In this document: piece by piece, positions 1 through 64,000 of the stretch | Position numbering within the stretch: position 1 is the first letter of the stretch | Layout of the letters: every line of letters begins with the position of its first letter | The notes under the pieces: model-generated | Database searches by the model: none | Told to the model about the DNA's origin: nothing | What the model saw: only the letters and a program-made list of their open reading frames with translations | From: Albimonas marina | GTDB taxonomy: Bacteria; Pseudomonadota; Alphaproteobacteria; Rhodobacterales; Rhodobacteraceae | Length of the DNA stretch: 64,000 bases | NCBI RefSeq assembly: GCF_029223255.1 | Contig: NZ_JARHUC010000007.1 | Location: 1-64,000, forward strand | Reading direction: 5' to 3' | Made by a program: the position numbers and the translations under genes

Positions 1-84
1 CTCGAGCCCATAGGCAATGTGCCGCCCGCAGAAGCCGAAGCCGCATTCCACGCTGCGCTGGAAACGCGCGATGTGGCCGCGTAG
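1..84 (+). CDS. C-terminal end of an unidentified protein (partial)
   Basis: An open frame enters from the left edge and stops at TAG (82-84), giving 27 residues that end in ETRDVAA. It lies directly before a truncated PIN-domain gene, which would fit the antitoxin or regulator partner of a PIN toxin, but too little is left to assign a family. Whether it is the end of an intact gene or itself a fragment cannot be decided from this window. Confidence 0.35.
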   Translation, partial: LEPIGNVPPAEAEAAFHAALETRDVAA

Positions 85-88
85 CTAA

Positions 89-418
89 CGAACATCGGCC
101 TCCGGCAGACCCGGAGCGGTTCACCTGTCCGCGAACGACTGCTTCGCACTGGTCGCCACCGCCCACCATGCCGATGGTGTTCTTCTGACTGGCGACGGCA
201 CCCTCCGGAAGGTGGCAGCAAGCCGGGACGTTCGAGTTCACGGGGTGCTGTGGGTGGTCGACCAACTGCATGCGGGAGGCTTCTGCGAGCCCGATCTCCT
301 GGTCTCAGCGCTCACGACATGGCGAGATGACTCCTCAGTATTTCTTCCGCCCGACAAGATTGAGGCGCTGATGATGGCTGTCAGTGAGGGCATTCCATCG
401 AATTCCTATTCGAATTGA
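89..418 (+). pseudogene. 5'-truncated PIN-domain toxin remnant
   Basis: The frame from 89 to the TGA at 416-418 reads as the C-terminal half of a PIN-type nuclease: a segment like LSANDCFALVATA, then LLTGDGTLRKVA containing the late acidic position, then GVLWVVDQL. In this family the first catalytic Asp lies in a beta strand near the N terminus. That half is absent, because the frame is closed by a stop at 86-88 and no ATG or convincing start with a ribosome site precedes the conserved part. A GTG at 212 would give only 68 residues and would drop the conserved segment. I infer a decayed toxin gene at the edge of the low-GC island. A functional short form cannot be fully excluded. Confidence 0.5.
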
Positions 419-485
419 GCTAGTCGGTGGGAATTGGCTCGCTGCGGCGAGTGTGCCTGGTCAGAAAGCCGAAAGGAGCCGGAAA

Positions 486-980
486 GTGACTATCAGCAGT
501 GCCGAGCGGGAGAGCATTCGGATAGCTCACCTCACCATGATCCAAGGTGTCATAGCGCGCATGGGCTCAAATTCCTTTACGCTGAAAGCGCTCTCTGCAA
601 CTTTTGGCAGCGCTTCTGTCGCAATCATGGCGTCTGCAGACAACCCATCTTCGATCTATGCTGTCGCAGCAATTGTGCCAATGGCAATATTCTGGTTCAT
701 GGACGCGAAATATCTTCGGCTGGAAAAGGCATATAGGACGCTCTACGACCGAGTCCGAAAAAGTGACGAAATCGAAGCTTACAGCCTCGACGCTCGAGAA
801 ATTCTCAAGGACACTCCATCGGCGATCCGGCTTGCGCTGTCGTGGTCTGTGTGCTGGTTTTACATTGCCATATTGCTAGCGCTGGGGGCAGTTTCAGTAA
901 TCATTTTAACCAGTGCGGAAGGCGATGGGGCCTGTGTCGTTGGGGAGAGAACTGCCAATGTTTCACTCCTTAGGCTGTGA
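486..980 (+). CDS. Three-helix membrane protein paired with TIR protein
   Basis: GTG start at 486, chosen because AGGAG lies at 474-478 with seven bases of spacing; the longer in-frame extension has no such site. The 164-residue product has a short N-terminal helix containing TMIQGVIARMGSNSF, a hydrophobic pair at about residues 32-50 and 56-75 ending in FWFMDAKYLRLEKAYRTLYD, a polar linker, and a third hydrophobic segment at about 122-146. I recognise this pattern (MIQGVI.RM..NSF...K followed by FW..D...L..E...R.LY) as a membrane protein often found beside ThsB-like TIR genes; the exact family name is not certain. Its stop lies 8 bases before the TIR start. By analogy with Thoeris systems it would be the membrane-acting effector triggered by a TIR-made signal, which is inference. 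GC is well below the chromosome. Confidence 0.7.
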   Translation: MTISSAERESIRIAHLTMIQGVIARMGSNSFTLKALSATFGSASVAIMASADNPSSIYAVAAIVPMAIFWFMDAKYLRLEKAYRTLYDRVRKSDEIEAYSLDAREILKDTPSAIRLALSWSVCWFYIAILLALGAVSVIILTSAEGDGACVVGERTANVSLLRL

Positions 981-988
981 GGTGGAAA

Positions 989-1477
989 ATGGAAAAGCGG
1001 AAACATGTATTCATAAGCCATCATCATAATGATGACGAGCATGTCGACAAGTTCACGAAGATTATGAAGTCAAAATCTTACGACGTGCGAAACTCATCTG
1101 TTCGAATGAAACCGGCAAACCAACGAAGAATGGAGGAGGGGCGAGTTTCGGACGAAACTATCAAGCGGATTCTCCGAATGAAGATGAACTGGGCAGGCAC
1201 TGTTGTCGTCCTCATCGGAAAGGAGACACACGCACGCCCCTGGGTCGATTGGGAGATACGGCAGGCAAATCGGCTGGGGAAGCGGATCGTTGGGGTGTAT
1301 CTTCGGGGCGGCTCTGAGGCGGACGTGCCGGACGCGTTGAACGACTACGGCGCTGCATTGGTGAAGTGGCATCCCGATAGCATCGTCGGAGCAGTAGAGG
1401 GCGAAATAAATCGTTTTGAAGACCCGGATGGCAAACTTCGGGTGGCGATTCATGGTGCGAGCACTTCGCAATGCTGA
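989..1477 (+). CDS. TIR-domain protein, MTH538/ThsB-like
   Basis: ATG at 989 is preferred to the in-frame GTG at 977 because GAGGTGG (979-985) sits just upstream. The product is 162 residues and consists almost entirely of one TIR-like domain: the first strand KHVFISHHHNDDEHV (5-19), a following SSV loop near 36-38, a central strand TVVVLIGKET (71-80), and the helix with WVDWEIRQA (85-93), in which Glu89 occupies the usual NADase glutamate position. IVGVYLRGG follows. This is the DUF1863/MTH538 branch that includes ThsB of Thoeris defence, where infection triggers production of a cyclic ADP-ribose-type signal. Enzyme activity and signal identity are inferred from the family. It overlaps the next gene by seven bases, so the two are probably translationally coupled. 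Confidence 0.85.
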   Translation: MEKRKHVFISHHHNDDEHVDKFTKIMKSKSYDVRNSSVRMKPANQRRMEEGRVSDETIKRILRMKMNWAGTVVVLIGKETHARPWVDWEIRQANRLGKRIVGVYLRGGSEADVPDALNDYGAALVKWHPDSIVGAVEGEINRFEDPDGKLRVAIHGASTSQC

Positions 1478-2142
1478 CCGAAGCCGCGATCAAGTCTCAT
1501 GTGTATATGTATGTTGTGGACCGTGACTTCGGGTTTGCGCCGAACCCGTTCCATGGCTCCTGCACTTTGGCGTGTTGCATGTATCGACTGCGATCAACTG
1601 CAAGCGTTGGAGACTGGGTATTCGGTATGGGCGGCTCCCGCCTTAAAGCAACGGGCAGATGCATTTTTGGAATGAAGGTTACGCAAACATTAACATTTGA
1701 GGAGTATTGGCTATCGGACGAATACGCGGTCAAGAAGCCGGTGCGAAATGGTAGTCGCGCAATGATGATGGGCGACAATATCTACTATCGACCCGACGTA
1801 ACCGCTAGCTGGCAGCAGGCAAATTCTCATCATAGCTATCCGGATGGCACGCCAAATGAATCAAATGTCCGGAAAGATACAAAGACAAACAAAGTGCTCA
1901 TTTCAAAGAAATTTGTATACTTTGGTCGAGAGGCACCAGTGGTGCCTGCGGAAATTCTCGAAGGGATGGGTTACGAGAACCGCATTGGCCATAGGAAATT
2001 TTCTAGGCAAGAGGCGGCTGAAATCGTAAATTGGTTTCGCGATACTACGCGCGGCGTGGGGCGGTTGATACTGGGCGACCCCTTTGATTTTAGAAACAGC
2101 GACGCTCGCTATTCGGCAGAAGGGAACAAGATAATATCATAG
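1471..2142 (+). CDS. Nmad2-like nucleotide-modification-associated protein
   Basis: ATG at 1471 lies inside the end of the TIR gene. The 223-residue protein matches my memory of the Nmad2 domain (nucleotide modification associated domain 2): YVVDRDFGFAPNPF (14-27), CTLACC (31-36), a GDWVFGMGG strand (47-55), LTFEEYW (74-80), GDNIYY (101-106), NSHHSYPDG (118-126), then VLISKKFVYFG (142-152). Nmad domains were predicted from genome context to act in systems that modify or recognise modified DNA bases; no biochemical activity is established here. Its place as third gene of a TIR-membrane operon suggests a sensor, regulator or accessory component of the same defence unit. It ends 8 bases before the stop of the convergent glycosylase gene. 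Confidence 0.65.
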   Translation: MLTEAAIKSHVYMYVVDRDFGFAPNPFHGSCTLACCMYRLRSTASVGDWVFGMGGSRLKATGRCIFGMKVTQTLTFEEYWLSDEYAVKKPVRNGSRAMMMGDNIYYRPDVTASWQQANSHHSYPDGTPNESNVRKDTKTNKVLISKKFVYFGREAPVVPAEILEGMGYENRIGHRKFSRQEAAEIVNWFRDTTRGVGRLILGDPFDFRNSDARYSAEGNKIIS

Positions 2143-2150
2143 GCTACCCC

Positions 2151-2843
2151 TCAAAGTAGCGGGAGTTGCTGGCTGTTTGATTGAGTGTCGGTGGTGAGAT
2201 TATACTCGGCTTCGATTTGCCGGATAAATTCAGCTTGCCCCCCATAGCTGGGGTGGCGGAGGGCAATTGGCGACAGGTCACTTGAGGAGAGGCAATATTG
2301 GGCGTCGCGCCCGATCGAATATATCCTCTCTGGCCCAATGATTTCCATTACCGCGTCCAATACCCACATAAGAGCGGTTCGTTCAGACGCCGTATGGCAC
2401 CTATTTGTGAGCGGGCGGCCCTGCTCGTGAGGATGAAGTGGGAAGACATTCCACATAAAAACAGGCTCGCCAACGCGGCTTGCCATCCGCCAGATCACCG
2501 TTGATGTGCGTTCGCTCATCACCGGGCCGTGGGTTGATTTCTGAAGTGGGACTCCGCCGAGTAGCGCGCTGTAGTCAGATAGGTGCGCCTCGTCGGTGAG
2601 AGCCAATCCCGTCCTTCTTCCACCCCTATAGCCGAGGTCCCGAGCAATCCAAACTGTCCGCACGTTTAGTGTCACGGCGGCGACAAGGGCGGACTTAAGG
2701 TTCATTCGCCTAATGCTCGCCGCATCTGCCATGTCGCAATCTTCGCACCTGTCAGAATAAGGATTGAAGACGTTGGGCAGGCGAACATTCGCAATGGCGC
2801 AGATGAATGAGTCAATTGAATCCATCTCTCTCATCCGAGTCAT
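2151..2843 (-). CDS. Uracil-DNA-glycosylase-superfamily protein
   Basis: The 230-residue product has the order of motifs of the UDG superfamily: a glycine-rich first motif ARDLGYRGGRRTG (67-79), Glu111 with STVIW nearby, WNVFPLHPH (131-139), NRCHTASE (147-154) and RHPSYGG (196-202) as the His-containing second motif. The first motif usually reads GEAPGYRG; here it is ARDLGYRGG, so the acidic residue and Pro are changed. It is last in a leftward operon behind a dUTPase-fold gene (48-bp gap). UDG-like proteins remove bases from DNA, and at least one (Brig1) is a reported phage-defence glycosylase acting on glucosylated hydroxymethylcytosine. A defence role is therefore plausible but inferred. 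The start is uncertain; Met4 and Met7 are also possible and none has a strong ribosome site. Confidence 0.65.
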   Translation of the reverse strand: MTRMREMDSIDSFICAIANVRLPNVFNPYSDRCEDCDMADAASIRRMNLKSALVAAVTLNVRTVWIARDLGYRGGRRTGLALTDEAHLSDYSALLGGVPLQKSTHGPVMSERTSTVIWRMASRVGEPVFMWNVFPLHPHEQGRPLTNRCHTASERTALMWVLDAVMEIIGPERIYSIGRDAQYCLSSSDLSPIALRHPSYGGQAEFIRQIEAEYNLTTDTQSNSQQLPLL

Positions 2844-2891
2844 GATCTTAGTCTGCGCGTTGCGCCAGGAGGGCGTGTTGGTGCCATTGCG

Positions 2892-3617
2892 CTACTCTCT
2901 CTCGTCCGCTGTAGGCTGCTGCGCGCTGGGCGGGGCAGACGTATCTGTTTGGTATTTCGGGAAGTAGTAGCCACCCGCAATGCCAGCAACAATCGTGAGA
3001 ACTGCTGCCGCAGTCATCGCGTAGGTTCTTACTTTTTGCAACTCGTCTCGAAGTTCCGAAATGCGTTCTGTTAGCTGGTAGGCTGTAAGGGCTTCCCCTG
3101 CGATGCCGTTAACTATGTCGCTCGAAATATGATCCAAGTCATTCGGAATCTTGCCCGTTTCTGTGAATGAGTGTGGAACTTCCGCATCGAGATCGGCAAT
3201 CCAGATTGAGAAAATTTCATCTCCGTGACGAATGTTGATATGCTTGGGTCCGGCGTTGAATACAGCAAATATGAGATTCCCGGAGTATCCGGGATTAACT
3301 TGGAATCCTGAAACATTGACGAGGCCGAGAAACTTCAGGGATGCACGTATCGATATGAAGCCAATCGCTGACTTTGAAATGTATACGCGCTCGTCGGTTA
3401 GAATGTAGGCAAACTGACCGGGCTGAATGACAAAAGAGCGCCCCCTGTCAAGCTTATTAGACGTGGAGGAGCCGCTGCCATTTATAAAATACTCGCATCC
3501 CACGGATAGTCTATATCCGGCGGCTTCAACTCTACCTTCATCCCAAGGGAAGACTGGGCCCTTCCTGTAGCCCTTTGCGCCTTCGCTCAGCCAGCGCTGT
3601 CTGCCCCAGAAGCTCAC
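2892..3617 (-). CDS. Membrane-anchored dCTP-deaminase/dUTPase-fold protein
   Basis: GTG start at 3617, four bases after the upstream stop, with GAGGTAG in the end of that gene as ribosome site. Of 241 residues, about 30-145 form a dUTPase/dCTP-deaminase beta fold: AAGYRLSVGCE (32-42), IQPGQFAYILTDE (64-76), RASLKFLGL (91-99), FQVNPGYSG (105-113), IRHGDEIFSIWI (129-140). Dcd enzymes carry VDPG and a catalytic Glu in a LEFYN-type segment; here these read VNPG and FAVFN, with Ala118 at the Glu position, so catalysis is doubtful. A short coiled coil (182-198) and one membrane helix (199-219) follow, which ordinary Dcd lacks. dCTP deaminases are known anti-phage effectors. This could instead be a nucleotide-binding sensor or effector on the membrane (inference). 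Confidence 0.7.
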   Translation of the reverse strand: MSFWGRQRWLSEGAKGYRKGPVFPWDEGRVEAAGYRLSVGCEYFINGSGSSTSNKLDRGRSFVIQPGQFAYILTDERVYISKSAIGFISIRASLKFLGLVNVSGFQVNPGYSGNLIFAVFNAGPKHINIRHGDEIFSIWIADLDAEVPHSFTETGKIPNDLDHISSDIVNGIAGEALTAYQLTERISELRDELQKVRTYAMTAAAVLTIVAGIAGGYYFPKYQTDTSAPPSAQQPTADERE

Positions 3618-3621
3618 GCCG

Positions 3622-4104
3622 CTACCTCACGAAAAATTGGCGTTGTTTAAGTTGCTGCCGTCGCTGGTCGAGCAGTGTCGAAATATTGACGTCGGCCGAG
3701 TTGGTCCAGTCAATAAGAAGATTGAATATGTCTTGGTTCGCGCGCCGAGCGGCATCCAAAAAGGGTTCTTGATGGTCAATTTTTTCCGCGCAGTCACAGA
3801 AGCGTCCGGAAGCATCTGCAAGAGTTGACAAGAGAGGTGCCCTTTCCGCACTCGGAGTGTGAGCTAGTTCTTGGTGTAGGCAGTTCGCGGCACTTAAGGT
3901 TATAAGAATTGCGTCGGTAACAGTTTGCTCAATCGTTTTTTCTTCGCAATCCCCTCTCGCAATCCTGCCTACATACTTGGCAAAATGGAGGGCGTAGTGC
4001 TTTAGCCTATCATTTTTGTGCAGCGAAATGACATCAAAATGATATCGAAGGTCGTGTTGATATTGGTCGCGCTGCCATTCAATAAGGTTTTTGTTGTTGT
4101 GCAT
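3622..4104 (-). CDS. Small all-helical protein, possibly MazG-like
   Basis: First gene of the leftward island operon; ATG at 4104 preceded by AAGGG. The 160-residue protein is predicted all helical, with an N-terminal block EWQRDQYQHDLRYHFD followed by RLKHYALHFAKYVGRI and, after a short loop, CEEKTIEQTVTDAILITL. Two helices carrying His, Glu and Asp separated in this way resemble the all-alpha NTP pyrophosphohydrolase (MazG) layout, but the signature EExxE is not clear, so this is a guess. The tight linkage to a dUTPase-fold protein and a glycosylase points to a role around nucleotides. GC is low, as in the rest of the island. Confidence 0.5.
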   Translation of the reverse strand: MHNNKNLIEWQRDQYQHDLRYHFDVISLHKNDRLKHYALHFAKYVGRIARGDCEEKTIEQTVTDAILITLSAANCLHQELAHTPSAERAPLLSTLADASGRFCDCAEKIDHQEPFLDAARRANQDIFNLLIDWTNSADVNISTLLDQRRQQLKQRQFFVR

Positions 4105-4377
4105 GGTGCACCCTTTTTGCGCGTTCGTCGGGCAGAGATGGCGAAATCAGCCGCAATGGATTCGCTTCTTGTGACTTGGGATACTTGCTCAAGCGCTTAG
4201 CGTGGCGTGGTTCCTACTGCACAGTATCCAACGCATCTCTTTCGGGTGCGCCGTCCCTGTCAAGGGACCGATGAGGATTTGCGGAAGGACATTGCGGGCC
4301 GCGAGCGACACACAGCTACATACCGACGCTGTCGCGGCCTTCGTTCCTGCGTGAGCTTCGTAGCGAGAACCGCGTCC
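4105..4377. other. Intergenic segment of the island
   Basis: No gene is seen on either strand that I would defend. It must hold the promoter for the leftward operon that starts at 4104, and the run-out of the recombinase gene. No copy of the tRNA-Leu 3' end is present here, so this is not the outer attachment site of the island. Confidence 0.5.
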
Positions 4378-5589
4378 TTAGCCGCTGAGCGCTGGCTCCG
4401 GCGCATCCCGCAGCTTCTCCAGCGTGAAGCCCGAGCCGTAGGCCCCGTCGACCCCACGGCTCAATTCGTGGCCCAGGATGGCGTTCTGGAGGTCATGCGG
4501 GGCTCCGGTGTTGCGGAGGGTGTCCTTGAGGCTGTGGCGCAGGCTGTGGACGGTCTGGCGGTTGTTCTTCCGCTCCTCCTTGAGGTGCTTCATCAGGGCC
4601 TGGCTCAGGCTGTCGGGGCCGCGGCCCTCGGCATAGCGAGGGAACAGCAACCGGGTGGTGCGGGGCAGGGTGCGGGCGAGCGTGAGGCCGTCGCCCAGCA
4701 GAGGCACCCTTCGCTCGCTCCAGGCGTTCTTCAGGCGTCGCCAGGGCTTCGGCTCGATCACCATGTGGGGAACGTCGTCGTCGAGGCGAAGATCGGAGGC
4801 TTCAAGGCCCGCCACCTCGGACAGCCTCGCGCCGGTGTGGTGGAGCAGAGTCCAGACCTGCAGGAGTTCCGGTCGGCGGGCGGTCGCGAGGCGGGCATAC
4901 ATCGCGTCGATCACCTCCTTGGGGAGGGGTAGGCGAAGCTGGCGGCGGCTGAGACCCTCTTCGTCCTGCGGCATCGATAGTCCGGAGAACGGCGAGCGCG
5001 GGTCGAGGTCGTGTTCCAGCGCCATCAGGCGGAACACCGCGGAGAGGTCGGAGAGGCGGCGCTTCACCGTGATCGGCTTCACGCCGGTGCCCAGCATGTG
5101 GTCGCGGATGGCGCGGGCGTCCTGCCGCTTGATCTCGGTCAGCGGGCGATCCTCCTTCAACACTTTCAGGGCGATGGTGCGGACCCGGGCGATGGCCAGT
5201 TCCTGCTGGTGGCGCTCGGTCGGGTCATCCTTGCGCCGCTCCGCAAGGTAGAACTCGAACGCCTCGCATAGCGTCGGGGACGAGGGAGCCGGAGGCTTTC
5301 GAGGAGACGTCTCCTGCGGCAGCGGCAGAGGGACCGCCGCGAAAGCCTGACAGGGGCGCAAATCCGGTAGGGCGCGCAGACGGCGGTGACCGCGGATCAG
5401 GGATTCGGCGAAGGCGTGGACCTCGGCGTAATTCGCCAGAGCCTCGGCCTGGGTCTTCCCGATCACCCGGGTGAACTCCCGACGCCCGTCGAGAATCGGC
5501 CTCACCGTCTGAGGAATCCGCCTTCGATAGACGAAATGTCCCGAACGGCGTTCGATCCGGATGTGGAGGAGGTCGATCTGCAGTCCCAT
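4378..5589 (-). CDS. Tyrosine recombinase / integrase
   Basis: The 403-residue protein is a phage-type integrase. It has an N-terminal arm-binding region (RRSGHFVYRRRIP near residue 15), a SAM-like core-binding domain around 120-220, and a catalytic domain with HHTGARLSEVAGLE (Arg I), HSLRHSLKDT (His-x-x-Arg), LGHE (His III) and a Tyr in GAYGSGF near the end. It starts 89 bp from the 3' end of tRNA-Leu(GAG) and is transcribed away from it, the standard arrangement of an island integrated at a tRNA. Its GC is higher than that of the defence genes, so the integrase and its cargo probably have different histories. Likely role: site-specific integration and excision of the island lying to the left. 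Confidence 0.92.
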   Translation of the reverse strand: MGLQIDLLHIRIERRSGHFVYRRRIPQTVRPILDGRREFTRVIGKTQAEALANYAEVHAFAESLIRGHRRLRALPDLRPCQAFAAVPLPLPQETSPRKPPAPSSPTLCEAFEFYLAERRKDDPTERHQQELAIARVRTIALKVLKEDRPLTEIKRQDARAIRDHMLGTGVKPITVKRRLSDLSAVFRLMALEHDLDPRSPFSGLSMPQDEEGLSRRQLRLPLPKEVIDAMYARLATARRPELLQVWTLLHHTGARLSEVAGLEASDLRLDDDVPHMVIEPKPWRRLKNAWSERRVPLLGDGLTLARTLPRTTRLLFPRYAEGRGPDSLSQALMKHLKEERKNNRQTVHSLRHSLKDTLRNTGAPHDLQNAILGHELSRGVDGAYGSGFTLEKLRDAPEPALSG

Positions 5590-5648
5590 GACGGCCCCGG
5601 CTGTGGAGTCAGCGTGTAGGCGTAGGGACTGCAGAACTCGAAATAAGA

Positions 5649-5670
5649 CTTAGCATTCAACATACTAAGC
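5649..5670 (-). terminator. Weak hairpin behind tRNA-Leu(GAG)
   Basis: On the minus strand CTTAG and CTAAG flank an 11-12 base loop and are followed by TCTTATTTC. It lies a few bases beyond the tRNA 3' end and may end tRNA transcription. The stem is only five pairs, so support is modest. Confidence 0.35.
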
Positions 5671-5678
5671 CTGCCTGA

Positions 5679-5765
5679 TGGTGCGGTCGAGAAGACTCGA
5701 ACTTCCACGGGAGTTACCCCACAGCGACCTCAACGCTGCGCGTCTACCAATTCCGCCACGACCGC
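5679..5765 (-). tRNA. tRNA-Leu (anticodon GAG)
   Basis: Read on the minus strand: 7-bp acceptor stem GCGGTCG pairing with CGACCGC, discriminator A, encoded CCA (5679-5681), a leucine-type D arm, anticodon stem CAGCG/CGCTG with loop TTGAGGT (anticodon GAG), a long variable arm typical of tRNA-Leu, and a T arm with GTTCGAGTC. Its 3' end faces the integrase at 5589, so the 3' part of this gene is the likely attachment site of the island. Confidence 0.95.
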
Positions 5766-6299
5766 GGCCTCATCAGGCGGCGCGTCCTCTAGCACCCGCC
5801 GAGAGGCTTGTGAAGACCCCTGCGCGCGCCGCGGCGAGGTTCCTTGCGTCAAGCGATGCAGAAAGTTCGGAGAGGGTCGGGCGCGGACGGCGGAGGAGAG
5901 GACGATTGGAGGGCTCCGGTTCCGACCCACACATCGGTTCCGGAGCCCCCGGACCGGCCGGCGCCCCCACGACGCCTCCCGGTCCCCCCCGGCGCCTGCC
6001 GCATCCCCCAAGGGACGGCGGCGCCTGTTCGGATCTCGTCCGCCGCGCGATCCGGTCCGTGCCGCGCGCTCGGGGAGCGCCGCGGCGACGCCGGTCCGCG
6101 CGTCGTGGGACCTTGATGGAGCGCGGGGCGTGACAGCAGCGTGATGGAATCGCGTCCGGAACGGGGGCATGCCCCGCGCGGCGTTTCTTTTTTCCGCGGG
6201 CCGGCGGCGCGTGGCGCCCACGCAACGCTTGCCGCAGGGGCCGGGCGGAGCGATACACCGCCCGCGGCCCGCAGGCGGCCGCGCGGGCAGGGAGCCGCC
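5766..6299. other. Intergenic region with a strong inverted repeat
   Basis: No protein gene is supported in this 534-bp stretch; the open frames across it have no family features. It holds a clear inverted repeat at 5911-5948, with arms GGGCTCCGGTTCCGA and TCGGTTCCGGAGCCC (two-base internal mismatch) around an 8-base loop. It also holds the upstream regions of the tRNA (minus strand) and of lipB (plus strand). The role of the hairpin is unknown. Confidence 0.5.
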
Positions 6300-6956
6300 A
6301 TGCCGGAGTGGCGCATCAGCGAGGGGCTCGTCCCCTATCCCGTGGCGCTGGAGGAGATGGAGGCGCGCGTCGCCGCCATCCGCGAGGGCCGCGCGGACGA
6401 GCTCGTCTGGCTGCTGGAGCATCCGCCCCTCTACACCGCCGGCACCTCGGCCCGGCCCGAGGACCTGCTGGATCCCGACCGCTTCCCCGTCTTCCAGGCG
6501 CGGCGCGGGGGCGAATACACCTATCACGGCCCCGGGCAGCGGGTGGCCTACGCGATGCTCGACCTCAACCGCCGCGGCCGCGACCTGCGGGTGTTCGTGG
6601 GACGGCTCGAGGAGTGGGTGATTCGAACCCTCGCCGCCTTCGGCGTGACGGGGGAGCGTCGCCCGGGCCGCGTCGGCGTCTGGGTGGCGCGCCCGGAGAA
6701 GGCGCCCGGTCCCGACGGCGCGCCGGCCGAGGACAAGATCGCCGCCATCGGCCTGCGCCTGCGCGGCTGGGTCAGCTTCCACGGCGTCTCGATCAACCTC
6801 GAGCCGGAGCTGGAGCATTTCTCGGGGATCGTGCCCTGCGGGATCGCCGGCTACGGGGTGACCTCGCTGGCCGACCTGGGGCTGATCGTGTCGATGCCCG
6901 AGCTCGACATGGCCCTGCGCGAGGCGTTCGAGGAGGTGTTCGGCCCGGCCGGATGA
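6300..6956 (+). CDS. lipB: Octanoyltransferase LipB
   Basis: ATG at 6300 with GGAG at 6291-6294, giving 218 residues, normal for LipB. The enzyme moves octanoyl from acyl carrier protein to lipoyl-dependent enzymes in the cytoplasm, the first step of lipoate synthesis. Visible family features are [18 protein letters not shown] (33-50), [12 protein letters not shown] near 70-80, the catalytic Lys in [23 protein letters not shown], and the catalytic Cys in [14 protein letters not shown]. An earlier in-frame ATG at 6141 would add 53 residues with no family match. It is monocistronic, with the next gene on the opposite strand. Confidence 0.96.
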
Positions 6957-6976
6957 GGCCGGGCCGCGCGCCCCGC

Positions 6977-7378
6977 TCAGCGATGCACGGTGATCGCCAC
7001 GTCATGCGCGCCATCGCCCGAGGCGGCGCCCGAGACGGTGAGAGTGAACAGGTCCACGCCCTTCTCGCTCTGCGCGGAATAGACCACGGTCAGAGTCTCG
7101 ACCTCACGGCCCGCGCAGGCGCCCTCGGAGGCGGTTCCCATGCCCGCCTGCATCTTCAGCCGGCCGAGGCGGGGCGAGGGCGAGGCGGTCACGCTGGGCA
7201 GCGCGGCGGGGGCGCAGCTCGAATCGACGGCGTAGACCGTCAGCAGCTCGGTCTCGTCGTCGGCTTCGAGGGTGCGGGTGATCTCGGCGGCCTGGGCGGC
7301 GCCGGCGAAGGCGAGGCCCAGCGCGAAGGCGCCGAGGCCGGCGGCCGGGCGGCGGAGGCGGGTGGCGAGGCGAGGCAT
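6977..7378 (-). CDS. Secreted protein of unknown function
   Basis: The 133-residue product begins with a clear signal peptide: RLRRP, then a hydrophobic stretch GAFALGLAFAGAAQA with an AQA-A cleavage site near residue 31. The mature part is about 100 residues, with two Cys (in SSCAP and GACAG) that could form a disulfide, and a beta-rich look. GGGAG stands upstream of the ATG at 7378. I recognise no family. It converges with lipB and stands alone, in front of the long upstream region of ctaD. Confidence 0.75.
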   Translation of the reverse strand: MPRLATRLRRPAAGLGAFALGLAFAGAAQAAEITRTLEADDETELLTVYAVDSSCAPAALPSVTASPSPRLGRLKMQAGMGTASEGACAGREVETLTVVYSAQSEKGVDLFTLTVSGAASGDGAHDVAITVHR

Positions 7379-7882
7379 GGTCGAACTCCCTTTCGGTCGG
7401 AATGCCGGACGCTACCGCGCCGCGGGCGGCCCGGCGAGTCGCCCCTTGGGCCCCTGCCGGGCGGCGTCCCGGGTTGAAATGACACCTGCGGCGTGTTGAA
7501 TACGAGGGCCAAACCGCGTCCCGGCAAAGGGATTCGGCCGGCGGCCGCCCCGGATTCGGGGCCGAGTCGCCGGGGCGCCGCGACGATCCCGGCCCCGCGG
7601 GGGGTGAAAATCGGTGCGGGCGAAACGGTCGCGTGGACGTCGCCGGCGAAATCGGTATGGTCCGCGCAGACTTCGAGACGTCCCTGCGTCCGCATCGCGG
7701 GCGGGGGGACCTCTTCAGGGGGACGAGGTTGATCCGGCGGGCTGCATTCGTCGTATCGACCGATGCGGGGCCCGACCGGAACGCGACGGTCCCGCAAACG
7801 AGACATTCCCCGGGGCGAGGGAGCCCCGGACCGGGATCGGCGTCGGGCAGGCGCCGTTCCGGCTTGCGGCAGGAGTGCAGAC
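7379..7882. other. Intergenic region upstream of ctaD
   Basis: Between divergently oriented genes, so it should contain two promoters: one for the secreted protein (minus) and one for ctaD (plus). I see no RNA gene, no repeat element and no additional protein gene. An extended frame into ctaD from 7763 has no ribosome site and is not a plausible N terminus. Confidence 0.5.
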
Positions 7883-9526
7883 ATGGCGGATGCGGCGGCC
7901 CACGCGCATGACGACCACCACCCGGGGTTCTTCACCCGGTGGTTCCTCTCGACCAACCACAAGGACATCGGGATCCTGTATCTGATCACCTCGGCGGTGC
8001 TCGGACTGATCTCGGTGGCCTTCACCATGTACATGCGCCTGGAGCTGATGCATCCGGGCGTGCAGTACATGCTGATGGAGGACGGCGTCACGCCGAACGG
8101 CCATCTGTGGAACGTGATGATCACGGCCCACGGCATCCTCATGATGTTCTTCGTGGTCATTCCGGCGCTGTTCGGCGGCTTCGGCAACTACTTCATGCCG
8201 CTGATGATCGGCGCGCCGGACATGGCGTTCCCGCGGATGAACAACCTCAGCTACTGGATGTACGCGGCCGGCTCGACGCTGGCGGTGCTCTCGGTGGTGT
8301 CGCCGGGCGGCGACCAGCAGCTCGGATCGGGCGTGGGCTGGGTGCTCTACGCGCCCCTGTCGACGCGTGAGGCCGGCTACTCGATGGACCTCGCGATCTT
8401 CGCGGTCCACGTGTCGGGCGCCTCGTCGATCCTGGGCGCGATCAACATGATCACGACCTTCCTGAACATGCGCGCGCCGGGCATGACCCTGCACAAGACG
8501 CCGCTGTTCGCCTGGTCGATCTTCGTGACCGCCTTCCTGATCCTGCTGTCGCTGCCCGTCCTGGCCGGCGCCATCACGATGCTGCTGACCGACCGCAACT
8601 TCGGCACGACCTTCTTCGATCCGGCCGGCGGCGGGGACCCGGTGCTCTACCAGCACCTGCTGTGGTTCTTCGGCCACCCCGAGGTCTACATGATCATCGT
8701 GCCGGGCTTCGGCATCGTCAGCCACGTGATCTCGACCTTCTCCAAGAAGCCGGTCTTCGGCTACCTGGGCATGGTCTACGCGATGGTCGGCATCGGCATC
8801 CTGGGCTTCGTCGTGTGGGCGCACCACATGTACACCGTGGGCATGTCCCACACCCAGCAGGCCTACTTCATGCTGGCCACGATGGTCATCGCGGTCCCCA
8901 CGGGCATCAAGATCTTCTCGTGGATCGCGACGATGTGGGGCGGGTCGATCAGCTTCAAGACGCCCATGCTGTGGGCGCTCGGCTTCATCTTCCTGTTCAC
9001 CGTCGGCGGCGTGACCGGCGTGGTGCTGTCTCAGGCCGGCGTCGACCGCGCCTACCACGACACCTACTACGTGGTCGCCCACTTCCACTACGTGATGTCG
9101 CTGGGCGCGGTGTTCTGCATCTTCGCCGGCGTCTACTACTGGATCGGCAAGATGACCGGCCGCCAGTACCCCGAGACCCTGGGCAAGATCCACTTCTGGA
9201 TGATGTTCATCGGCGCCAACTTGACCTTCTTCCCCCAGCACTTCCTGGGCCGTCAGGGCATGCCGCGCCGCTACATCGACTATCCCGAGCAGTTCGAGCT
9301 CTGGAACCAGGTCTCGTCGATCGGCGCCTTCATCTCGGGCCTCTCGTTCCTGCTGTTCTTCTACATCGTCTGGGTGACGGTCACGAAGGGCGAGAAGGTC
9401 ACCGAGAAGTCCTACTGGGGCGAGCATGCCGACACCCTCGAGTGGACGCTGCCCAACCCGCCGCCGGCCCACACGTTCGAGACGCTGCCGACCCCCGACA
9501 TGTGGGACAAGCAGCCCCACCACTGA
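7883..9526 (+). CDS. ctaD: Cytochrome c oxidase subunit I (aa3-type)
   Basis: ATG at 7883 follows AGGAG (7871-7875). The 547-residue protein is the catalytic haem-copper subunit of the aa3 oxidase in the inner membrane, reducing O2 with electrons from cytochrome c while pumping protons. Twelve membrane helices are evident. Metal ligands can be placed: the haem a His in [12 protein letters not shown], the CuB His-Tyr pair in [10 protein letters not shown], the CuB His pair in [10 protein letters not shown], and haem ligands in [12 protein letters not shown]. The N terminus [16 protein letters not shown] is typical of alphaproteobacterial CtaD. Other oxidase subunits are not adjacent; a DUF2244 gene follows 14 bp later, an order common in Rhodobacterales. 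Confidence 0.98.
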
Positions 9527-9540
9527 TCCAAGGATCAATC

Positions 9541-10083
9541 GTGGAGACGAACGCGCCGAAGGCGACGCGAAACGAGACGGCCGGGGGGGAACCTCCGGCC
9601 GTCGGCCGTTCCGACGCGCCGATCTACCAGGTCACGCTGTGGCCCCACCGCTCGCTGGGCCGGCGCGGCTACGGGCTGGTGATGGGGGGGACGGCGGCGA
9701 TGCTGTCGCTGCCGATGATCCCGCTCGCCGGAAGCCGCGCCGCACTGGGGCTGCTGCCCTTCGTGGTCGCGGCGCTGGCGGCGCTGGGCTGGTTCCTGCG
9801 CCGCAACGCCCGCGACCTCTCCCTGCACGAGGAGCTGCGCCTGTGGCCGGACCTGGTGGCGGTGGAGCGCCACGAGCCCGACGGCCGCGTGCGCCGCTGG
9901 CAGGCCAACCCCCACTGGGTGCGCCTGACGCTGCACCCCCACGGGCGGCCCGAGAACTACCTGACCCTGCGCGGAAACGGCCGCGAGATCGAGCTGGGGG
10001 CCTTCCTGAGCCCGGAGGAGCGGGTGGAGCTGGCCGACCAGCTCGAGACCGCCTTCGCCCGGGCGCGCGGGGCGACGGGGTAG
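9541..10083 (+). CDS. DUF2244 membrane protein downstream of ctaD
   Basis: GTG start at 9541 with AAGGA at 9530-9534; the 180-residue frame otherwise runs back into ctaD. A proline-rich N-terminal tail is followed by YQVTLWPHRSLGRRGYGLVM, two closely spaced membrane helices at about 45-65 and 70-88, and a soluble C-terminal domain with ELRLWPDLVAVERHEPDG and WVRLTLHP. This is the DUF2244 family, usually found near cytochrome oxidase genes in alphaproteobacteria. Its job is not known; a link to oxidase assembly or stability is inference from position. It is probably co-transcribed with ctaD. Confidence 0.88.
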   Translation: METNAPKATRNETAGGEPPAVGRSDAPIYQVTLWPHRSLGRRGYGLVMGGTAAMLSLPMIPLAGSRAALGLLPFVVAALAALGWFLRRNARDLSLHEELRLWPDLVAVERHEPDGRVRRWQANPHWVRLTLHPHGRPENYLTLRGNGREIELGAFLSPEERVELADQLETAFARARGATG

Positions 10084-10202
10084 CGCACGGGCGGCGGCGA
10101 GGGGGGCCTCCGAGGCGGGGCTCGTCGGCTGGCCGCTGCGCGGGGGCGCGACGCGTGTCGCGCCCGGAAGGCCGCTTCGGGAGCTCACCAAAGAACACGG
10201 CC

Positions 10203-10363
10203 GCGCCTGTCCTTCGCAGCCGTCCGTCGCTGAAGATGCCTGAGCGAGTCGCCCGCCGGGGTCAAGGACAAGCCCCCTTCGGGGGTCGCTTCGCGATCCC
10301 TGACCCCGGCGGGCGACTCGCTCTTTTCGGCATCAGCGACGGACGGCTCCGAAGAACAGGCGC
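10203..10363. repeat. 161-bp palindromic intergenic element, copy A
   Basis: The segment is one long interrupted palindrome. The arms begin GCGCCTGT and end ACAGGCGC, and continue inward as GCCGTCCGTCGCTGA against TCAGCGACGGACGGC, GAGTCGCCCGCCGGGGTCA against TGACCCCGGCGGGCGACTC, and a central small hairpin with CCCCCTTCGGGGG. A second copy (36016-36179) in opposite orientation keeps the blocks CTGAAGATGCCTGAGCGA and GGTCAAGGACAAGCCC but changes other stem positions on both arms together. I know no named family for it. It lies between DUF2244 (plus) and a DUF6165 gene (minus), where it could end transcription from both sides. Confidence 0.8.
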
Positions 10364-10440
10364 TTCGCGCGGGCCTGTAGGCGTCGCGCAGGGCGCGCCT
10401 GGGGCGGAGCACGGGCGCCTGGGGCGGAGGGCGGCGCGCG

Positions 10441-10857
10441 TCAGTAGAGGGGGTGGGACTTCTCCTCCATCAGGCGGGAGCCGAGGAGGAGGTTGATCTC
10501 GCGCTTCAGGGCGGCGCGGCGGTCGTTGAGCCGGTAGACCGAGCGGGCCAGCGCCACGAAGCCGGGGCCGAACTCGCCCTGCGCCTCGCAGGCGCGCAGG
10601 TCGTCCTCGATCGACCACAGGTCGGCGTTCACCTCGCGCAGGGCGTCGGTGAGTTCGTCGAGCTCCGCCGGCGCGGGCAGGGCGGCGTCGCGCGCGGCCA
10701 CCAGCAGCGCCAGCTCGGTCGTCACGTTGAAGCGGCGCGACGGGTCGGCGATCCGCTCGCACTTGATCTCGAGGATGGTGATCTTGTCGATCAGCTCGCC
10801 GGGCGAGATCTCGACCTGCACGCCGATCTCGCCGCGGCCATGGATCGGAGCGCTCAC
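10441..10857 (-). CDS. DUF6165 family protein
   Basis: GTG start at 10857 forms a four-base GTGA overlap with the stop of the upstream TPR gene, which fixes the start. The 138-residue soluble protein carries the family's hallmark VEISPGELIDKITILEIKCERI (residues 15-36, quoted here in overlapping parts as ISPGELIDKITILEI) followed by helical segments with TTELALLVAARDAAL and SIEDDLRACE. Function is unknown. In many bacteria it neighbours glycosyltransferase or TPR genes, as here. Translational coupling suggests it works with the upstream TPR/glycosyltransferase-like protein. Confidence 0.85.
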   Translation of the reverse strand: MSAPIHGRGEIGVQVEISPGELIDKITILEIKCERIADPSRRFNVTTELALLVAARDAALPAPAELDELTDALREVNADLWSIEDDLRACEAQGEFGPGFVALARSVYRLNDRRAALKREINLLLGSRLMEEKSHPLY

Positions 10858-12278
10858 GGCCGGGCCCCCCGCGCGGCGGCGAGGTCGGCGAGACGCGCGG
10901 CGGCCTCCTCCAGCACGGCGTCCCAGTCGCCCGGGCGCGGCTGGCGGATCAGGCGCATCGAGGGATGCCAGGGCGTCGTCTCCCCCGCGTGGCCGTAGAG
11001 CCAGAACGGCGAGTAGGCGAGCAGGTTCCACACCGGCCGGCCCAACGCGCCGGCGAGATGGGCGACGGCGGTGTCCATGGTGATCACCAGGTCCAGCTCC
11101 CGCAGGGTGGCGGCCGTGTCGGCGAAATCCCGCTCGTCCCCCGCCGCGTCGAGGATCAGGGCGGAGGCGGCGGAGCGGCGGAACCCCTCCAGCAGCGGGC
11201 CCTTGTAGAGGCTGACCAGCTGCACGCCGGGAATGCGGGCCAGCGGCAGGAACCGCTCCGGCCCGAAGCTGCGCTTGAAATTGGCCTTGTAGGTGACCGA
11301 GCCCGACCAGCACACGCCCACCTTCAGCATCCCCTCGAACGGCTGCAGCAGCTTGCGCGCGCGCGAGCGGGAGTCGCCCGGCGGCCGCAGCCGGGGCGAG
11401 GGGGGCAGGGCGGCGGCGTCGCAGCCCAGGAAGCGGGGCAGGGCCATCATGTAGGTGACGAAATCGGCCGGCGGGCGGGGGCCGCCGATCTCCGCCAGCT
11501 CGTCCACGCCCTCGACCCCCTGGAGCAGGCGCCGGAGGGGCGGCTTCACCGCGAGGATCACGGTCCCGCCCCGCGCCTTCAGGGCGGGAAGGAAGCGGCT
11601 CATCAGGAGGGTGTCGCCGAAGCCCTGCTCGGGCAGGACCAGGATGCGCCGGCCCTCCAGCGGCTCGCCGGCCCATTCGGGCTCGGGGTTCTCGCCCTTG
11701 GCGATCTCGCCGATCTCCCAGCGGGCCTCGAAGGCGTCGAAGCCGCGGGCGTAGTCGCCGGCGGCGAGCAGCGCCATGGCGCGCTGCACGCGCAGCTCGC
11801 CGTCGGCGGGATGCAGGGCGAGGCCGGCCTCGGCCGTGTCCCGCGCCTCCTCGAAGCGGCCCAGCGCGCGCAGGGTGACGGCGAGCATGGCGTGGGCGTC
11901 GGCGTCCCCGGGGCGGCGGGCCAGCACCTCGCGGCGGATCTCCAGCGCCTCCTCCAGCAGGTCGGCGTCCTGGAGCGCGTTGCCCAGGTTGTTGAGGATC
12001 GCGGCGTCCCCGGGCGCCAGCGCCTGGGCGCGGCGCTGGCAGGCGGCGGCGGCCTGGTGCTCCCCCCGCCGGCGCAGCAGGGCGCCGAGGTTGGTCCAGA
12101 TCCCCGAATCCCGCGGGCGCTGGCGCAGGTAGGCGCGGTAGGCGGCGAAGGCGGCGTCGAGATCGCCGGCGCGCTGGCGGTCGATTCCCAGCGCCCGCAG
12201 CTCCCCCAGCGTGCGCGGCGCCGGGGCGGCGCCCGGGGGCGGGGCGGCCTCCTGGGCCTGACCGGTGCTCTGCGCCAT
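10854..12278 (-). CDS. TPR protein with C-terminal glycosyltransferase-like domain
   Basis: ATG at 12278 has a strong GGAGGGAGAG upstream; longer readings run into unrelated sequence. The 474-residue protein has about five TPR units between residues 35 and 190 (for example GIWTNLGALLRRRGEH and ILNNLGNALQDADLLEEA), then a domain with ILVLPEQGFGDTLLMSRF, VGVCWSGS, LVSLYKGP and LVITMDTAVAHLAGALGRP. The last motif is that of glycosyltransferase family 9-like (ADP-heptose transferase fold) proteins. This architecture occurs widely as TPR-containing glycosyltransferases linked to surface polysaccharide or flagellin modification; the acceptor here is unknown. No signal peptide is seen, so it is cytoplasmic. 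Coupled to the DUF6165 gene. Confidence 0.85.
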   Translation of the reverse strand: MAQSTGQAQEAAPPPGAAPAPRTLGELRALGIDRQRAGDLDAAFAAYRAYLRQRPRDSGIWTNLGALLRRRGEHQAAAACQRRAQALAPGDAAILNNLGNALQDADLLEEALEIRREVLARRPGDADAHAMLAVTLRALGRFEEARDTAEAGLALHPADGELRVQRAMALLAAGDYARGFDAFEARWEIGEIAKGENPEPEWAGEPLEGRRILVLPEQGFGDTLLMSRFLPALKARGGTVILAVKPPLRRLLQGVEGVDELAEIGGPRPPADFVTYMMALPRFLGCDAAALPPSPRLRPPGDSRSRARKLLQPFEGMLKVGVCWSGSVTYKANFKRSFGPERFLPLARIPGVQLVSLYKGPLLEGFRRSAASALILDAAGDERDFADTAATLRELDLVITMDTAVAHLAGALGRPVWNLLAYSPFWLYGHAGETTPWHPSMRLIRQPRPGDWDAVLEEAAARLADLAAARGARP

Positions 12279-12492
12279 TGGCTCTCCCTCCGCCGACCGT
12301 CGCGGCGGGCCGGCCTTGCGCGGCCCATGACGCCGGCCCGGCCCGCGCGTGTCAACACCGCCGGGCGGACCGGAGCCCGCCGTCGCCACCTGTCGGAATG
12401 GCGCGCCGCGCGTCCAGGCGCGCGCTTCAAATGCCTGTCCGCGCGCGCTAGAAGGGCGGGTCCCAGCCCTCCCGCCGCCGAGAGGACCGCCC

Positions 12493-14070
12493 ATGACCGA
12501 CGCCGGAAACGACCGCAAACCCGACGCCGAGGACGATCCGCGAGAGGCGGGGCCCGAGGCGAGCGGGACCGACGCGGTCGACGCCTCCGGCGACGGTCCC
12601 CGGCAGCAGACGCCGGCCGAGGCCGCGACGGACGACGGCGCGGCCCCACAGTCCGAGCCCCGGCCCGAGGCGGAAGCCGCGCGCGAGGAAGAGCCGGAGC
12701 CCGAGCCCGAAGCCGAGAGCTGGGAGGACGAGTGGTCGCTCGACCCCTCGCTGCCCGCCCGCGCCGCGGCCGCCGCGGCCGAGCGCGACGTCCACGCCCT
12801 GAAGCGGCTGGTCGAAGACCTCCACGCCGCCGACCTCGCCGACCTTCTCGAGCAGCTCGGCCACGAGATGCGCGAGGCGGTCGTCCAGGTGCTGGGCGCC
12901 GACCTCGACCCCGAGGTGCTGTCCGAGCTCGACGACGACGTGCGCGACGACGTGCTCGCGGCGATGGACCCAGAGCACCTGGCCCGCGCCGCCCGCGAGC
13001 TGGACGCCGACGACGTCGTCTACCTGATCGAGGACCTGGACGAGGACCAGCAGCAGAACGTCCTCGAGGCGCTGGAGCCCGTCGACCGGACCGCGGTCGA
13101 GCAGGCGCTGAACTACCCCGAATACACCGCCGGCCGCATGATGCGCCGGGACTTCGTGGCCGCGCCCCCGCACTGGACCGTGGGCCAGATGATCGACCAC
13201 ATGCGCGCCCACGACGACCTGCCCGACGCCTTCCACGACGTGGTGCTGGTGGACCCGGCGCTGAAGCCGGTGGCGCTGGTGCCGCTGAGCCGGATCATGG
13301 GCTCGGGCCGCGACAAGGCGCTGGTCGACCTCAAGCGCGACCGGATGGAGACCATCGAGGTCGAGGAGCCGCAGGCCGACGTCGCCTACGGCTTCAACCA
13401 GTATCACATGGCCTCGGCCCCGGTGGTGGACGACGCGGGGCGGCTGGTCGGCGTGATCCTGATGGAAGACGCCATGGAGGCGCTGGACGAGGAGGCGGAA
13501 GAGGACCTCAAGCGCCTGTCGGGCGTCGGCGACGAGTCGCTGTCGGACAAGGTGTGGGAGATCACCAAGCTGCGCTTCCCTTGGCTGGCGGTGAACCTCG
13601 GGACCGCGATCCTCGCCTCGCTGGTGATCAGCCAGTTCGACGCGACGATCCAGCAGATCGTGGCGCTGGCGGTGCTGATGCCCATCGTGGCCTCCATGGG
13701 CGGCAACGCGGCGACGCAGACGCTGGCGGTGGCGGTGCGCGCGCTCGCCACCCGCGACCTGACGCCGGCCAACATGCGCCGGCTGGTGACTCGTGAAGCG
13801 GTGGTGGGCTTCGCCAACGGGGTGATCTTCGCCGTGCTCGTCGCGGTGGTCGAGATCCTCTGGTACGGCGACTACAAGCTCGCCGCCGTGATCGGGGCGG
13901 CGATGGTGATCAACCTGATCGCCGCGGGCCTGGCGGGCATCCTGATCCCCATCGCGCTCGACCGGGCGGGCGCGGACCCCGCGCTCGCCTCGGGCACCTT
14001 CGTCACCACGGTCACCGACGTGGTGGGCTTCTTCAGCTTCCTGGGGCTGGCGGGGATGGTGCTGATCTAG
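12493..14070 (+). CDS. mgtE: Magnesium transporter MgtE
   Basis: ATG at 12493 (AGAGGA upstream) gives 525 residues. The first 85 are a disordered, highly acidic tail rich in Glu, Asp, Pro and Ala, which the core family lacks. Next come the MgtE N domain (LKRLVEDLHAADLADLLEQL), a CBS pair containing AGRMMRRDFVAAPPHWTV and QADVAYGFNQYHMASAPVVD, a plug helix, and five membrane helices from about 365 with the pore segment MPIVASMGGNAATQTLAV. MgtE is a Mg2+ channel gated by intracellular Mg2+ bound to the N and CBS domains. A GC-rich hairpin follows the stop. Confidence 0.95.
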   Translation: MTDAGNDRKPDAEDDPREAGPEASGTDAVDASGDGPRQQTPAEAATDDGAAPQSEPRPEAEAAREEEPEPEPEAESWEDEWSLDPSLPARAAAAAAERDVHALKRLVEDLHAADLADLLEQLGHEMREAVVQVLGADLDPEVLSELDDDVRDDVLAAMDPEHLARAARELDADDVVYLIEDLDEDQQQNVLEALEPVDRTAVEQALNYPEYTAGRMMRRDFVAAPPHWTVGQMIDHMRAHDDLPDAFHDVVLVDPALKPVALVPLSRIMGSGRDKALVDLKRDRMETIEVEEPQADVAYGFNQYHMASAPVVDDAGRLVGVILMEDAMEALDEEAEEDLKRLSGVGDESLSDKVWEITKLRFPWLAVNLGTAILASLVISQFDATIQQIVALAVLMPIVASMGGNAATQTLAVAVRALATRDLTPANMRRLVTREAVVGFANGVIFAVLVAVVEILWYGDYKLAAVIGAAMVINLIAAGLAGILIPIALDRAGADPALASGTFVTTVTDVVGFFSFLGLAGMVLI

Positions 14071-14109
14071 GGGGCGGTCGGCCGGCGGGGGCCGGCGCGG
14101 CGCATCGAA

Positions 14110-14130
14110 AGGCGCCCTGCGGGGGCGCCT
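14110..14130 (+). terminator. GC hairpin behind mgtE
   Basis: AGGCGCCC and GGGCGCCT flank a five-base loop 40 bp after the mgtE stop. There is no clear T run after it, so it may be a stabilising hairpin rather than a strong terminator. The flanking GGCGCATCGAAA resembles the hairpin at 18572-18589. Confidence 0.4.
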
Positions 14131-14368
14131 GAAATGGAAGCGCATGTCCGCGAACCGACTCGGTCCGTTGTGCGGACGAAGCGGATCTTCGTCCGGCGGC
14201 CGCCGAACGGTAGGTTCGGGCCGTTTGCGACGAGTCGGGGGCGAGGATGGGCGTGAAGTCCGCCGTACCGCAGCGGGGTCGGCGCGTCTTGCACGGTTGC
14301 GTCGCTGCCGCTTCAGCAACAGCGACAACTCTTCCAGATCGACTTCTTCATTGGAGTGTATTGATCGG

Positions 14369-14397
14369 AGCGGGCGAACGCTTCTCATCCGCCCGCT
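14369..14397 (-). terminator. Hairpin behind the small lysine-rich gene
   Basis: AGCGGGCG (14369-14376) and CGCCCGCT (14390-14397) form an eight-pair stem with a 13-base loop, eight bases beyond the stop of the minus-strand 43-residue gene. The tail on the minus strand is not T-rich, so it may work weakly. Confidence 0.45.
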
Positions 14398-14404
14398 TGC
14401 CGAA

Positions 14405-14536
14405 TTACTTGGCTTTCTTTGCGCCCAGCGAGAGGGGCTTCGGCACGCCGGAATTGGCCGTCGCAAGAACCTTGGGTTTCTCCTGCTTCGGCTTCTTCGC
14501 TTCCTTGTTTCCGCGCTTGTTGTTGCCTTTGGCCAT
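14405..14536 (-). CDS. 43-residue lysine-rich conserved small protein
   Basis: ATG at 14536 to TAA at 14405-14407, with TTGAGGA a few bases upstream as ribosome site. The product begins MAKGNNKRGNKEAKKPKQEK and ends SLGAKKAK; about a quarter of it is lysine and it carries no acidic cluster. I recognise very similar small proteins (MAKG..RGNKEAKKPK...) annotated as hypothetical in many proteobacteria. The family is probably real because its wording is conserved, but its function is not known; nucleic-acid binding is only suggested by charge. It sits in a lower-GC pocket between mgtE and a secreted protein gene and is followed by a hairpin. Confidence 0.8.
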   Translation of the reverse strand: MAKGNNKRGNKEAKKPKQEKPKVLATANSGVPKPLSLGAKKAK

Positions 14537-14955
14537 CACGTCCTCAAAGTTTGCAGAATCGCGCCGGCGACATGCCAGGCCGACTTTTCCTCAGGAAAAT
14601 CAGGGTTGCCTGATCGGCGTCAGGGCGATGACTTCGGTGAGATACGCAAAGTGCCACATGCAGGCACATTTCGCTTAGAAAAGATATGCGTCCGTACTTG
14701 GTCCCGCAAGGTAGGGCATTCGAACTTTAAAGAGCGGCCGCATGGGTCGCCCAGGCGTCCGCCAGCGGACCAATCGCCTGTGTCGATCGTCGGGTTCGAC
14801 GGACAGCGGCGCTGCATGGCGATGACGCAGCGAAAGTCGGCTCTGGGCTCCAACCAGACCGACGCGCGTCGCACACACGCCCGAAATGGAAAGGGCCCGG
14901 CCTTTCGACCGGACCCTCCCACGCATACACTTCATGCTCCCCATCGGGGGGGATG
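14537..14955. other. Lower-GC intergenic stretch
   Basis: Contains the upstream region of the small lysine-rich gene. I see no convincing coding frame, tRNA or repeat in 14540-14890, although the base composition is lower in GC than its neighbours, which may reflect a decayed gene or an old insertion. A terminator hairpin for the next minus-strand gene occupies 14892-14917. Confidence 0.4.
14892..14917 (-). terminator. Terminator of the secreted-protein operon
   Basis: On the minus strand AGGGTCCGG and CCGGGCCCT pair across an 8-base loop with one mismatch, followed by TTCCATTTC. It lies 39 bp past the stop of the RcnB-like gene, which fits a rho-independent terminator for the two-gene minus-strand operon. 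Confidence 0.6.
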
Positions 14956-15441
14956 TCAGGGAAGCATGTCGTGGTACACGCGGCTCACGCGGCCGTCGGC
15001 ATCCACCGCGACCAGATTCTCGCCCACGGCCATCCAGGTGGGGCCCGCGGGCAGGCGGCTGGCGAGCTTCATCTCCACGGGCTTGGCGTTGGCCTCCGGG
15101 GGCAGGGGCTCGCCCACGTCCAGCGCCTGCTGCACCGCCTCGGAGGGGCCCGAGCCGCTCGACATCTCGGCGCCCGGTCCATAGACCTCCTGCACGATCT
15201 GGGAGATCGCGCGCTCCTCCATGAAGGTGGAGTCGGCGAAGTCGACGGTGACATGGTCCTTGGTGACGCCGTCGGTCACGGTGGTGACGGTCTTGGCGTC
15301 GTCGGTCGTCTGCGCCGCGGCCGAGATCGGGGCCAGCGCCGGGGCCAGCGACACCGCGCCGACGGTCATCGCCAGCATCGCGAAGGACGCGCTGCGGGGA
15401 CGGCGGGCGGCGGTGCGGGTCTTGTTGCTGTTGCGGGCCAT
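14956..15441 (-). CDS. Secreted RcnB-like protein
   Basis: The 161-residue protein has a positively charged N terminus (RNSNKTRTAARRPR), a hydrophobic core FAMLAMTVGAVSLAPALAPI and an AAAQ-T cleavage region near residue 44. The end of the protein, LASRLPAGPTWMAVGENLVAVDADGRVSRVYHDML (read as overlapping short parts), follows the pattern of RcnB-type periplasmic proteins, where a W..VG..LV.VD..GRV..V strand pair closes the domain. RcnB itself helps control Ni/Co efflux in E. coli; no metal ligands are evident here, so only the fold is suggested. Its ATG lies two bases before the upstream stop-codon position, so the pair is one transcript. Confidence 0.65.
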   Translation of the reverse strand: MARNSNKTRTAARRPRSASFAMLAMTVGAVSLAPALAPISAAAQTTDDAKTVTTVTDGVTKDHVTVDFADSTFMEERAISQIVQEVYGPGAEMSSGSGPSEAVQQALDVGEPLPPEANAKPVEMKLASRLPAGPTWMAVGENLVAVDADGRVSRVYHDMLP

Positions 15442-15442
15442 G

Positions 15443-15760
15443 TCAGGAACCCTCCTTGTTGCGGAACTCGGCGGCGTAGGCGTCCGACGGCTCCGGGTTG
15501 ATCTGCGACGCGTACGGCAGCATCGCGTCGTCCGACGCGGGCGTGCCGCTGAAGGGCGAGGGCTCGAGTTCGCCGCCCCCTTCCGGCGTCACCGGGTCGG
15601 CGGAGACCGCGTCTCCGCCGAAGCTGACGATCGAGGCGGTCGCGTCCGCCTGCGGCCAGTCCAGCGCACCGGCGTCCGCAGATGCGGCCGTTGCGGCCAG
15701 GATCGCCGACGCGAGGGTCGCGCCGGACAGCAGGTTGGGGATCGTGCGCGGGCTGAGCAT
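15443..15760 (-). CDS. Small secreted protein of unknown function
   Basis: ATG at 15760 with GGAGG upstream. The 105-residue product has a signal peptide (PRTIPNLLSG, then ATLASAILAATAASADA, cleavage near 30) and an acidic, proline-rich mature part with no recognised domain. It is first in a two-gene minus-strand operon with the RcnB-like protein and lacks cysteines, membrane segments or repeats. An extracytoplasmic role is all that can be said. Confidence 0.65.
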   Translation of the reverse strand: MLSPRTIPNLLSGATLASAILAATAASADAGALDWPQADATASIVSFGGDAVSADPVTPEGGGELEPSPFSGTPASDDAMLPYASQINPEPSDAYAAEFRNKEGS

Positions 15761-15966
15761 GGCCGTCCTCCTGTCGTCAGCGTCTTCGCCGTCGTCACGC
15801 GCCTGCGTCGGGATGACCCGGCCCAGGCCGACGGCATGCCCGGAAAGGAGGGGTTGACCTCTTCCCATGCCGGGCTGTCTTGTTCAGCGAGCTAGGACCG
15901 ACCCTCAGCCCAGCCAAGGGCGTTCCCCAAATGACCCAGAAAACGCCCCGATCGGAGGCTGAGACC

Positions 15967-16881
15967 ATGTCGCAAGGACTTCCCGCAAACATAGACGAAG
16001 CCGCGGAAATTCTCGGGCGCGTCGGCTATGTCTGCGGCCGCGATCTCGCCACAGTCGTTTTCCTGTCGCTGAAGCTTGGCCGGCCGCTTTTCCTCGAGGG
16101 AGAGGCGGGCGTGGGCAAGACCGAGATCGCCAAGGCGCTGGCCCTCGCGCTCGGCCGCCGGCTGATCCGGCTGCAGTGCTACGAAGGCCTCGACGCCTCC
16201 TCCGCGGTCTACGAGTGGAACTTCGCCGCGCAGATGGTCGCCATCCGCTCGGCCGAGGCGGTGGGGGCGGAGGACCGCGAGGCGCTGACCCGCGAGCTCT
16301 TCTCCGACGACTTCCTCATCGAGCGTCCGCTGCTGGAGGCGATGCGCCCCCAGCCCGGCGGCGCCCCGGTGCTGCTGATCGACGAGATCGACCGCACGGA
16401 CGAGCCCTTCGAGGCCTTCCTGCTGGAGGCGCTGTCGGACTTCCAGGTGACGATCCCCGAGATCGGCTCGATCAAGGCCGAGGAACCGCCGATCGTGATC
16501 CTCACCTCCAACCGCACGCGCGAGGTGCATGACGCGCTCAAGCGCCGCTGCCTCTATCACTGGGTCGACTATCCCAACTTCGAGCGGGAGATGGAGATCC
16601 TGGCCGCCAAGGCCCCCGAGGCGCAGGAGCAGCTGAGCCGCGAGGTGGTGGCCTTCGTCCAGCAGCTCCGCCGCGAGGACCTGTTCAAGAAGCCGGGCGT
16701 GGCCGAGGCGATCGACTGGGCCCGCTGCCTGGTGGCGCTCGACGCCGTGGCGCTGAGCCCGCAGGTGATCGCCGACACCCTGGGCGCGATCCTGAAATAC
16801 CAGGACGACATCGCCAAGATGCAGGGCTCGGAGGCGCGCCGCATCCTCGACGCCGCGCGCAACTCGATGCCCGCGGCCTGA
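15967..16881 (+). CDS. MoxR/CoxD-type AAA ATPase
   Basis: ATG at 15967 is taken because GGAGG (15954-15958) precedes it; ATG at 15931 is in frame but has no such site. The 304-residue protein has a Walker A GEAGVGKTE near residues 40-48, a Walker B LLIDEIDRTDE near 135, and sensor and lid regions typical of MoxR. MoxR ATPases act with VWA proteins as chaperones that insert cofactors or assemble complexes. The gene pair with a VWA protein 400 bp downstream resembles coxD-coxE of CO dehydrogenase clusters, but no CO dehydrogenase genes are in the window. It is first of three rightward genes with small gaps. Confidence 0.9.
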   Translation: MSQGLPANIDEAAEILGRVGYVCGRDLATVVFLSLKLGRPLFLEGEAGVGKTEIAKALALALGRRLIRLQCYEGLDASSAVYEWNFAAQMVAIRSAEAVGAEDREALTRELFSDDFLIERPLLEAMRPQPGGAPVLLIDEIDRTDEPFEAFLLEALSDFQVTIPEIGSIKAEEPPIVILTSNRTREVHDALKRRCLYHWVDYPNFEREMEILAAKAPEAQEQLSREVVAFVQQLRREDLFKKPGVAEAIDWARCLVALDAVALSPQVIADTLGAILKYQDDIAKMQGSEARRILDAARNSMPAA

Positions 16882-16895
16882 GGGAGGGCTGCGTC

Positions 16896-17282
16896 ATGAC
16901 CGGCATCGTCACCGGGATCGACCACCTGGTCCTGACCGTCCGCGACATCGACGCGGCGGTCGCCTTCTACGCCCGCGCCCTGGGGCTCGAGGCCGTGACC
17001 TTCGCGGGCGGTCGGCGGGCGCTGCAGGTCGGCTCGCAGAAGATCAACCTCCAGACCCTGGGGCAGGAGGTGCGCAACCACGCCTGCATCGGCTCGGGCG
17101 ACGTCTGCCTGCTGACCGAGACGCCGCTGGCCGAGGTGATCGCCCGCCTGCATGTCGAGAAGATCGCCGTGGTCGAGGGGCCGGTGCAGAAGACCGGCGC
17201 CCGGGGGCCCTTCCTGTCGGTCTACTTCAACGACCCGGACGGCAACCTGATCGAGGTCTCCAACTACGCCGAGGCGCCCTGA
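16896..17282 (+). CDS. VOC (glyoxalase-fold) family protein
   Basis: The 128-residue protein is one VOC domain made of two beta-alpha-beta-beta-beta units: GIDHLVLTVRDIDAAVAFYARALGL at the start (read in parts), then SVYFNDPDGNLIEVSNY at the end, with His10 and the late Glu as expected metal ligands. Family members include glyoxalase I, fosfomycin-resistance proteins and ring-cleavage dioxygenases; this short form gives no substrate. It lies 14 bp after the MoxR gene and its TGA is directly followed by the ATG of the VWA gene, so it is probably co-translated with both. Confidence 0.9.
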   Translation: MTGIVTGIDHLVLTVRDIDAAVAFYARALGLEAVTFAGGRRALQVGSQKINLQTLGQEVRNHACIGSGDVCLLTETPLAEVIARLHVEKIAVVEGPVQKTGARGPFLSVYFNDPDGNLIEVSNYAEAP

Positions 17283-18530
17283 ATGGAGTTCGCCCCGCTC
17301 GAGATCCCGCAGGACGGCAAGCTGGCCGACAACATCGTCCATTTCGCCCGGGCGCTGCGCAAGGCGGGCCTGCCCGTCGGGCCCGGCCGGGTGACGGACG
17401 CGATCCGCGCGGTCGAGGCGGCGGGCTTCTCGGACAAGACCGACTTCTACTGGACCCTGCACGCCTGCTTCGTCTCGCGCCCTGAGCATCGCCAGGTCTT
17501 CGCCCAGATCTTCCGCCTGTTCTGGCGGGATCCGGAGTTCCTGGAAAAGATGATGAAGATGCTCTCGCCCCTGTTGCAGAGCATGGAGACGCCCCCCGCC
17601 CCCAAGGACGCCGAGCGCCGCGCGGCCGAGGCGCTGCTGGACGACGCCGCCCCCCCGCCGCCCGCCGCGGAGGAGGAGGAGGGCGAGGAGATCGAGTTCG
17701 ACGCGACCCTCACCTTCTCGGCCGACGAGAAGCTCAAGCAGACCGATTTCGAGCAGATGACCAACGCCGAGCAGGCGGCGGCGAAGCGCGCCATCGCCCG
17801 CCTGACCCTGCCGGTGAAGCCCATCGCCTCCCGCCGCACGCGGCCCTCGGTTTCGGGCAAGCGGCCGGACTGGCGGGCGACGATGCGCTCCGCGATGCGC
17901 CAGGGGGGCGACGTCTCGGCCTTCCGCACCAAGGCGCAGGCGGTGCGCTGGCCGAACCTGGTGGCGCTGTGCGACATCTCCGGCTCGATGAGCGCCTACA
18001 GCCGGATGCTGCTGCACTTCCTGCATGCGGCGGCGAACGAGAAGGGCGCGGGCTGGGCCAAGGTCCACGCCTTCACCTTCGGCACCCGCCTGACCAACGT
18101 CACCCGCCACCTGATGCAGCGCGACGCCGACGCCGCGCTCGCCGCCTGCGGGCGCGAGGCGCAGGACTGGGAGGGGGGCACCCGCATCGGCGAGTGCCTC
18201 AAGACCTTCAACCGCGACTGGTCGCGCCGGGTGCTGGGGCAGGGCGCGGTGGTGATCCTGATCACCGACGGGCTCGACCGCGACGACCCCACGCGCCTGG
18301 CGGCGGAGGCCGAGCGCCTGCACCTCAGCTCGCGCAAGCTGATCTGGCTGAACCCGCTGCTGCGCTGGGACGGGTTCGCGCCGCGCGCCGGCGGGGTGAA
18401 GGCGCTGCTGCCGCACGTGGACAGCTTCCGCGCCGCCCACAACATCGACAGCCTCGAGGCGCTGGCCGACGCGCTCGCCCGCCCCGACGACCACGGCGAG
18501 AAGGACCGCCTGATGCGGCTCGTCGAGTAG
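17283..18530 (+). CDS. VWA-domain protein, CoxE-like
   Basis: ATG at 17283 directly abuts the VOC stop. The 415-residue soluble protein has an N-terminal helical half (NIVHFARALRKAGLPVGPGR), an acidic low-complexity linker EEEEGEEIEFD near residue 130, a basic stretch IASRRTRPSVSGKRPDWR, and a C-terminal von Willebrand A domain with the metal-site motif LCDISGSMS near 232, plus VVILITDGLDRDDP. This is the CoxE/VWA partner of MoxR ATPases. Together they are expected to form an assembly machine that remodels a client enzyme; the client cannot be named. A hairpin follows and separates it from the convergent aldolase gene. Confidence 0.9.
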   Translation: MEFAPLEIPQDGKLADNIVHFARALRKAGLPVGPGRVTDAIRAVEAAGFSDKTDFYWTLHACFVSRPEHRQVFAQIFRLFWRDPEFLEKMMKMLSPLLQSMETPPAPKDAERRAAEALLDDAAPPPPAAEEEEGEEIEFDATLTFSADEKLKQTDFEQMTNAEQAAAKRAIARLTLPVKPIASRRTRPSVSGKRPDWRATMRSAMRQGGDVSAFRTKAQAVRWPNLVALCDISGSMSAYSRMLLHFLHAAANEKGAGWAKVHAFTFGTRLTNVTRHLMQRDADAALAACGREAQDWEGGTRIGECLKTFNRDWSRRVLGQGAVVILITDGLDRDDPTRLAAEAERLHLSSRKLIWLNPLLRWDGFAPRAGGVKALLPHVDSFRAAHNIDSLEALADALARPDDHGEKDRLMRLVE

Positions 18531-18571
18531 GGGGCATGTCGATGCGCCTCCGCTACGGGAGGGGGCGCAAC

Positions 18572-18589
18572 GGCGCATTGAAATGCGCC
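18572..18589. terminator. Perfect hairpin between convergent genes
   Basis: GGCGCATT and AATGCGCC flank a two-base GA, giving a perfect 8-bp stem between the convergent VWA and DSD1 genes. It may serve both. A related wording, GGCGCATCGAAA.GGCGCC, occurs behind mgtE near 14103, so this may belong to a small dispersed repeat. Confidence 0.5.
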
Positions 18590-18606
18590 CTACGGACCGA
18601 CGCGAA

Positions 18607-19776
18607 TTACAGCGACCGGCCCCGCGCGGAGACGCGGATCAGCCGCTCGACCGTCTCGCCGCGCAGGCCGACAAGCCAGTCGTGCAGGTTCACCGTCGGG
18701 TCGCAGTGGCCGGGCGTCATCCGCAGGCGGTCGCCCAGCTTCAGCAGGTCGTCGGGGTCGGCGATCTTCGCATGCTCGTCCGAGCAGCCGAGGACCTCGA
18801 GCCCCGTGTTGCCGGGATCGGGCAGCAGGATGCGGGGCGGGCCGCTCTCCATCGTCTGCACCTTCAGGCCGGCGTCGCACATCGCCGTGCCCTTGCGCGC
18901 CTTCGACATCACCGTGGTCAGCACGAAGAGCGCGTTGGCGAACTCGCCCAGCGCCTGGCCCGGGGCGGCCGTGTCGCGCTGGTAGTCGGCGTCCATGAAG
19001 ACGTAGCTGCCGCACTGGACCTCGGTCCAGGGGCCGGCGGCCTCGAACTCCCAGCTCCCGGTGCCGCCGCCGGTGACCCAGGGGCAGTCGAGGCCCTCGC
19101 GCTCGAGATGGTCGAGGGTCAGGCGCACCCGCTCCGCCGCGGCCGAGATCTTCGCCCGCCGCTCGGACGGGCTGCGGATGTGCTGGGCGACGCCGCAATA
19201 GGACTGCAGGCCCGCAAAGCGCAGGCCCGGGGCGGCGTCGACGGCCTGGGCCAGCGCCGCGGCGGGGGCCCCGGGGTCGATGCCGCAGGCGGCGGAGCCC
19301 GCGTCGATCTCGACCAGCATCGGCAGCTCGACGCCCGCGTCCTCGGCGGCCCGGCTCCAGGCGGGGACCATGGCGGGGTCGTCGCAGATGACCGTCAGCC
19401 GGGCGGTCCGCGCCAGGCGCGCGGCGCGGGCCATCTTGCGCGGATCCACCAGGTCGTTGGTCAGCAGCACGTCGGGCACGCCGCCGCGCACCATCGCCTC
19501 GGCCTCGGCCACCTTCTGGCAGCAGACGCCCACGGCGCCGGCCTCGATCTGCATCCGCGCGATCTCGGCCGAGCGGTGGGACTTGGCGTGGGGCCGCAGG
19601 GCCACGCCGGCGGCGGCGGCGCGTTCGGCCATCAGGGCGATGTTCGCCTCGGCCAGGTCGAGGTCGAGGACCAGGGCGGGCGTCTCGATCTCCTCGAGGC
19701 TCATGCCCGGCAGGGCGGGGACGTCGTAGCCGGGCTCGAGCCCCGGCTCGAGGCCGGGCAGCGGGTCGGAGGGCAT
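18607..19776 (-). CDS. DSD1-family PLP enzyme, 3-hydroxy-D-aspartate aldolase-like
   Basis: The 389-residue protein is a fold-III (alanine racemase N-terminal) PLP enzyme followed by the DSD1 C-terminal domain. PLP-lysine motif: RPHAKSHRSAEIARMQIEAG (61-80). Other landmarks are GVCCQKVAEAEAM, VEIDAGSAACGI, VTGGGTGSWEFE, and the metal-binding C-terminal pair CSDEHA and PGHCDPTVNLHDW. The N terminus GYDVPALPGMSLEEIETPAL and overall wording are close to BhcC, the beta-hydroxyaspartate aldolase of Paracoccus, and to D-threonine aldolase and D-serine dehydratase. bhcA, bhcB and bhcD are not adjacent, so the substrate (3-hydroxyaspartate, D-threonine or another D-hydroxyamino acid) remains open. 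Confidence 0.85.
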   Translation of the reverse strand: MPSDPLPGLEPGLEPGYDVPALPGMSLEEIETPALVLDLDLAEANIALMAERAAAAGVALRPHAKSHRSAEIARMQIEAGAVGVCCQKVAEAEAMVRGGVPDVLLTNDLVDPRKMARAARLARTARLTVICDDPAMVPAWSRAAEDAGVELPMLVEIDAGSAACGIDPGAPAAALAQAVDAAPGLRFAGLQSYCGVAQHIRSPSERRAKISAAAERVRLTLDHLEREGLDCPWVTGGGTGSWEFEAAGPWTEVQCGSYVFMDADYQRDTAAPGQALGEFANALFVLTTVMSKARKGTAMCDAGLKVQTMESGPPRILLPDPGNTGLEVLGCSDEHAKIADPDDLLKLGDRLRMTPGHCDPTVNLHDWLVGLRGETVERLIRVSARGRSL

Positions 19777-19864
19777 GGGCGGGGCTCCCGGTCGGCGTGG
19801 CGGTCGGGGCGAGGATGGGCCGCCCTCGCCGCCCCCGCAAGACCGGACGCGGGGCGACGGGGCG

Positions 19865-20338
19865 TCAGCGCCGCAGCGCCGCGCGCACCGAGGTCTCGAG
19901 CTGGTTGAGGAAGGCCGAGCGGTCGGCCTTCGAGAACGGCCGCGGCCCGCCGGTGAACGCCCCGGTCTCGCGCAGGGTGCTCATCAGCTCCCGCTGGGCC
20001 AGCGCCATGCCGATCGAGGCCTGGTCGAAGGGCCGCCCGTTGGGCCGGATCGCCCGGGCGCCGGCCTCGAGGCAGCGGGAGGCGAGGGGGATGTCGTTCG
20101 TCACGCAGACGTCGCGCGGCCCGATATGCTCGGCGATCCAGTCGTCGGCGGCGTCGGCGCCGCCGGTGACGAAGACCACGTTCACCATCGGGTCCTGGCT
20201 GGGCCGGATGCCGCCGTCGGAGACGAGGTGCACCCGCAGCTTGTGGCGGGCGGCGACGCGCAGGGTCTCGTCGCGCACGGGGCAGGCGTCGGCGTCGACG
20301 TAGATCTCGGTTCGGGCGGGGGCGGCGGGCTCGGTCAT
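19865..20338 (-). CDS. YaiI/YqxD family protein (UPF0178)
   Basis: The 157-residue protein matches the YaiI/YqxD family over its length: IYVDADACPVRDE (12-24), VNVVFVTGGADAADDWI, DVCVTNDIPLASRCLEAGA, NGRPFDQASIGMALAQRELM, and GGPRPFSKADRSAFLNQLE at the end. The fold is related to PIN-type nucleases, with conserved Asp residues, but no enzyme activity is established. It is a single gene; its upstream region is shared with the divergent YceI gene. Confidence 0.93.
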   Translation of the reverse strand: MTEPAAPARTEIYVDADACPVRDETLRVAARHKLRVHLVSDGGIRPSQDPMVNVVFVTGGADAADDWIAEHIGPRDVCVTNDIPLASRCLEAGARAIRPNGRPFDQASIGMALAQRELMSTLRETGAFTGGPRPFSKADRSAFLNQLETSVRAALRR

Positions 20339-20465
20339 GGGGCGCAGGATTAGGCCGCCCGCCGCCGCATGGGAAGCCCGATCACGATCCGGCGGGGCGG
20401 ACTGGCGCCGCGCGGCGCCCGGCGCCATCGTGCGGATCTCCCGGATCCCCCGGGCGGAGACACGC

Positions 20466-21071
20466 ATGGGCAGGATCCCGAGCCGCGCGACGCGCCGGCC
20501 CCGGTCGAGGGGCCTTCGGGCGGCGCAGGGCCTCGCGCTCCTCGCGGCCGCCTGGCTGGCGCCCGCGCCGCCGGCCGCAGCCGGCGACTGGACCGTCGAC
20601 CCCGAGGCCAGCCGGCTGGAGGTGGTGATCGACGTGGGCGGCAAGCGCATGGCGGGCGCCTTCGCGACCTGGTCGGCCGAGATCGCCTTCGACCCCGAGA
20701 CCCCCGACGCCTGCCGGGTGCGGGTGGTGGTGGACGTCGCCAGCCTTTCCTTTCCCGACGGGATGGCCACCGGCGCCGCGGCGGAGCCGCAGTGGCTGGC
20801 CGCCGCCGCCCACCCCGAGGCGATCTTCGAGGGCGAGGGCTTCCAGCGCGACGCGCCCGGCGCCTGGACCGTTCACGGCGACCTGACCCTGAAGGGGCAG
20901 AGCCGGCCCCTCGACCTCTCGGTCGCCATCGTCACCGAGGGCGACGTGGCGCGGGCGGAGGTCTCGGCGGAGCTGATCCGCACCGACTGGAAGGTCGGCG
21001 CGCCGGGGGAGGCGATGGTCGACGCGGCGGTCACGATCCACGCCACGGTGACCGCGGCGCGGGCGGACTGA
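20466..21071 (+). CDS. Secreted YceI-family protein
   Basis: The 201-residue protein starts with an arginine-rich region and a long hydrophobic signal peptide (GLALLAAAWLAPAPPAAAG, cleavage near residue 39). The mature part is a YceI lipocalin-like barrel: WTVDPEASRLEVVIDVGGKR, VRVVVDVASLSFPDG, AIFEGEGFQ, and WTVHGDLTLKGQSRPLDL. YceI proteins bind long isoprenoid or amide lipids in the periplasm; some are stress-induced or associated with cytochrome b561. No b561 gene is next to it. The twin RR in RRPRSRGLR could even suggest Tat export, but the motif is weak. Confidence 0.88.
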   Translation: MGRIPSRATRRPRSRGLRAAQGLALLAAAWLAPAPPAAAGDWTVDPEASRLEVVIDVGGKRMAGAFATWSAEIAFDPETPDACRVRVVVDVASLSFPDGMATGAAAEPQWLAAAAHPEAIFEGEGFQRDAPGAWTVHGDLTLKGQSRPLDLSVAIVTEGDVARAEVSAELIRTDWKVGAPGEAMVDAAVTIHATVTAARAD

Positions 21072-21116
21072 ACGCGCGGCCGTCCCGGGCGCGACGGCGT
21101 CGCCGCCCGGAAACGA

Positions 21117-21143
21117 CGAAGGCCGCGGGGGACGCGGCCTTCG
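21117..21143. terminator. Bidirectional terminator between yceI-like gene and xrtD
   Basis: CGAAGGCCGCG and CGCGGCCTTCG flank a five-base loop: a perfect 11-bp stem between the two convergent genes. A short A run precedes it and TTCGG follows, so it can act in either direction. Confidence 0.7.
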
Positions 21144-21165
21144 GAAGGTTCGGGGGGCTGCGAGG

Positions 21166-22764
21166 TCAGGCGCGGCCGTCGAGGAACGGCGGCAGCACGT
21201 CGACGGCGGGCTTCAGGAAATCGAGCAGGCGCGCCTCGGCCTGCGCCTCGCTCTCGTCGGGGCGGATGGGGGTGGTCAGGCGCACCAGCGCGCCGTCGGT
21301 CCGCCCCTCGACGATGCCGTTCACCAGCAGCATGGCCTTGGCCATGTAGTCCGAGGCGATGCGCCGCCCGGACTGGTCGAACCAGTAGTAGACCAGCAGC
21401 TTCGAGCCGCCCTTGATGATCACCGCCCGGTTCACGTCGAACCCGGGCGCGAGGCCCAGCCGCGGCCCCAGGTCGACGGTGCGGATCGAGTGCATCTCCC
21501 ACCCGCCGCCGGGCAGGCAGATCTCGGGCGAGTGGATGCCGCCCTTGGTCTGGTCGTGATACCAGGCCGAGAACAGCTCGATCGGCGCGGGGGCGTCGGC
21601 CTTGGCGAAGTTCAGGCCGATGTAGTCGTCGGCGCCCAGCACCCGCTCGATCTGGTCGCTCAGGCGCGGCTGGCGGCTGACCACGGACCAGTCCCCGATC
21701 TCGGCGGGCATGCGCGAATAGGGCTGGCGGTCGATCGGCGGCAGCTCCCGCGGGGGGCTCAGCCACCAGGCGGCGGCGAGGCCGGCGCAGAGCGTGGCGG
21801 CCGCGATCATCGCCGGAGAGGGGCGGGTGAAGCGCACGCGGGCGAGCTCGGGCATGATCCCGTTGAGGTCGAGATCCAGCGCCTCGGTCAGGGTCATGCG
21901 GGGGGCGGGCTGCAGGCGCAGCATGACCGCGGCCAGCGTGAACAGGATCGCGATGCAGCCCAGGAAGACGACCCAGCCCTCCATCAGGTGGCCGAAGCCC
22001 TCGGCCTGCTCGATCCCCCAGGCGTTCACCAGCAGGCCGACCAGCGCGATGCGGAACGAGTTCATCAGCACCGCGATCGGAACGGCGGACAGCAGCAGCA
22101 CCGCCTTGTGCCAGGTCGGCCCGCGGTAGAGCACCGCGAAGATGTAGGAGAAGGACATGATCGGGAACAGGTAGCGCAGGCCCGAGCAGGCCTCGGCCAC
22201 GTGCAGCTTGTAGATGCCCAGGTCGATGATGTTCCCGTCGAGGAACACCGGCGTGCCCATCATCTGCAGCGCCCAGACGCCCACGTCCGAGGAGATGAAC
22301 TGCAGCGTGGTGGTGGCCTTGTAGTAGATCACCCCCGGCAGCGGCAGCATGAAGGTCAGGTGCAGCACCGGCGGCCACAGCTGCTTGCCGCGCTTCCAGC
22401 CGAAGCTGACCAGCAGCATGCCGTAGATCCACACGATCATCGCGTAGGCCGAGACGTCGCCGATATGGCTCAGCAGGCCCAGCAGGCCCAGCAGCAGCGA
22501 CAGCACCACCACCGTCACGCCCGGCCAGCGGTCGTCGATGGGGCCTGTATGGACCGGAACCTCCTTCAGCTGGCGCAGCAGCAGGAACGAGGACAGCAGC
22601 GGGATCAGCGGCCCGTGGCTGTACTCGGCCAGCTGCCAGGCCTCGCCCAGCGTCACCAGGCCGGGCAGGAAGAACAGCGCCGCCCCGACCACCGCGATGG
22701 CCAGCCAGAAGACGCCGAATGGGTTCCAGGTGGCGCTCCAGCCGCCAGCGATCGCCTTGCTCAT
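21166..22764 (-). CDS. xrtD: Exosortase XrtD with C-terminal EpsI domain
   Basis: An inner-membrane cysteine transpeptidase that recognises C-terminal sorting signals (VPLPA-CTERM type) on exported proteins. ATG at 22764 gives 532 residues; a TTG at 22779 is an alternative. The N-terminal half has about eight membrane helices and the exosortase catalytic residues: Cys in VAEACSGLRYLFP, first Arg in that loop and second in MNSFRIALVGLLVN, with His in the GFGHLMEGW segment. After about residue 320 comes a periplasmic EpsI (DUF3485) domain with FSAWYHDQTKGGIHSPEICL and GGWEM. The fused layout is typical of XrtD. No substrate with a recognisable C-terminal signal is seen in the window. Confidence 0.9.
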   Translation of the reverse strand: MSKAIAGGWSATWNPFGVFWLAIAVVGAALFFLPGLVTLGEAWQLAEYSHGPLIPLLSSFLLLRQLKEVPVHTGPIDDRWPGVTVVVLSLLLGLLGLLSHIGDVSAYAMIVWIYGMLLVSFGWKRGKQLWPPVLHLTFMLPLPGVIYYKATTTLQFISSDVGVWALQMMGTPVFLDGNIIDLGIYKLHVAEACSGLRYLFPIMSFSYIFAVLYRGPTWHKAVLLLSAVPIAVLMNSFRIALVGLLVNAWGIEQAEGFGHLMEGWVVFLGCIAILFTLAAVMLRLQPAPRMTLTEALDLDLNGIMPELARVRFTRPSPAMIAAATLCAGLAAAWWLSPPRELPPIDRQPYSRMPAEIGDWSVVSRQPRLSDQIERVLGADDYIGLNFAKADAPAPIELFSAWYHDQTKGGIHSPEICLPGGGWEMHSIRTVDLGPRLGLAPGFDVNRAVIIKGGSKLLVYYWFDQSGRRIASDYMAKAMLLVNGIVEGRTDGALVRLTTPIRPDESEAQAEARLLDFLKPAVDVLPPFLDGRA

Positions 22765-22820
22765 CCCCACCACGTTCAAGTTGTCCGCGCCGCGACCGCA
22801 GGGCCGAGGGCTGCGAGATC

Positions 22821-22850
22821 ATTATATTGAAAGGTTCTCCCGTTCGATAA
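22821..22850 (-). promoter_or_regulatory. Sigma70-like promoter for xrtD
   Basis: On the minus strand TTATCG (22850-22845) and a perfect TATAAT (22826-22821) are 18 bases apart, in the only AT-rich spot of a very GC-rich neighbourhood and 57 bases before the xrtD ATG. Transcription would begin near 22813. The wording is close to the housekeeping consensus at -10 and poor at -35. Confidence 0.6.
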
Positions 22851-22853
22851 CAT

Positions 22854-22892
22854 GAACCGCGCCCCCCGTCATGACGGGTTTCGTCGCGGTTC
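22854..22892 (-). terminator. Nested inverted repeat between ABC gene and xrtD
   Basis: GAACCGCG (22854-22861) pairs with CGCGGTTC (22885-22892), enclosing a perfect 14-base palindrome CCCGTCATGACGGG (22865-22878). It lies 49 bp after the ABC gene stop and just before the xrtD promoter on the same strand. It may end the ABC transcript, insulating xrtD, or may be an operator; the absence of a T run leaves both open. Confidence 0.5.
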
Positions 22893-22940
22893 ACATCCCC
22901 GAGACCGCCGCGTCAGGAGGGCGCGCTCCGCCTCCCGCCC

Positions 22941-24719
22941 TCAGGCGATGTCGCGCGCCATCTCGCGAAACAGCGGCGAGGTCGCGAGCAGCGTCTCGAA
23001 GTCCCCCCGCGCGGCGACGCGGCCGTGCTCGAGCAGGAAGATCTCGTCGCAGCCGCGCACCGTGGTCAGGCGGTGGGCGACGGTGATCACCGTGCGGCCC
23101 CGCCCGGCGGCCTCGATCCCCTCCATCACCTGCCGCTCGGTGACGGTGTCGAGGGCCGAGGTCGCCTCGTCCAGGATCAGGAGCGACGGGTCGCGGTAGA
23201 GCGCGCGGGCGATCCCCACCCGCTGGCGCTGCCCGCCCGAGAGGCGCACGCCGCGGTCGCCCACCAGCGTGTCGTAGCCCTGGGGCAGCTCGGCGGTCAC
23301 GAAGTCGTGCAGGGCGGCGAGGCGGGCGGCGCGCTCGACGGCGGCGCGGTCGATGCGGCCCTCGGGGTCGCCGAAGGCGATGTTCTCGGCGACCGAGGCG
23401 TCGGTCAGGAAGATGTGCTGGGGCACGTAGCCCAGCGTCCGCCGCCAGCCCCGCCGCTCGGCCGCGTCGCGCAGGGGGCGGCCGTCGACCAGGATCTCGC
23501 CCGCGTCGGGCGCGAGCAGCCCCAGGATCAGGTCCATCGCCGTGGTCTTGCCCGCCCCGGTGCCCCCCACGATCCCTACCCGCGTCCCCGCGGCGACGGT
23601 CAGGTCCAGCCCCTCCAGCGCCGGCCGGTCGGCGCCGGGATAGGCGAAGCGCAGGTCCCGCAGCTCCAGCGTGCGCGACAGCGGGGGGATCGGGGCGGCC
23701 TGCAGCGGATCAGGACCCGGCTCCATCAGCTCGGCATGGATCGCGTCGAGCGAGGGGCGGCGGGCGCGGATCGAGCTCAGCCCCCCGTAGATCGCCTGCA
23801 TCGAGGGCGCGAGCCGGGCGCCCGCCAGCGCATAGACCCCCGCCGTGGGCAGGATCGAGGCGTAGCCGGCCGAAGAGCCGTCGGTCCCCGCGGTCAGCGC
23901 CAGGATCACCGCGATCATGCCGACCACCGCCACCCCCTCCAGCACGTGCCGGGGGGTCTGGGCGAGCACCACCTCGTCCGCCGTCGCCCGCGCGCCGCGC
24001 AGCGAGGGCTCGGCGTAGCGGCGCAGAACCGCCTCCTCGAGGCCGAGCGTCTTCACTTCCTTGATGCCGGACAGGCTCTCCTGCGCGATGCGGAAGCGGG
24101 CGTTGATGCTCGCCAGGCGCGCCTGGCCGATGCGCCGGATCCGCGGGCGCAGGGCCAGGTAGACCAGCGCGTAGCCGCCCCCCACCACTGCGAACATGAT
24201 CGCCGCCGCCGTGGGGCTGACCAGCAGCATCAGCGCCAGCATGGCCAGCGCGATGCAGGCGTTCGACATCGCCTCCAGCACCGGGGTCAGCACCCCGTGG
24301 ACCATGTATTCCACCTCGGCGAGCGTGCTCTTCACCAGGTCGGCGCTGTGGCGGCCCAGGAACCACGGGTAGGGCTGGCGCAGCTGGCGGCCCAGCAGCT
24401 TCACGCCGATCGTGTGCACCCGCATCGCGCAGAAGCGGCGCAGCACGTAGACGGTCGCGACCCGCACCGCGATGGCGAGCGCGTAGCAGACCGCCACCAG
24501 CGCCCCGAGCGCGAGGAGGGAGGGGCGCGCCTCGCCCAGCCCCAGCGCCTGCGCGATCCGCCCCAGCCCTCCCGAAGGGTCCGCCGCCTCGGGCGAGGCG
24601 AGCACCGCCAGGAACGGGATCACCGAGGCGACGCCCACCATGTTCGCGAAGCCCGCCAGGATCGAGAGCCCCAGCACGACCCAGAAGATCCGCCGCTCCC
24701 GCGCGTCGAGCAGGTCCAT
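22941..24719 (-). CDS. ABC exporter, PglK-like lipid flippase
   Basis: The 592-residue half-transporter has six membrane helices (residues 10-300) fused to an ATPase domain with Walker A GGTGAGKTT, signature LSGGQRQRVGIARAL, Walker B LLILDEATSALD and switch His in VAHRLTT. The start RKLMDLLDARERRIFWVVLGL, followed by VASVIPFLAVLA, resembles PglK and related flippases that move lipid-linked oligosaccharides across the membrane. ATG at 24719 is taken as start although its ribosome site is weak. Its place next to an exosortase gene hints at an envelope glycan or glycoprotein pathway, but the substrate is not shown. Confidence 0.8.
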   Translation of the reverse strand: MDLLDARERRIFWVVLGLSILAGFANMVGVASVIPFLAVLASPEAADPSGGLGRIAQALGLGEARPSLLALGALVAVCYALAIAVRVATVYVLRRFCAMRVHTIGVKLLGRQLRQPYPWFLGRHSADLVKSTLAEVEYMVHGVLTPVLEAMSNACIALAMLALMLLVSPTAAAIMFAVVGGGYALVYLALRPRIRRIGQARLASINARFRIAQESLSGIKEVKTLGLEEAVLRRYAEPSLRGARATADEVVLAQTPRHVLEGVAVVGMIAVILALTAGTDGSSAGYASILPTAGVYALAGARLAPSMQAIYGGLSSIRARRPSLDAIHAELMEPGPDPLQAAPIPPLSRTLELRDLRFAYPGADRPALEGLDLTVAAGTRVGIVGGTGAGKTTAMDLILGLLAPDAGEILVDGRPLRDAAERRGWRRTLGYVPQHIFLTDASVAENIAFGDPEGRIDRAAVERAARLAALHDFVTAELPQGYDTLVGDRGVRLSGGQRQRVGIARALYRDPSLLILDEATSALDTVTERQVMEGIEAAGRGRTVITVAHRLTTVRGCDEIFLLEHGRVAARGDFETLLATSPLFREMARDIA

Positions 24720-25131
24720 CAGTTTGCGGATGACGTCGATCTCGAAGGCTCCGGGAGCGGTGTGGCGCGCGGGGGGCGCGGGCAGGGCGGGCAGGGCGCC
24801 CGCGCGCCGGGCGGGCTGCGGCGCGAGGATAGGCGCCCGCGCCGCCCCCCGCCAGTCCCGCGGCCCCCGCCCGCGCGGACCCGCCGCCGCAGGCGCCGCC
24901 CGGCACCTTCCAGCCCCACGCACCGGATGCCTCCGCGGCGGCGGCCGTCATCGGCGCGCTGATGGACGGTTCAGGGAAGACGCCGCGACCCGCCCCTCGG
25001 CCGGAGGGTCCGCGCCGCGCGACCCGGCGGGAGACGCCGGGCCCGGGCGCCGCATCCGCCGCGCGCCGCGGGCGGGCGGGCCGGGCCGGGCGCGCGGCCT
25101 GCCGCGGCGCCTCCGGTCCGACCGCGGGGTC
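24720..25131. other. GC-rich intergenic region
   Basis: A 412-bp stretch with extreme GC. No protein gene is supported on either strand; the frames across it read as Arg/Ala/Pro/Gly-rich noise. It contains the promoter of the ABC gene and, at 25063-25110, a hairpin behind the SDR gene that closely resembles one at 52267-52313. Confidence 0.45.
25063..25110 (-). terminator. GC hairpin behind the SDR gene
   Basis: GCGCCGCGGGCGGGCGG (25063-25079) and CTGCCGCGGCGC (ending 25110) can pair around a CCGGGCCGGGCGCGCGG loop, with a small bulge. Nearly the same 50-base wording occurs at 52267-52313, also just behind a minus-strand gene. It could be a shared terminator or a short dispersed palindrome. 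Confidence 0.45.
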
Positions 25132-25893
25132 TCAGCCGAGGCCGAGGCGGGCGCGGTTCTCGGGGTCGCGGAGCTGGAAGTCGGTCCCGTCGAACTCCCG
25201 CGCGGCCTCGGTCAGCAGGAAGGCGATGGCCTTGGCGGGCCAGTCGGCGGGGATGTGGTCGTCCCAGCTCAGCTTGCTGACCGGGTTGATCCCGCTCTTG
25301 CCGATCACGCGCTGCATGTCGGTGGCGACCGTGCCGGGGCTCAGCCCCACCACGCGCACGCCCTTGTCGGCGCTCTCGAGATGCGCCGAGCGGGTCAGCA
25401 TCAGCGCCGCCGCCTTGGCCGAGCAGTAGTGGCTCCACCCCTCCAGCGGGTTGTAGGCCGCGCCGGAGGAGACGTTGACGATCACGCCCGCGCCCTGCGC
25501 CTCCATCACCGGCAGCGCCGCGCGCAGCCCGTGGTAGACGCCCAGCGCGTTGATCCCGAAGGCCTTGGCCCAGCCCTCGGGGTCGGAGTCGCTCAGCCGG
25601 GCGATGGGCTCGATCACGCCGGCGTTGTTGACCATCGCGTCGAGGCCGCCGAAGGCCTCCCGCGTCGCGGCCACCACCGCCGAGACGTCGGACCACTCGG
25701 TCACGTCGCAGGAGAAGGCGATGGCCTCGCCGCCGGCGGCGCGGATCGCCTCGGCCCCCGCCTCGCAGGCGGCGTGGTCGCGCGCGGCCAGCGCCACGCG
25801 GGCGCCGCGGGCGGCGAGCTCCGCCGCCGCCGCGGCCCCGATGCCGCGGCTCGCGCCGGTGATCAGGACGGATTTTCCGGTGAGCTCGGACAT
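25132..25893 (-). CDS. Short-chain dehydrogenase/reductase
   Basis: The 253-residue protein is a classical SDR: Rossmann motif TGASRGIGAAAA (13-24), CDVTEW, NNAGVIEP (about 90-97), the catalytic Ser in VNVSSG, and Tyr-Lys in HYCSAKAA. The substrate is not evident. NAD(P) preference is unclear; Arg17 in the glycine loop and a later Arg favour NADP(H) (weak inference). It lies 113 bp downstream of the TetR gene on the same strand, so it may be co-transcribed with and controlled by that regulator. Confidence 0.9.
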   Translation of the reverse strand: MSELTGKSVLITGASRGIGAAAAAELAARGARVALAARDHAACEAGAEAIRAAGGEAIAFSCDVTEWSDVSAVVAATREAFGGLDAMVNNAGVIEPIARLSDSDPEGWAKAFGINALGVYHGLRAALPVMEAQGAGVIVNVSSGAAYNPLEGWSHYCSAKAAALMLTRSAHLESADKGVRVVGLSPGTVATDMQRVIGKSGINPVSKLSWDDHIPADWPAKAIAFLLTEAAREFDGTDFQLRDPENRARLGLG

Positions 25894-26006
25894 GGCATGC
25901 GCCTCGGAACTGGAGAGCAGGGGGGGACGCGCGCGCGCCCCGCGGGGCGCCCTCGCGCCGGGCTCGGATGGCGGCGCGTCCCCCGCGGCCGGGGGGCGCG
26001 GGGATC

Positions 26007-26699
26007 TCAGTCCCGCTCGACCTTCAGGCCGTTGAGCACGAAGTCGACGTACTGGCGCCCGACCTCCTGCGCGCTCAGCGGGCCGTCGGCCTTGTGCCAG
26101 CGCGGCAGGTTCGACAGGCCCGCGAGAATCAGGCGCGAGACCAGGCCCGCGTCGCGCTCGCGCAGCACGCCCTTGGCCATGCCGTCCTTGATCGCGTCGC
26201 GCAGGATCTTCTCGTAGGCGTCGCGCTGGGCCACGATCCTCACCCGGTTCTGGGCGTTCTCGAAGCTCCAGAAGGTGTTCGAGGACGAGATCCAGCCGGT
26301 GCGGTCGCTGTCGATGCGGGTGGCCGAGGCCTCGACGAAGGCCTCGATCCGCTTGATCGGGTCGTCGCCGGCGGCGGCCACATGCTCGCCCACGTCGGCG
26401 ATCAGCGCGTCCATCCGCGACATGACCACGATCTCGAAGATCTGCTCCTTGTCGGGGAAGTGATAGTAGAGGGCGGCCTTGGTCAGGCCGGCGCGTTCGG
26501 CTATGTCGCGCAGCGAGGCGCCGTCGTAGCCCTTTGTCGCGAAGATGTCCGCGGCGATCGCGATGATCTCCTCGCGGCGGATCGAGGCCTTCTTGCGCGC
26601 CCCGCGGGCGGCCGTGTCCTCCTCGGGTTCGCCGCCGGAGGCGACGCCGTCGGCGGGCGCACGGCAAGGCCGGGAATACGGCTCGCGGCTGGGCTGCAT
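26007..26699 (-). CDS. TetR family regulator
   Basis: ATG at 26699 with GGGGAG upstream. The 230-residue protein has a 35-residue charged tail, then a TetR helix-turn-helix (EEIIAIAADIFATKGYDGAS, then LRDIAERAGLTKAALYYHFP) at about residues 43-90, and a helical ligand domain. The family usually represses neighbouring genes; ligand and targets are unknown. Likely targets are the SDR gene behind it and the divergent dehydrogenase gene at 26840. The 140-bp divergent region includes ACCGGCCGG near 26759 and a TATAGG box on the minus strand. Confidence 0.92.
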   Translation of the reverse strand: MQPSREPYSRPCRAPADGVASGGEPEEDTAARGARKKASIRREEIIAIAADIFATKGYDGASLRDIAERAGLTKAALYYHFPDKEQIFEIVVMSRMDALIADVGEHVAAAGDDPIKRIEAFVEASATRIDSDRTGWISSSNTFWSFENAQNRVRIVAQRDAYEKILRDAIKDGMAKGVLRERDAGLVSRLILAGLSNLPRWHKADGPLSAQEVGRQYVDFVLNGLKVERD

Positions 26700-26839
26700 C
26701 GGTGGTCTCCCCTATACCTTGCCGTCGGTAGACATCGCGTCGAACAGAGCATTGCCGCTAACCGGCCGGCTTGTCAAAAAGGACGCGACGGGAGCGACGA
26801 TCGGCGCGCGCCCGTAAACGGTCGAGGGAGGACCCGGAC

Positions 26840-27790
26840 ATGCGTTGCGCGGTGCTGGACGATTACCAGGGCGTGGCCCTCTCCTTCGCGGACTGGGGAC
26901 CGCTCGCCGGCCGGGTGGAGCCGGTGATCTTCCGCGAGCCATTCGCCGACGAGGACGCCGCCGCCGAGGCGCTGGCGGGCTTCGAGATCATCCTCGCGAT
27001 GCGCGAGCGCACGCCCTTCCCCGAAAGCCTGCTCGCCCGCCTGCCGGAGCTGAAGCTGCTGATCACCACGGGGATGCGCAATGCCGCCATCGACGTGGCG
27101 GCGGCGAAGGCGCGGGGCGTGACGGTCTGCGGGACGCGGGGCGACAAGAACTCGACGGTCGAGATCGCCTGGGGGCTGATCCTGAACCTGATGCGCCGGG
27201 TCTCGGCCGAATCCACGCGCTTCAAGCAGGGCCTGTGGCAGGGGCCGGTGGGCACGCGCCTGGCCGGGCGCCGGCTGGGCCTGCTGGGGCTGGGCGAGAT
27301 CGGGGGCCGGGTGGCGCGGGTCGCCCAGGCCTTCGAGATGGAGGTCGAGGCCTGGTCCCCCAACCTCACGCCCGAGCGCTGCGCCGAGGTCGGCGTGACC
27401 CTGGCCGAAAGCAAGCAGGCGCTGTTCAAGCGGGCGGACGTGATCTCGATCCACCTGGTCCTCTCGCCGCGCAGCCGCGGGGTGGTCGGCGAGGCGGAGC
27501 TGCGGGCGATGAAGCCCTCGGCCTACCTGGTCAACACCTCCCGCGCGCCGCTGGTCGAACGCGGCGCGCTGGAGCGGGCGCTGCAGGAGGGCTGGATCGC
27601 GGGCGCCGGCCTCGACGTCTACGACGTGGAGCCGCCGGAGTGCGACGACCTCTTCCGTCGCCTGCCCAACGTGATCGGCACGCCGCATATCGGCTACGTC
27701 TCGGACGCGGTCTACCGGCTGTTCTACGGCGACGCGGTCGAGGACATCGCGGGATGGCTCGACGGGGCGCCGGTGCGCGAGCTGGACTGA
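26840..27790 (+). CDS. D-2-hydroxyacid dehydrogenase family protein
   Basis: ATG at 26840 with a strong GAGGGAGGAC upstream. The 316-residue protein has the split substrate domain and central NAD domain of the family: LLGLGEIGGRVARVAQAF (about 148-165), catalytic Arg in VNTSRAPLVERGAL, Glu in DVYDVEPP, and His in GTPHIGYVS. The N terminus MRCAVLDDYQGVAL and the GDKNSTVEIAWGLIL segment are typical of a Rhodobacterales subgroup near phosphoglycerate and glyoxylate dehydrogenases; the substrate is unknown. It is transcribed divergently from the TetR gene. Confidence 0.9.
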   Translation: MRCAVLDDYQGVALSFADWGPLAGRVEPVIFREPFADEDAAAEALAGFEIILAMRERTPFPESLLARLPELKLLITTGMRNAAIDVAAAKARGVTVCGTRGDKNSTVEIAWGLILNLMRRVSAESTRFKQGLWQGPVGTRLAGRRLGLLGLGEIGGRVARVAQAFEMEVEAWSPNLTPERCAEVGVTLAESKQALFKRADVISIHLVLSPRSRGVVGEAELRAMKPSAYLVNTSRAPLVERGALERALQEGWIAGAGLDVYDVEPPECDDLFRRLPNVIGTPHIGYVSDAVYRLFYGDAVEDIAGWLDGAPVRELD

Positions 27791-27883
27791 GGCGGGCTCA
27801 GGCCGCAGGCCGGCTCGGGGGGCGTCGAGCCCCCGCTCGCCGGCGGTCGCCTGCGCTCCCGGCGCCTGCCGTCCCGGGCGGCG

Positions 27884-28711
27884 TCAGCCGAGGGCGGAAT
27901 ACAGCATCCGCGCCGCGGTGATCGCCAGGAACAGCGCGAACAGGCGCTTCAGCAGGGCCTGGTCGACGCGGTGGGCGAGGCTCGCCCCCAGCGGCGCGCA
28001 GAACCAGGTGGCCGGCACGATCAGCAGCGCGGCCGGGATCGAGACGTAGCCCAGCGACAGCGGCGGCAGGCCCTCGACCCCCCAGCCCGCCCAGATGAAG
28101 GCGATCGTGCCCGGCACCGCGATCAGCAGCCCCATGGCCGAGGCCGTGCCCACCGCGGTGCGGATCGGCACCGAGAAGGCCGACTGGATCGGCACCGCCA
28201 GCGTGCCCCCGCCGATGCCCATCAGCGAGGAGAACAGGCCCACGACGCCCGACAGCAGGCCGTTGCCCGCGGGCGACTTCGGCAGCTCGTTCGCCGCGGT
28301 CAGCGTCTTGGGGATCGCCATGTTCACCGCGACCGCCAGCGCCACCAGGCCGAACACCAGCCGCAGCGCGTCGCCCGAGGCGAAGCGCGCCAGCACGCCG
28401 CCCGCGAGCGCGCCCAGCACGATCCCCGGGCCCCAGCGCTTCAAGAGTCCCATGTCCACCGAGCCGCGCTTGCGGTGCGAGCGGGCCGAGGAGATCGAGG
28501 TCGGGATGATCGTGGCCAGCGAGGTCGCCACCGCCAGGTGCTGCGTCACCTCCGGGTCCAGCGCCGAGGCGGCCAGGAGCCACGACAGCACCGGCACGAT
28601 CACGATGCCTCCGCCCACGCCCAGCAGGCCCGCGAGAACGCCGGCGAAGACGCCGGTCGCAAGCAGCGCCGCCGCCAGCAGCGCGAGGCCGGCCGCATCG
28701 AATCCGATCAT
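27884..28711 (-). CDS. TauE/SafE-type sulfite/anion permease
   Basis: The 275-residue membrane protein has eight or so helices and two copies of the family repeat: GVLAGLLGVGGGIVIVPVLS (about 24-43) and GLFSSLMGIGGGTLAVPIQS (about 156-175). TauE/SafE proteins export sulfite, sulfoacetate or related anions across the inner membrane. GGAGA stands upstream of the ATG at 28711. No sulfur genes flank it directly; the persulfide cluster is 9 kb away, so a shared pathway is only possible. Confidence 0.9.
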   Translation of the reverse strand: MIGFDAAGLALLAAALLATGVFAGVLAGLLGVGGGIVIVPVLSWLLAASALDPEVTQHLAVATSLATIIPTSISSARSHRKRGSVDMGLLKRWGPGIVLGALAGGVLARFASGDALRLVFGLVALAVAVNMAIPKTLTAANELPKSPAGNGLLSGVVGLFSSLMGIGGGTLAVPIQSAFSVPIRTAVGTASAMGLLIAVPGTIAFIWAGWGVEGLPPLSLGYVSIPAALLIVPATWFCAPLGASLAHRVDQALLKRLFALFLAITAARMLYSALG

Positions 28712-29075
28712 CGGGAGATCTCCTGTGGACTGGCGGCCCGACCGGGCCGCGACCTTCCCACGGCTAGGGGATCGCCGCGGGAGGGACAAGGGGCCGTGCG
28801 ACGCGGTTCCATAGCGTGGAAAGCGCGCGAAAGGCGCGACGCCGGGCCCGAAACGGCCGCGCGGCGCGCCGGGGTGGGCCGATCCGGCGATGTTCCGTCC
28901 CGGTCGGCGGGCCGGGCGCGGGCGGCCCGCCGCGACGCATCGTCCGGCCCGGGGCGCCCGCCCTCGCGGTCGCGGCACTGGCGCAACCGGGCGAAGGCGG
29001 ACATAAACGCCCTTCGACCCCGCGCGGCCCGTCCCGCCCGGTCCCGATGCAGAGGCGCGAGGCCCCGCCCACCGG
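28712..29075. other. Intergenic region, nothing defined
   Basis: A 364-bp gap between divergent genes. It must carry their promoters. I see no RNA gene, repeat or extra protein gene; the open frames are arginine-rich shadows. Confidence 0.45.
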
Positions 29076-29591
29076 ATGCAGTTCGACGACGCCACCTTCT
29101 TCTCGGTCTGGTACTGGGCGCTGACGGCCGTGTTCTGGTCGATGGCGTCCTACTTCACCCATGGCGTGCCCTGGGACATGCTGCGCCGGGCCCTGCGCGA
29201 GGGGGGCGAGGACGCCTATCTGTGCGACGCCTACGCGCGCCGGATGATCCTGCGCATCGACGCCTTCGCGCATCGCTGGGGCGCGGCGACCGGCGCGACG
29301 GTGGGCTTCCTGCTGGCGATGCTGGCGACGCTGGGCTTCCTCGCGCGATCGGAGCTGGCGCTGGGCCTGCTGATGCTGGCCGGCCCCGCCGCGCTGATGG
29401 TCGCCGCCCAGGCGGCGGAGGCGCGGCGCATCGCCCCGCGCCTGCACGAGATCGACGTCGAGCCGCTGCTGGCGGCGCTCTACCGCCGCCGGGCCGCCAA
29501 CCGCCTGGCGGGGATGGCCGCGGTGGTGGTCTCGGTGGCCGTGCTGGGCTATCTGAACGTCGACCGGATCGTGAACCAGGGCGGCTGGTAG
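29076..29591 (+). CDS. Rhodobacterales conserved four-helix membrane protein
   Basis: The 171-residue protein starts with ATFFSVWYWALTAVFWSMAS, a first membrane helix, then HGVPWDMLRRALREGGEDA, and three further helices near 68-90, 95-112 and 143-160. The arrangement matches a family of membrane proteins found in Rhodobacterales that is sometimes labelled 'component of SufBCD complex'; I find no sequence reason for that label here, and no suf genes are adjacent. Function unknown. It precedes topA by 127 bp on the same strand. Confidence 0.7.
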   Translation: MQFDDATFFSVWYWALTAVFWSMASYFTHGVPWDMLRRALREGGEDAYLCDAYARRMILRIDAFAHRWGAATGATVGFLLAMLATLGFLARSELALGLLMLAGPAALMVAAQAAEARRIAPRLHEIDVEPLLAALYRRRAANRLAGMAAVVVSVAVLGYLNVDRIVNQGGW

Positions 29592-29717
29592 GCGCCCGGG
29601 CCCCGGTCGCGACGCGTCGGATCCCGCGGACTTCGCCGCCCGCCCCCGGATTGACAAGCCGCCCCGCGTCCCAACATGGTCCCCGACCGTTCGCCCCCGG
29701 CAAGGAGAAGCGTCCGC

Positions 29718-32579
29718 ATGGCCGTCGTCGTCGTCGAGTCCCCGGCCAAGGCCAAGACGATCAACAAGTACCTCGGGAAGGACTACACCGTCCTTGCGAG
29801 CTACGGCCACGTGCGCGATCTGCCGCCCAAGGACGGCTCGGTCGATCCCGACAACGGCTTCGAGATGCTGTGGGAAGTGGACGCCAAGTCCCAGAAGCAC
29901 GTCCGCGCGATCGCCGAGGCCCTGGCCGACGACCCCGCCCTGATCCTCGCCACCGACCCCGACCGCGAGGGGGAGGCGATCAGCTGGCACCTGGAGGAGG
30001 CGCTGAGGAAGCGCCGCGCCCTCAAGAAGGACACGCCCGTCCGAAGGGTCGCCTTCAACGCGATCACCAAGGCCGCCGTCGAGGCCGCCATGGCCGCGCC
30101 CCGCGACATCGACATGGAGCTGGTGCACGCCTACCTGGCGCGCCGGGCGCTGGATTATCTCGTCGGCTTCAACCTCTCGCCGGTGCTGTGGCGCAAGCTG
30201 CCCGGCTCGCGCTCCGCCGGGCGCGTGCAGTCGGTGGCGCTGCGCCTGATCGTCGAACGGGAGATGGAGATCGAGGCCTTCAAGGCCAAGGAATACTGGT
30301 CCGTCCGCGCCATGCTGAAGACGCCGCGGGGCGTCGAGTTCGAGGCGCGGCTGTCGGAGCTGTCCGGCAAGAAGATCGACCGCCAGACGCTGGAGACGGC
30401 GACGCGGGCCGAGATGGCGGCCGCCGCCATCGCCTCGCGCGGCGGCTCGCTCTTCGTGGATTCGGTCGAGGCGAAGCCGGGGACGCGCAACCCCTCGCCG
30501 CCCTTCATGACCTCGACCCTCCAGCAGGAGGCGTCGCGCAAGTTCGGCATGGGCGCCCAGCAGACCATGCGCGCGGCCCAGCGCCTCTACGAGGCCGGGC
30601 ACATCACCTACATGCGGACCGACGGCATCGACATGGCGCCCGAGGCCGTGCAGGCCGCCCGCGCCGCGATCAAGGACCGCTTCGGCGCCGCCTACGTTCC
30701 CGAGAAGCCCCGCTTCTACAAGAACAAGGCCAAGAACGCCCAGGAAGCGCACGAGTGCATCCGCCCCACCGACATGTCCCGCGACGCGGGCAAGATCGGC
30801 GCGGACATGGGCGCGGACGAGCGCAAGCTCTACGACCTGATCTGGAAGCGCACCCTCGCCTCCCAGATGGAGGCCGCGCGGCTGGAGCGGACGACGGCCG
30901 AGATCCGCTCGAAGGACCGCGAGGTCGCGCTGCGCGCCACCGGCCAGGTCATCAAGTTCGACGGCTTCATCCGCGTCTATGAAGAGGGCCGGGACGAGCC
31001 GCAGGACGACGAGGACGGCCGCCTTCCGGCGCTTTCGCAGGGAGAGCCGACGCCGCTGGCCGCCGAGGCGCTGCGCGAGGCCTTCGACAAGGTCCGCGAG
31101 GACAAGAAGGTCGAGACGCAGGCCGGGCTGGAGCGGGCCGAGGGCGCGATGCTGGCCGGGCAGGGCGCCGTGCTCGCCCAGCAGCACTTCACCCAGCCGC
31201 CGCCGCGCTACACCGAGGCCACGCTGGTCAAGCGGATGGAGGAGCTCGGCATCGGGCGGCCGTCCACCTACGCCTCGATCATCGGGACGATCCAGGACCG
31301 GGAATACGTCCGCAAGGACAAGAACCGCCTGATCCCCGAGGACAAGGGCCGCCTGGTGACGGTGTTCCTGTCGCGGTACTTCTCCAAATACGTCTCCTAC
31401 GACTTCACCGCGAAGCTGGAGGAGGACCTCGACGTCGTCTCCGACGGCGGGATGGACTGGAAGGCGCTGCTCTCGGACTTCTGGCGCGACTTCCACGCCG
31501 CGGTCGAGGACACCGCCGAGCTCCGCATCACCGAGGTGCTGGAGACGATCAACGAGGCGCTGGCGCCGCATCTCTTCCCCGACAAGGGCGACGGCTCCGA
31601 CCCGCGCCTCTGCCCGAACTGCGGCAAGGGCCGGCTTTCCCTGCGCACCGCGCGCTCCGGCGGCGCCTTCATCGGCTGCTCCAACTACCCCGAGTGCCGC
31701 TACACCCGTCCCATGGGCGGCGGGGAGGAGGGCGAGGGCGCCATCGGCCCCGACGGCAAGCTGCTGGGCCATGACGACGACGGCGAGCCGGTGACCCTGC
31801 GCTCGGGCCGCTTCGGCCCCTATGTGCAGCTGGGCGAGCTGACCGAGGAGAACCCCAAGCCCAAGCGCTCCTCGATCCCCAAGGGGCTGGCGCTGGACGA
31901 CGTGGACCTGAAGAAGGCGCTCGACCTGCTGGCGCTGCCGCGCCTGGTGGGCCAGCACCCCGAGGGCGGCGAGATCAAGGCCGGGATCGGACGCTTCGGC
32001 CCCTTCGTGATGCACCAGCCGCCGAAGGCCGAGGGCGAGAAGAAGCTGCCCAAGCCGGTCTACGCCAACCTCAAGGACCAGTCCGAGGTCTTCGACATCG
32101 GCATCAACCGGGCGGTGGACCTGATCGCCCAGAAGATGGCCCGCGGCGGCCGCGGCGCGGCGGCGACGCCGCTCAAGGAGCTGGGCGAGCATCCCGACGG
32201 CGGCGCGATCTCGGTCTATCCCGGCCGCTACGGTCCCTATGTGAAGTGGGACAAGGTCAACGCGACCCTGCCCAAGGACGCCGACCCCCAGACCGTGACG
32301 CTGGAACAGGCGCTGGAGCTGGTGAACGCCAAGGCCGCCAAGGGCGGCAAAGGCAAGGCCAAGAAGGCGGCGCCCAAGAAGGCCGCCGCCAAGAAGCCCG
32401 CGGCGAAGAAGACGGCCAAGGCCGCCGACGGCGCGAAGGCGCCCGCCAAGACGTCGGCGGCGAAGAAGCCCGCCGCGAAGAAGGCCCCGGCCAAGTCCGC
32501 GGCCAAGTCCGCCGCGAAGGACGCCCCCACCGGCGACCCCGAGGTGGACGACGTCTTCGACGGCGGCGGCGAGGCATGA
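29718..32579 (+). CDS. topA: DNA topoisomerase I
   Basis: ATG at 29718 with AAGGAG at 29702-29707. The 953-residue enzyme relaxes negative supercoils. Toprim start VVVESPAKAKTINKYLG (3-19) with the acidic triad ATDPDREGEA; active Tyr in HITYMRTDGIDM (near residue 305); a C4 zinc ribbon CPNCGKGRLSL...GCSNYPECRYT (about 632-668); and several C-terminal TopA repeats of the type GRFGPYVQLGE, GRFGPFVMH and GRYGPYVKWD. The last 80 residues are a Lys/Ala/Pro tail (AAKKPAAKK repeats), histone-H1-like, seen in other alphaproteobacterial TopA and probably DNA-binding. Confidence 0.97.
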   Translation: MAVVVVESPAKAKTINKYLGKDYTVLASYGHVRDLPPKDGSVDPDNGFEMLWEVDAKSQKHVRAIAEALADDPALILATDPDREGEAISWHLEEALRKRRALKKDTPVRRVAFNAITKAAVEAAMAAPRDIDMELVHAYLARRALDYLVGFNLSPVLWRKLPGSRSAGRVQSVALRLIVEREMEIEAFKAKEYWSVRAMLKTPRGVEFEARLSELSGKKIDRQTLETATRAEMAAAAIASRGGSLFVDSVEAKPGTRNPSPPFMTSTLQQEASRKFGMGAQQTMRAAQRLYEAGHITYMRTDGIDMAPEAVQAARAAIKDRFGAAYVPEKPRFYKNKAKNAQEAHECIRPTDMSRDAGKIGADMGADERKLYDLIWKRTLASQMEAARLERTTAEIRSKDREVALRATGQVIKFDGFIRVYEEGRDEPQDDEDGRLPALSQGEPTPLAAEALREAFDKVREDKKVETQAGLERAEGAMLAGQGAVLAQQHFTQPPPRYTEATLVKRMEELGIGRPSTYASIIGTIQDREYVRKDKNRLIPEDKGRLVTVFLSRYFSKYVSYDFTAKLEEDLDVVSDGGMDWKALLSDFWRDFHAAVEDTAELRITEVLETINEALAPHLFPDKGDGSDPRLCPNCGKGRLSLRTARSGGAFIGCSNYPECRYTRPMGGGEEGEGAIGPDGKLLGHDDDGEPVTLRSGRFGPYVQLGELTEENPKPKRSSIPKGLALDDVDLKKALDLLALPRLVGQHPEGGEIKAGIGRFGPFVMHQPPKAEGEKKLPKPVYANLKDQSEVFDIGINRAVDLIAQKMARGGRGAAATPLKELGEHPDGGAISVYPGRYGPYVKWDKVNATLPKDADPQTVTLEQALELVNAKAAKGGKGKAKKAAPKKAAAKKPAAKKTAKAADGAKAPAKTSAAKKPAAKKAPAKSAAKSAAKDAPTGDPEVDDVFDGGGEA

Positions 32580-32625
32580 TCCCCGGCGCGTCCCCCCGGG
32601 GCCGCGCCGCGGCCCCCGCGCCCGG

Positions 32626-33696
32626 ATGGCGAGCGGCGTCTCCTTTCGCCGCCTCGCCCGTCTTCGCCCTCGCGCCCCACGGCCGCGCCGTGTCCCGGCC
32701 TTGAGCCGGGACCGCCGCCGCGCGCCCCGCCGCGCGATCCTGCTGGGGCTGGGCGCCCTCCTGGCCCCGCTCCTCCTCGTCGCCCCCGCCTCCGCCGCCC
32801 CCCTCCCCGAGGGGGTCGAGCGCATCGGGATCGAGGTGCAGGGCCTCCCCCGGCAGGCCCTGGTCGAGGCGCCGGAGGCCCCCGAGGCGCCCGCCCCGAT
32901 CCTGCCCGGCGCGAAGCCGCCGCGCCCCGATCCCCTGCCGACCCTGATCCTGCTGCACGACCGCGGCCAGTCCGCCCTCCAGGTCCGGGCGCTGGCCGAC
33001 CTGGCCCGCGCCGAGCCCTTCCGCGGCTGGCTGCGCGTCTACCCCGAGGGCGGCGCGCGCACCTGGAACGCCGGCCGCCGCCGCGTCGACGGGGGCGAGG
33101 CGGTGCGCACCCCCGACGTGGCCTTCCTGCGCGCGCTGGTGGCGAAACTGGCGGAAGACGGGCTTGCCGACCCGTCCCGCATCATCCTCGCGGGCTTCGG
33201 GGAGGGCGGCGCCATGGTCCTGCGCACGCTGTGCGAGGCGCCCGGCCTCGTGCAGGGCGCCGCCATCGTCGGCGCGACCTGGCCCGCCTCGCTCAACTGC
33301 TCGCTGGGACGGCCGACCTCGGTCCTGGTCTTCAACGGGACCGAGGATCCCGTCGCCCCCTGGACCGGCGGCCAGGCGCGGGGGGAGCACAAGATCGGCG
33401 CCGGCGCGCTCGCCTCGGTCGACCGCACGATCTCCTCGCTCGTCGCGATGAACGACTGCCGCGCGCCGCTGGACGAGACGCTGCCCCACGGCGCCGGGCG
33501 CAAGCGCATCTGGTTCGCCTGCGAGGCGCCCCTGATGCAGTGGAAGATCGACGGCATGGGCCACCGCTGGCCGGGCGCGCCGGACCAGGGGCGGGAGGGA
33601 GACGGCCTCGGCCCGCCGACCCCGGAGGGCGCCCCCGACGCCACCGTCATGATCGCCGCCTTCTTCGTTTCGCTGGTGGAGCGGCCCGGTCCGTGA
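32626..33696 (+). CDS. Secreted polyhydroxybutyrate-depolymerase-like protein lacking the serine
   Basis: The 356-residue protein has an Arg-rich N terminus, a signal-like helix RAILLGLGALLAPLLLVAPASA (cleavage near residue 58), and an LpqC/depolymerase-type alpha/beta hydrolase domain: LPTLILLHDRGQSA, RVYPEGGARTWNAG, DVAFLRALVAKL, and the acid in FNGTEDPVAPW and His in GMGHRWPGA. At the nucleophile elbow, where the family has G-x-S-x-G, the sequence reads AGFGEGG, so the catalytic Ser is replaced by Gly. Either it is a non-enzymatic binding protein or uses another residue. The family's usual role is cleavage of polyesters or feruloyl esters outside the cell. It ends 13 bp before rnr. Confidence 0.75.
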   Translation: MASGVSFRRLARLRPRAPRPRRVPALSRDRRRAPRRAILLGLGALLAPLLLVAPASAAPLPEGVERIGIEVQGLPRQALVEAPEAPEAPAPILPGAKPPRPDPLPTLILLHDRGQSALQVRALADLARAEPFRGWLRVYPEGGARTWNAGRRRVDGGEAVRTPDVAFLRALVAKLAEDGLADPSRIILAGFGEGGAMVLRTLCEAPGLVQGAAIVGATWPASLNCSLGRPTSVLVFNGTEDPVAPWTGGQARGEHKIGAGALASVDRTISSLVAMNDCRAPLDETLPHGAGRKRIWFACEAPLMQWKIDGMGHRWPGAPDQGREGDGLGPPTPEGAPDATVMIAAFFVSLVERPGP

Positions 33697-33709
33697 TACC
33701 GCGCGGCCG

Positions 33710-35968
33710 ATGAGCCGACTCCCCGACAAAGACACCCTCGCCGACTACATTCGCCAGAACCCCGACAAGGCCGGCAAGCGCGACCTCGCGCGCGCCTTCG
33801 GCCTGAAGGGGGTGGAGCGCGTGCAGCTCAAGGACCTGCTGCGCGAGCTGACCGACGAAGGCGTGATCGAGAAGCGCCCGGGCAAGAGCTTCGGCGCCCC
33901 CGGCCACCTGCCTCCCGTGGCGGTGCTGGTGGTGGGCGAGCCCGACCACAACGGCGACCTCTTCGCCACGCCCCAGGACTGGGACCGGGACGATCCCGCG
34001 CCCAAGGTCCTGATCCTGCCCGGCTCGCGCGGCCCCGCGCCGGGCCCCGGCGACCGGCTGCTGACCCGCGTCACCCCGGTGCATGGCGAGGATCATCACT
34101 ACACCGGCAAGGTCATCAAGAAGATCGGCTCCGGCCCCCGCAAGATCCTTGGAATTTTCCGCCGCGCGCCCGACGGCGGCGGGCGGCTGGTTCCCGTCTC
34201 GAAGGGCGACCAGCGCGAGTGGATCATCGCCGCCCGCGACGCCGACGAGGCCGAAAACGGAGAGCTGGTGGAGGCCGAGCAGATCGGCCAGATCCGCCGC
34301 AACCGCGACTTGGCGCTGCCCCGCGCCCGGGTGGTGGGCAAGCTGGGCTCGCCGGGCTCCGCGCGCAGCTTCTCCCTGATCGCGATCCATGAGCAGGGCA
34401 TCCCCGACGCCTTCCCCGAGCGCGTGACCGAGGCCGCCGCCGCCGCCGAGCCGGTGACCTCGCTGAAGGGCCGCGAGGACCTGCGCCACCTGCCGCTGGT
34501 CACCATCGACCCGGCCGACGCGCGCGACCATGACGACGCCGTCTGCGCGCTGCCCGACGAGGACCCGGAGAACCCGGGCGGCCATGTCGTCTGGGTCGCC
34601 ATCGCCGACGTCGCCCATTACGTGCGCCCCGGCTCGCCGCTCGACCGCGAGGCGCGGCTGCGCGGCAACTCCACCTACTTCCCCGACCGCGTCGTGCCGA
34701 TGCTGCCCGAGGAGCTTTCCGCCAATCTTTGCTCGCTGGTCGAGGGCGAAGACCGCCCCTGCATCGCGCTGCGCATGGTGCTGGCAGAGGACGGGACCAA
34801 GCGCGCCCACGACTTCCACCGCGGCCTGATGCGCTCCCCCGCCTCGCTGACCTACGAGCGGGTGCAGGCCGCCGCCGACGGCCGCCCGGACGCGGAGATC
34901 GAGCCGCACCTGCGCACGATCGCCGACCTCTACGCCGCCTACGACAGCGCGGCGAAGGCGCGGGAGCGTCGCCAGCCCCTCGACCTCGACCTGCCGGAGC
35001 GGCGGATCAAGCTGGCGGAGGACGGGACCGTCGCCTCCATCGGCTTCCGCGACCGGCTCGAGGCGCACCGGCTGATCGAGGAGTTCATGATCCTCGCCAA
35101 CGTTTGCGCCGCCGAGACGCTGGAGGCCAAGCGCCGCCCGCTCCTGTTCCGCGTCCACGAGGAGCCCGGCCAGGACAAGCTCGACACGCTGCGCGACGTG
35201 GCCGAGGGCTGCGGGCTGACGCTGTCGAAGTCCCAGGTCATCCGCCCGGCGCTGTTCAACCGGCTGCTGCACCAGGCCGCCGGCTCCGACTTCGCCGAGC
35301 TGATCAACCTCACCGTCCTGCGCTCCCAGACCCAGGCCTACTATTCGCCCGACAACCTCGGGCACTTCGGCCTGAACCTGCGCGCCTACGCCCACTTCAC
35401 CTCGCCGATCCGCCGCTACGCCGACCTCGTCGTCCACCGCGCCCTGATCGCCGCCCACGACTGGGGGCGCGACGGCCAGACCGGCGAGGAGATCGAGGAC
35501 CTCAAGGACACCGCCGAGCACATCTCCTTCACCGAGCGTCGCTCGATGACCGCCGAGCGGGACACCAACGACCGCTACCTCGCCGCCTACCTGCAGGACC
35601 GGGTGGGCAACGAGTTCGCGGGCCGCGTCTCGGGCGTGGCGCGCTTCGGCCTCTTCGTGAAGCTCGACGAGACCGGCGCCGACGGCCTGATCCCGATCGC
35701 GAGCCTGGGGCGGGAGTGGTTCCGCCACGACCCCGAGACCCACACCCTGACCGGCGAGACCTCCGGCCGGGTGATCGCCATGGGCCAGCGCTGCCTGGTG
35801 CGCCTCGCCGAGGCCGTGCCCGTGACCGGCGGCCTGCTGCTGGAGCTCCTCGAGATCGAGGGCGAGGGCGCCCCGGCCCCGTCGCGCCGCAGGCAGCCCG
35901 CCCGCAAGAAGCTCTCGTCGGCCTCCAAGGCCCGCGCCAAGCACGCCCGCAAGAAGCGCCGCGGCTGA
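33710..35968 (+). CDS. rnr: Ribonuclease R
   Basis: The 752-residue 3'-to-5' exoribonuclease degrades structured RNA. Domains in order: N-terminal helix-turn-helix RDLARAFGLKGVERVQLKDL, cold-shock domains (about 70-240), the RNB catalytic domain starting LVTIDPADARDHDDAVCAL with the Mg2+-binding aspartates, HFTSPIRRYADLVVHR near 565, and an S1 domain GRVSGVARFGLFVKLDETGA. A lysine/arginine-rich tail (ARKKLSSASKARAKHARKK) closes it. Length and layout are normal for the family. In many alphaproteobacteria topA and rnr are close together, as here, although a hydrolase-like gene stands between. Confidence 0.96.
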   Translation: MSRLPDKDTLADYIRQNPDKAGKRDLARAFGLKGVERVQLKDLLRELTDEGVIEKRPGKSFGAPGHLPPVAVLVVGEPDHNGDLFATPQDWDRDDPAPKVLILPGSRGPAPGPGDRLLTRVTPVHGEDHHYTGKVIKKIGSGPRKILGIFRRAPDGGGRLVPVSKGDQREWIIAARDADEAENGELVEAEQIGQIRRNRDLALPRARVVGKLGSPGSARSFSLIAIHEQGIPDAFPERVTEAAAAAEPVTSLKGREDLRHLPLVTIDPADARDHDDAVCALPDEDPENPGGHVVWVAIADVAHYVRPGSPLDREARLRGNSTYFPDRVVPMLPEELSANLCSLVEGEDRPCIALRMVLAEDGTKRAHDFHRGLMRSPASLTYERVQAAADGRPDAEIEPHLRTIADLYAAYDSAAKARERRQPLDLDLPERRIKLAEDGTVASIGFRDRLEAHRLIEEFMILANVCAAETLEAKRRPLLFRVHEEPGQDKLDTLRDVAEGCGLTLSKSQVIRPALFNRLLHQAAGSDFAELINLTVLRSQTQAYYSPDNLGHFGLNLRAYAHFTSPIRRYADLVVHRALIAAHDWGRDGQTGEEIEDLKDTAEHISFTERRSMTAERDTNDRYLAAYLQDRVGNEFAGRVSGVARFGLFVKLDETGADGLIPIASLGREWFRHDPETHTLTGETSGRVIAMGQRCLVRLAEAVPVTGGLLLELLEIEGEGAPAPSRRRQPARKKLSSASKARAKHARKKRRG

Positions 35969-36015
35969 GCCGGGCGCCCCGGCGCCCCGGCGCGACGCCC
36001 GCGCCCGGGCGCCAA

Positions 36016-36179
36016 GCGCCTGTTTCCCGGAGCCGTCTCTCGCTGATGCCGATCAGAGCGACTCGGCCGGAGGGGTCAGGGATCGCGCAGCGACCCGCGC
36101 TTGCGCGGGCTTGTCCTTGACCCCTCCGGCCGAGTCGCTCAGGCATCTTCAGCGAGAGACGGATCCGGGAAACAGGCGC
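36016..36179. repeat. 164-bp palindromic intergenic element, copy B
   Basis: Arms begin GCGCCTGTTTCCCGG and end CCGGGAAACAGGCGC. Moving inward, GTCTCTCGCTGA pairs with TCAGCGAGAGAC, GAGCGACTCGGCCGG with CCGGCCGAGTCGCTC, AGGGGTCA with TGACCCCT, and a central hairpin CCCGCGCTTGCGCGGG. Compared with copy A (10203-10363, opposite orientation), the blocks CTGAAGATGCCTGAGCGA, GGTCAAGGACAAGCCC and CGCGATCCCTGACC are shared, while stem bases between them differ on both sides in a pairing-preserving way. It follows rnr and precedes a GST gene. Confidence 0.8.
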
Positions 36180-36341
36180 GCCCCCTGTTTCCGGGTGAGT
36201 CAGGAGCGTCCTCCCCCCCTCACCCATCGAAGCGCCCCCCAAGCCGCATCCCCAAGCCCGCCCGCAGGGCGCCTCCGTCCCCGGTTTCCTTTCGCCGCCC
36301 CGACGGGCAATGTCGCGGCCAAACCAACCGGGAGGATTCAC

Positions 36342-36989
36342 ATGACCGCCACCCCCGCGCCCGTGCGCCTGGTGACCTGCTCCACCGCCCCCAACCCGCG
36401 CCGCGTCAACGCGTTCCTGGTGGAGAAGGGGGTCGAGATCCCCAGGGTGGAGATCGACCTCGCCACCCGCGCCCACTACGACCCGGAGCATCTGGCGAAG
36501 TTCGGCACCCACCACCTGCCGGCGCTGGAGCTCTCCGACGGCACGACCCTGACCGAGACCATGGCGATCTGCCGCTTCCTCGAGGGGCTGCATCCCGAGC
36601 CGAACCTGATGGGCGCGACGCCCCTCGAGCTCGGGCGCATCGACCAGTGGAACCGCCGGGTGGAGTTCATGATCATGCTCCCCGCCGCTTACGTCTTCCG
36701 CCACTCGCACCCCGCGATGGCGGCGCTCGAGGTGCAGGAGCCGGTGATGTCGGACTGGCACCGCCGCCCGCTCGCCAACGGGCTCGAGGTGCTGAACAAG
36801 CGCCTGGAGGAGAGCGAGTTCCTCGCCGGCGACCGTTTCACCATGGCCGACATCAACGCCTACATCGCGCTCGATTTCATGCGCGTCACCAAGACTCGCG
36901 TGCCGGACGAGCACACGGCCACCCTGCGCTGGCAGGCCGCGCTGAAGGACCGTCCGTCCCTGCAGCGCTACGTCCCGCCGGCGGCGTGA
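36342..36989 (+). CDS. Glutathione S-transferase family protein
   Basis: ATG at 36342 with GGGAGG at 36330-36335; 215 residues. The N-terminal thioredoxin-like domain has VTCSTAPNPRRVNAFLVEKG (9-28) with a Ser/Thr/Cys-rich active region, the cis-Pro in HHLPALELSDG, and LTETMAICRFLE, where Glu-Thr binds glutathione. The C-terminal helical domain ends with FLAGDRFTMADINAYIALDF. The class and substrate are not determined. The upstream gap holds palindromic element B. The next gene (TTG at 36997) follows 7 bp after the stop. Confidence 0.93.
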   Translation: MTATPAPVRLVTCSTAPNPRRVNAFLVEKGVEIPRVEIDLATRAHYDPEHLAKFGTHHLPALELSDGTTLTETMAICRFLEGLHPEPNLMGATPLELGRIDQWNRRVEFMIMLPAAYVFRHSHPAMAALEVQEPVMSDWHRRPLANGLEVLNKRLEESEFLAGDRFTMADINAYIALDFMRVTKTRVPDEHTATLRWQAALKDRPSLQRYVPPAA

Positions 36990-36996
36990 GGCGCGG

Positions 36997-37683
36997 TTGA
37001 GCGGGCCGGCCCCCCTTCCCCTGGTCTTCGACAGCCCGGTTCTGCTGCTGGGCGGGGGGCCGGCCGCGCCCGATCTGATCGCGGAGCTTCGCCCTCTCTG
37101 CGGCGCGGTGGTCGCCGCCGACGGGGGCGCGGACCGGCTGGAAGGCGGGCCGCCCCCCGACGCGATCATCGGGGACATGGACTCGATCGCGGACGCGCCG
37201 GGCTGGCGCGCCCGCCTCGGCCCCCGCTTCCTGCACGAGCCCGAGCAGGAGAGCACCGATCTCGGCAAATGCCTGCGCCTGACCCGCGCGCCGCTCTACC
37301 TCGCGGCGGGGTTCCTGGGCGGGCGGCTCGACCATTCGCTGGCCGCGCTCCATGCGCTCGCCACCCATCCCGACCGGCGGATCCTGCTGGCGGGGCGGGA
37401 GGACCTGGCCTTCCTCGCCCCCCTGCGCTGGCGCGCGCGGCTGGCCGAGGGGGCGCGCGTCTCGATCTTCCCGCTGGGCCCCTGCACGGGCCTCGCCTCC
37501 ATCGGGCTGACCTGGCCGCTGGAGCGGCTGGCGTTGGGTCCCGAGACCCGCATCGGCACCTCGAATCGCGCGGCGCAGGCGCAGGTGGGCCTCGATCTCG
37601 ACCGCCGCGCGGCGGTGGTGATGGTCGAGCGTCGGTTTCTGCACGAGACCATCGCCTCCCTCGACGAGGCGCCCGGGGCCTGA
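36997..37683 (+). CDS. thiN: Thiamine pyrophosphokinase
   Basis: TTG start at 36997, seven bases after the GST stop, gives 228 residues. The enzyme transfers pyrophosphate from ATP to thiamine. Motifs: VVAADGGADRL, PPDAIIGDMDSI (about 52-63) with the metal-binding Asp, PEQESTDLGKCLRL, and FLGGRLDHSLAAL with the His that contacts the ligand. The C-terminal beta-sandwich half includes RVSIFPLGPCTGLASIGLTW and GTSNRA. The unusual TTG is accepted because the first ATG downstream would remove part of the core. It may be translated from the GST transcript. Confidence 0.92.
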   Translation: MSGPAPLPLVFDSPVLLLGGGPAAPDLIAELRPLCGAVVAADGGADRLEGGPPPDAIIGDMDSIADAPGWRARLGPRFLHEPEQESTDLGKCLRLTRAPLYLAAGFLGGRLDHSLAALHALATHPDRRILLAGREDLAFLAPLRWRARLAEGARVSIFPLGPCTGLASIGLTWPLERLALGPETRIGTSNRAAQAQVGLDLDRRAAVVMVERRFLHETIASLDEAPGA

Positions 37684-37798
37684 GGGCGCCGCCCGCGCCC
37701 CGCGCCCCTCGCTTTCCGAATTTCGGCCTGCGCTGCGTCACCACGGGGGATGACCGCGGCGCGCGCGCATTCTACACTCAAATGCGACGGAATTACCT

Positions 37799-37814
37799 AT
37801 TCAAAAATAGGAAT
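37799..37814. promoter_or_regulatory. SqrR/BigR-type operator (ATTC-N8-GAAT)
   Basis: In the short AT-rich spot before the persulfide dioxygenase gene, ATTC (37799-37802) and GAAT (37811-37814) are separated by exactly eight bases, and the surrounding CCTATT/AATAGG forms a second small inverted repeat. ATTC-N8-GAAT is what I recall as the recognition pattern of SqrR/BigR-type ArsR-family persulfide sensors, which repress sulfide-oxidation genes. The regulator gene itself is not in the window. Position 60-75 bp before the ATG fits repression of the persulfide gene. Confidence 0.6.
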
Positions 37815-37873
37815 GCATACCTATCTTCCCTGCCGAGCCATGCAGACCCCCTTGCCGACCCCCGGAGCGATCC

Positions 37874-38737
37874 ATGCGACCTGACGTGACCGCCTTTTTC
37901 GACGAGCCGACCAACACCGTCAGCTACGTCGTCAAGGATCCGACCTCCAATGCCTGCGCCATCGTCGACTCGGTGCTCGATTTCGACAACGCCGCCGGGC
38001 GCACCTCAACCGAATCCGCCGACGAGATCATCGCCTGGGTGAAGGAGAAGGGACTGAAGGTGGAGTGGCTGCTCGAAAGCCATGTCCACGCCGACCACCT
38101 GTCGGCGGCGCCCTACATCCAGAAGGCCGTCGGCGGGAAGATCGGCATCGGCGAGAACATCCGCGTCGTGCAGGACACCTTCGGCAAGATCTTCAACGCC
38201 GGCACCGAGTTCGAGCGCGACGGCTCCCAGTTCGACCGGCTGTTCAAGGAGCAGGACCGCTTCTCGATCGGCGCGCTGGAGGGGTTCGTGCTGCACACGC
38301 CGGGCCACACGCCCGCCTGCCTGACCTACGTGATCGGCGACGCGGCCTTCGTGGGCGACACGCTGTTCCAGCCCGATTTCGGCACCGCGCGCTGCGACTT
38401 CCCCGGCGGCTCGGCCGAGACGCTGTGGCACTCGGTCCAGAAGATCCTCAGCCTGCCCGACGAGACCCGCATCTTCACCTGCCACGACTACAAGGCCCCC
38501 GGACGCGACGAATACGCGTGGGAGAGCACGGTCGGCGAGCAGAAGGCGAAGAACGTCCATGTCGGCGGCGGGAACACGCAGGAAGACTTCATCCGCATGC
38601 GCACCGAGCGGGACGCGCAGCTGGGCATGCCCAAGCTGATCATCCCCTCGATCCAGGTGAACATGCGCGCGGGCAAGATGCCCCCCGCCGAGGACAACGG
38701 GACCGTCTATCTCAAGGTTCCGATCAACAAGCTCTGA
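37874..38737 (+). CDS. Persulfide dioxygenase (ETHE1/Blh-type)
   Basis: ATG at 37874 with GGAG upstream; 287 residues. A metallo-beta-lactamase-fold iron enzyme that oxidises glutathione persulfide to sulfite and glutathione. Metal ligands can be placed: ESHVHADHLSAAP (HxHxDH), HTPGHTPACL, GDTLFQPDFG and FTCHDYKAPGRDE. Compared with glyoxalase II the protein is an ETHE1/Blh type (long loop RDEYAWESTVGEQKAKN, conserved MRAG near the end). It stands behind an ATTC-N8-GAAT operator and before a sulfide:quinone oxidoreductase fusion, which together oxidise sulfide in the cytoplasm. Confidence 0.93.
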   Translation: MRPDVTAFFDEPTNTVSYVVKDPTSNACAIVDSVLDFDNAAGRTSTESADEIIAWVKEKGLKVEWLLESHVHADHLSAAPYIQKAVGGKIGIGENIRVVQDTFGKIFNAGTEFERDGSQFDRLFKEQDRFSIGALEGFVLHTPGHTPACLTYVIGDAAFVGDTLFQPDFGTARCDFPGGSAETLWHSVQKILSLPDETRIFTCHDYKAPGRDEYAWESTVGEQKAKNVHVGGGNTQEDFIRMRTERDAQLGMPKLIIPSIQVNMRAGKMPPAEDNGTVYLKVPINKL

Positions 38738-38896
38738 GCCGCGCCCGCGCGCGCCCGAAACGGGTCCGGCGCCGAGAGGGGCCGGGCCGGGCTCGCCGCG
38801 ACGCCGGCGCCGGGGGAGGGGAGGCTCCCCCCGGGCGCGGCGCCCGGCGGGCCTCCCACGAAGAAGAAGCCCCCGGGCCGGCGGAGGAGACCCCCA

Positions 38897-40648
38897 TTGG
38901 AACGCAAGATCGTCTCGCCTGAATTCTCGGTGTCGCCGCAGATCGACCCGGCCGACGTCGGCCTCGCCGCCGCGCAGGGCGTGCGCGCCATCGTGTGCAA
39001 CCGCCCCGACGGGGAGGGGGACCAGCCCTCCTCCGAGACGATCCGCGAGGAGGCCGAGCGCCTGGGGCTCGAGTTCCGCTATCTTCCCGTCCCCTCCGGC
39101 CAGGTGACCGACGAGGCCGCCCGCGGCTTCGGCAAGGCGCTGGAGACGCTGCCGGGCCCGGTCTTGGCCTATTGCCGGTCGGGCACCCGCTCGATGACGC
39201 TCTGGGCGCTCGCGAAGGCGCCGCGGCTGAGCCCCGACGCCATCGTCGCGGCCGCGCAGGGCGCGGGCTACGACCTCGACGGCCTGCGCCCGCGGCTCGA
39301 GGCCGCCGCGCGGCTGGGCGAGGCGAACAAGCCCGACGCCTCGGGCCCCGGCGCGCCGCCGGCGCATCGCTACGACGTGGTGATCGTGGGCGGCGGGGCA
39401 GGGGGCATCGCCGCGGCGGCGAGCCTGCTCAAGCGCCGCCCGAGGCTCGACATCGCGATCGTCGAGCCGCAGTCGATCCACAACTACCAGCCCGGCTGGA
39501 CGCTGGTCGGCGGCGGCGTCTTCGACCGGCGCGACACGCTCAAACCCATGGCTTCGGTGATGCCCGCGGGCGTCCACTGGATCCGCGCCGCCGCCGCCCA
39601 GTTCTCGCCCGAGCGACGCGAGATCTCGCTCGAGGACGGGGCGCGGCTGGCCTACCGGGCGCTGGTGGTCGCGCCGGGGCTGAAGCTCGACTGGGACGCG
39701 ATCCCGGGGCTGAAGGAGACGCTGGGCCGCAACGGCGTCACCTCCAACTACCTCTTCGGCATGGCGCCCTATACGTGGGAGCTGGTGCAGACCCTGCGCG
39801 AGGGCCGCGCGATCTTCACCCAGCCCCCGATGCCGATCAAATGCGCGGGCGCGCCGCAGAAGGCGATGTACCTCGCCTGCGATCACTGGAACCGCGAGGG
39901 GCGCCTGGGTCGCCTCGACATCCAGTTCTGCAACGCTGGCGGGGTGCTGTTCGGGGTCGAGGACTACGTCCCCGCGCTGATGAACTACGTCAACGCCTAC
40001 GGCATCAAGCTGGCGATGAACGAGACGCTGGTCTCGGTCGACGGCGAGGCGAAGACGGCCGTGTTCAGCCGCAAGACGGACGCCGGGACCGAGGAGGTGA
40101 CGAAAGCGTTCGACATGCTCCACGCCGTTCCGCCGCAGCGGGGGCATGACTTCATCGCGCGCTCCCCGCTCGCGAACGCGGCCGGCTGGGTCGAGGTCGA
40201 TCCCGCCACCCTGCGCCACGTGCATTTCGCCGACGTCTACGGCCTGGGCGACGCCTGCTCGGCCCCCAACGCCAAGACCGCCGCCGCGGTGCGCAAGCAG
40301 GCGCCGGTGGTGGCCGAGAACGTGATCGCGACGCTCGAGGGCGGCGAGCCCCGCGCGATCTACGACGGCTACGGCTCCTGCCCGCTGACGGTGGAGCGGG
40401 GCAAGATCGTGCTGGCGGAGTTCGGCTACGGCGGCAAGCTGCTGCCCTCCTTCCCCGACTGGCTGATCGACGGCAAGCAGCCGACCCGCGCGGCCTGGTT
40501 CCTGAAGGAGAAGCTGCTGCCCCCCGTCTACTGGCACGCGATGCTGAAGGGGCGCGAGTGGCTGGCCGCGCCCGAGATCCTGCCCCGCACGCCGACGCCC
40601 CACGCCGCCGGCAAGGCCCTGGCCGAGACCGCCGGCAAGGCGGGCTGA
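38897..40648 (+). CDS. DUF442 sulfurtransferase-like domain fused to sulfide:quinone oxidoreductase
   Basis: TTG start at 38897 with a strong GGAGGAGA upstream. Of 583 residues, 1-115 are a Blh-type DUF442/TIGR01244 domain (phosphatase-like fold) with Cys93 in AYCRSGTRS; then a linker; then from about 122 an SQR-type flavoprotein with YDVVIVGGGAGGIAAAASLL, the redox Cys in PIKCAGAPQK, LGDACSAPNAKTA, and a late Cys in DGYGSCPLTVERGK. The last two motifs are those of type II (human SQOR-like) enzymes, which pass sulfide electrons to ubiquinone and transfer sulfane sulfur to an acceptor. The fused N domain could take that sulfur (inference). It is followed by a SulP transporter. Confidence 0.92.
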   Translation: MERKIVSPEFSVSPQIDPADVGLAAAQGVRAIVCNRPDGEGDQPSSETIREEAERLGLEFRYLPVPSGQVTDEAARGFGKALETLPGPVLAYCRSGTRSMTLWALAKAPRLSPDAIVAAAQGAGYDLDGLRPRLEAAARLGEANKPDASGPGAPPAHRYDVVIVGGGAGGIAAAASLLKRRPRLDIAIVEPQSIHNYQPGWTLVGGGVFDRRDTLKPMASVMPAGVHWIRAAAAQFSPERREISLEDGARLAYRALVVAPGLKLDWDAIPGLKETLGRNGVTSNYLFGMAPYTWELVQTLREGRAIFTQPPMPIKCAGAPQKAMYLACDHWNREGRLGRLDIQFCNAGGVLFGVEDYVPALMNYVNAYGIKLAMNETLVSVDGEAKTAVFSRKTDAGTEEVTKAFDMLHAVPPQRGHDFIARSPLANAAGWVEVDPATLRHVHFADVYGLGDACSAPNAKTAAAVRKQAPVVAENVIATLEGGEPRAIYDGYGSCPLTVERGKIVLAEFGYGGKLLPSFPDWLIDGKQPTRAAWFLKEKLLPPVYWHAMLKGREWLAAPEILPRTPTPHAAGKALAETAGKAG

Positions 40649-40754
40649 GGCCCGCCCCCGCTCCCGGCCGGCCCGTCCGCGGGCCGGTCCCCGAAACCGC
40701 CCCGCCCTGCGGGCCGGACCCCAATCGGCCCGCGCAGGCGGACCCCGAGGACCC

Positions 40755-42515
40755 ATGCTGAAACGTTATCTGCCGATCCTGGACTGGGGCTCGCGCTACG
40801 ACCGCGAGACCTTCGGCGCCGACCTGATGGCCGCGGTCATCGTCACCATCATGCTGATCCCCCAGTCGCTGGCCTACGCGATGCTCGCGGGCCTGCCGCC
40901 GGAGGTCGGGCTCTACGCCTCGATCGCGCCGCTGGTGCTCTACGGCGTCTTCGGCACCTCGCGGGCTCTGGCGGTGGGGCCCGTGGCGGTGGTCTCGCTG
41001 ATGACGGCGGCGGCGGTGGGGCAGGTCGCCTCGGTCGGGACGCCCGAATACTACGGCGCGGCCATGGCGCTGGCGCTGCTGTCGGGGCTGATGCTGGCGG
41101 CGATGGGCTTCCTGAAGCTGGGATTCCTGGCGAACTTCCTCTCGCACCCCGTGGTGGGGGGCTTCATCACCGCCTCGGGCGTGATCATCGCGGCGAGCCA
41201 GCTCAAGCACATCCTGGGCGTGAAGGTCTCCGGCGGCTCGCTGCCCGAGACGGTGTGGGGGCTGGCGCAGGCGATCCCCTCGGCCAACGTCGTCACCTTC
41301 GCGATCGGCGCGGCGGCGGCGGGGTTCCTGTTCTGGGTGCGCAAGTCGCTCAAGCCCCTGCTGGTCTCGAAAGGGCTCGGGCCGAAGCTCGCCGACGCCA
41401 TCGCCAAGGCGGGGCCGGTGGCGGCGGTGGCGGTCACCACGCTGGTCTCCTGGGCGTTCGACCTGTCCTCGGCGGGGGTGGCCATCGTTGGGGACGTGCC
41501 CTCGGGCCTGCCCTCGATCTCGGCGCCGCCGCTGGACCTGGGCCTGTGGACCTCGCTGCTGGGGTCTGCGCTGCTGATCTCGGTCATCGGCTTCGTCGAG
41601 AGCGTCTCGGTCGCCCAGACCCTCGCCGCCAAGCGCCGCCAGCGCATCCACCCCGACCAGGAGCTGATCGGCCTGGGCGCCGCCAACATCGGCTCGGCCT
41701 TCACCGGCGGCTACCCGGTGACGGGCGGCTTCGCGCGGTCGGTCGTGAACTTCGACGCGGGGGCCGAGACGCCGGCGGCGGGCGTCTTCACCGCCGCGGG
41801 CATCGCGCTCGCCACCCTGTTCCTGACGCCGCTGCTGCACTTCCTGCCGGTGGCGACGCTGGCGGCCACGATCATCGTGGCGGTGCTGAGCCTGGTGGAC
41901 TTCGGCGCCATCCGCCGGACCTGGGCCTACTCGCGCTCCGACGCGCTGGCGGCGGCGGCGACGATCCTGCTGACCTGGCTGCTGGGGGTCGAGGCCGGCG
42001 TGATCGCGGGCGTCGCCGTCTCGATCGGCCTGCACCTGTGGCGGACCTCGCAGCCCCACTGCGCCATTGTCGGTCAAGTGCCGGGGACCGAGCATTTCCG
42101 CAACGTGGACCGGCACAACGTGGTCACCGTGCCCGACCTGGTGACCCTGCGCGTGGACGAGAGCCTGTGGTTCCCCAACGCCCGCTTCCTCGAGGACAAG
42201 ATCCTCGACCTCGTGGCCGGCGACTGCGACCTGCGCGACGTGGTGCTGATGTGCCCGGCGGTGAACTCGATCGACGCCTCGGCGCTCGAGAGCCTCGAAG
42301 AGATCAACCGCCGCCTGAAGGACGCGGGCGTGACCCTGCACCTGTCGGAGGTGAAGGGCCCGGTGATGGACCGGCTGAAGAAGACCCACTTCCTGCACGA
42401 GCTGACGGGCCGGGTGTTCCTGACCCAGTTCGACGCGATCCAGGCCCTGCGCCCGGAGATCGCCGCCCAGACCCTGCGCAGCCCGCGGGTCGAGACGTCG
42501 AAGGCCGCCGAATAG
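40755..42515 (+). CDS. SulP-family anion transporter with STAS domain
   Basis: The 586-residue protein has the SulP membrane domain (about 10-14 helices) starting YDRETFGADLMAAVIVTIML with the signature PQSLAYAMLAGLPPEVGLY near 36-54, and TGGYPVTGGFARSVVNF. A C-terminal STAS domain (about 435-560) contains VLMCPAVNSIDASALESLEE. SulP proteins carry sulfate, bicarbonate or other anions into the cell. The place after persulfide dioxygenase and SQR suggests sulfate or sulfite handling, but the substrate cannot be read from sequence. A hairpin with T run follows the stop. Confidence 0.92.
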   Translation: MLKRYLPILDWGSRYDRETFGADLMAAVIVTIMLIPQSLAYAMLAGLPPEVGLYASIAPLVLYGVFGTSRALAVGPVAVVSLMTAAAVGQVASVGTPEYYGAAMALALLSGLMLAAMGFLKLGFLANFLSHPVVGGFITASGVIIAASQLKHILGVKVSGGSLPETVWGLAQAIPSANVVTFAIGAAAAGFLFWVRKSLKPLLVSKGLGPKLADAIAKAGPVAAVAVTTLVSWAFDLSSAGVAIVGDVPSGLPSISAPPLDLGLWTSLLGSALLISVIGFVESVSVAQTLAAKRRQRIHPDQELIGLGAANIGSAFTGGYPVTGGFARSVVNFDAGAETPAAGVFTAAGIALATLFLTPLLHFLPVATLAATIIVAVLSLVDFGAIRRTWAYSRSDALAAAATILLTWLLGVEAGVIAGVAVSIGLHLWRTSQPHCAIVGQVPGTEHFRNVDRHNVVTVPDLVTLRVDESLWFPNARFLEDKILDLVAGDCDLRDVVLMCPAVNSIDASALESLEEINRRLKDAGVTLHLSEVKGPVMDRLKKTHFLHELTGRVFLTQFDAIQALRPEIAAQTLRSPRVETSKAAE

Positions 42516-42539
42516 TCCCGGGCGGAGCCGGACGAGCGG

Positions 42540-42566
42540 AAGGCGCGGCCGCCCTGCCGCGCCTTT
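42540..42566 (+). terminator. Terminator of the sulfur operon
   Basis: AAGGCGCGGC and GCCGCGCCTT form a 10-bp stem with a six-base loop, followed by TCTCAT on the plus strand. It lies 25 bp after the SulP stop and 20 bp before the end of the convergent RidA gene, so it may act in both directions. Confidence 0.75.
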
Positions 42567-42585
42567 CTCATGCCGGAGCGGACGC

Positions 42586-43071
42586 TCAGGGGCGGATCAG
42601 GACCTCGCCCTCGATCTCCATCGCGAAGCCCAGCGGCAGTCCGGCGACGCCGACGGCCGAGCGGGCGTGGCGGCCGACCTCGGGCCCGAAGACGTCGATC
42701 AGCAGGTCGGAGAAGCCATTCGCCACCAGGTGCTGCTCGGCGTAGCCGGGGGCCGAGGTCACCATGGCGAAGACCCGGACCCAGCCGGTCACGCGGCTCA
42801 GCTCCCCGATCTCGGCCTTCAGGTTGGCGAGGACCGAGAGGCCGATGCCCTTCGCCTCGGCGTAGCCCTCCGCCGTGGTCAGGCCCGCGCCGAAGACCCC
42901 GTAGGGGCCGGCCAGCGACCCGTCCGCCGCCTGCCGGGCGTGACCCGAGACCACCGCCCGGTCGCCGCGCAGGTTGATGAACGTGAAGGGCAGGTGGACC
43001 CCCGGCGGGCGGACCACCGGCGCAGGCAGTTCCAGCCCCAGGTCCGCGAGCCTGTCTTCCGGCGTCGCCAT
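42586..43071 (-). CDS. RidA/YjgF family protein
   Basis: ATG at 43071 with GGGAGGGG upstream; 161 residues, longer than the 130-residue E. coli RidA and of the YjgF subgroup common in Rhodobacterales. Features: PFTFINLRGDRAVVSGHARQ, TTAEGYAEAKGIGLSVLANLK (read in parts), VRVFAMVTSAPGYAEQHLV and the end ARSAVGVAGLPLGFAMEIEGE. RidA proteins hydrolyse reactive imine/enamine intermediates; in this subgroup the conserved Arg near the end is replaced, so activity is unproven. Single gene. Confidence 0.9.
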   Translation of the reverse strand: MATPEDRLADLGLELPAPVVRPPGVHLPFTFINLRGDRAVVSGHARQAADGSLAGPYGVFGAGLTTAEGYAEAKGIGLSVLANLKAEIGELSRVTGWVRVFAMVTSAPGYAEQHLVANGFSDLLIDVFGPEVGRHARSAVGVAGLPLGFAMEIEGEVLIRP

Positions 43072-43194
43072 GGCGTCCCCTCCCGTGATTCGGCGCACGT
43101 CTACGCCGGCGTCGATGATGGCGCCGGCGCGGAGGGGACGCGCGGCCGATCTCGCGGGGACGGCGGGGGAGGGCGCGCGCCCTCCCCCGTACGG

Positions 43195-44796
43195 TCAGAG
43201 GCCGACGGCGCAGCCGTCCTTGCGGGGATCCGAGGCGCCGATCAGCACCCCGTTCGCGCGGTCGATGACGATCATCTGGCTGCCGCCGATGGGCGTCTCG
43301 GGGACCGCGACGTCGTGGCCGAGCTCGGCGAGGCCCTTGCGCACGGCCTCGGAATAGCCCCGCTCCACGTTCAGCCCGCCCACGTCGGAGAAGCAGCGCG
43401 GCGCGTCGACGGCGGCCTGCGGCTCCATCCCGAAGTCCACCAGGTTCGACAGCACGCGGGCGTGGCCGCAGGGCTGGTAGGCGCCGCCCATCACCCCGTA
43501 GGAGGTCGTCACCTCGCCGCCGCGCTTGAGCATGGCGGGGATGATCGTGTGCAGCGGACGCTTGCCGCCCGCGGCCTCGTTGGGGTGCCCCTCGGCCAGG
43601 GTGAAGCCCATGCCGCGGTTCTGGAACAGGATGCCGAACTTGTCCGAGGCGAGCCCCGAGCCGAAGTTCGAGAAGATCGAGTAGATCAGCGAGACCTTGG
43701 TCAGGTCGCGGTCGACGACCGTGAGGTAGATCGTCTCCTTGTGCACCTGCTCGGACAGCGTCGTCGCGCTCTTCATCGCGCGCTTGGGGTCGATCAGCGC
43801 GGCGAGCTTCGCCGCCGTCTCGTCCGCCACCATGTGCGCGAGGCGGATCTTCGCGTGCTGCGGGTCGCCGATGATGCGGTTGCGCGCGTCGTAGGCGAGC
43901 TTGGTGGCCTCGGCCTCGACATGGGCGCGCTCGACCCCGAACGGGTCCATCGAGGCGACGTCGAAATGCGTCAGGATCTTCGCGAGCAGGATGGCGGTGG
44001 CGCCGTGGCCGTTGGGCGGCAGCTCCACCAGCTCGGTCCCGCGGTATTCGCCCGCGATGGGATCGACGTAGTCGCAGGCGGTGGCCGCGAAGTCCTCCAG
44101 CGTGTGGGACCCGCCCATCGCGCGCAGGCTGGCGACCATGTCCTCGGCCACCTCGCCCTCGTAGAAGCCGGCGCGGCCCTGCTTGGCGACGCGGCGCAGC
44201 ACCTCGGCCTGGCCGGGGGCGCGGAACAGGCGGCCGGCGGCCAGCGGGCCGTCGTTCTCGAGGTAATGCGTGCGCGCCGCGCCGGTCAGCCGGTCGGAGG
44301 AGTTGCGCCAGTCGAAGGCGACGCGCGGGGCGGCGGGGATGCCCTCCTCGGCGTAGCGGATCGCGGGGGCCAGCACCTCGTCGAGGCCGAGGCGCCCATG
44401 GTCCGCCGCCAGCCGGCAGAAGCCGTCGATCGCGCCGGGGACGGTCACGCAGCGCGGATCCTTGTCGGGCATCCCCGACAGGCCCTGCGCGCGCAGGTCG
44501 GCCGCCGACAGGCCCGCGGGGGCGCGGCCCGAGGCGTTGAGGCCGATGATCTCCTCGCCCTCCTTGTGGATCAGGGCGAACATGTCGCCGCCGATCCCGG
44601 TCATCGCCGGCTCGCCGATGCCGCAGACGATGGCCGCGGCGATGGCGGCGTCGACGGCGTTGCCCCCGGCGTCGAGGATCTGCACCGCGGTCTTGGTGGC
44701 GATCGGGTGCGACGTGGCGGCCATGCCGTTCGCCCCGTAGGCCGCCGAGCGGCCGGGCAGGTGGAAGTCGCGGGAACGGGGGATGGCGGCGGTCAC
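43195..44796 (-). CDS. Gamma-glutamyltransferase family protein
   Basis: GTG start at 44796 with AGGAG upstream; 533 residues. Features of the GGT family (Ntn hydrolase): GMAATSHPIATKTAVQILDA (24-43), GGNAVDAAIAAAIVCGIGEP, MTGIGGDMF, and the cleavage-site segment HKETIYLTVVDRDL near residue 355, where the Thr of ETI aligns with the N-terminal nucleophile of the small subunit. SIFSNFGSGLASDKFGI follows, as expected. No signal peptide is evident, so this may be cytoplasmic like many Rhodobacterales homologues, some of which act as acylases on other gamma-glutamyl compounds. Single gene. Confidence 0.92.
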   Translation of the reverse strand: MTAAIPRSRDFHLPGRSAAYGANGMAATSHPIATKTAVQILDAGGNAVDAAIAAAIVCGIGEPAMTGIGGDMFALIHKEGEEIIGLNASGRAPAGLSAADLRAQGLSGMPDKDPRCVTVPGAIDGFCRLAADHGRLGLDEVLAPAIRYAEEGIPAAPRVAFDWRNSSDRLTGAARTHYLENDGPLAAGRLFRAPGQAEVLRRVAKQGRAGFYEGEVAEDMVASLRAMGGSHTLEDFAATACDYVDPIAGEYRGTELVELPPNGHGATAILLAKILTHFDVASMDPFGVERAHVEAEATKLAYDARNRIIGDPQHAKIRLAHMVADETAAKLAALIDPKRAMKSATTLSEQVHKETIYLTVVDRDLTKVSLIYSIFSNFGSGLASDKFGILFQNRGMGFTLAEGHPNEAAGGKRPLHTIIPAMLKRGGEVTTSYGVMGGAYQPCGHARVLSNLVDFGMEPQAAVDAPRCFSDVGGLNVERGYSEAVRKGLAELGHDVAVPETPIGGSQMIVIDRANGVLIGASDPRKDGCAVGL

Positions 44797-44991
44797 GGGC
44801 GAAGCTCCTGCGGCAGGGGGAAGGCCCTCGGGCGCGAGCCCGGGGCGGTCGCGGCGACCCTGCCGCCGTTTTCCGGCCCTTGCAACGTCGATCCCGCAGA
44901 ATGGAAGCGACATCGACGCCCCGAAGACGGCGCCGCGGGCCCGCTCGCCTTCAGATCTTCGCCTGCGGGAATGTAAAACGCGCGTCGCTCG

Positions 44992-45381
44992 ATGCTTGCC
45001 ATGCGGCCGGTCGAACGTCATCTTCATGTCATGCTGCATGTTGTTCCCCCCGGCCCGACCCCGCCCCGCCAGTCGCCGGAGCGCGTCGCCTTCGACCGCA
45101 CGGAGCTTTCGGCGATCCTCACGACCTACGGTCGCTTCGTCGCCGCGGGCGAGTGGCGCGACTACGGCATCGACATGCTGCGGGAGGTCGCGGTGTTCTC
45201 GATCTTCCGCCGCTCGGCCGAGCAGCCGATCTACCGGGTCGAGAAGCGCCCCAAGCTGTCCAACAAGCAGGGGCAGTATTCGGTGATCGGCATGGACGGC
45301 CGGATCCTGAAGCGCGGCCACGACCTGCGCCAGGTGCTGCGGGTCTTCGACGCCAAGCTGATCCGGGTGGTCGAGGGCTGA
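44992..45381 (+). CDS. DUF2794 domain protein
   Basis: The DUF2794 domain covers about residues 33-128: VAFDRTELSAILTTYGRFVA, GEWRDYGIDMLREVAVFSIF, YRVEKRPKLSNKQGQYSVIG and RILKRGHDLRQVLRVFDAKL (read in parts). This small protein is nearly confined to alphaproteobacteria, and its function is unknown. The start is uncertain: ATG codons at 44992, 45001 and 45031 are in frame and none has a clear ribosome site; TGTAAAAC near 44972 may be a -10 element. It is transcribed divergently from the gamma-glutamyltransferase gene. Confidence 0.88.
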   Translation: MLAMRPVERHLHVMLHVVPPGPTPPRQSPERVAFDRTELSAILTTYGRFVAAGEWRDYGIDMLREVAVFSIFRRSAEQPIYRVEKRPKLSNKQGQYSVIGMDGRILKRGHDLRQVLRVFDAKLIRVVEG

Positions 45382-45494
45382 ACGCCCCGACCCGCCGCGC
45401 GGCGCCCCGGGCCTGACCCGGAGCCTCGCGCAGGCGCGCCGTCGCGCCGTCGCGCGGTCTCCCGCCTCGGCGCTTCCGCCGGCGAGGGGAGAGG

Positions 45495-45513
45495 CCCCGG
45501 GTCGAGCCCGGGG
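45495..45513. terminator. Hairpin between convergent DUF2794 and esterase genes
   Basis: CCCCGGG and CCCGGGG flank the loop TCGAG, forming a perfect 7-bp stem 30 bp before the end of the minus-strand esterase gene. No T run is present. Confidence 0.4.
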
Positions 45514-45542
45514 CGCGCGCCCGGTGCGGACGTCCCGCCTCT

Positions 45543-46475
<933 letters not shown>

Positions 46476-46751
46476 CGGGGGTCTCCGCTTCGGGGGGTGG
46501 CGCGGCGCGGCAGGGGCCTGCACGCGCGCGTTCGGATCCGTCGAGGGAGGCCGGTCGCGCCGGGGCCCGCGCTCAGGGCGGGGGCCTGCGTCGGTCGGGG
46601 CATGGTCGTGATCCTCCCTCCCGTCCCGGTCGGGACGGGCCTTGCGTCCGGCCCTCGGCGACGCGCGGGCGGGCGCGGCGACGGGGCGGATCGTTCTGAT
46701 CGGCGAAATTGGCGCAGGGCCGGGGGCGCGGGCAAGCCGCGCCAAGCGCTG

Positions 46752-46835
46752 TGGTGCCCGGAGGGGGACTCGAACCCCCACGCCTTTCGGCCGCGGTGTT
46801 TGAGACCGCTGCGTCTACCATTCCGCCACCCGGGC
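46752..46835 (-). tRNA. tRNA-Leu (anticodon CAA)
   Basis: On the minus strand: acceptor stem GCCCGGG against TCCGGGC, D arm with GGAATGGTAGACGC, anticodon stem GCGGT/ACCGC with loop CTCAAAC (anticodon CAA), long variable arm, T arm GGGGGTTCGAGTCCCCC and encoded CCA (46752-46754). Unlike the GAG tRNA at 5.7 kb it has no recombinase next to it. Confidence 0.95.
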
Positions 46836-46993
46836 AGGGCGCGCGCGGCGGGAAATTGCACGGGCGGGGGCGGTTGCGCAAGACGCGGCCTTCGGGCCGG
46901 CGGCGGGCAGGGCGCCGCGTCGGGCCGCGCGCAGGTCGCGGGCCTCGCGCCCGCGGCGCGGCCCGGCGGGGTCGCCTGCGGCGCGGGGCGCCG

Positions 46994-48232
46994 TCACGCC
47001 GTGCGCAGCGGGGCCGAGGGCGGGCGGCCGGTCAGCCCCACCGCCGCCTGCACCGCGCCCGCGGTCAGGCCCAGGCCCACGCCGAAGGCCACCGCCAGGT
47101 CGTAGTCGCCCAGCAGGTCGAAGGCGATGCCCCCGCCCAGCGCGCCCAGGAAGCTGCCGGCCTGGTGGAACATGAAGGCCGTGCCCTGCAGCATCGCCTG
47201 CCAGCGCAGGCCGAAGGTCTCGGCCACCGAGCCCGAGACCAGCGGCCCCACGCCCAGCCACAGGAAGCCCATCAGGGCGGCGAAGATCACCGTGTTCTCG
47301 GGCGTCGGCCACTGGGAGAAGAACCACGCCAGCACCAGCGAGCGGCCCATGTAGATGCCGCCCAGCAGCGCCTGCTTCGACCACCGCCCCCCGGCCCAGC
47401 CGAAGAAGAGGGAGCCGAGCACGTTGAAGCCGCCGATCACGCCCAGCGCGGTCGCGCCCAGCATCGGGTCGGCGCCGCAGAGCTCGAGATAGGCGGGCAG
47501 GTGGGTGGTCAGGAACACCAGCTGCATGCCGCAGACGAAATAGGCACCGGTCATCACCAGGAAGCGCGGGTTGCGCCCGGCCATCGCCAGCGCGCCCCGC
47601 GCGTTCAGCCCGTCGGCAGAGTCGCCCGAGGGCGTGGGCGGCACCGGCAGCCTGTCGACCTTGCCCGCGGTCCAGGCCGCGGGGGCGATCAGCATCGCCA
47701 GCACCGCGAAGCCCACCACCGCCGCGCGCCAGTCCAGCGCCTCCATCAGCCCCTGTCCCAGCGGCGCCGCGATCAGCGCGCCCAGCGAGCCCGCCGCCGA
47801 CACGCAGCCCAGCGCCATCGAGCGCACCGAGGCGGGGACCGAGCGCGCCGTCACCGCCATGGCCATCGCCATCGAGGCGCAGGCCATGCCCAGCCCGATC
47901 AGCACGCCCGCGCCGATCACCAGCGTCCAGAACCCCTGCGCCGTCGACATCAGCGCCAGCCCCAGCGCGTAGGCGACGGCGCCGGTCACCATCACCGGCC
48001 GGTAGCCCACCCGCGGCACCATCGCGCCGGCCAGCGGCTGGAACACGCCCCAGCACAGGTTCTGGATCGAGATCGCCAGCGTGAACTGGGTGACCGTCAC
48101 CGCCGTGTCGGTGGTGATCGCGGGCATGAACAGGCCCAGGCTCTGCCGCAGCCCCATGGTCAGCGTCAGCATCAGCGAGGCGCCGATCAGGATCGGCATC
48201 AGGGGACGCAGGGCGGGGGAGATGCGGAGCAT
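46994..48232 (-). CDS. MFS permease
   Basis: The 412-residue protein has twelve membrane helices in two halves with a central loop around 200-215 (PVPPTPSGDSADG). Start ILIGASLMLTLTMGLRQSLG, LFMPAITTDT, and QPLAGAMVPRVGYRPVM after helix 2 are typical of the monocarboxylate/oxalate-type MFS (NNP/OFA-like) subgroup. The substrate is unknown. ATG at 48232 lies 4 bases after GGAG. An AT-rich promoter-like stretch (CAACCATATTTACC) is near 48320. The gene is alone between tRNA-Leu and the TRAP operon on the same strand. Confidence 0.88.
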   Translation of the reverse strand: MLRISPALRPLMPILIGASLMLTLTMGLRQSLGLFMPAITTDTAVTVTQFTLAISIQNLCWGVFQPLAGAMVPRVGYRPVMVTGAVAYALGLALMSTAQGFWTLVIGAGVLIGLGMACASMAMAMAVTARSVPASVRSMALGCVSAAGSLGALIAAPLGQGLMEALDWRAAVVGFAVLAMLIAPAAWTAGKVDRLPVPPTPSGDSADGLNARGALAMAGRNPRFLVMTGAYFVCGMQLVFLTTHLPAYLELCGADPMLGATALGVIGGFNVLGSLFFGWAGGRWSKQALLGGIYMGRSLVLAWFFSQWPTPENTVIFAALMGFLWLGVGPLVSGSVAETFGLRWQAMLQGTAFMFHQAGSFLGALGGGIAFDLLGDYDLAVAFGVGLGLTAGAVQAAVGLTGRPPSAPLRTA

Positions 48233-48413
48233 GTGACGGGGTCCATCGCACGGCCGGGCAGGGGACGTTCCCCCGGTCAACCAACCGCTCGGCAGGCAAA
48301 CACGCGTTCGATGCAAAGGCAACCATATTTACCGCAGCGGCGCCGGGGTTTGCATGGGACGCATGGCAGGCGCCCGCCGCGTGGCGTTGGGACCCGGCGC
48401 CGCGCAAGGAAAA

Positions 48414-48442
48414 GGGCCGGAGGGCTTTCGCCCCCCGGCTCC
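48414..48442 (-). terminator. Terminator of the acyl-CoA synthetase-TRAP operon
   Basis: On the minus strand a stem GGAGCCGG.GGGC / GCCC.CCGGCCC with a GAAA loop is followed by CCCTTTTCCTTG, a good rho-independent shape 80 bp after the dctM stop. Between it and the gene, GATCGGCCCTGTTCG is repeated about 2.5 times (48475-48515). Confidence 0.7.
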
Positions 48443-48523
48443 GGGATCGGTCTCTCGGCGCGGGCCGTCGTCGGATCGGTCCTGTTCGGATCGGCCCTGT
48501 TCGGATCGGCCCGCGCGTCGGCC

Positions 48524-49849
48524 TCAGATCAGGCCCAGCGAGGTGGGCAGCCACAGGATGATCGAGGGGAAGGCGATCAGCAGGGCGATGGTGATCGCGT
48601 CCATCACCACGAACCAGGCGATGCCCTTGAAGATCGTGTGGGTGGGCACGAGGTCGCCCACGATCCCCTTCACCACGAACACGTTCAGGCCCACCGGCGG
48701 GGTGATGAAGCCCACCTCCAGGAACTTCGCCATCAGCACGCCGAACCAGATCAGGTTGATCGACTGGCTCTCGAGCACCGGCAGCAGGATCGGGATGGTC
48801 AGCAGCATGATCCCGATGGGATCGAGCAGCATGCCCAGGATCAGCAGCGCCACCGAGATCAGCAGCACCACCTGCAGCTGCGAATAGCCCGCGCCCGAGA
48901 TGAAGTCGGCCAGGATGTCCGTCACCCCCGAGAGGGCGAAGAAGCGGGTCAGCAGCTGCGCGCCGATGGCGATCACGAAGATCGAGGCGGTGGAGCGCAG
49001 GGTCTCGGTCACCGCCTCGCGGAACGCCTCCCAGGTCATCGACCGCTTCAGGCAGGCGATGACGAAGGCCAGGAACGCGCCCACGGCGCCGGCCTCGGTG
49101 GGGGTGAACACGCCCGAGAACAGGCCGCCGAACACGCCCAGCACCAGCAGGCCGACGGGCCAGGTGTCCTTCAGCGCCCAGATCCGCTGCTCCCAGGTGT
49201 AGTTCTCGTCCTTGGTCGAGGGGGCGAGCCCCGGCGTGACGATCGCGCGGACGCAGACCATGATCGAGTACATCACGCCGGTCAGCACGCCCGGCAGGAA
49301 GGCCGCCAGGAACAGGGCGCCGATCGGCTCCTCGACGAAGATGCCGTAGAGGATGAGCAGGATCGAGGGCGGGATCATCGAGCCGATGGTGCCCGCCGCG
49401 GCGACCGTGCCCGTGGCGAGGCCCTTGTCGTAGCCCGCCTTGATCATCTCGGGCACCGCGATGCGGCCCATGGCGGCGGTGCAGGCGAGCGACGAGCCGG
49501 TGACGGCCGAGAACAGCGCCGCGCCCTGGATCGAGGCGATGGACAACCCGCCCGGCAGCCACGACAGCCACATCCGGGCCATCCGGAACAGCCCCTCCGT
49601 CAATCCTGCGTGGTAGCAGAAGTAGCCCATCAGCAGGAACATCGGGATCGACGACAGCGACCAGTGGGCGGTGAAGTCGTAGGGGATCTCGGACAGCATG
49701 CCCGTCGCGGCCCGCGGGCCGAGGATCAGGTAGATGCCGCCTGCGCTGACGCAGCCCAGGGCCACGCCCACGGGCACGCGCAGGAAGATCATCGCCAGCA
49801 GCACGGCGATGCCGATGCCGCCGAGGATTTCGGGGTCGAGATCGCTCAC
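48524..49849 (-). CDS. dctM: TRAP transporter large permease subunit DctM
   Basis: GTG start at 49849 overlaps the dctQ stop by four bases (GTGA). The 441-residue protein has about twelve membrane helices: start GIGIAVLLAMIFLRVPVGVA, then PIPMFL-type SIPMFLLMGYFCYHAGLTEG, SSLACTAAMGRIAVPEMIKAGYDKGL (read in parts), and GLFSGVFTPTEAGAVGAFLA. It is the sodium-driven transport subunit that takes substrate from a periplasmic binding protein. Its place behind an acyl-CoA synthetase gene suggests an organic (possibly aromatic or long-chain) acid as substrate. Confidence 0.95.
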   Translation of the reverse strand: MSDLDPEILGGIGIAVLLAMIFLRVPVGVALGCVSAGGIYLILGPRAATGMLSEIPYDFTAHWSLSSIPMFLLMGYFCYHAGLTEGLFRMARMWLSWLPGGLSIASIQGAALFSAVTGSSLACTAAMGRIAVPEMIKAGYDKGLATGTVAAAGTIGSMIPPSILLILYGIFVEEPIGALFLAAFLPGVLTGVMYSIMVCVRAIVTPGLAPSTKDENYTWEQRIWALKDTWPVGLLVLGVFGGLFSGVFTPTEAGAVGAFLAFVIACLKRSMTWEAFREAVTETLRSTASIFVIAIGAQLLTRFFALSGVTDILADFISGAGYSQLQVVLLISVALLILGMLLDPIGIMLLTIPILLPVLESQSINLIWFGVLMAKFLEVGFITPPVGLNVFVVKGIVGDLVPTHTIFKGIAWFVVMDAITIALLIAFPSIILWLPTSLGLI

Positions 49850-50385
49850 TCCAGCGCTCCGTGCTCAGCAGGTTTGTCGTCGATGTCGAGGTCGGGCCGC
49901 GCCAGGCGGATGCACGACCGCACCGTCTTGAGGATCAGCAGCACCGCGATCAGGCCGCAGCCCACCGGCACCAGGAAGCGGCTGGGCCAGATGATCAGCG
50001 AATACTGGCCCATCAGGAACTCGCCGACCTCGAACTTCTTCATCGCCACTTCCCACCCGTAGACGGTCAGCATCGCGAAGAAGAGGAAGGCCAGGGCATG
50101 GGCGGCGATGTCGAGGATCCGGCGGCCTGCACGCGGCAGGCGGGCGTGGATCAGCTCGACATGGATATGCCCGTCCATCAGCTCGACGGCGGCCAGCGGC
50201 AGGAACACCACCGCGACCATGTAGTAGTTGGAGACCATCTCGAGGGTGACGGGCACGGGCGCGGTGAAGAGATACTTCCCCGCCACGTCCACCGTCACCA
50301 TGAGCATCATCAGGATGAGCGCCACCGCCGCCACCGCCATCAGCAAGGCGGAGACGGAGCGTATGGCGCGCTCGATCGCATTCAT
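49846..50385 (-). CDS. dctQ: TRAP transporter small permease subunit DctQ
   Basis: ATG at 50385 overlaps the stop of the acyl-CoA synthetase by four bases. The 179-residue protein has four membrane helices: LLMAVAAVALILMMLMVTVD near 14-33, VSNYYMVAVVFLPLAAVELM with the family's polar pair, then two more at about 92-110 and 133-150. The DctQ subunit stabilises DctM and helps dock the binding protein. The motif DGHIHVELI after helix 2 is typical. It is translated between the ligase and DctM. Confidence 0.94.
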   Translation of the reverse strand: MNAIERAIRSVSALLMAVAAVALILMMLMVTVDVAGKYLFTAPVPVTLEMVSNYYMVAVVFLPLAAVELMDGHIHVELIHARLPRAGRRILDIAAHALAFLFFAMLTVYGWEVAMKKFEVGEFLMGQYSLIIWPSRFLVPVGCGLIAVLLILKTVRSCIRLARPDLDIDDKPAEHGALE

Positions 50386-52040
50386 GTCACGGGATTCCGT
50401 TCGTCTGCGGCCGCGTCGATCGCCTGCTGGGCCATCTCTCGCAGCCGGTTGCGCTGGATCTTCTCGCCGTTCGCGCTCGGGGTCGTGGGAAAGCGGTCGA
50501 CCACGAACACGCGGGCGGGAACCTTGAACTTCGCCAGCCGCCCGTCGCAGTGGGCGGCCAGGGCGGCCTCGTCGATCGCCGCGCCCGCGCGCGGGATCAC
50601 GAAGGCCGCGGCCCGCGGCTTGCCGCCGGCCTGGACGCCGACGACCTGGCAGGCCTCGACGTCCGCATGGGTCATCAGATGCGTCTCGATCTCGCGCGGG
50701 TCCGTCAGGAACCCGCCCAGACGCAACGCGTCGCCCATCCGGTTGAGGAACACGAACCCGCCGTCCGCGGTGGCCTGGGCGAGGTCGCCCGTCTTCAGCC
50801 AGCCGTCGTCCGTGAAGGTCTTGCGGGTCGCCTCGTCGTTGAACAGATACCCCAGCATGATCGAGGGGCCGGTCACCTCCAGCTCCCCCGCGCCGTCGCC
50901 GGGGGGCAGGATCGCGCCGCTCTCGGGGTCGCGCACGCGCACGCCCGCCTCGGCGCTCACTGGCACGCCGCCGCCCATCTTGCGCCGCTCCATCGCGCAG
51001 TCGGCGGGCTGGAAGGAGAACAGGGCCATGCACTCCGACATGCCGTAGAGGCCCACGCAGGAGATGCCGGCCGCGTTCGCCCGCTCGGCCACGTCGTCGA
51101 GCGCGGGGTTGAAGCGGGCGTAGCCGAAGTGGCGGAACTCGGGGTTCAGCGCGCCGCCCGAGACGCTCATCAGCCGGTCGAGCATGTCGTCGCCGCCGTT
51201 GGCGTGGGTCACGCGATGCTCGGCCATCAGCGCCACGGCCTGCGCCGCGTCGAAGGCCGGCGGCAGGACCGAGGGTCGGGCCCAGGCGGCGGCGGCCAGG
51301 ATCTGGGCCATGCCGAAGACCCCGCAGAAGGGGATCGCCTGGAGCAGGACCGCGTCCGGCGCCTCCAGCCCCATGCCCGCGCCCGCGTCGCGCCCGTGGC
51401 GCGCCAGCGTCGCCTGCGCATGGAGGACGAACTTCGGCCCCGAGGTGGTGCCCGAGGTGGTGAAGACCTTGCAGGGCTTCTCCGGTCCGCCGCGGCTCTC
51501 CGCCATCGGCGGGGCGGCGTCGATCTGCGCCCAGGGCACGACCTTCGCCGCGCCCAGCAAGACGGGGGCCGGGACCTCGCCCACCGTCACCAGCGCCTCC
51601 AGCGCGGGCACGTCCGCGGGGTCCACGTCGGCGAGGATGCCCGCGAAGTCGATGCCCCGGAAGCCCGGCGCCAGCACCAGCGCCTTCGCGCCCGAGCGGC
51701 CGACGATGTCGCCGACCTCGACCGAGCGGTAGCGGGTGTTCACCGCCACGCAGACCGCGCCCAGGCGGCAGCAGGCGAGGAAGGTCACCAGGTATTCCGG
51801 CAGGTTCGGCAGCCAGCAGGCGACCCGGTCGCCCTCGACCACCCCCAGCGCCGCGAGGCCCGAGGCCGCGCGGCGCGCGGCGGCGTCGATCTCGCCGTAG
51901 CTCAGGCTCCTGTCGGGCAGGATCAGGCAGGGGGCGTCGGCCGGCGCGGCCGCCCACATCTCGGGGATGGAGGGGCCGCGCGACGCCGCCGCGGCGGCGT
52001 TGCGCGCGAGCAGATCGGACAGCCAGGACGCTGGGTTCAT
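50382..52040 (-). CDS. AMP-forming acyl-CoA synthetase
   Basis: The 552-residue enzyme of the ANL superfamily activates a carboxylic acid to acyl-AMP and acyl-CoA. Motifs: phosphate loop VFTTSGTTSGPKFVLH (near 188), GLYGMSECMALFSFQ (A5-type), TDDGWLKTGDLAQA (A7), LNRMGDALRLGGF (A8) and NGEKIQRNRLRE with the catalytic Lys near the end. Its stop overlaps the dctQ start (ATGA), so it is first in a ligase-dctQ-dctM operon. This linkage suggests it acts on the acid imported by the TRAP system; similar ligases act on aromatic or medium-chain acids, but the sequence does not name one. Confidence 0.92.
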   Translation of the reverse strand: MNPASWLSDLLARNAAAAASRGPSIPEMWAAAPADAPCLILPDRSLSYGEIDAAARRAASGLAALGVVEGDRVACWLPNLPEYLVTFLACCRLGAVCVAVNTRYRSVEVGDIVGRSGAKALVLAPGFRGIDFAGILADVDPADVPALEALVTVGEVPAPVLLGAAKVVPWAQIDAAPPMAESRGGPEKPCKVFTTSGTTSGPKFVLHAQATLARHGRDAGAGMGLEAPDAVLLQAIPFCGVFGMAQILAAAAWARPSVLPPAFDAAQAVALMAEHRVTHANGGDDMLDRLMSVSGGALNPEFRHFGYARFNPALDDVAERANAAGISCVGLYGMSECMALFSFQPADCAMERRKMGGGVPVSAEAGVRVRDPESGAILPPGDGAGELEVTGPSIMLGYLFNDEATRKTFTDDGWLKTGDLAQATADGGFVFLNRMGDALRLGGFLTDPREIETHLMTHADVEACQVVGVQAGGKPRAAAFVIPRAGAAIDEAALAAHCDGRLAKFKVPARVFVVDRFPTTPSANGEKIQRNRLREMAQQAIDAAADERNPVT

Positions 52041-52333
52041 CGTCGCCCTCCCATGGCGCACGAAAAGGCGTCCACGTCTGTGCGCGGATCGGAGGCGCAC
52101 GCTAACGACGCGGCCGGACCGGGTCAATCGGTCCACCGAGGCCGCTTGCGCGACATAGTTTCGCCCTGCGGAACCGCAGGGGCGCGGGCCGACGCCGGGC
52201 GCCGCGAGGGATTCGGCCGCGCCGCGCGCCGCGGGAGACGGCGCCGGCGGGCGGCCCGCCAGCCCCGCGCCGCGGGCGGGCGGCCGGGCCGGGCGCGCCG
52301 CCCGCCGCGGCGCCTCCCGCGGCTAGGCCGGGC
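52041..52333. other. Upstream region of the ligase-TRAP operon
   Basis: A 293-bp gap. The right part holds a hairpin behind the cyclase gene (52267-52313). The left part must carry the promoter of the ligase-TRAP operon; GCGCACG and CGCAAGCGGC stretches are visible but no clear operator. No gene is seen. Confidence 0.4.
52267..52313 (-). terminator. GC hairpin behind the cyclase gene
   Basis: GCGCCGCGGGCGGGCGG (52267-52283) pairs with CCGCCCGCCGCGGCGC (52298-52313) with one bulged G, a 16-bp stem around CCGGGCCGGGCGCG. It lies behind the minus-strand cyclase gene. A near copy sits at 25063-25110 in the same position relative to the SDR gene. Confidence 0.55.
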
Positions 52334-53362
52334 TCAGACGGTGCCGACCGGCGAGGCGGGCGAGCCCACCGCGCCGGGCAGGTTCAGCGGCGGCGCGGTC
52401 AGCAGGAACCGCGAGCGGCCCGCGGCGCGCAGGTGGGCGGCGAGGTCGCTCAGCCACCACAGCTCGCCCAGGTGCACGCCCAGCTGGAACAGGCACAGCT
52501 CGTGCAGGGGCAGGAAGGCGCAGCAGTCTCCATGGCCCTCGGCCGCCGGGTGCGCCTCGACCGCGTAGTTGTCGGCGATCAGCGCCACCACGCCGGAGTC
52601 GCGGACCCAGGTCTTCAGCGCCTCGTCGCGGCCGTTCAGCGCCGAGCAGGCGCCGTGCAGCGTCTCCTCGTCGGGGTTTCCGGCCATGCCGCGGATCAGG
52701 TCGGCGAAGCCGGTGTGCAGGCAGACCATGTCGCCCGCCTCGACCGTCACGCCGTCTTCCTTCATGATCCGGCCCAGCATCTCCATGTCGACCAGCGTGC
52801 GCGCGTCGCCCAGGTGGGCGCGCAGGTCGATCATCACCGCGCGGCCCTGCACGGCGGTCTCGGCCATCTTCTCGATCCCGAGGCGCTTGGCCTTCGGCCC
52901 CTCGAACGGCGCCTCCGCCTCGCTCGGCCCCACCACGTCCTCGCCCGCGCGCCAGCCGTTGTAGTAGACGGCCTCCGCCTCGCCGTCGCCGTCGACGTCG
53001 AAGCGCCCGCCCACGTGGCCCAGCGCGTCCCACTGGGTCGAATACTGCAGGTGGATCAGCGCCGCGTCGTCCGAGATCACGTCGGTGAACTTCGGATCGA
53101 GGCGCGAGACCTCGAAGTTGTAGGAGGGTTCGCCGTCGCGGTTCGTCGCGAACAGCCGCGGCGGATGCCGGCGCGGGTTCAGCAGGTTGCCGCCGGGCAG
53201 GTCGAGGGGCAGGGACAGCAGGAAGGCGCGCCCCTCCTTCACCTCGGCCACGCCCTTGAGGACCTGCTCGGTCCCCAGCAGGTTCATCCGGCCCAGCTCG
53301 TCGTCCGGGCCCCAGTCGCCCCAGGTCGAGCCTTCGGGGCGTCGCGTCCAGCGCTTGGTCAT
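52334..53362 (-). CDS. Cyclase-family (KynB-like) metal hydrolase
   Basis: The 342-residue protein belongs to the cyclase/N-formylkynurenine-formamidase family: GDWGPDDELGRMNLLGTE near the start, LPGGNLLNPRRHPP, and the metal site STQWDALGHVGG, followed by GRAVMIDLRAHLGD, GDMVCLHTGF, and ADNYAVEAHPAA and HELCLFQLGVHLGELWWL. Longer members such as this occur with amidohydrolases and transporters of aromatic or amide compounds. In the metal motif the first His of HxGTHxD is replaced by Gln, as in other long-form members. Expression is likely with the membrane permease gene upstream on the same strand (85-bp gap). Confidence 0.88.
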   Translation of the reverse strand: MTKRWTRRPEGSTWGDWGPDDELGRMNLLGTEQVLKGVAEVKEGRAFLLSLPLDLPGGNLLNPRRHPPRLFATNRDGEPSYNFEVSRLDPKFTDVISDDAALIHLQYSTQWDALGHVGGRFDVDGDGEAEAVYYNGWRAGEDVVGPSEAEAPFEGPKAKRLGIEKMAETAVQGRAVMIDLRAHLGDARTLVDMEMLGRIMKEDGVTVEAGDMVCLHTGFADLIRGMAGNPDEETLHGACSALNGRDEALKTWVRDSGVVALIADNYAVEAHPAAEGHGDCCAFLPLHELCLFQLGVHLGELWWLSDLAAHLRAAGRSRFLLTAPPLNLPGAVGSPASPVGTV

Positions 53363-53447
53363 CCGTCTTCCTCCCGTCGCGCCCGGCCTTCGGGCCGGGT
53401 CGTTTGAATTCGGTCCGCCCCGCGGGCGGGTCGCTCCTCGCCGGTCC

Positions 53448-54983
53448 TCAGACCAGCTCGTTCAGCAGCGCCAGCCATCCCGCCAGCAGGATCGCCGCCA
53501 GCCCGGTATAGGGCAGGTTCCACCCCCAGGTCAGCGTCGCCGGCGAGATCCCCGAGGCGCGGCCGAGCACCAGCGCCCCCGCCCCGAAGGGCGAGCAGGT
53601 CATCGCCAGGCACCAGCCCCCGCCCATCGACAGCACCAGCAGCGCCGGGTCCACCGGCAGCGAGGCCGAGGCCAGCGCCTGCCCGAAGAACACCGCGAAC
53701 AGCATCGGCGTCAGCGCGAACTGCACCCCGATGCACATCACCAGCGGCGGGATCATCAGCAGCGCCCAGGCGGGGATCGAGGCCGCCGTCTCGCCCAGCA
53801 CGCCGGCCGGGACCAGCGCAGCGGCCATCGCCCCGATGAAGCCCGCGAAGGCGAGCGTGTAGGCCTCGGGCGCGCTCTCGGGCGTGGTGCGGGTGATGAT
53901 GCGCCGGCCCCGCCGGCTGGTCTCGTAAAGCGCGTCGGCGCGCGAGCGGCCTTTCGCCCGGCCCTGGAAGTAGATCCAGACCAGCGTCAGCACCGGCGCG
54001 CCCAGCATCAGCGCGGTGACCACGCCCACGCCGGCCCCCAGGCTGACGCCCAGCGCGACGCCGCCCAGGCCCAGGCACACCAGCCCGATCCCCGCCAGCG
54101 CCAGGCGCGGGGCGGGCAGGGGCGGGCGGCGGGTCTGCACGCCGCGCGCCGCCATCCGGCGCGACAGGCCGCGGAAGCGCAGGCGATCCTCGAACATCCC
54201 CGCCAGCAGCGCCAGCGCCGCCCAGCCGATGCCGCCCGCCAGCACGATGCGCGTGTCCGCGTCGGGGAACAGCGAGGCGAGCACCGCCTGGGTCACCGTC
54301 GTCGGCGCCCAGATGATCGCGCAGGCCCAGCCGCGGATCTGGGCGCAGTGCTGGCGACGCTCCTTCGCGGCCACGACCTCCGGGTCGTCGCCGGCCGCCA
54401 GGCTGTCGCGGATCCCCGCCCGGATCAGCGGCGCCAGCAGGCTGAGGGTTCCGATGTTGATCAGCAGGAACAGCACGTGAGAGCCCGTCGCGATCGCGCC
54501 GTAGCGGCGCGAGGGCGGCTGGCGCGTCAGCCAGGCGCCGCAGGCCTCGACGTCGGCCGAGCTCTGCGCGCCGTCGCGCAGCACCGCCAGCAGCAGCATG
54601 AAGGCCGCCAGGAACGCCGCCCGGTCCAGCGCCTCGTAGATGCGCGGCCCCGCGTCGGGAACCGTGAGCGCGACCCAGCCGCCGACGGCGATCGCGACGG
54701 CGAGCAGCAGCTGCTCCCGCCGGCCCATGCGGGGCAGGCCCACGGCGGTCGCGGCCAGCAGCGCGCCCACCGACAGGCCGCTCGCCCAATGCCAGCCGGA
54801 GAAGGATTCCATCAGCGCCGAGGCCGCCACCAGCGTCAGCAGCGCCGCGATCGCCGCGTTCAGCGCCCCGCCCGCGCGCGCCTGCGCCGGCGGCGCGCCG
54901 GTCGCGGCCAGCGAGCCGGTCTGCGGGGCGTCGGCGGGAGGAAGGGCGGCGTCGGGCGACTGGGGCAAGGCGGGGTCCGGCAC
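53448..54983 (-). CDS. Polytopic membrane permease of unknown substrate
   Basis: GTG start at 54983. The 511-residue protein has a 40-residue soluble proline-rich tail and about twelve membrane helices. Landmarks are HVLFLLINIGTLSLLAPLIR, GWACAIIWAPTTVTQAVLAS (a possible substrate loop with TTVTQ), IPAWALLMIPPLVMCIGVQF and MTCSPFGAGALVLGRASG. The paired loops with WAPT and SPFGAG recall the ion-transporter (ArsB/NhaD/anion permease) superfamily, but I cannot name a family. Its position between a cyclase gene and a divergent dctP gene suggests an organic-acid transporter (inference). Confidence 0.7.
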   Translation of the reverse strand: MPDPALPQSPDAALPPADAPQTGSLAATGAPPAQARAGGALNAAIAALLTLVAASALMESFSGWHWASGLSVGALLAATAVGLPRMGRREQLLLAVAIAVGGWVALTVPDAGPRIYEALDRAAFLAAFMLLLAVLRDGAQSSADVEACGAWLTRQPPSRRYGAIATGSHVLFLLINIGTLSLLAPLIRAGIRDSLAAGDDPEVVAAKERRQHCAQIRGWACAIIWAPTTVTQAVLASLFPDADTRIVLAGGIGWAALALLAGMFEDRLRFRGLSRRMAARGVQTRRPPLPAPRLALAGIGLVCLGLGGVALGVSLGAGVGVVTALMLGAPVLTLVWIYFQGRAKGRSRADALYETSRRGRRIITRTTPESAPEAYTLAFAGFIGAMAAALVPAGVLGETAASIPAWALLMIPPLVMCIGVQFALTPMLFAVFFGQALASASLPVDPALLVLSMGGGWCLAMTCSPFGAGALVLGRASGISPATLTWGWNLPYTGLAAILLAGWLALLNELV

Positions 54984-55311
54984 GGGAGACGCAAGGGGAC
55001 GGCGGGGGGCGACGACGCGGGCCGGCGGCGCCGACCCGGGCGGAGGCGCCGGCGGGGCGGGCGTCGAGCCTCGTCTCCGTCATGCGCCGCAACCTTCGGA
55101 TTTTCAAGCCTGCCGGCCGGCAGGTCGAGCTTGTGCCGTAGCGTCATCGTGAGATCGGCCTCCGTGCTGCGGCGCCGCAAAGCGGCTTGCGCAAACCGCA
55201 GTGCGAAACCCATGGACTCTCGCCGGCCGTTCGGTTCATCGTGCGCGCCGACCGCGCGGCCGACCCGGGAACGCCGCCGCGCGCGACCACGACACAGGAG
55301 GAGGACCTGTC
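54984..55311. promoter_or_regulatory. Divergent regulatory region with a perfect 16-bp palindrome
   Basis: Between the membrane permease (minus) and dctP (plus). CCTGCCGGCCGGCAGG at 55109-55124 is a perfect palindrome preceded by the only AT-rich run nearby (GGATTTTCAAG), a setting typical of a repressor operator controlling both directions. The regulator is not identified. Nothing else is seen in these 328 bp. Confidence 0.5.
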
Positions 55312-56433
55312 ATGAACATGATCGCCAAATGGGCGACGGGCGCTGCCCTCGCCGTCGCGATCGCCGCGCCCGCCGCGGCCGCCGAGCGCATCACCGCCAC
55401 CCTGTGGGTCGGCCCCAAGCACCCGGTGTCGGTGGGCGGCTACGATCCGTTCATCAAGAACGTCGAGGCCTCGGGCGACTTCACGGTGAAGTACTTCCAG
55501 GGCGGCGCGCTGCTGGGCGCCAAGCCCGCGATGACCGGCATCGGCGACGGCATCGCCGACGTGGGCATGCTGGCCATGACCTACTTCCCGGCCGAGTTCC
55601 CCAACGCGCAGCTCGTCGCGGACATGGGCCTCTCGACCCCGAACAACATCGTCGCGATGGCGATGGCGACCGAGTTCAACCTGCTGCACTGCCCGGACTG
55701 CCTGGCCGAGTACAAGGCGCAGAACCTGATCTACACGGGCACCTACTCGACCTCGCCCTACACGATCATCTCCAAGGAGCCGATCCGCTCCACCGCCGAC
55801 CTGGCGGGCAAGAAGATGCGCGTGCCGGGCTCGCTGTGGTCGCGCTGGGCGCAGGCCGTGGGCGCCATCGAGGTGAACGTGCCGTCGTCCGAGATGTTCG
55901 AGGGCCTCGACAAGGGCGCGCTCGACATCGCCATCCAGGCGCCGGGCGCGCTGCGTTCGTACTCGCTGTGGGACACGGCCAAGTACAACACGCTGCTGAA
56001 CCTGGGCACCTACCACTCCCTGTCGATGATGACCTGGAACGCCGACCGCTGGGCCGGCTTCTCGGCCGAGCAGCGCAAGATGCTGCTGTCGGAGGCCGCC
56101 AAGGCCAGCCTCGGCGCCACCCTGTTCTACACCTCCTCGGATGAGGAAGTGCTGGCCGAGGCCAAGGAGCACGGCGTCGAGATCATCGAGCCCTCCGACG
56201 AGATGAAGGCCGACAAGGACGCCTTCGTCGCCGGCGACGAGAGCGCGATCATCCAGACCGCCGAGGAGAAGTACGGGGTCAAGGACGCCGCCGCCAAGCT
56301 CGAGACCCTCAAGGGCCTGATCACCAAGTGGGAGGGCATCGTGGCCGAGGTCGGCATGGACAACACCGACGCCATCCTCGAGAAGCTGCAGTCCGAGATC
56401 TACGACAAGCTGCCCGCCGACTACGGCGCGTGA
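55312..56433 (+). CDS. dctP: TRAP transporter substrate-binding protein DctP
   Basis: ATG at 55312 follows GGAGGAGGACC, a very strong ribosome site. The 373-residue protein has a Sec signal peptide (WATGAALAVAIAAPAAAAE, cleavage at about residue 24). Then come the TRAP family landmarks: FTVKYFQGGALLGAKPAMTG near 57-76, DVGMLAMTYFPAEFPNAQLV, and the Arg-containing ADLAGKKMRVPGSLWSRWAQ near 164-183, where the Arg anchors the ligand carboxylate, followed by GALDIAIQAPGAL. It probably serves the dctQM genes 5 kb to the left, which lack their own binding protein; a perfect-palindrome hairpin follows. Confidence 0.93.
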   Translation: MNMIAKWATGAALAVAIAAPAAAAERITATLWVGPKHPVSVGGYDPFIKNVEASGDFTVKYFQGGALLGAKPAMTGIGDGIADVGMLAMTYFPAEFPNAQLVADMGLSTPNNIVAMAMATEFNLLHCPDCLAEYKAQNLIYTGTYSTSPYTIISKEPIRSTADLAGKKMRVPGSLWSRWAQAVGAIEVNVPSSEMFEGLDKGALDIAIQAPGALRSYSLWDTAKYNTLLNLGTYHSLSMMTWNADRWAGFSAEQRKMLLSEAAKASLGATLFYTSSDEEVLAEAKEHGVEIIEPSDEMKADKDAFVAGDESAIIQTAEEKYGVKDAAAKLETLKGLITKWEGIVAEVGMDNTDAILEKLQSEIYDKLPADYGA

Positions 56434-56502
56434 TCGGCGCGCCGTCCCGCTCCGGTCTCCGGGGCGGGGCGACGCCCGGGGCTTCGTTGGATATGCGACC
56501 GG

Positions 56503-56524
56503 GGGCCGCCCAGCTGGGCGGCCC
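56503..56524 (+). terminator. Terminator of dctP
   Basis: GGGCCGCCCAGCTGGGCGGCCC is a perfect 22-base palindrome, 70 bp after the dctP stop, followed on the plus strand by TTGTTCTTG. It reads as a rho-independent terminator. Confidence 0.75.
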
Positions 56525-56637
56525 TTGTTCTTGCAAGATTCCGTTCATGTGGGCAGAGTCATTGCGTCCCTCCCGACCGTGTCGGGACCGTCGGCGCGCC
56601 GACGCGACGGACGCGTGCGGCAGCGGGAAAGCGGAAC

Positions 56638-58221
56638 ATGTCCCCAGGCGACCGGAATCTCGCCCCGCGTCCGGCCCCGGACGACGCGCAGGACCCCGCC
56701 TTCCTCGACGGGACGGAGGGCGCGCCCCGCGACGAGACCGCGCCGGACGGCGCCGCATCCGATGCGGGCCTCGCCCGGGCCGAGCCGCCCCTGATCATCG
56801 ACCTCGACGGCACGCTGACCCGCGTCGACACCCTGCATGAAAGCGCCGTCGGCCTGCTCGCCTGCGGCCTGCCCGAGTTCATCGGCGTCGCCCGCGCCGC
56901 GCCCGGCGGCAAGGCCGCGGTGAAGGCCGCCGTCGCCGACCGGGTCGAGCTCGACGTGACCTGCCTGCCCTACCGCGAGGAGGTGCTGGAGCTGATCCGC
57001 GCCGCCCGCGCAGCGGGGCGCGAGGTGCATCTCGTCACCGCCGCCGACCAGCGCATCGCCGACGCGGTCGCGGCGCACATCGGCCTCTTCGACAGCGCCC
57101 ACGGCTCGCGCGTCGGGCTGAACCTGGGCGGCGAGGCCAAGGCCCGCTTCCTGGTCGAGCGCTTCGGAGAGCGCGGCTTCGACTACGCCGGCGACCAGGC
57201 GGCCGACCTGCCGGTGTGGGCGCGCGCGCGGCGCGCCATCGTGGTCGGCGCCGCGCCCCGGGTGGCGCGCCAGGCCCGCGAGCGGGCGGCTGAGGCGGGC
57301 GCCCCGGTTCCGGTGATCGTCGATCCGCGCCCCTCCCTGCCGAAGCGGGCGCGCGCCTATCTCCGCGCCCTGCGCCCCCACCAGTGGCTGAAGAACCTGC
57401 TGGTGTTCCTGCCCCTGCTCGCCACCCACCGCGAGGCGGGGGGCGAGGTGCTGGCGGTGGCCACCACCTTCGTCGCCTTCTCGCTGGTCGCCTCCTCGGT
57501 CTACTGCATCAACGACCTGCTGGACCTCGACGCCGACCGCGCCCATCCGCGCAAGCGCAACCGGCCGTTCGCCTCGGGCCAGGTCCCCGCGATGCACGGG
57601 ATCGCCATGGCGGGGGGGCTGTTCGCGGCGGGCTTCGCGCTCGCCTCGCTGGTCAACGCGATGACGCTCGGGGTGCTGAGCGTCTATTTCGGGGCGACGC
57701 TGCTCTATTCCCTCGCCCTCAAGCGGGAGCTGGTGATCGACATCTGCCTGCTCGCCGGGCTCTACACCCTGCGGGTGATCGCGGGCTCGATGGCGGTCGA
57801 GCTCCAGCCCTCGCCGTGGATGCTGGCGCTCTCGACCTTCCTGTTCCTGTCGCTGGCCGCGATGAAGCGGCAGACCGAGCTGGTGGACCTCGCCGCCTCC
57901 GGGCGGACCGAGAGCTCGGGGCGCGCCTACCGGGCCGAGGACCTGAACGTGGTCACCATGATGGCGATCGCGGCGGGCTACACGGCGGTGCTGGTTCTGG
58001 CGCTCTACATCTACTCGCCCGCGGTGCAGCGCCTCTACGAATCCCCGATGATGCTGTGGGGGGCGCCGCCGATCCTGCTCTACTGGGTGTCGCGCATGGT
58101 GATGATCGCCCATCGCGGCGGCATGGACGACGACCCGGTGCTGTTCGCGGTGAAGGACGGGGTCTCGATCGCCTGCGGCTTCGGCATCCTGCTGATCGGC
58201 GTCGCGGCGACGGTCCTCTAG
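56638..58221 (+). CDS. HAD phosphatase-UbiA prenyltransferase fusion (DPPR synthase-like)
   Basis: The 527-residue protein joins two domains. Residues 50-240 are a HAD domain with IIDLDGTLTRVDTLHE (Asp55 and Asp57), the Thr of LVTAADQRI, the Lys in GGEAKARFLVERF, and AGDQAADLPVW. From about 245 there is a UbiA membrane domain: LRPHQWLKNLLVFLPLLATH, YCINDLLDLDADRAHPRKRN with the NDxxDxxxD and RP motif, then SLALKRELVIDICLLAGLYT. This fits decaprenyl-phosphate phosphoribosyltransferase (Rv3806c type), which makes decaprenylphosphoryl-5-phosphoribose. The fused HAD domain may remove the 5-phosphate, the next step. It is first of four tightly packed genes. Confidence 0.85.
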   Translation: MSPGDRNLAPRPAPDDAQDPAFLDGTEGAPRDETAPDGAASDAGLARAEPPLIIDLDGTLTRVDTLHESAVGLLACGLPEFIGVARAAPGGKAAVKAAVADRVELDVTCLPYREEVLELIRAARAAGREVHLVTAADQRIADAVAAHIGLFDSAHGSRVGLNLGGEAKARFLVERFGERGFDYAGDQAADLPVWARARRAIVVGAAPRVARQARERAAEAGAPVPVIVDPRPSLPKRARAYLRALRPHQWLKNLLVFLPLLATHREAGGEVLAVATTFVAFSLVASSVYCINDLLDLDADRAHPRKRNRPFASGQVPAMHGIAMAGGLFAAGFALASLVNAMTLGVLSVYFGATLLYSLALKRELVIDICLLAGLYTLRVIAGSMAVELQPSPWMLALSTFLFLSLAAMKRQTELVDLAASGRTESSGRAYRAEDLNVVTMMAIAAGYTAVLVLALYIYSPAVQRLYESPMMLWGAPPILLYWVSRMVMIAHRGGMDDDPVLFAVKDGVSIACGFGILLIGVAATVL

Positions 58222-58225
58222 CCGC

Positions 58226-58879
58226 ATGGAATCGAGCGCGCCGTTGAAACGCATCGACCCCCCCGATTACGCCGCCCAGGGCGACGCCGGACCGGCGGGC
58301 TTCCCCGCCTACGGGCGCGGCGGGCTGCGCCGCGGGCCGCAGCTGACGGCCCTGCAGATCGCCGTGCGCTACGTGGCCTTCGCGGTGCTGGCGACGGTGT
58401 GCAACCTCGCCGCCCAGCGCCTCGTGCTCTCGGCCCTGCGCCAGCAGGATGCGGTCGCCTTCGGCTGGGCGCCCGACCTGCTGGACTGGGTGCTGGACGA
58501 CCTGCTGGGCGTGGTCGCCGCGGGCGGGCGCCTGGGCTGGCGGGCCGAGTGGCAGGGCCCCCTCGCCCTGATCCTCGCCATCGGCCTGGGCACGGCGGTG
58601 GGACTGGTGGTGAAATACCTGCTCGACAAGCGCTGGATCTTCTTCGACCGCTCGACCGGCGCGAAGGCCCATGCCCGGCGCTTCGCCCTCTACACCCTGA
58701 TGGGGGTGGCGACGACGGCGATCTTCTGGGGCTCCGAGGCGCTGGCCTGGTGGCTGTGGCGCAGCGACCTCGCGCGGGAGACCGGCGCGGTGCTGGGCCT
58801 GATGGTGGGCTACGTCGCCAAGTACCAGTTCGACCGCCGCTTCGTCTTCACGCCCTCCGACAGGCCGCGGCGGGGATGA
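58226..58879 (+). CDS. GtrA-family membrane protein
   Basis: ATG at 58226, four bases after the UbiA gene stop; ends in a four-base overlap with the DprE1-like gene. The 217-residue protein has a 45-residue soluble start, then four membrane helices: IAVRYVAFAVLATVCNLAAQ (46-65), LALILAIGLGTAVGLVVKYL, then RRFALYTLMGVATTAIFWGS and VLGLMVGYVAKYQFDRRFVF. The motif KYLLDKRWIFFD and the last KYQFDRRFVF are GtrA signatures. GtrA proteins are proposed flippases or partners for polyprenyl-linked sugars; in mycobacteria Rv3789 occupies the same place beside dprE1. Confidence 0.9.
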   Translation: MESSAPLKRIDPPDYAAQGDAGPAGFPAYGRGGLRRGPQLTALQIAVRYVAFAVLATVCNLAAQRLVLSALRQQDAVAFGWAPDLLDWVLDDLLGVVAAGGRLGWRAEWQGPLALILAIGLGTAVGLVVKYLLDKRWIFFDRSTGAKAHARRFALYTLMGVATTAIFWGSEALAWWLWRSDLARETGAVLGLMVGYVAKYQFDRRFVFTPSDRPRRG

Positions 58880-60345
58880 CCCGCCGGCCGGTCCCCAGCC
58901 TCGCCCTGCCGCGCGCCCCCGCCGACGGGCGGGCGGGCGACGCCCGCCGCGCCGAGGCCCCCGCCCCCCTGCGCGCCGACGGCCCGCCGCCGCCGGCGTC
59001 GCTGTCGGGCTGGGGCCGCTGCCCCGTGGTCCCCGCCCATCGCGTCGCCCCCGCCGACCTCCCCGCCGCCGCCGAGGCGCTGCGCCGCCAGGGCGAGGGC
59101 ATCGCCCCCCGCGGCCTGGGGCGGGCCTACGGCGACGCGGCCCTGCCGCCCGCCTCCGGCCCCGGGCTGGCGGTGGAGACCGCGCGCCTCGACCGCCTGC
59201 ACGCCTTCGACCCCGAGACCGGGGTGCTGGTGGCGGAATCCGGCGTCTCGCTTGGCGAGATCGCCACGGCCTTCCTGCCCCGCGGCTGGTTCCCGGCGGT
59301 GGTCCCCGGCACCCGCTTCGTCAGCCTCGGCGGCGCCATCGCCGCGGACGTCCACGGCAAGAACCACCACGCGCCCGGCGGCGGCGCCTTCGGCGACCAT
59401 CTCGAGTGGGTCGAGGTGATGGGCGCGGACGGCACCGTGCGCCGCCTCGCCCCCGGCGATCCCGGCTTCGCCGAGACCTGCGGCGGCATGGGCCTGACCG
59501 GCTTCATCGCCCGCGCCGCCCTCCGCCTGCGTCGCGTGGACAGCGGCTGGCTGCGGCAGGAGACGCGGCGCGCCTCCGGCCTCGACGCCGCGATGGACCT
59601 GATCGAGGCGTCCCACGGCTGGACCCACACCTCCGCCTGGATCGACTGCCTGGCGGGGGGGCGGGCGCTGGGCCGCGCCATCCTCTACCGCGCCGAGGAT
59701 GCGGCCTACGACGAGCTGCCGGCCACGCAGAAGCTCGACCGCTGGGCGCTGAAGGCGCAGGAGAAGCGCCTCGGGCCCCCGCCCGATCTGGTCCCCGGCT
59801 TCGCCCTGAACCTGCTGACCATGCGCGCCTTCAACGCGCTCTACTGGGCCGGCGGCGGGCGGGCCGAGCGGGCGGGGCCTGCCTATGTCGACTGGGGCAA
59901 GTGCTTCCACCCGCTCGACGCCGTGCTGGGCTGGAACCGCATCTACGGCCGCCGCGGCTTCGTGCAGTTCCAGTGCGCTCTGCCGCCGGAGACCGCCCGC
60001 GCCGGCCTTCGCGCGATGCTCGAGACGACCTCCGCCGCGGGGCAGGGCAGCTTCCTCGCGGTGCTCAAGGCGCTGGGCCCGGGGCGGGAGGGGGCGACGC
60101 TGTCGTTCCCCCGCCGCGGCTGGACCCTGGCGCTGGATTTCCCCGCCACGCCCCGCGCCTTCTTCGTGATCGAGCGGCTGCACCGCCTGACCGCCGAGCA
60201 TGGCGGGCGCATCTACCTCGCCAAGGACGCCCGCATGACCGCCGCGGAGTTCGAGGCGCTCGAGCCCCGGGCCCCCGCCTTCCGCGCCTCGCCCGCCCGG
60301 GCGCGCGCCTTCGCCACCGCCCTCGCCCGGAGACTGGACCTTTGA
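58876..60345 (+). CDS. dprE1: DprE1-like FAD-linked decaprenylphosphoryl-ribose oxidase
   Basis: ATG at 58876 in an ATGA overlap. The 489-residue enzyme is a VAO-type flavoprotein: FAD-binding IAPRGLGRAYGDAALPPASG (about 75-94), FPAVVPGTRFVSLGGAIAAD, VHGKNHHAPGGGAFGDHLEW (read in two parts), and CGGMGLTGFIARAALRLRRV. The C-terminal substrate domain has VDWGKCFHPLDAVLGWNRIY and GRRGFVQFQCALP. The GKNHH motif is the one known from DprE1, which oxidises decaprenylphosphoryl-ribose at C2 as the first half of its conversion to arabinose. A 35-residue proline-rich tail precedes the core. Membrane segments are absent. Confidence 0.9.
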   Translation: MTRRPVPSLALPRAPADGRAGDARRAEAPAPLRADGPPPPASLSGWGRCPVVPAHRVAPADLPAAAEALRRQGEGIAPRGLGRAYGDAALPPASGPGLAVETARLDRLHAFDPETGVLVAESGVSLGEIATAFLPRGWFPAVVPGTRFVSLGGAIAADVHGKNHHAPGGGAFGDHLEWVEVMGADGTVRRLAPGDPGFAETCGGMGLTGFIARAALRLRRVDSGWLRQETRRASGLDAAMDLIEASHGWTHTSAWIDCLAGGRALGRAILYRAEDAAYDELPATQKLDRWALKAQEKRLGPPPDLVPGFALNLLTMRAFNALYWAGGGRAERAGPAYVDWGKCFHPLDAVLGWNRIYGRRGFVQFQCALPPETARAGLRAMLETTSAAGQGSFLAVLKALGPGREGATLSFPRRGWTLALDFPATPRAFFVIERLHRLTAEHGGRIYLAKDARMTAAEFEALEPRAPAFRASPARARAFATALARRLDL

Positions 60346-61112
60346 CCGACGCCACGCCCCCTGCTTCCCGGGCCGCCGACCGCCGCCCCGCGCTGATCCT
60401 GGGCGCGGGCTCCGACATGGGGCGGGAGGTCGCGAAGCTGCTGGCCGCGAAGGGCCGCCCGATCCAGCTCGCCGGCCGCCGGCCCGAGGCGCTGGAGCGC
60501 GACGCCGCCGACCTGCGCACCCGCTTCGACGTGCCCGTCACCACCCATGCCTGGGACGCGACCGACCTCGCCTCCGCCGGCGCCTTCCTCGACGCGTTGC
60601 CTCAGACGCCGGCCATCGTGCTCTGCGCCGTGGGCCTCTTGGGCGAGCAGGAGGAGACGCAGGACGACCCCGCGAAGATCGCCGAGATCGTCGCGACCAA
60701 CTTCACCGGCCCCGCCGTGACGCTGGAGGCCGCCGCCGCCCGCCTCGCGACGCTTCCGGGCAAGACGGCGGTGGTGGGCATCGGCTCGGTCGCCGGCGAC
60801 CGGGGGCGGGCGCGCAACTACTGGTACGGGGCGGCCAAGGCGGGCTTCGCCACGATGCTCTCGGGCCTGCGCCAGCGCTACGCGGCGACCGACCTGCTGG
60901 TGACCCTGGTGCGCCCCGGCTTCGTCGCCACCTCGATGACCGAGGGGATGGACCTGCCGAAACCGCTGGTGATCTCGGCCGAGGCCCAGGCGAAGCTGAT
61001 CGTCGACGGGATCGAGAAGCGCCGCCACCACGTGATCCACTGGAAATGGGCGCTGCTGATGACGGTCATCCGCAACCTGCCCGAGGCGATCTTCCTCAAG
61101 ACCCGGTTCTGA
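60342..61112 (+). CDS. dprE2: DprE2-like SDR (2-keto reductase of the arabinose pathway)
   Basis: TTG start at 60342 in a TTGA overlap with the DprE1 gene, which fixes the start; 256 residues. SDR features: ALILGAGSDMGREVAKLLAA with the glycine loop, LAGRRPEALERDAADLRTRF, VGIGSVAGDRGRARNYWYGA containing Ser, Tyr and then KAG. The C-terminal part KRRHHVIHWKWALLMTVIRN is the hydrophobic end seen in DprE2. It would reduce the 2-keto intermediate from DprE1 with NADH or NADPH to decaprenylphosphoryl-D-arabinose. Last gene of the operon. Confidence 0.88.
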   Translation: MTDATPPASRAADRRPALILGAGSDMGREVAKLLAAKGRPIQLAGRRPEALERDAADLRTRFDVPVTTHAWDATDLASAGAFLDALPQTPAIVLCAVGLLGEQEETQDDPAKIAEIVATNFTGPAVTLEAAAARLATLPGKTAVVGIGSVAGDRGRARNYWYGAAKAGFATMLSGLRQRYAATDLLVTLVRPGFVATSMTEGMDLPKPLVISAEAQAKLIVDGIEKRRHHVIHWKWALLMTVIRNLPEAIFLKTRF

Positions 61113-61428
61113 GCGCCGCGGGTCCGGCGCCCTCGCGCAGGGCGATCCTGCGACGGGGATGAATCCCGGTCTGCGGGAGGCCCCATTGCGGCCGCAAGGT
61201 CAACTCGAACCGGTCGCAGAACCGTCACGTTTCCGAAACCTAAACTTCGTTAATCCGCGAAGATCGCTGCGATTTCCGCTGATATGGACCGCTGGCCCGG
61301 CTCCGCCGCGACCCGGCGGGCCGACCCGGCCGCAGGACGCGGTCGGGCCCGTCCGCACGCGCCCGCGCGCGGGCGTCGTTCGATCCGCGCCCCGCTCCCC
61401 GGGGTCGCCCTTCCGAAGGGAAACGCTC
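61113..61428. other. Upstream region of the large secreted protein
   Basis: A 316-bp gap with a less GC-rich patch around 61205-61270 (CGTCACGTTTCCGAAACC, CTTCGTTAATCCGCGAAG), likely holding the promoter. CTTCG...CGAAG is a small inverted repeat. No gene is seen. Confidence 0.4.
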
Positions 61429-64000
61429 GTGGCCGTCCTTCCGACCCCGTCCGCGCCCACCGCCGTCGGCGGAACCGTCGTCGCCTCCGACCTGACCGGC
61501 GGCGCCTCCGTCAACCTGGTCTCCTACGCCAACGCGTTCACGGACGCCTTCTCCTCCTCCGGCGACGGCGCGCAGATCTACGACCGCGACGCCTCCCCCT
61601 CGATCCCGTTCGCGGTGCTCGACGACAGCCTCGTCACCTTCCCGGCCGACACGCTGGGCATCGTCGACGACACCAACCTCGACCCGTTCTTCGGCGTCAC
61701 CGACACGGTGAACGGCGACAACCCCGCCGGCGAGGTCTCGGCCGCCTGGGTCTTCGACATCGCCGGGCGGAGCGACCTCTCGATCTCCATCGACCTCGGC
61801 GCGATGGGCGACTTCGAGAGCGACGATGCGTTCGCCTTCGAGGTCTCGATCGACGGCGCCGCGCCCACGATCCTGTTCGAGGCGGTCGTGGACGAGGACG
61901 CCGCGCTGACCTACACGCTCGCCGGCGGCGCCGAGGTCTCGCTCGACGATCCCCTGACCGTGGGCGGCATCGCCCTGACCAACGAGCTGACCGAGTTCGC
62001 CGCCGCCGTGGCCGGCGCCGGCTCCCAGCTGACGCTGACCTTCCGCGGCTCGACGGACGGCGGCTCCGAGGCCTTCGCCTTCCAGAACATCGTGGTGAAG
62101 TCCGGCGCGACCATCGAGGAGCCGGGCGCCGGCATCGACGCGCCCGAGCCCTCGGGCGCCGTGCGCCTGTCGCGCGTGTGGCAGCATGACTCGGGCGCCG
62201 GCGAGGGCGGCTCCGAGGTGGTGCAATACGACGACGGCAAGCTGGTCACCACCAACGGCGCCGACGACAGCGTCGACGTGCTGGACGCGGCCACCGGGTC
62301 GCTGCTGCTGTCGATCGACCTCTCGGCGCTGCCCGGCTACGACGGCGTGCAGTCGGTCGACATCAAGAACGGCCTGATCGTGGCGGCCATCGCCCGCCCG
62401 GCCGTCGACGTCGACCTGTTCGGCACGACCGTCTCCCAGTCGCAGAACGGCTTCGTCGCGATCTTCGACGCCGAGAGCGGCGCCCTGATCTCGACCGCCG
62501 ACGTGGGCGTGCTGCCCGACATGATCACCTTCAACGACGACGGCACGAAGGTGCTGGTGGCGCTCGAGGGCGAGAAGAACGAGGACTCCGACCACGACGA
62601 CGACCCGCTGGGCGGGATCGCGGTGATCGACGTGTCCGACCCGACCGCGCCGGCCACCACCGTGCTCGACTTCGCCGCCTTCAACGGGTTCGAGGACCTG
62701 GCCCGCGAGGCCGGCGTGCGCATCGCCCCCGGCGTCTCCTTCGCCGAGGACATGGAGCCGGAATACATCGCCCTCTCGCCCGACGGCGCCACCGCCTTCG
62801 TGACGCTGCAGGAGAACAACGCCGTCGCCGTGCTCGACCTCGCCTCGATGACCATCACCGAGGTGATCGGGCTGGGCACGCGCGACTACTCGACCGAGGG
62901 CAATGAGCTCGACGCCAACGACAACGGGATCATCGAGCTCGAGACCTTCGACGATCTCGTGGGCCTGTTCATGCCCGACGCCGTCGCCTCCTACGAGGTG
63001 GACGGTCAGACCTATTTCGTCACCGCCAACGAGGGCGACGACCGCGGCTGGGACGCCGAGCGGGTGGGCAAGCTGGCCGACGCCGGCCTGATCGACCCCT
63101 CGGTCGACATCGAGGGGCTGGAGCGCCTGGCCGTCTCGACCGTCGACGGCGACCTCGACGGCGACGGGGACATCGACGTCCTGCACGCGCTCAACACCCG
63201 CTCCTTCTCGATCTTCGCCGAGGACGGGACGCTGGTGTACGACTCCGGCTCGCTGTTCGAGACCTTCATCGCCGCCAACTACCCCGAGCGCTTCAACGAC
63301 GACGACGGCGAGGACGGCGAGAACCGCTCCGACGCCAAGGGGCCGGAGCCCGAGGCGATCGAGATCGGCCAGGCCTACGGCAAGACCTTCGCCTTCATCG
63401 GCATGGAGCGGGACTCGGGCGTGTTCGTGATGGACATCACCGATCCGACGAACGTGTCGCTGGTCGACTACATGCCCGGCTTCGGCGCCGGCGACCTCGC
63501 CCCCGAGGTCATCGAGTTCATCCCCGAGGCCGAAAGCTCCACCGGCTTCGCGCAGATCGCGGTGTCCTACGAGGTGACCGGCACGACCTCGCTGTTCAAC
63601 CTGCTGCCGGACGAGGCCTCGATCGGCCAGATCCAGGGCGCCGGCCACATGTCGGCGTTCGAGGGGATGACGGTGACCACCACCGGCATCGTCACCGCCG
63701 TGGACAGCAACGGCTTCTACCTGCAGGACCCCGAGGGCGACGGCGACGACGCCACCTCGGACGCGATCTTCGTCTACACCGGCTCCGCCCCCGCGGTCGT
63801 GGTCGGGGACGAGGCGAAGGTGAAGGGCACGGTGACCGAGTATGTCGCCGGCTCGGGCAACCTCGCGCTGACCGAGCTGACCTCGCCCACCGTCGAGGTC
63901 CTGTCCTCGGGCAACGAACTGCCGGCGGCGATCGTCATCGGCGCGGGCGGCCGCGAGATCCCCGACCAGATCATCTCGGACGACGAGCTGCCCGTGAACC
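61429..64000 (+). CDS. Large secreted choice-of-anchor-I / ExeM-type nuclease-like protein (partial)
   Basis: GTG at 61429 with GAAGGGA upstream; the frame is open to the window end (857 codons). No N-terminal signal peptide is visible, which fits type I secretion. From about residue 245 a seven-bladed-propeller-like choice-of-anchor-I domain is seen: WQHDSGAGEGGSEVVQYDDG, FTTN-type VTTNGADDSVDVLD, GFVAIFDAESGALISTADVG, PEYIALSPDGATAFVTLQEN, and VTANEGDDRGWDAE. After about 735 an OB-fold like that at the start of ExeM/NucH extracellular nucleases begins: IGQIQGAGHMSAFEGMTVTT, GFYLQDPEGDGDDATSDAIF. The family's nuclease domain and Ca-binding repeats would lie beyond the window. Confidence 0.82.
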   Translation, partial: MAVLPTPSAPTAVGGTVVASDLTGGASVNLVSYANAFTDAFSSSGDGAQIYDRDASPSIPFAVLDDSLVTFPADTLGIVDDTNLDPFFGVTDTVNGDNPAGEVSAAWVFDIAGRSDLSISIDLGAMGDFESDDAFAFEVSIDGAAPTILFEAVVDEDAALTYTLAGGAEVSLDDPLTVGGIALTNELTEFAAAVAGAGSQLTLTFRGSTDGGSEAFAFQNIVVKSGATIEEPGAGIDAPEPSGAVRLSRVWQHDSGAGEGGSEVVQYDDGKLVTTNGADDSVDVLDAATGSLLLSIDLSALPGYDGVQSVDIKNGLIVAAIARPAVDVDLFGTTVSQSQNGFVAIFDAESGALISTADVGVLPDMITFNDDGTKVLVALEGEKNEDSDHDDDPLGGIAVIDVSDPTAPATTVLDFAAFNGFEDLAREAGVRIAPGVSFAEDMEPEYIALSPDGATAFVTLQENNAVAVLDLASMTITEVIGLGTRDYSTEGNELDANDNGIIELETFDDLVGLFMPDAVASYEVDGQTYFVTANEGDDRGWDAERVGKLADAGLIDPSVDIEGLERLAVSTVDGDLDGDGDIDVLHALNTRSFSIFAEDGTLVYDSGSLFETFIAANYPERFNDDDGEDGENRSDAKGPEPEAIEIGQAYGKTFAFIGMERDSGVFVMDITDPTNVSLVDYMPGFGAGDLAPEVIEFIPEAESSTGFAQIAVSYEVTGTTSLFNLLPDEASIGQIQGAGHMSAFEGMTVTTTGIVTAVDSNGFYLQDPEGDGDDATSDAIFVYTGSAPAVVVGDEAKVKGTVTEYVAGSGNLALTELTSPTVEVLSSGNELPAAIVIGAGGREIPDQIISDDELPVN

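Follow-up and report, generated by a model that had tools for sequence, protein, structure and literature searches.

Long intergenic hairpin repeats of Albimonas marina keep their pairing and mostly their sites while evolving in concert, probably as RNA elements between convergent genes

Hairpin-forming repeats in the intergenic DNA of bacteria are best known as REPs, which are moved by a domesticated transposase. Other elements of related form include ERIC/IRU, long intergenic palindromes that are transcribed with neighbouring genes, and the attC sites of integrons, which combine a hypervariable sequence with a conserved hairpin and one functional strand. The title of a 1988 review by Higgins et al., cited in PMC2267715, reportedly poses the question of whether REP evolution proceeds by gene conversion. 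In the parts of the published accounts available to us, REPs are 20-40 nt units with a GTAG or CGTC foot, the CGTC class having stems of 8-9 bp, loops of 4-5 nt, an unpaired CGTC and a CCA-like tail (PMC3733652); ERIC/IRU of enterobacteria are named (PMC5082802 and PMC2267715); and Br-REP1 of Bradyrhizobium was found, with RNA data, in overlapping 3'-UTRs of convergent genes (PMC5082802). The available parts of the work on REPINs, CGTC REPs, Bradyrhizobium REPs and stem-loops (PMC8049555, PMC3733652, PMC5082802 and PMC2267715) hold no description of the family reported here; most subscription papers lay outside the scope of this comparison.

We analysed a 64,000-nucleotide stretch of the Albimonas marina genome (the window), in which a first-pass annotation had pointed out two related intergenic palindromes with covarying stems. 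Both lie where it placed them, at 10203-10363 (copy 1) and 36016-36179 (copy 2), and fold nearly end to end, with fold z-scores of -14.2 and -16.3, respectively, and none of 200 shuffles as stable; the blocks of identity between the two copies are real, and so are the stem differences that affect both sides. The ends needed partial revision: the core was correctly delimited, but the conserved unit extends past one side, spanning about 10174-10363 and 36016-36207. BLAST revealed further copies in the genome, and all of the best 40 of 180 candidates matched the full 161 bases. Variable stem positions kept their pairing in an alignment of 31 copies (A2), in which 10 of 62 pairs were changed on both sides. 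A covariance model built from that alignment (R1) scored copy 1 at 187 bits and copy 2 at 176 bits, and located at least 136 distinct places in A. marina (genome G000) and at least 144 in a sister species (G001), as counted from the best 150 matches per genome after merging strands and dropping one weak match in each (35.9 bits in G000, 48.4 bits in G001). An exact pattern occurred 89 times forward and 70 times in reverse in A. marina, 98 and 75 times in the sister species, and not at all in the control. The original observation is thus confirmed, and the family is larger than it had indicated. We fetched 132 copies from A. marina and 140 from the sister species (272 in all; 8 of the 280 distinct places were left out). 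A further weak R1 match in the window (42676-42760, minus strand, E 0.01) was judged to be due to chance; it has no long hairpin and, by eye, lies inside coding sequence. The window also contains a 36-nt GC-rich repeat (family D9; 25079-25114 and 52282-52317, 94% identity) that is separate from the hairpin element.

In a third species of the genus (G002), R1 had no match among the best 47 of 7278 candidates. At the site of copy 1, this species carries a 12-nt remnant, GATGCCTGAGCG, which occurs nowhere else in its genome and suggests that an element was once present there and then decayed. At the rnr site, which holds copy 2 in A. marina, we saw no trace of an element; the site is rearranged, and its far side maps elsewhere.

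Beyond the genus, the exact pattern matched 6 of 394 Rhodobacteraceae genomes, and a version allowing a longer gap recovered six stretches from GTDB contigs (Pseudoroseicyclus tamaricis, a MAG (four) and an uncultured Rhodobacteraceae), whose loci have the skeleton of the window copies and a different stem sequence. Most of the superfamily escapes exact patterns, as became clear from a second model (R2) built from an alignment of 11 loci with the same skeleton (A3). Considering the best six candidates per genome, R2 matched 43 of the 394 genomes at E ≤0.001, and 36 of them (35 genera) below 1e-9; four of the weakest (G267, G233, G189 and G230) matched over model positions ~66-126 only, which is the apical hairpin alone. 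When the best 150 candidates were taken, all 12 of 12 chosen genomes matched, with at least 16 distinct places in G022 and at least 19 in G276, and low-copy genomes also kept the structure. Across the class, the exact pattern found A. marina alone among 385 genomes. A plasmid search with a window copy as query gave two matches, one being a single element in Acuticoccus (order Hyphomicrobiales) that covered 71% of the query and the other a 59-base apical stretch only, in Bradyrhizobium; three further loci used as queries (L261, L250 and L266) gave no plasmid match. On plasmid p1 of Bradyrhizobium sp. 62B (L249, 501-659), the hairpin carries the apical words GTCAAGG.CAAGCCC..GGGTCGCTTCGCGA.CCTTGAC, is without outer arms and adjoins an ISNCY transposase gene; the apex may be a separate repeat that is more widely spread. 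Phage records gave no match, and no stretch of the viral contigs contained the exact pattern. A search of the 64-kb window against Rfam at the gathering score returned two tRNAs only and no match to the elements, and five superfamily loci had no Rfam match at E up to 0.5.

The unit begins with the motif GCTYCnGgACTCACC, followed by a short arm a0, an arm a' and a conserved outer stem (CCGTCnnTCGC/GCGAnnGACGG). It continues through an asymmetric internal loop and a hypervariable paired stem of ~15 bp to an apical part, composed of conserved islands and a variable terminal hairpin, and closes with the 3' arms, which end in arm a. Arms a0 and a are direct repeats, and either can pair with a'. The core of copy 1 (10203-10363), supported by its fold z-score and R1 score, most likely functions on the minus strand, as judged from the mismatch asymmetry described below. 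Its boundary motif, GCTTCGGGAGCTCACC (GGTGAGCTCCCGAAGC on the functional strand), lies at 10174-10189 and is seen in superfamily loci; the adjoining third outer-arm copy, a0 (10190-10199), should be able to pair with a' in place of the right arm a, according to the alignments and a modest pairing test. The left and right arms of the hypervariable stem block occupy 10248-10262 and 10303-10317, and the apical part, at 10273-10299, is a variable terminal hairpin adjoining conserved GGTCGCTTCGCGATCC. Copy 2, with its core at 36016-36179 (supported by fold z-score and R1 score), has the plus strand as likely functional strand and the minus strand as family orientation; the third arm copy and boundary motif (CCTGTTTCCGGGTGAGTCAGGAGC on the plus strand) are placed at 36184-36207 by sequence and family alignment. 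The CACC of the boundary is kept in 50 of 51 superfamily loci, 130 of 132 A. marina copies and 138 of 140 copies of the sister species. The stem block could be parsed in all but 21 of the 272 copies and is highly polymorphic, with 38 alleles among 119 parsed copies in A. marina and 49 among 132 in the sister species; its two arms pair with no more than one mismatch in 110 of the 119 and 126 of the 132, respectively.

When the functional strand is considered, a' and a0 can pair with each other into a short local hairpin, which is incompatible with the outer end of the long hairpin. Pairing between a locus's own arms (-9.8 kcal/mol) was stronger than with the arms of other loci (-7.5 kcal/mol), with a locus's own arm being the best partner in only 7 of 50 cases (one of the 51 loci, which lacks CACC, and four of the 272 copies were left out of this test of alternative hairpin and boundary). 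The element could possibly switch between the long hairpin and the short one. A subgroup of copies has had the whole inner stem replaced and carries GAGCCGCGG.., GAGCCCCGCC.. or GAGCTGCGGC.. instead of GAGCGASTCG (C16:154813, C16:202334, C19:238425, C22:165857 and C16:293836 in G000; C28:542, C37:428262 and C31:407930 in G001); by eye, these stems are still largely paired.

The first-pass annotation had read the covarying stems as a sign of selection on a structure, and two-sided stem changes support that reading. Over 50 consensus pairs in the 272 copies, 96.4% of the cells are Watson-Crick, 2.1% G.U and 1.3% mismatched. The 11 loci of A3 show two-sided changes at 38 of 60 pairs with 90.1% of cells paired, which none of 500 shuffles reached, and sliding the partner by 1-3 columns brought the paired fraction to 32-49%. 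We also aligned 51 wider loci, from 28 other genomes and Acuticoccus, keeping the best strand of each locus and dropping 51 of 102 rows as the second strand. This alignment was fitted to the model and is therefore biased towards the structure; it contained 2562 Watson-Crick cells (85%) compared to a shuffled maximum of 1911, along with 280 mismatches other than A.C or G.T, and at least two Watson-Crick types occurred at 41 of 60 pairs and at least three at 28. Among the closest copies (identity of at least 0.96), one-sided pair differences exceeded two-sided ones (41 versus 25 and 24 versus 10), as expected of ordinary mutation. The two-sided changes indicate that the pairing is under selection.

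A base pair that loses one side by transition appears as G.T on one strand and as A.C on the other. On the strand written out in the first-pass annotation, the 272 copies contain 93 A.C against 13 G.T mismatches (57 against 13 without column 52/124; 19 against 7 columns), as well as 90 other, strand-neutral mismatches, and the 51 wider loci contain 130 A.C against 34 G.T (28 against 11 columns). One apical pair (columns 92/108) is G.T on that strand in 272 of 272 copies; this constant pair counts against the strand we chose and was omitted from the asymmetry count. The complement folded better in 249 of the 272 copies and in all 51 wider loci, while flanking DNA of equal length went the opposite way (65 of 272). 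Given the excess of A.C over G.T and the better fold of the complement, the complement is most likely the strand of the selected structure; the annotation appears to have written out the opposite strand. DNA folding parameters favour the same strand as RNA parameters, so that a function as RNA and one as single-stranded DNA are equally allowed. Covariation beyond control and strand asymmetry of the exceptions, as looked for in a structured RNA, are both found in this family, and the suggestion of a structured RNA is plausible.

None of the 272 copies overlaps a gene predicted by our codon-usage script, and most elements sit directly downstream of a gene end. Copy 1 is preceded on its functional strand by a gene for a DUF6165 protein (10441-10860, minus strand), which is convergent with a gene for a DUF2244 membrane protein (9535-10083, plus strand; both ORF starts are provisional), and copy 2 is preceded in sense by an RNase R-like gene with RNB, S1 and CSD2 domains (33710-35968, plus strand). 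Using a purpose-written gene finder on the longer fetched segments only, we classified 184 element-bearing intergenic regions as 69 convergent, 9 divergent and 106 tandem, compared to 20, 94 and 144 of the element-free intergenic regions of at least 100 bp (odds ratio for convergent versus divergent 36, p 1.5e-23). Between tandem genes, the elements had no significant orientation bias (40 versus 30; 45 versus 33).

Past the long hairpin, no run of five T residues occurred within 40 nt on either strand in any of the 272 copies. A terminator scan identified one apical site per window copy (0.1 and 0.4 expected), each of them on the functional strand, where the terminal hairpin is followed by CTTGTCCTTG (within 10273-10299 in copy 1; 36094-36119, plus strand, in copy 2). 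In our own version of the scan, 121 of 132 A. marina copies and 101 of 140 sister-species copies contain such a site on the functional strand, compared to 1 and 0 copies on the other strand and 13 of 396 and 2 of 420 shuffles; these counts come from copies that are not independent and from a weak T-run. The 51 wider loci had 8 sites on one strand versus 7 on the other, and hence no preference. We regard the apical site, which resembles an intrinsic terminator, as a lead only.

At 88 of the 132 fetched A. marina copies, both flanks match those of a sister-species copy in the same orientation. Opposite orientation was seen in two pairs, both in one local inversion, and for 44 of the 132, none of the 140 copies fetched from the sister species matched at both flanks. 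Spacing to the left gene is kept at the shared sites (Spearman 0.77, median difference 14 nt), as is that to the right gene to a lesser degree (0.56, 41 nt), and neighbour orientation agrees at 85 of 88. The cores themselves do not follow the sites. Orthologous copies are hardly more alike (0.814) than random cross-species pairs (0.805). Of the 88 A. marina copies, 1 has its true orthologue as best match, and 87 have a paralogue that is closer, the mean best-paralogue identity being 0.951 and 0.938 in the two species. Trees of the 272 copies required 23 (whole element), 39 (outer part) and 19 (inner part) changes of species label, compared to ~91 after shuffling, and placed 1, 3 and 0 of the 88 orthologous pairs as sister tips. 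Copies are thus alike by species and not by site, which is concerted evolution in place; the first-pass annotation had missed this homogenisation within genomes. What site signal remains is found chiefly in outer stem pairs (0.18-0.58 at columns 11/164, 23/152 and 24/151; 0.21 at column 146) and is near zero in inner-stem columns (about -0.11 to 0.13). In the intergenic DNA beside the elements it is also mostly gone (0.03-0.09), so that loss of signal alone is no proof of exchange, and the grouping by species is decisive.

Only 4 alleles of the 15-nt hypervariable stem block are common to the two species, and identical blocks recur at up to 22 sites in A. marina and 24 in the sister species. 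The left and right inner arms are tightly linked (z 22-30), the apex between them is weakly linked (z 5-9), and one stem block occurs with several apices, such that modules reassort between copies. This pattern is explained equally well by linear conversion with later removal of mismatched arms and by exchange in hairpin register. Several sites also differ in their flanks. The flanks of C17:550150 in G000 match two G001 copies (C26:57966 and C26:66088), as do those of C17:669647 (C32:456252 and C32:464644); the G000 pair C12:166391/C12:407434 has swapped flanks relative to G001 C36:379507/C36:518308; and inverted copies less than 1 kb apart (G000 C16:802523-803502; G001 C18:55273-56293) lie on either side of a segment whose orientation differs between the species. 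These flank exchanges and the inversion appear to be rearrangements with breakpoints at the copies, as recombination between copies would make.

The explanation that we favour, with a probability of roughly 0.55, is that the family is a structured repeat of 3' ends that probably works as RNA between convergent genes, remains mostly at fixed sites and is kept alike through ectopic gene conversion. The functional form would be an RNA hairpin at transcript 3' ends, where it might serve in termination at the apex, protection of mRNA ends, insulation between convergent genes, or processing. The palindrome would be the centre of conversion; a break or a stalled fork at an extruded hairpin, for instance, could be repaired from another copy, with selection or hairpin-templated repair then clearing mismatched arms.

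Alternatively, by analogy, the complement could fold as single-stranded DNA during replication or repair and be the substrate of a putative enzyme by which hairpins are copied or exchanged from site to site. RAYT acts in this way on REPINs, and integrase on attC. The strand preference, which holds with DNA parameters, would suit such a substrate, as would a module exchange that fits hairpin register, a site signal that is lowest in the inner palindrome, and the conserved CTCACC boundary. Against it, the structure is kept in low-copy genomes too, and no candidate enzyme was found: the RAYT/Y1 transposase family PF01797 was present in 0 of 9 genomes, including both species, while 5 of 14 control genomes were positive. 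We consider this substrate unlikely. A more speculative reading, to which we give somewhat less credence again, is that a dedicated system exchanges hairpin modules among the ~140 sites, with a folded single strand as intermediate (either RNA-templated or as single-stranded DNA), such that the two arms of a stem are copied together while apex and site stay in place. The family would then be a self-editing repeat population that works without a REP transposase.

The first-pass annotation had offered a MITE-like or REP-like element as well as a structured RNA. A REP-like intergenic repeat is borne out by the data, while a moving MITE does not fit them well. High copy number, close similarity within each genome and the 44 A. 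marina copies without a two-flank partner could be explained if a MITE-like element were still transposing and re-using old sites. However, the 88 shared sites keep one orientation, the two exceptions belonging to a single inversion, and gene spacing is kept. No parent element was seen, PF01797 being the transposase family searched, and by eye we noticed no target duplication in the aligned flanks. Ongoing transposition is improbable. We think even less of the idea that the hairpin is incidental and that duplex DNA is what a chromosome-organising protein or gyrase recognises, as has been suggested for BIMEs; the position between convergent genes and the conserved islands at boundary and apex would suit such a site, but the one-strand preference and the two-sided changes are left without a reason. 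Finally, each site might carry a structured RNA that acquires compensatory changes on its own, with no exchange between copies. This would account for the covariation, the asymmetric exceptions and the mostly one-sided differences of the closest copies, but is very improbable: the species grouping in the trees already contradicts it, and paralogues closer than the orthologue and identical blocks at more than 20 sites also speak against it.

If the preferred reading is correct and the element acts as RNA, it would be a common 3'-end element of the lineage; in any case it is a large structured repeat class without an Rfam match. The 88 matched sites allow the old gene-conversion idea of repeat evolution to be measured: the proposed homogenising process is the one in the hypothesis of Higgins et al., here examined at shared sites. 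Hypervariable sequence, a conserved hairpin and one functional strand also recall attC sites, although the elements seen here are not part of arrays or cassettes. As far as the description goes, they resemble ERIC/IRU in being long intergenic palindromes, and belong to a different lineage. Br-REP1 and Br-REP2 are likewise alphaproteobacterial repeats, but, in the available part of the account, differ in sequence and are short, with palindromes of about 20 and 40 nt (PMC5082802). CGTC REPs, as far as the accessible description goes, share with our family an alphaproteobacterial host, palindromic form and the lack of a dedicated transposase (PMC3733652), but here CGTC is paired within a hairpin stem of ~60 pairs, which sets these elements apart from that class. 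The REPIN/REP and RAYT system, in the available part of its description, similarly comprises intergenic hairpin populations long kept in bacterial genomes (PMC8049555). REPs are RAYT-linked units of 20-40 nt, with an unpaired GTAG foot, whereas the elements here measure 161-190 nt, are bounded by CTCACC, occur in genomes among which no RAYT was found in nine, and stay at shared sites while their sequences homogenise. As intergenic palindromes, then, they are ordinary in kind; what is unusual is their size, the strand-specific covariation seen in many genera and a clear concerted evolution at sites common to two species, with no REP transposase found.
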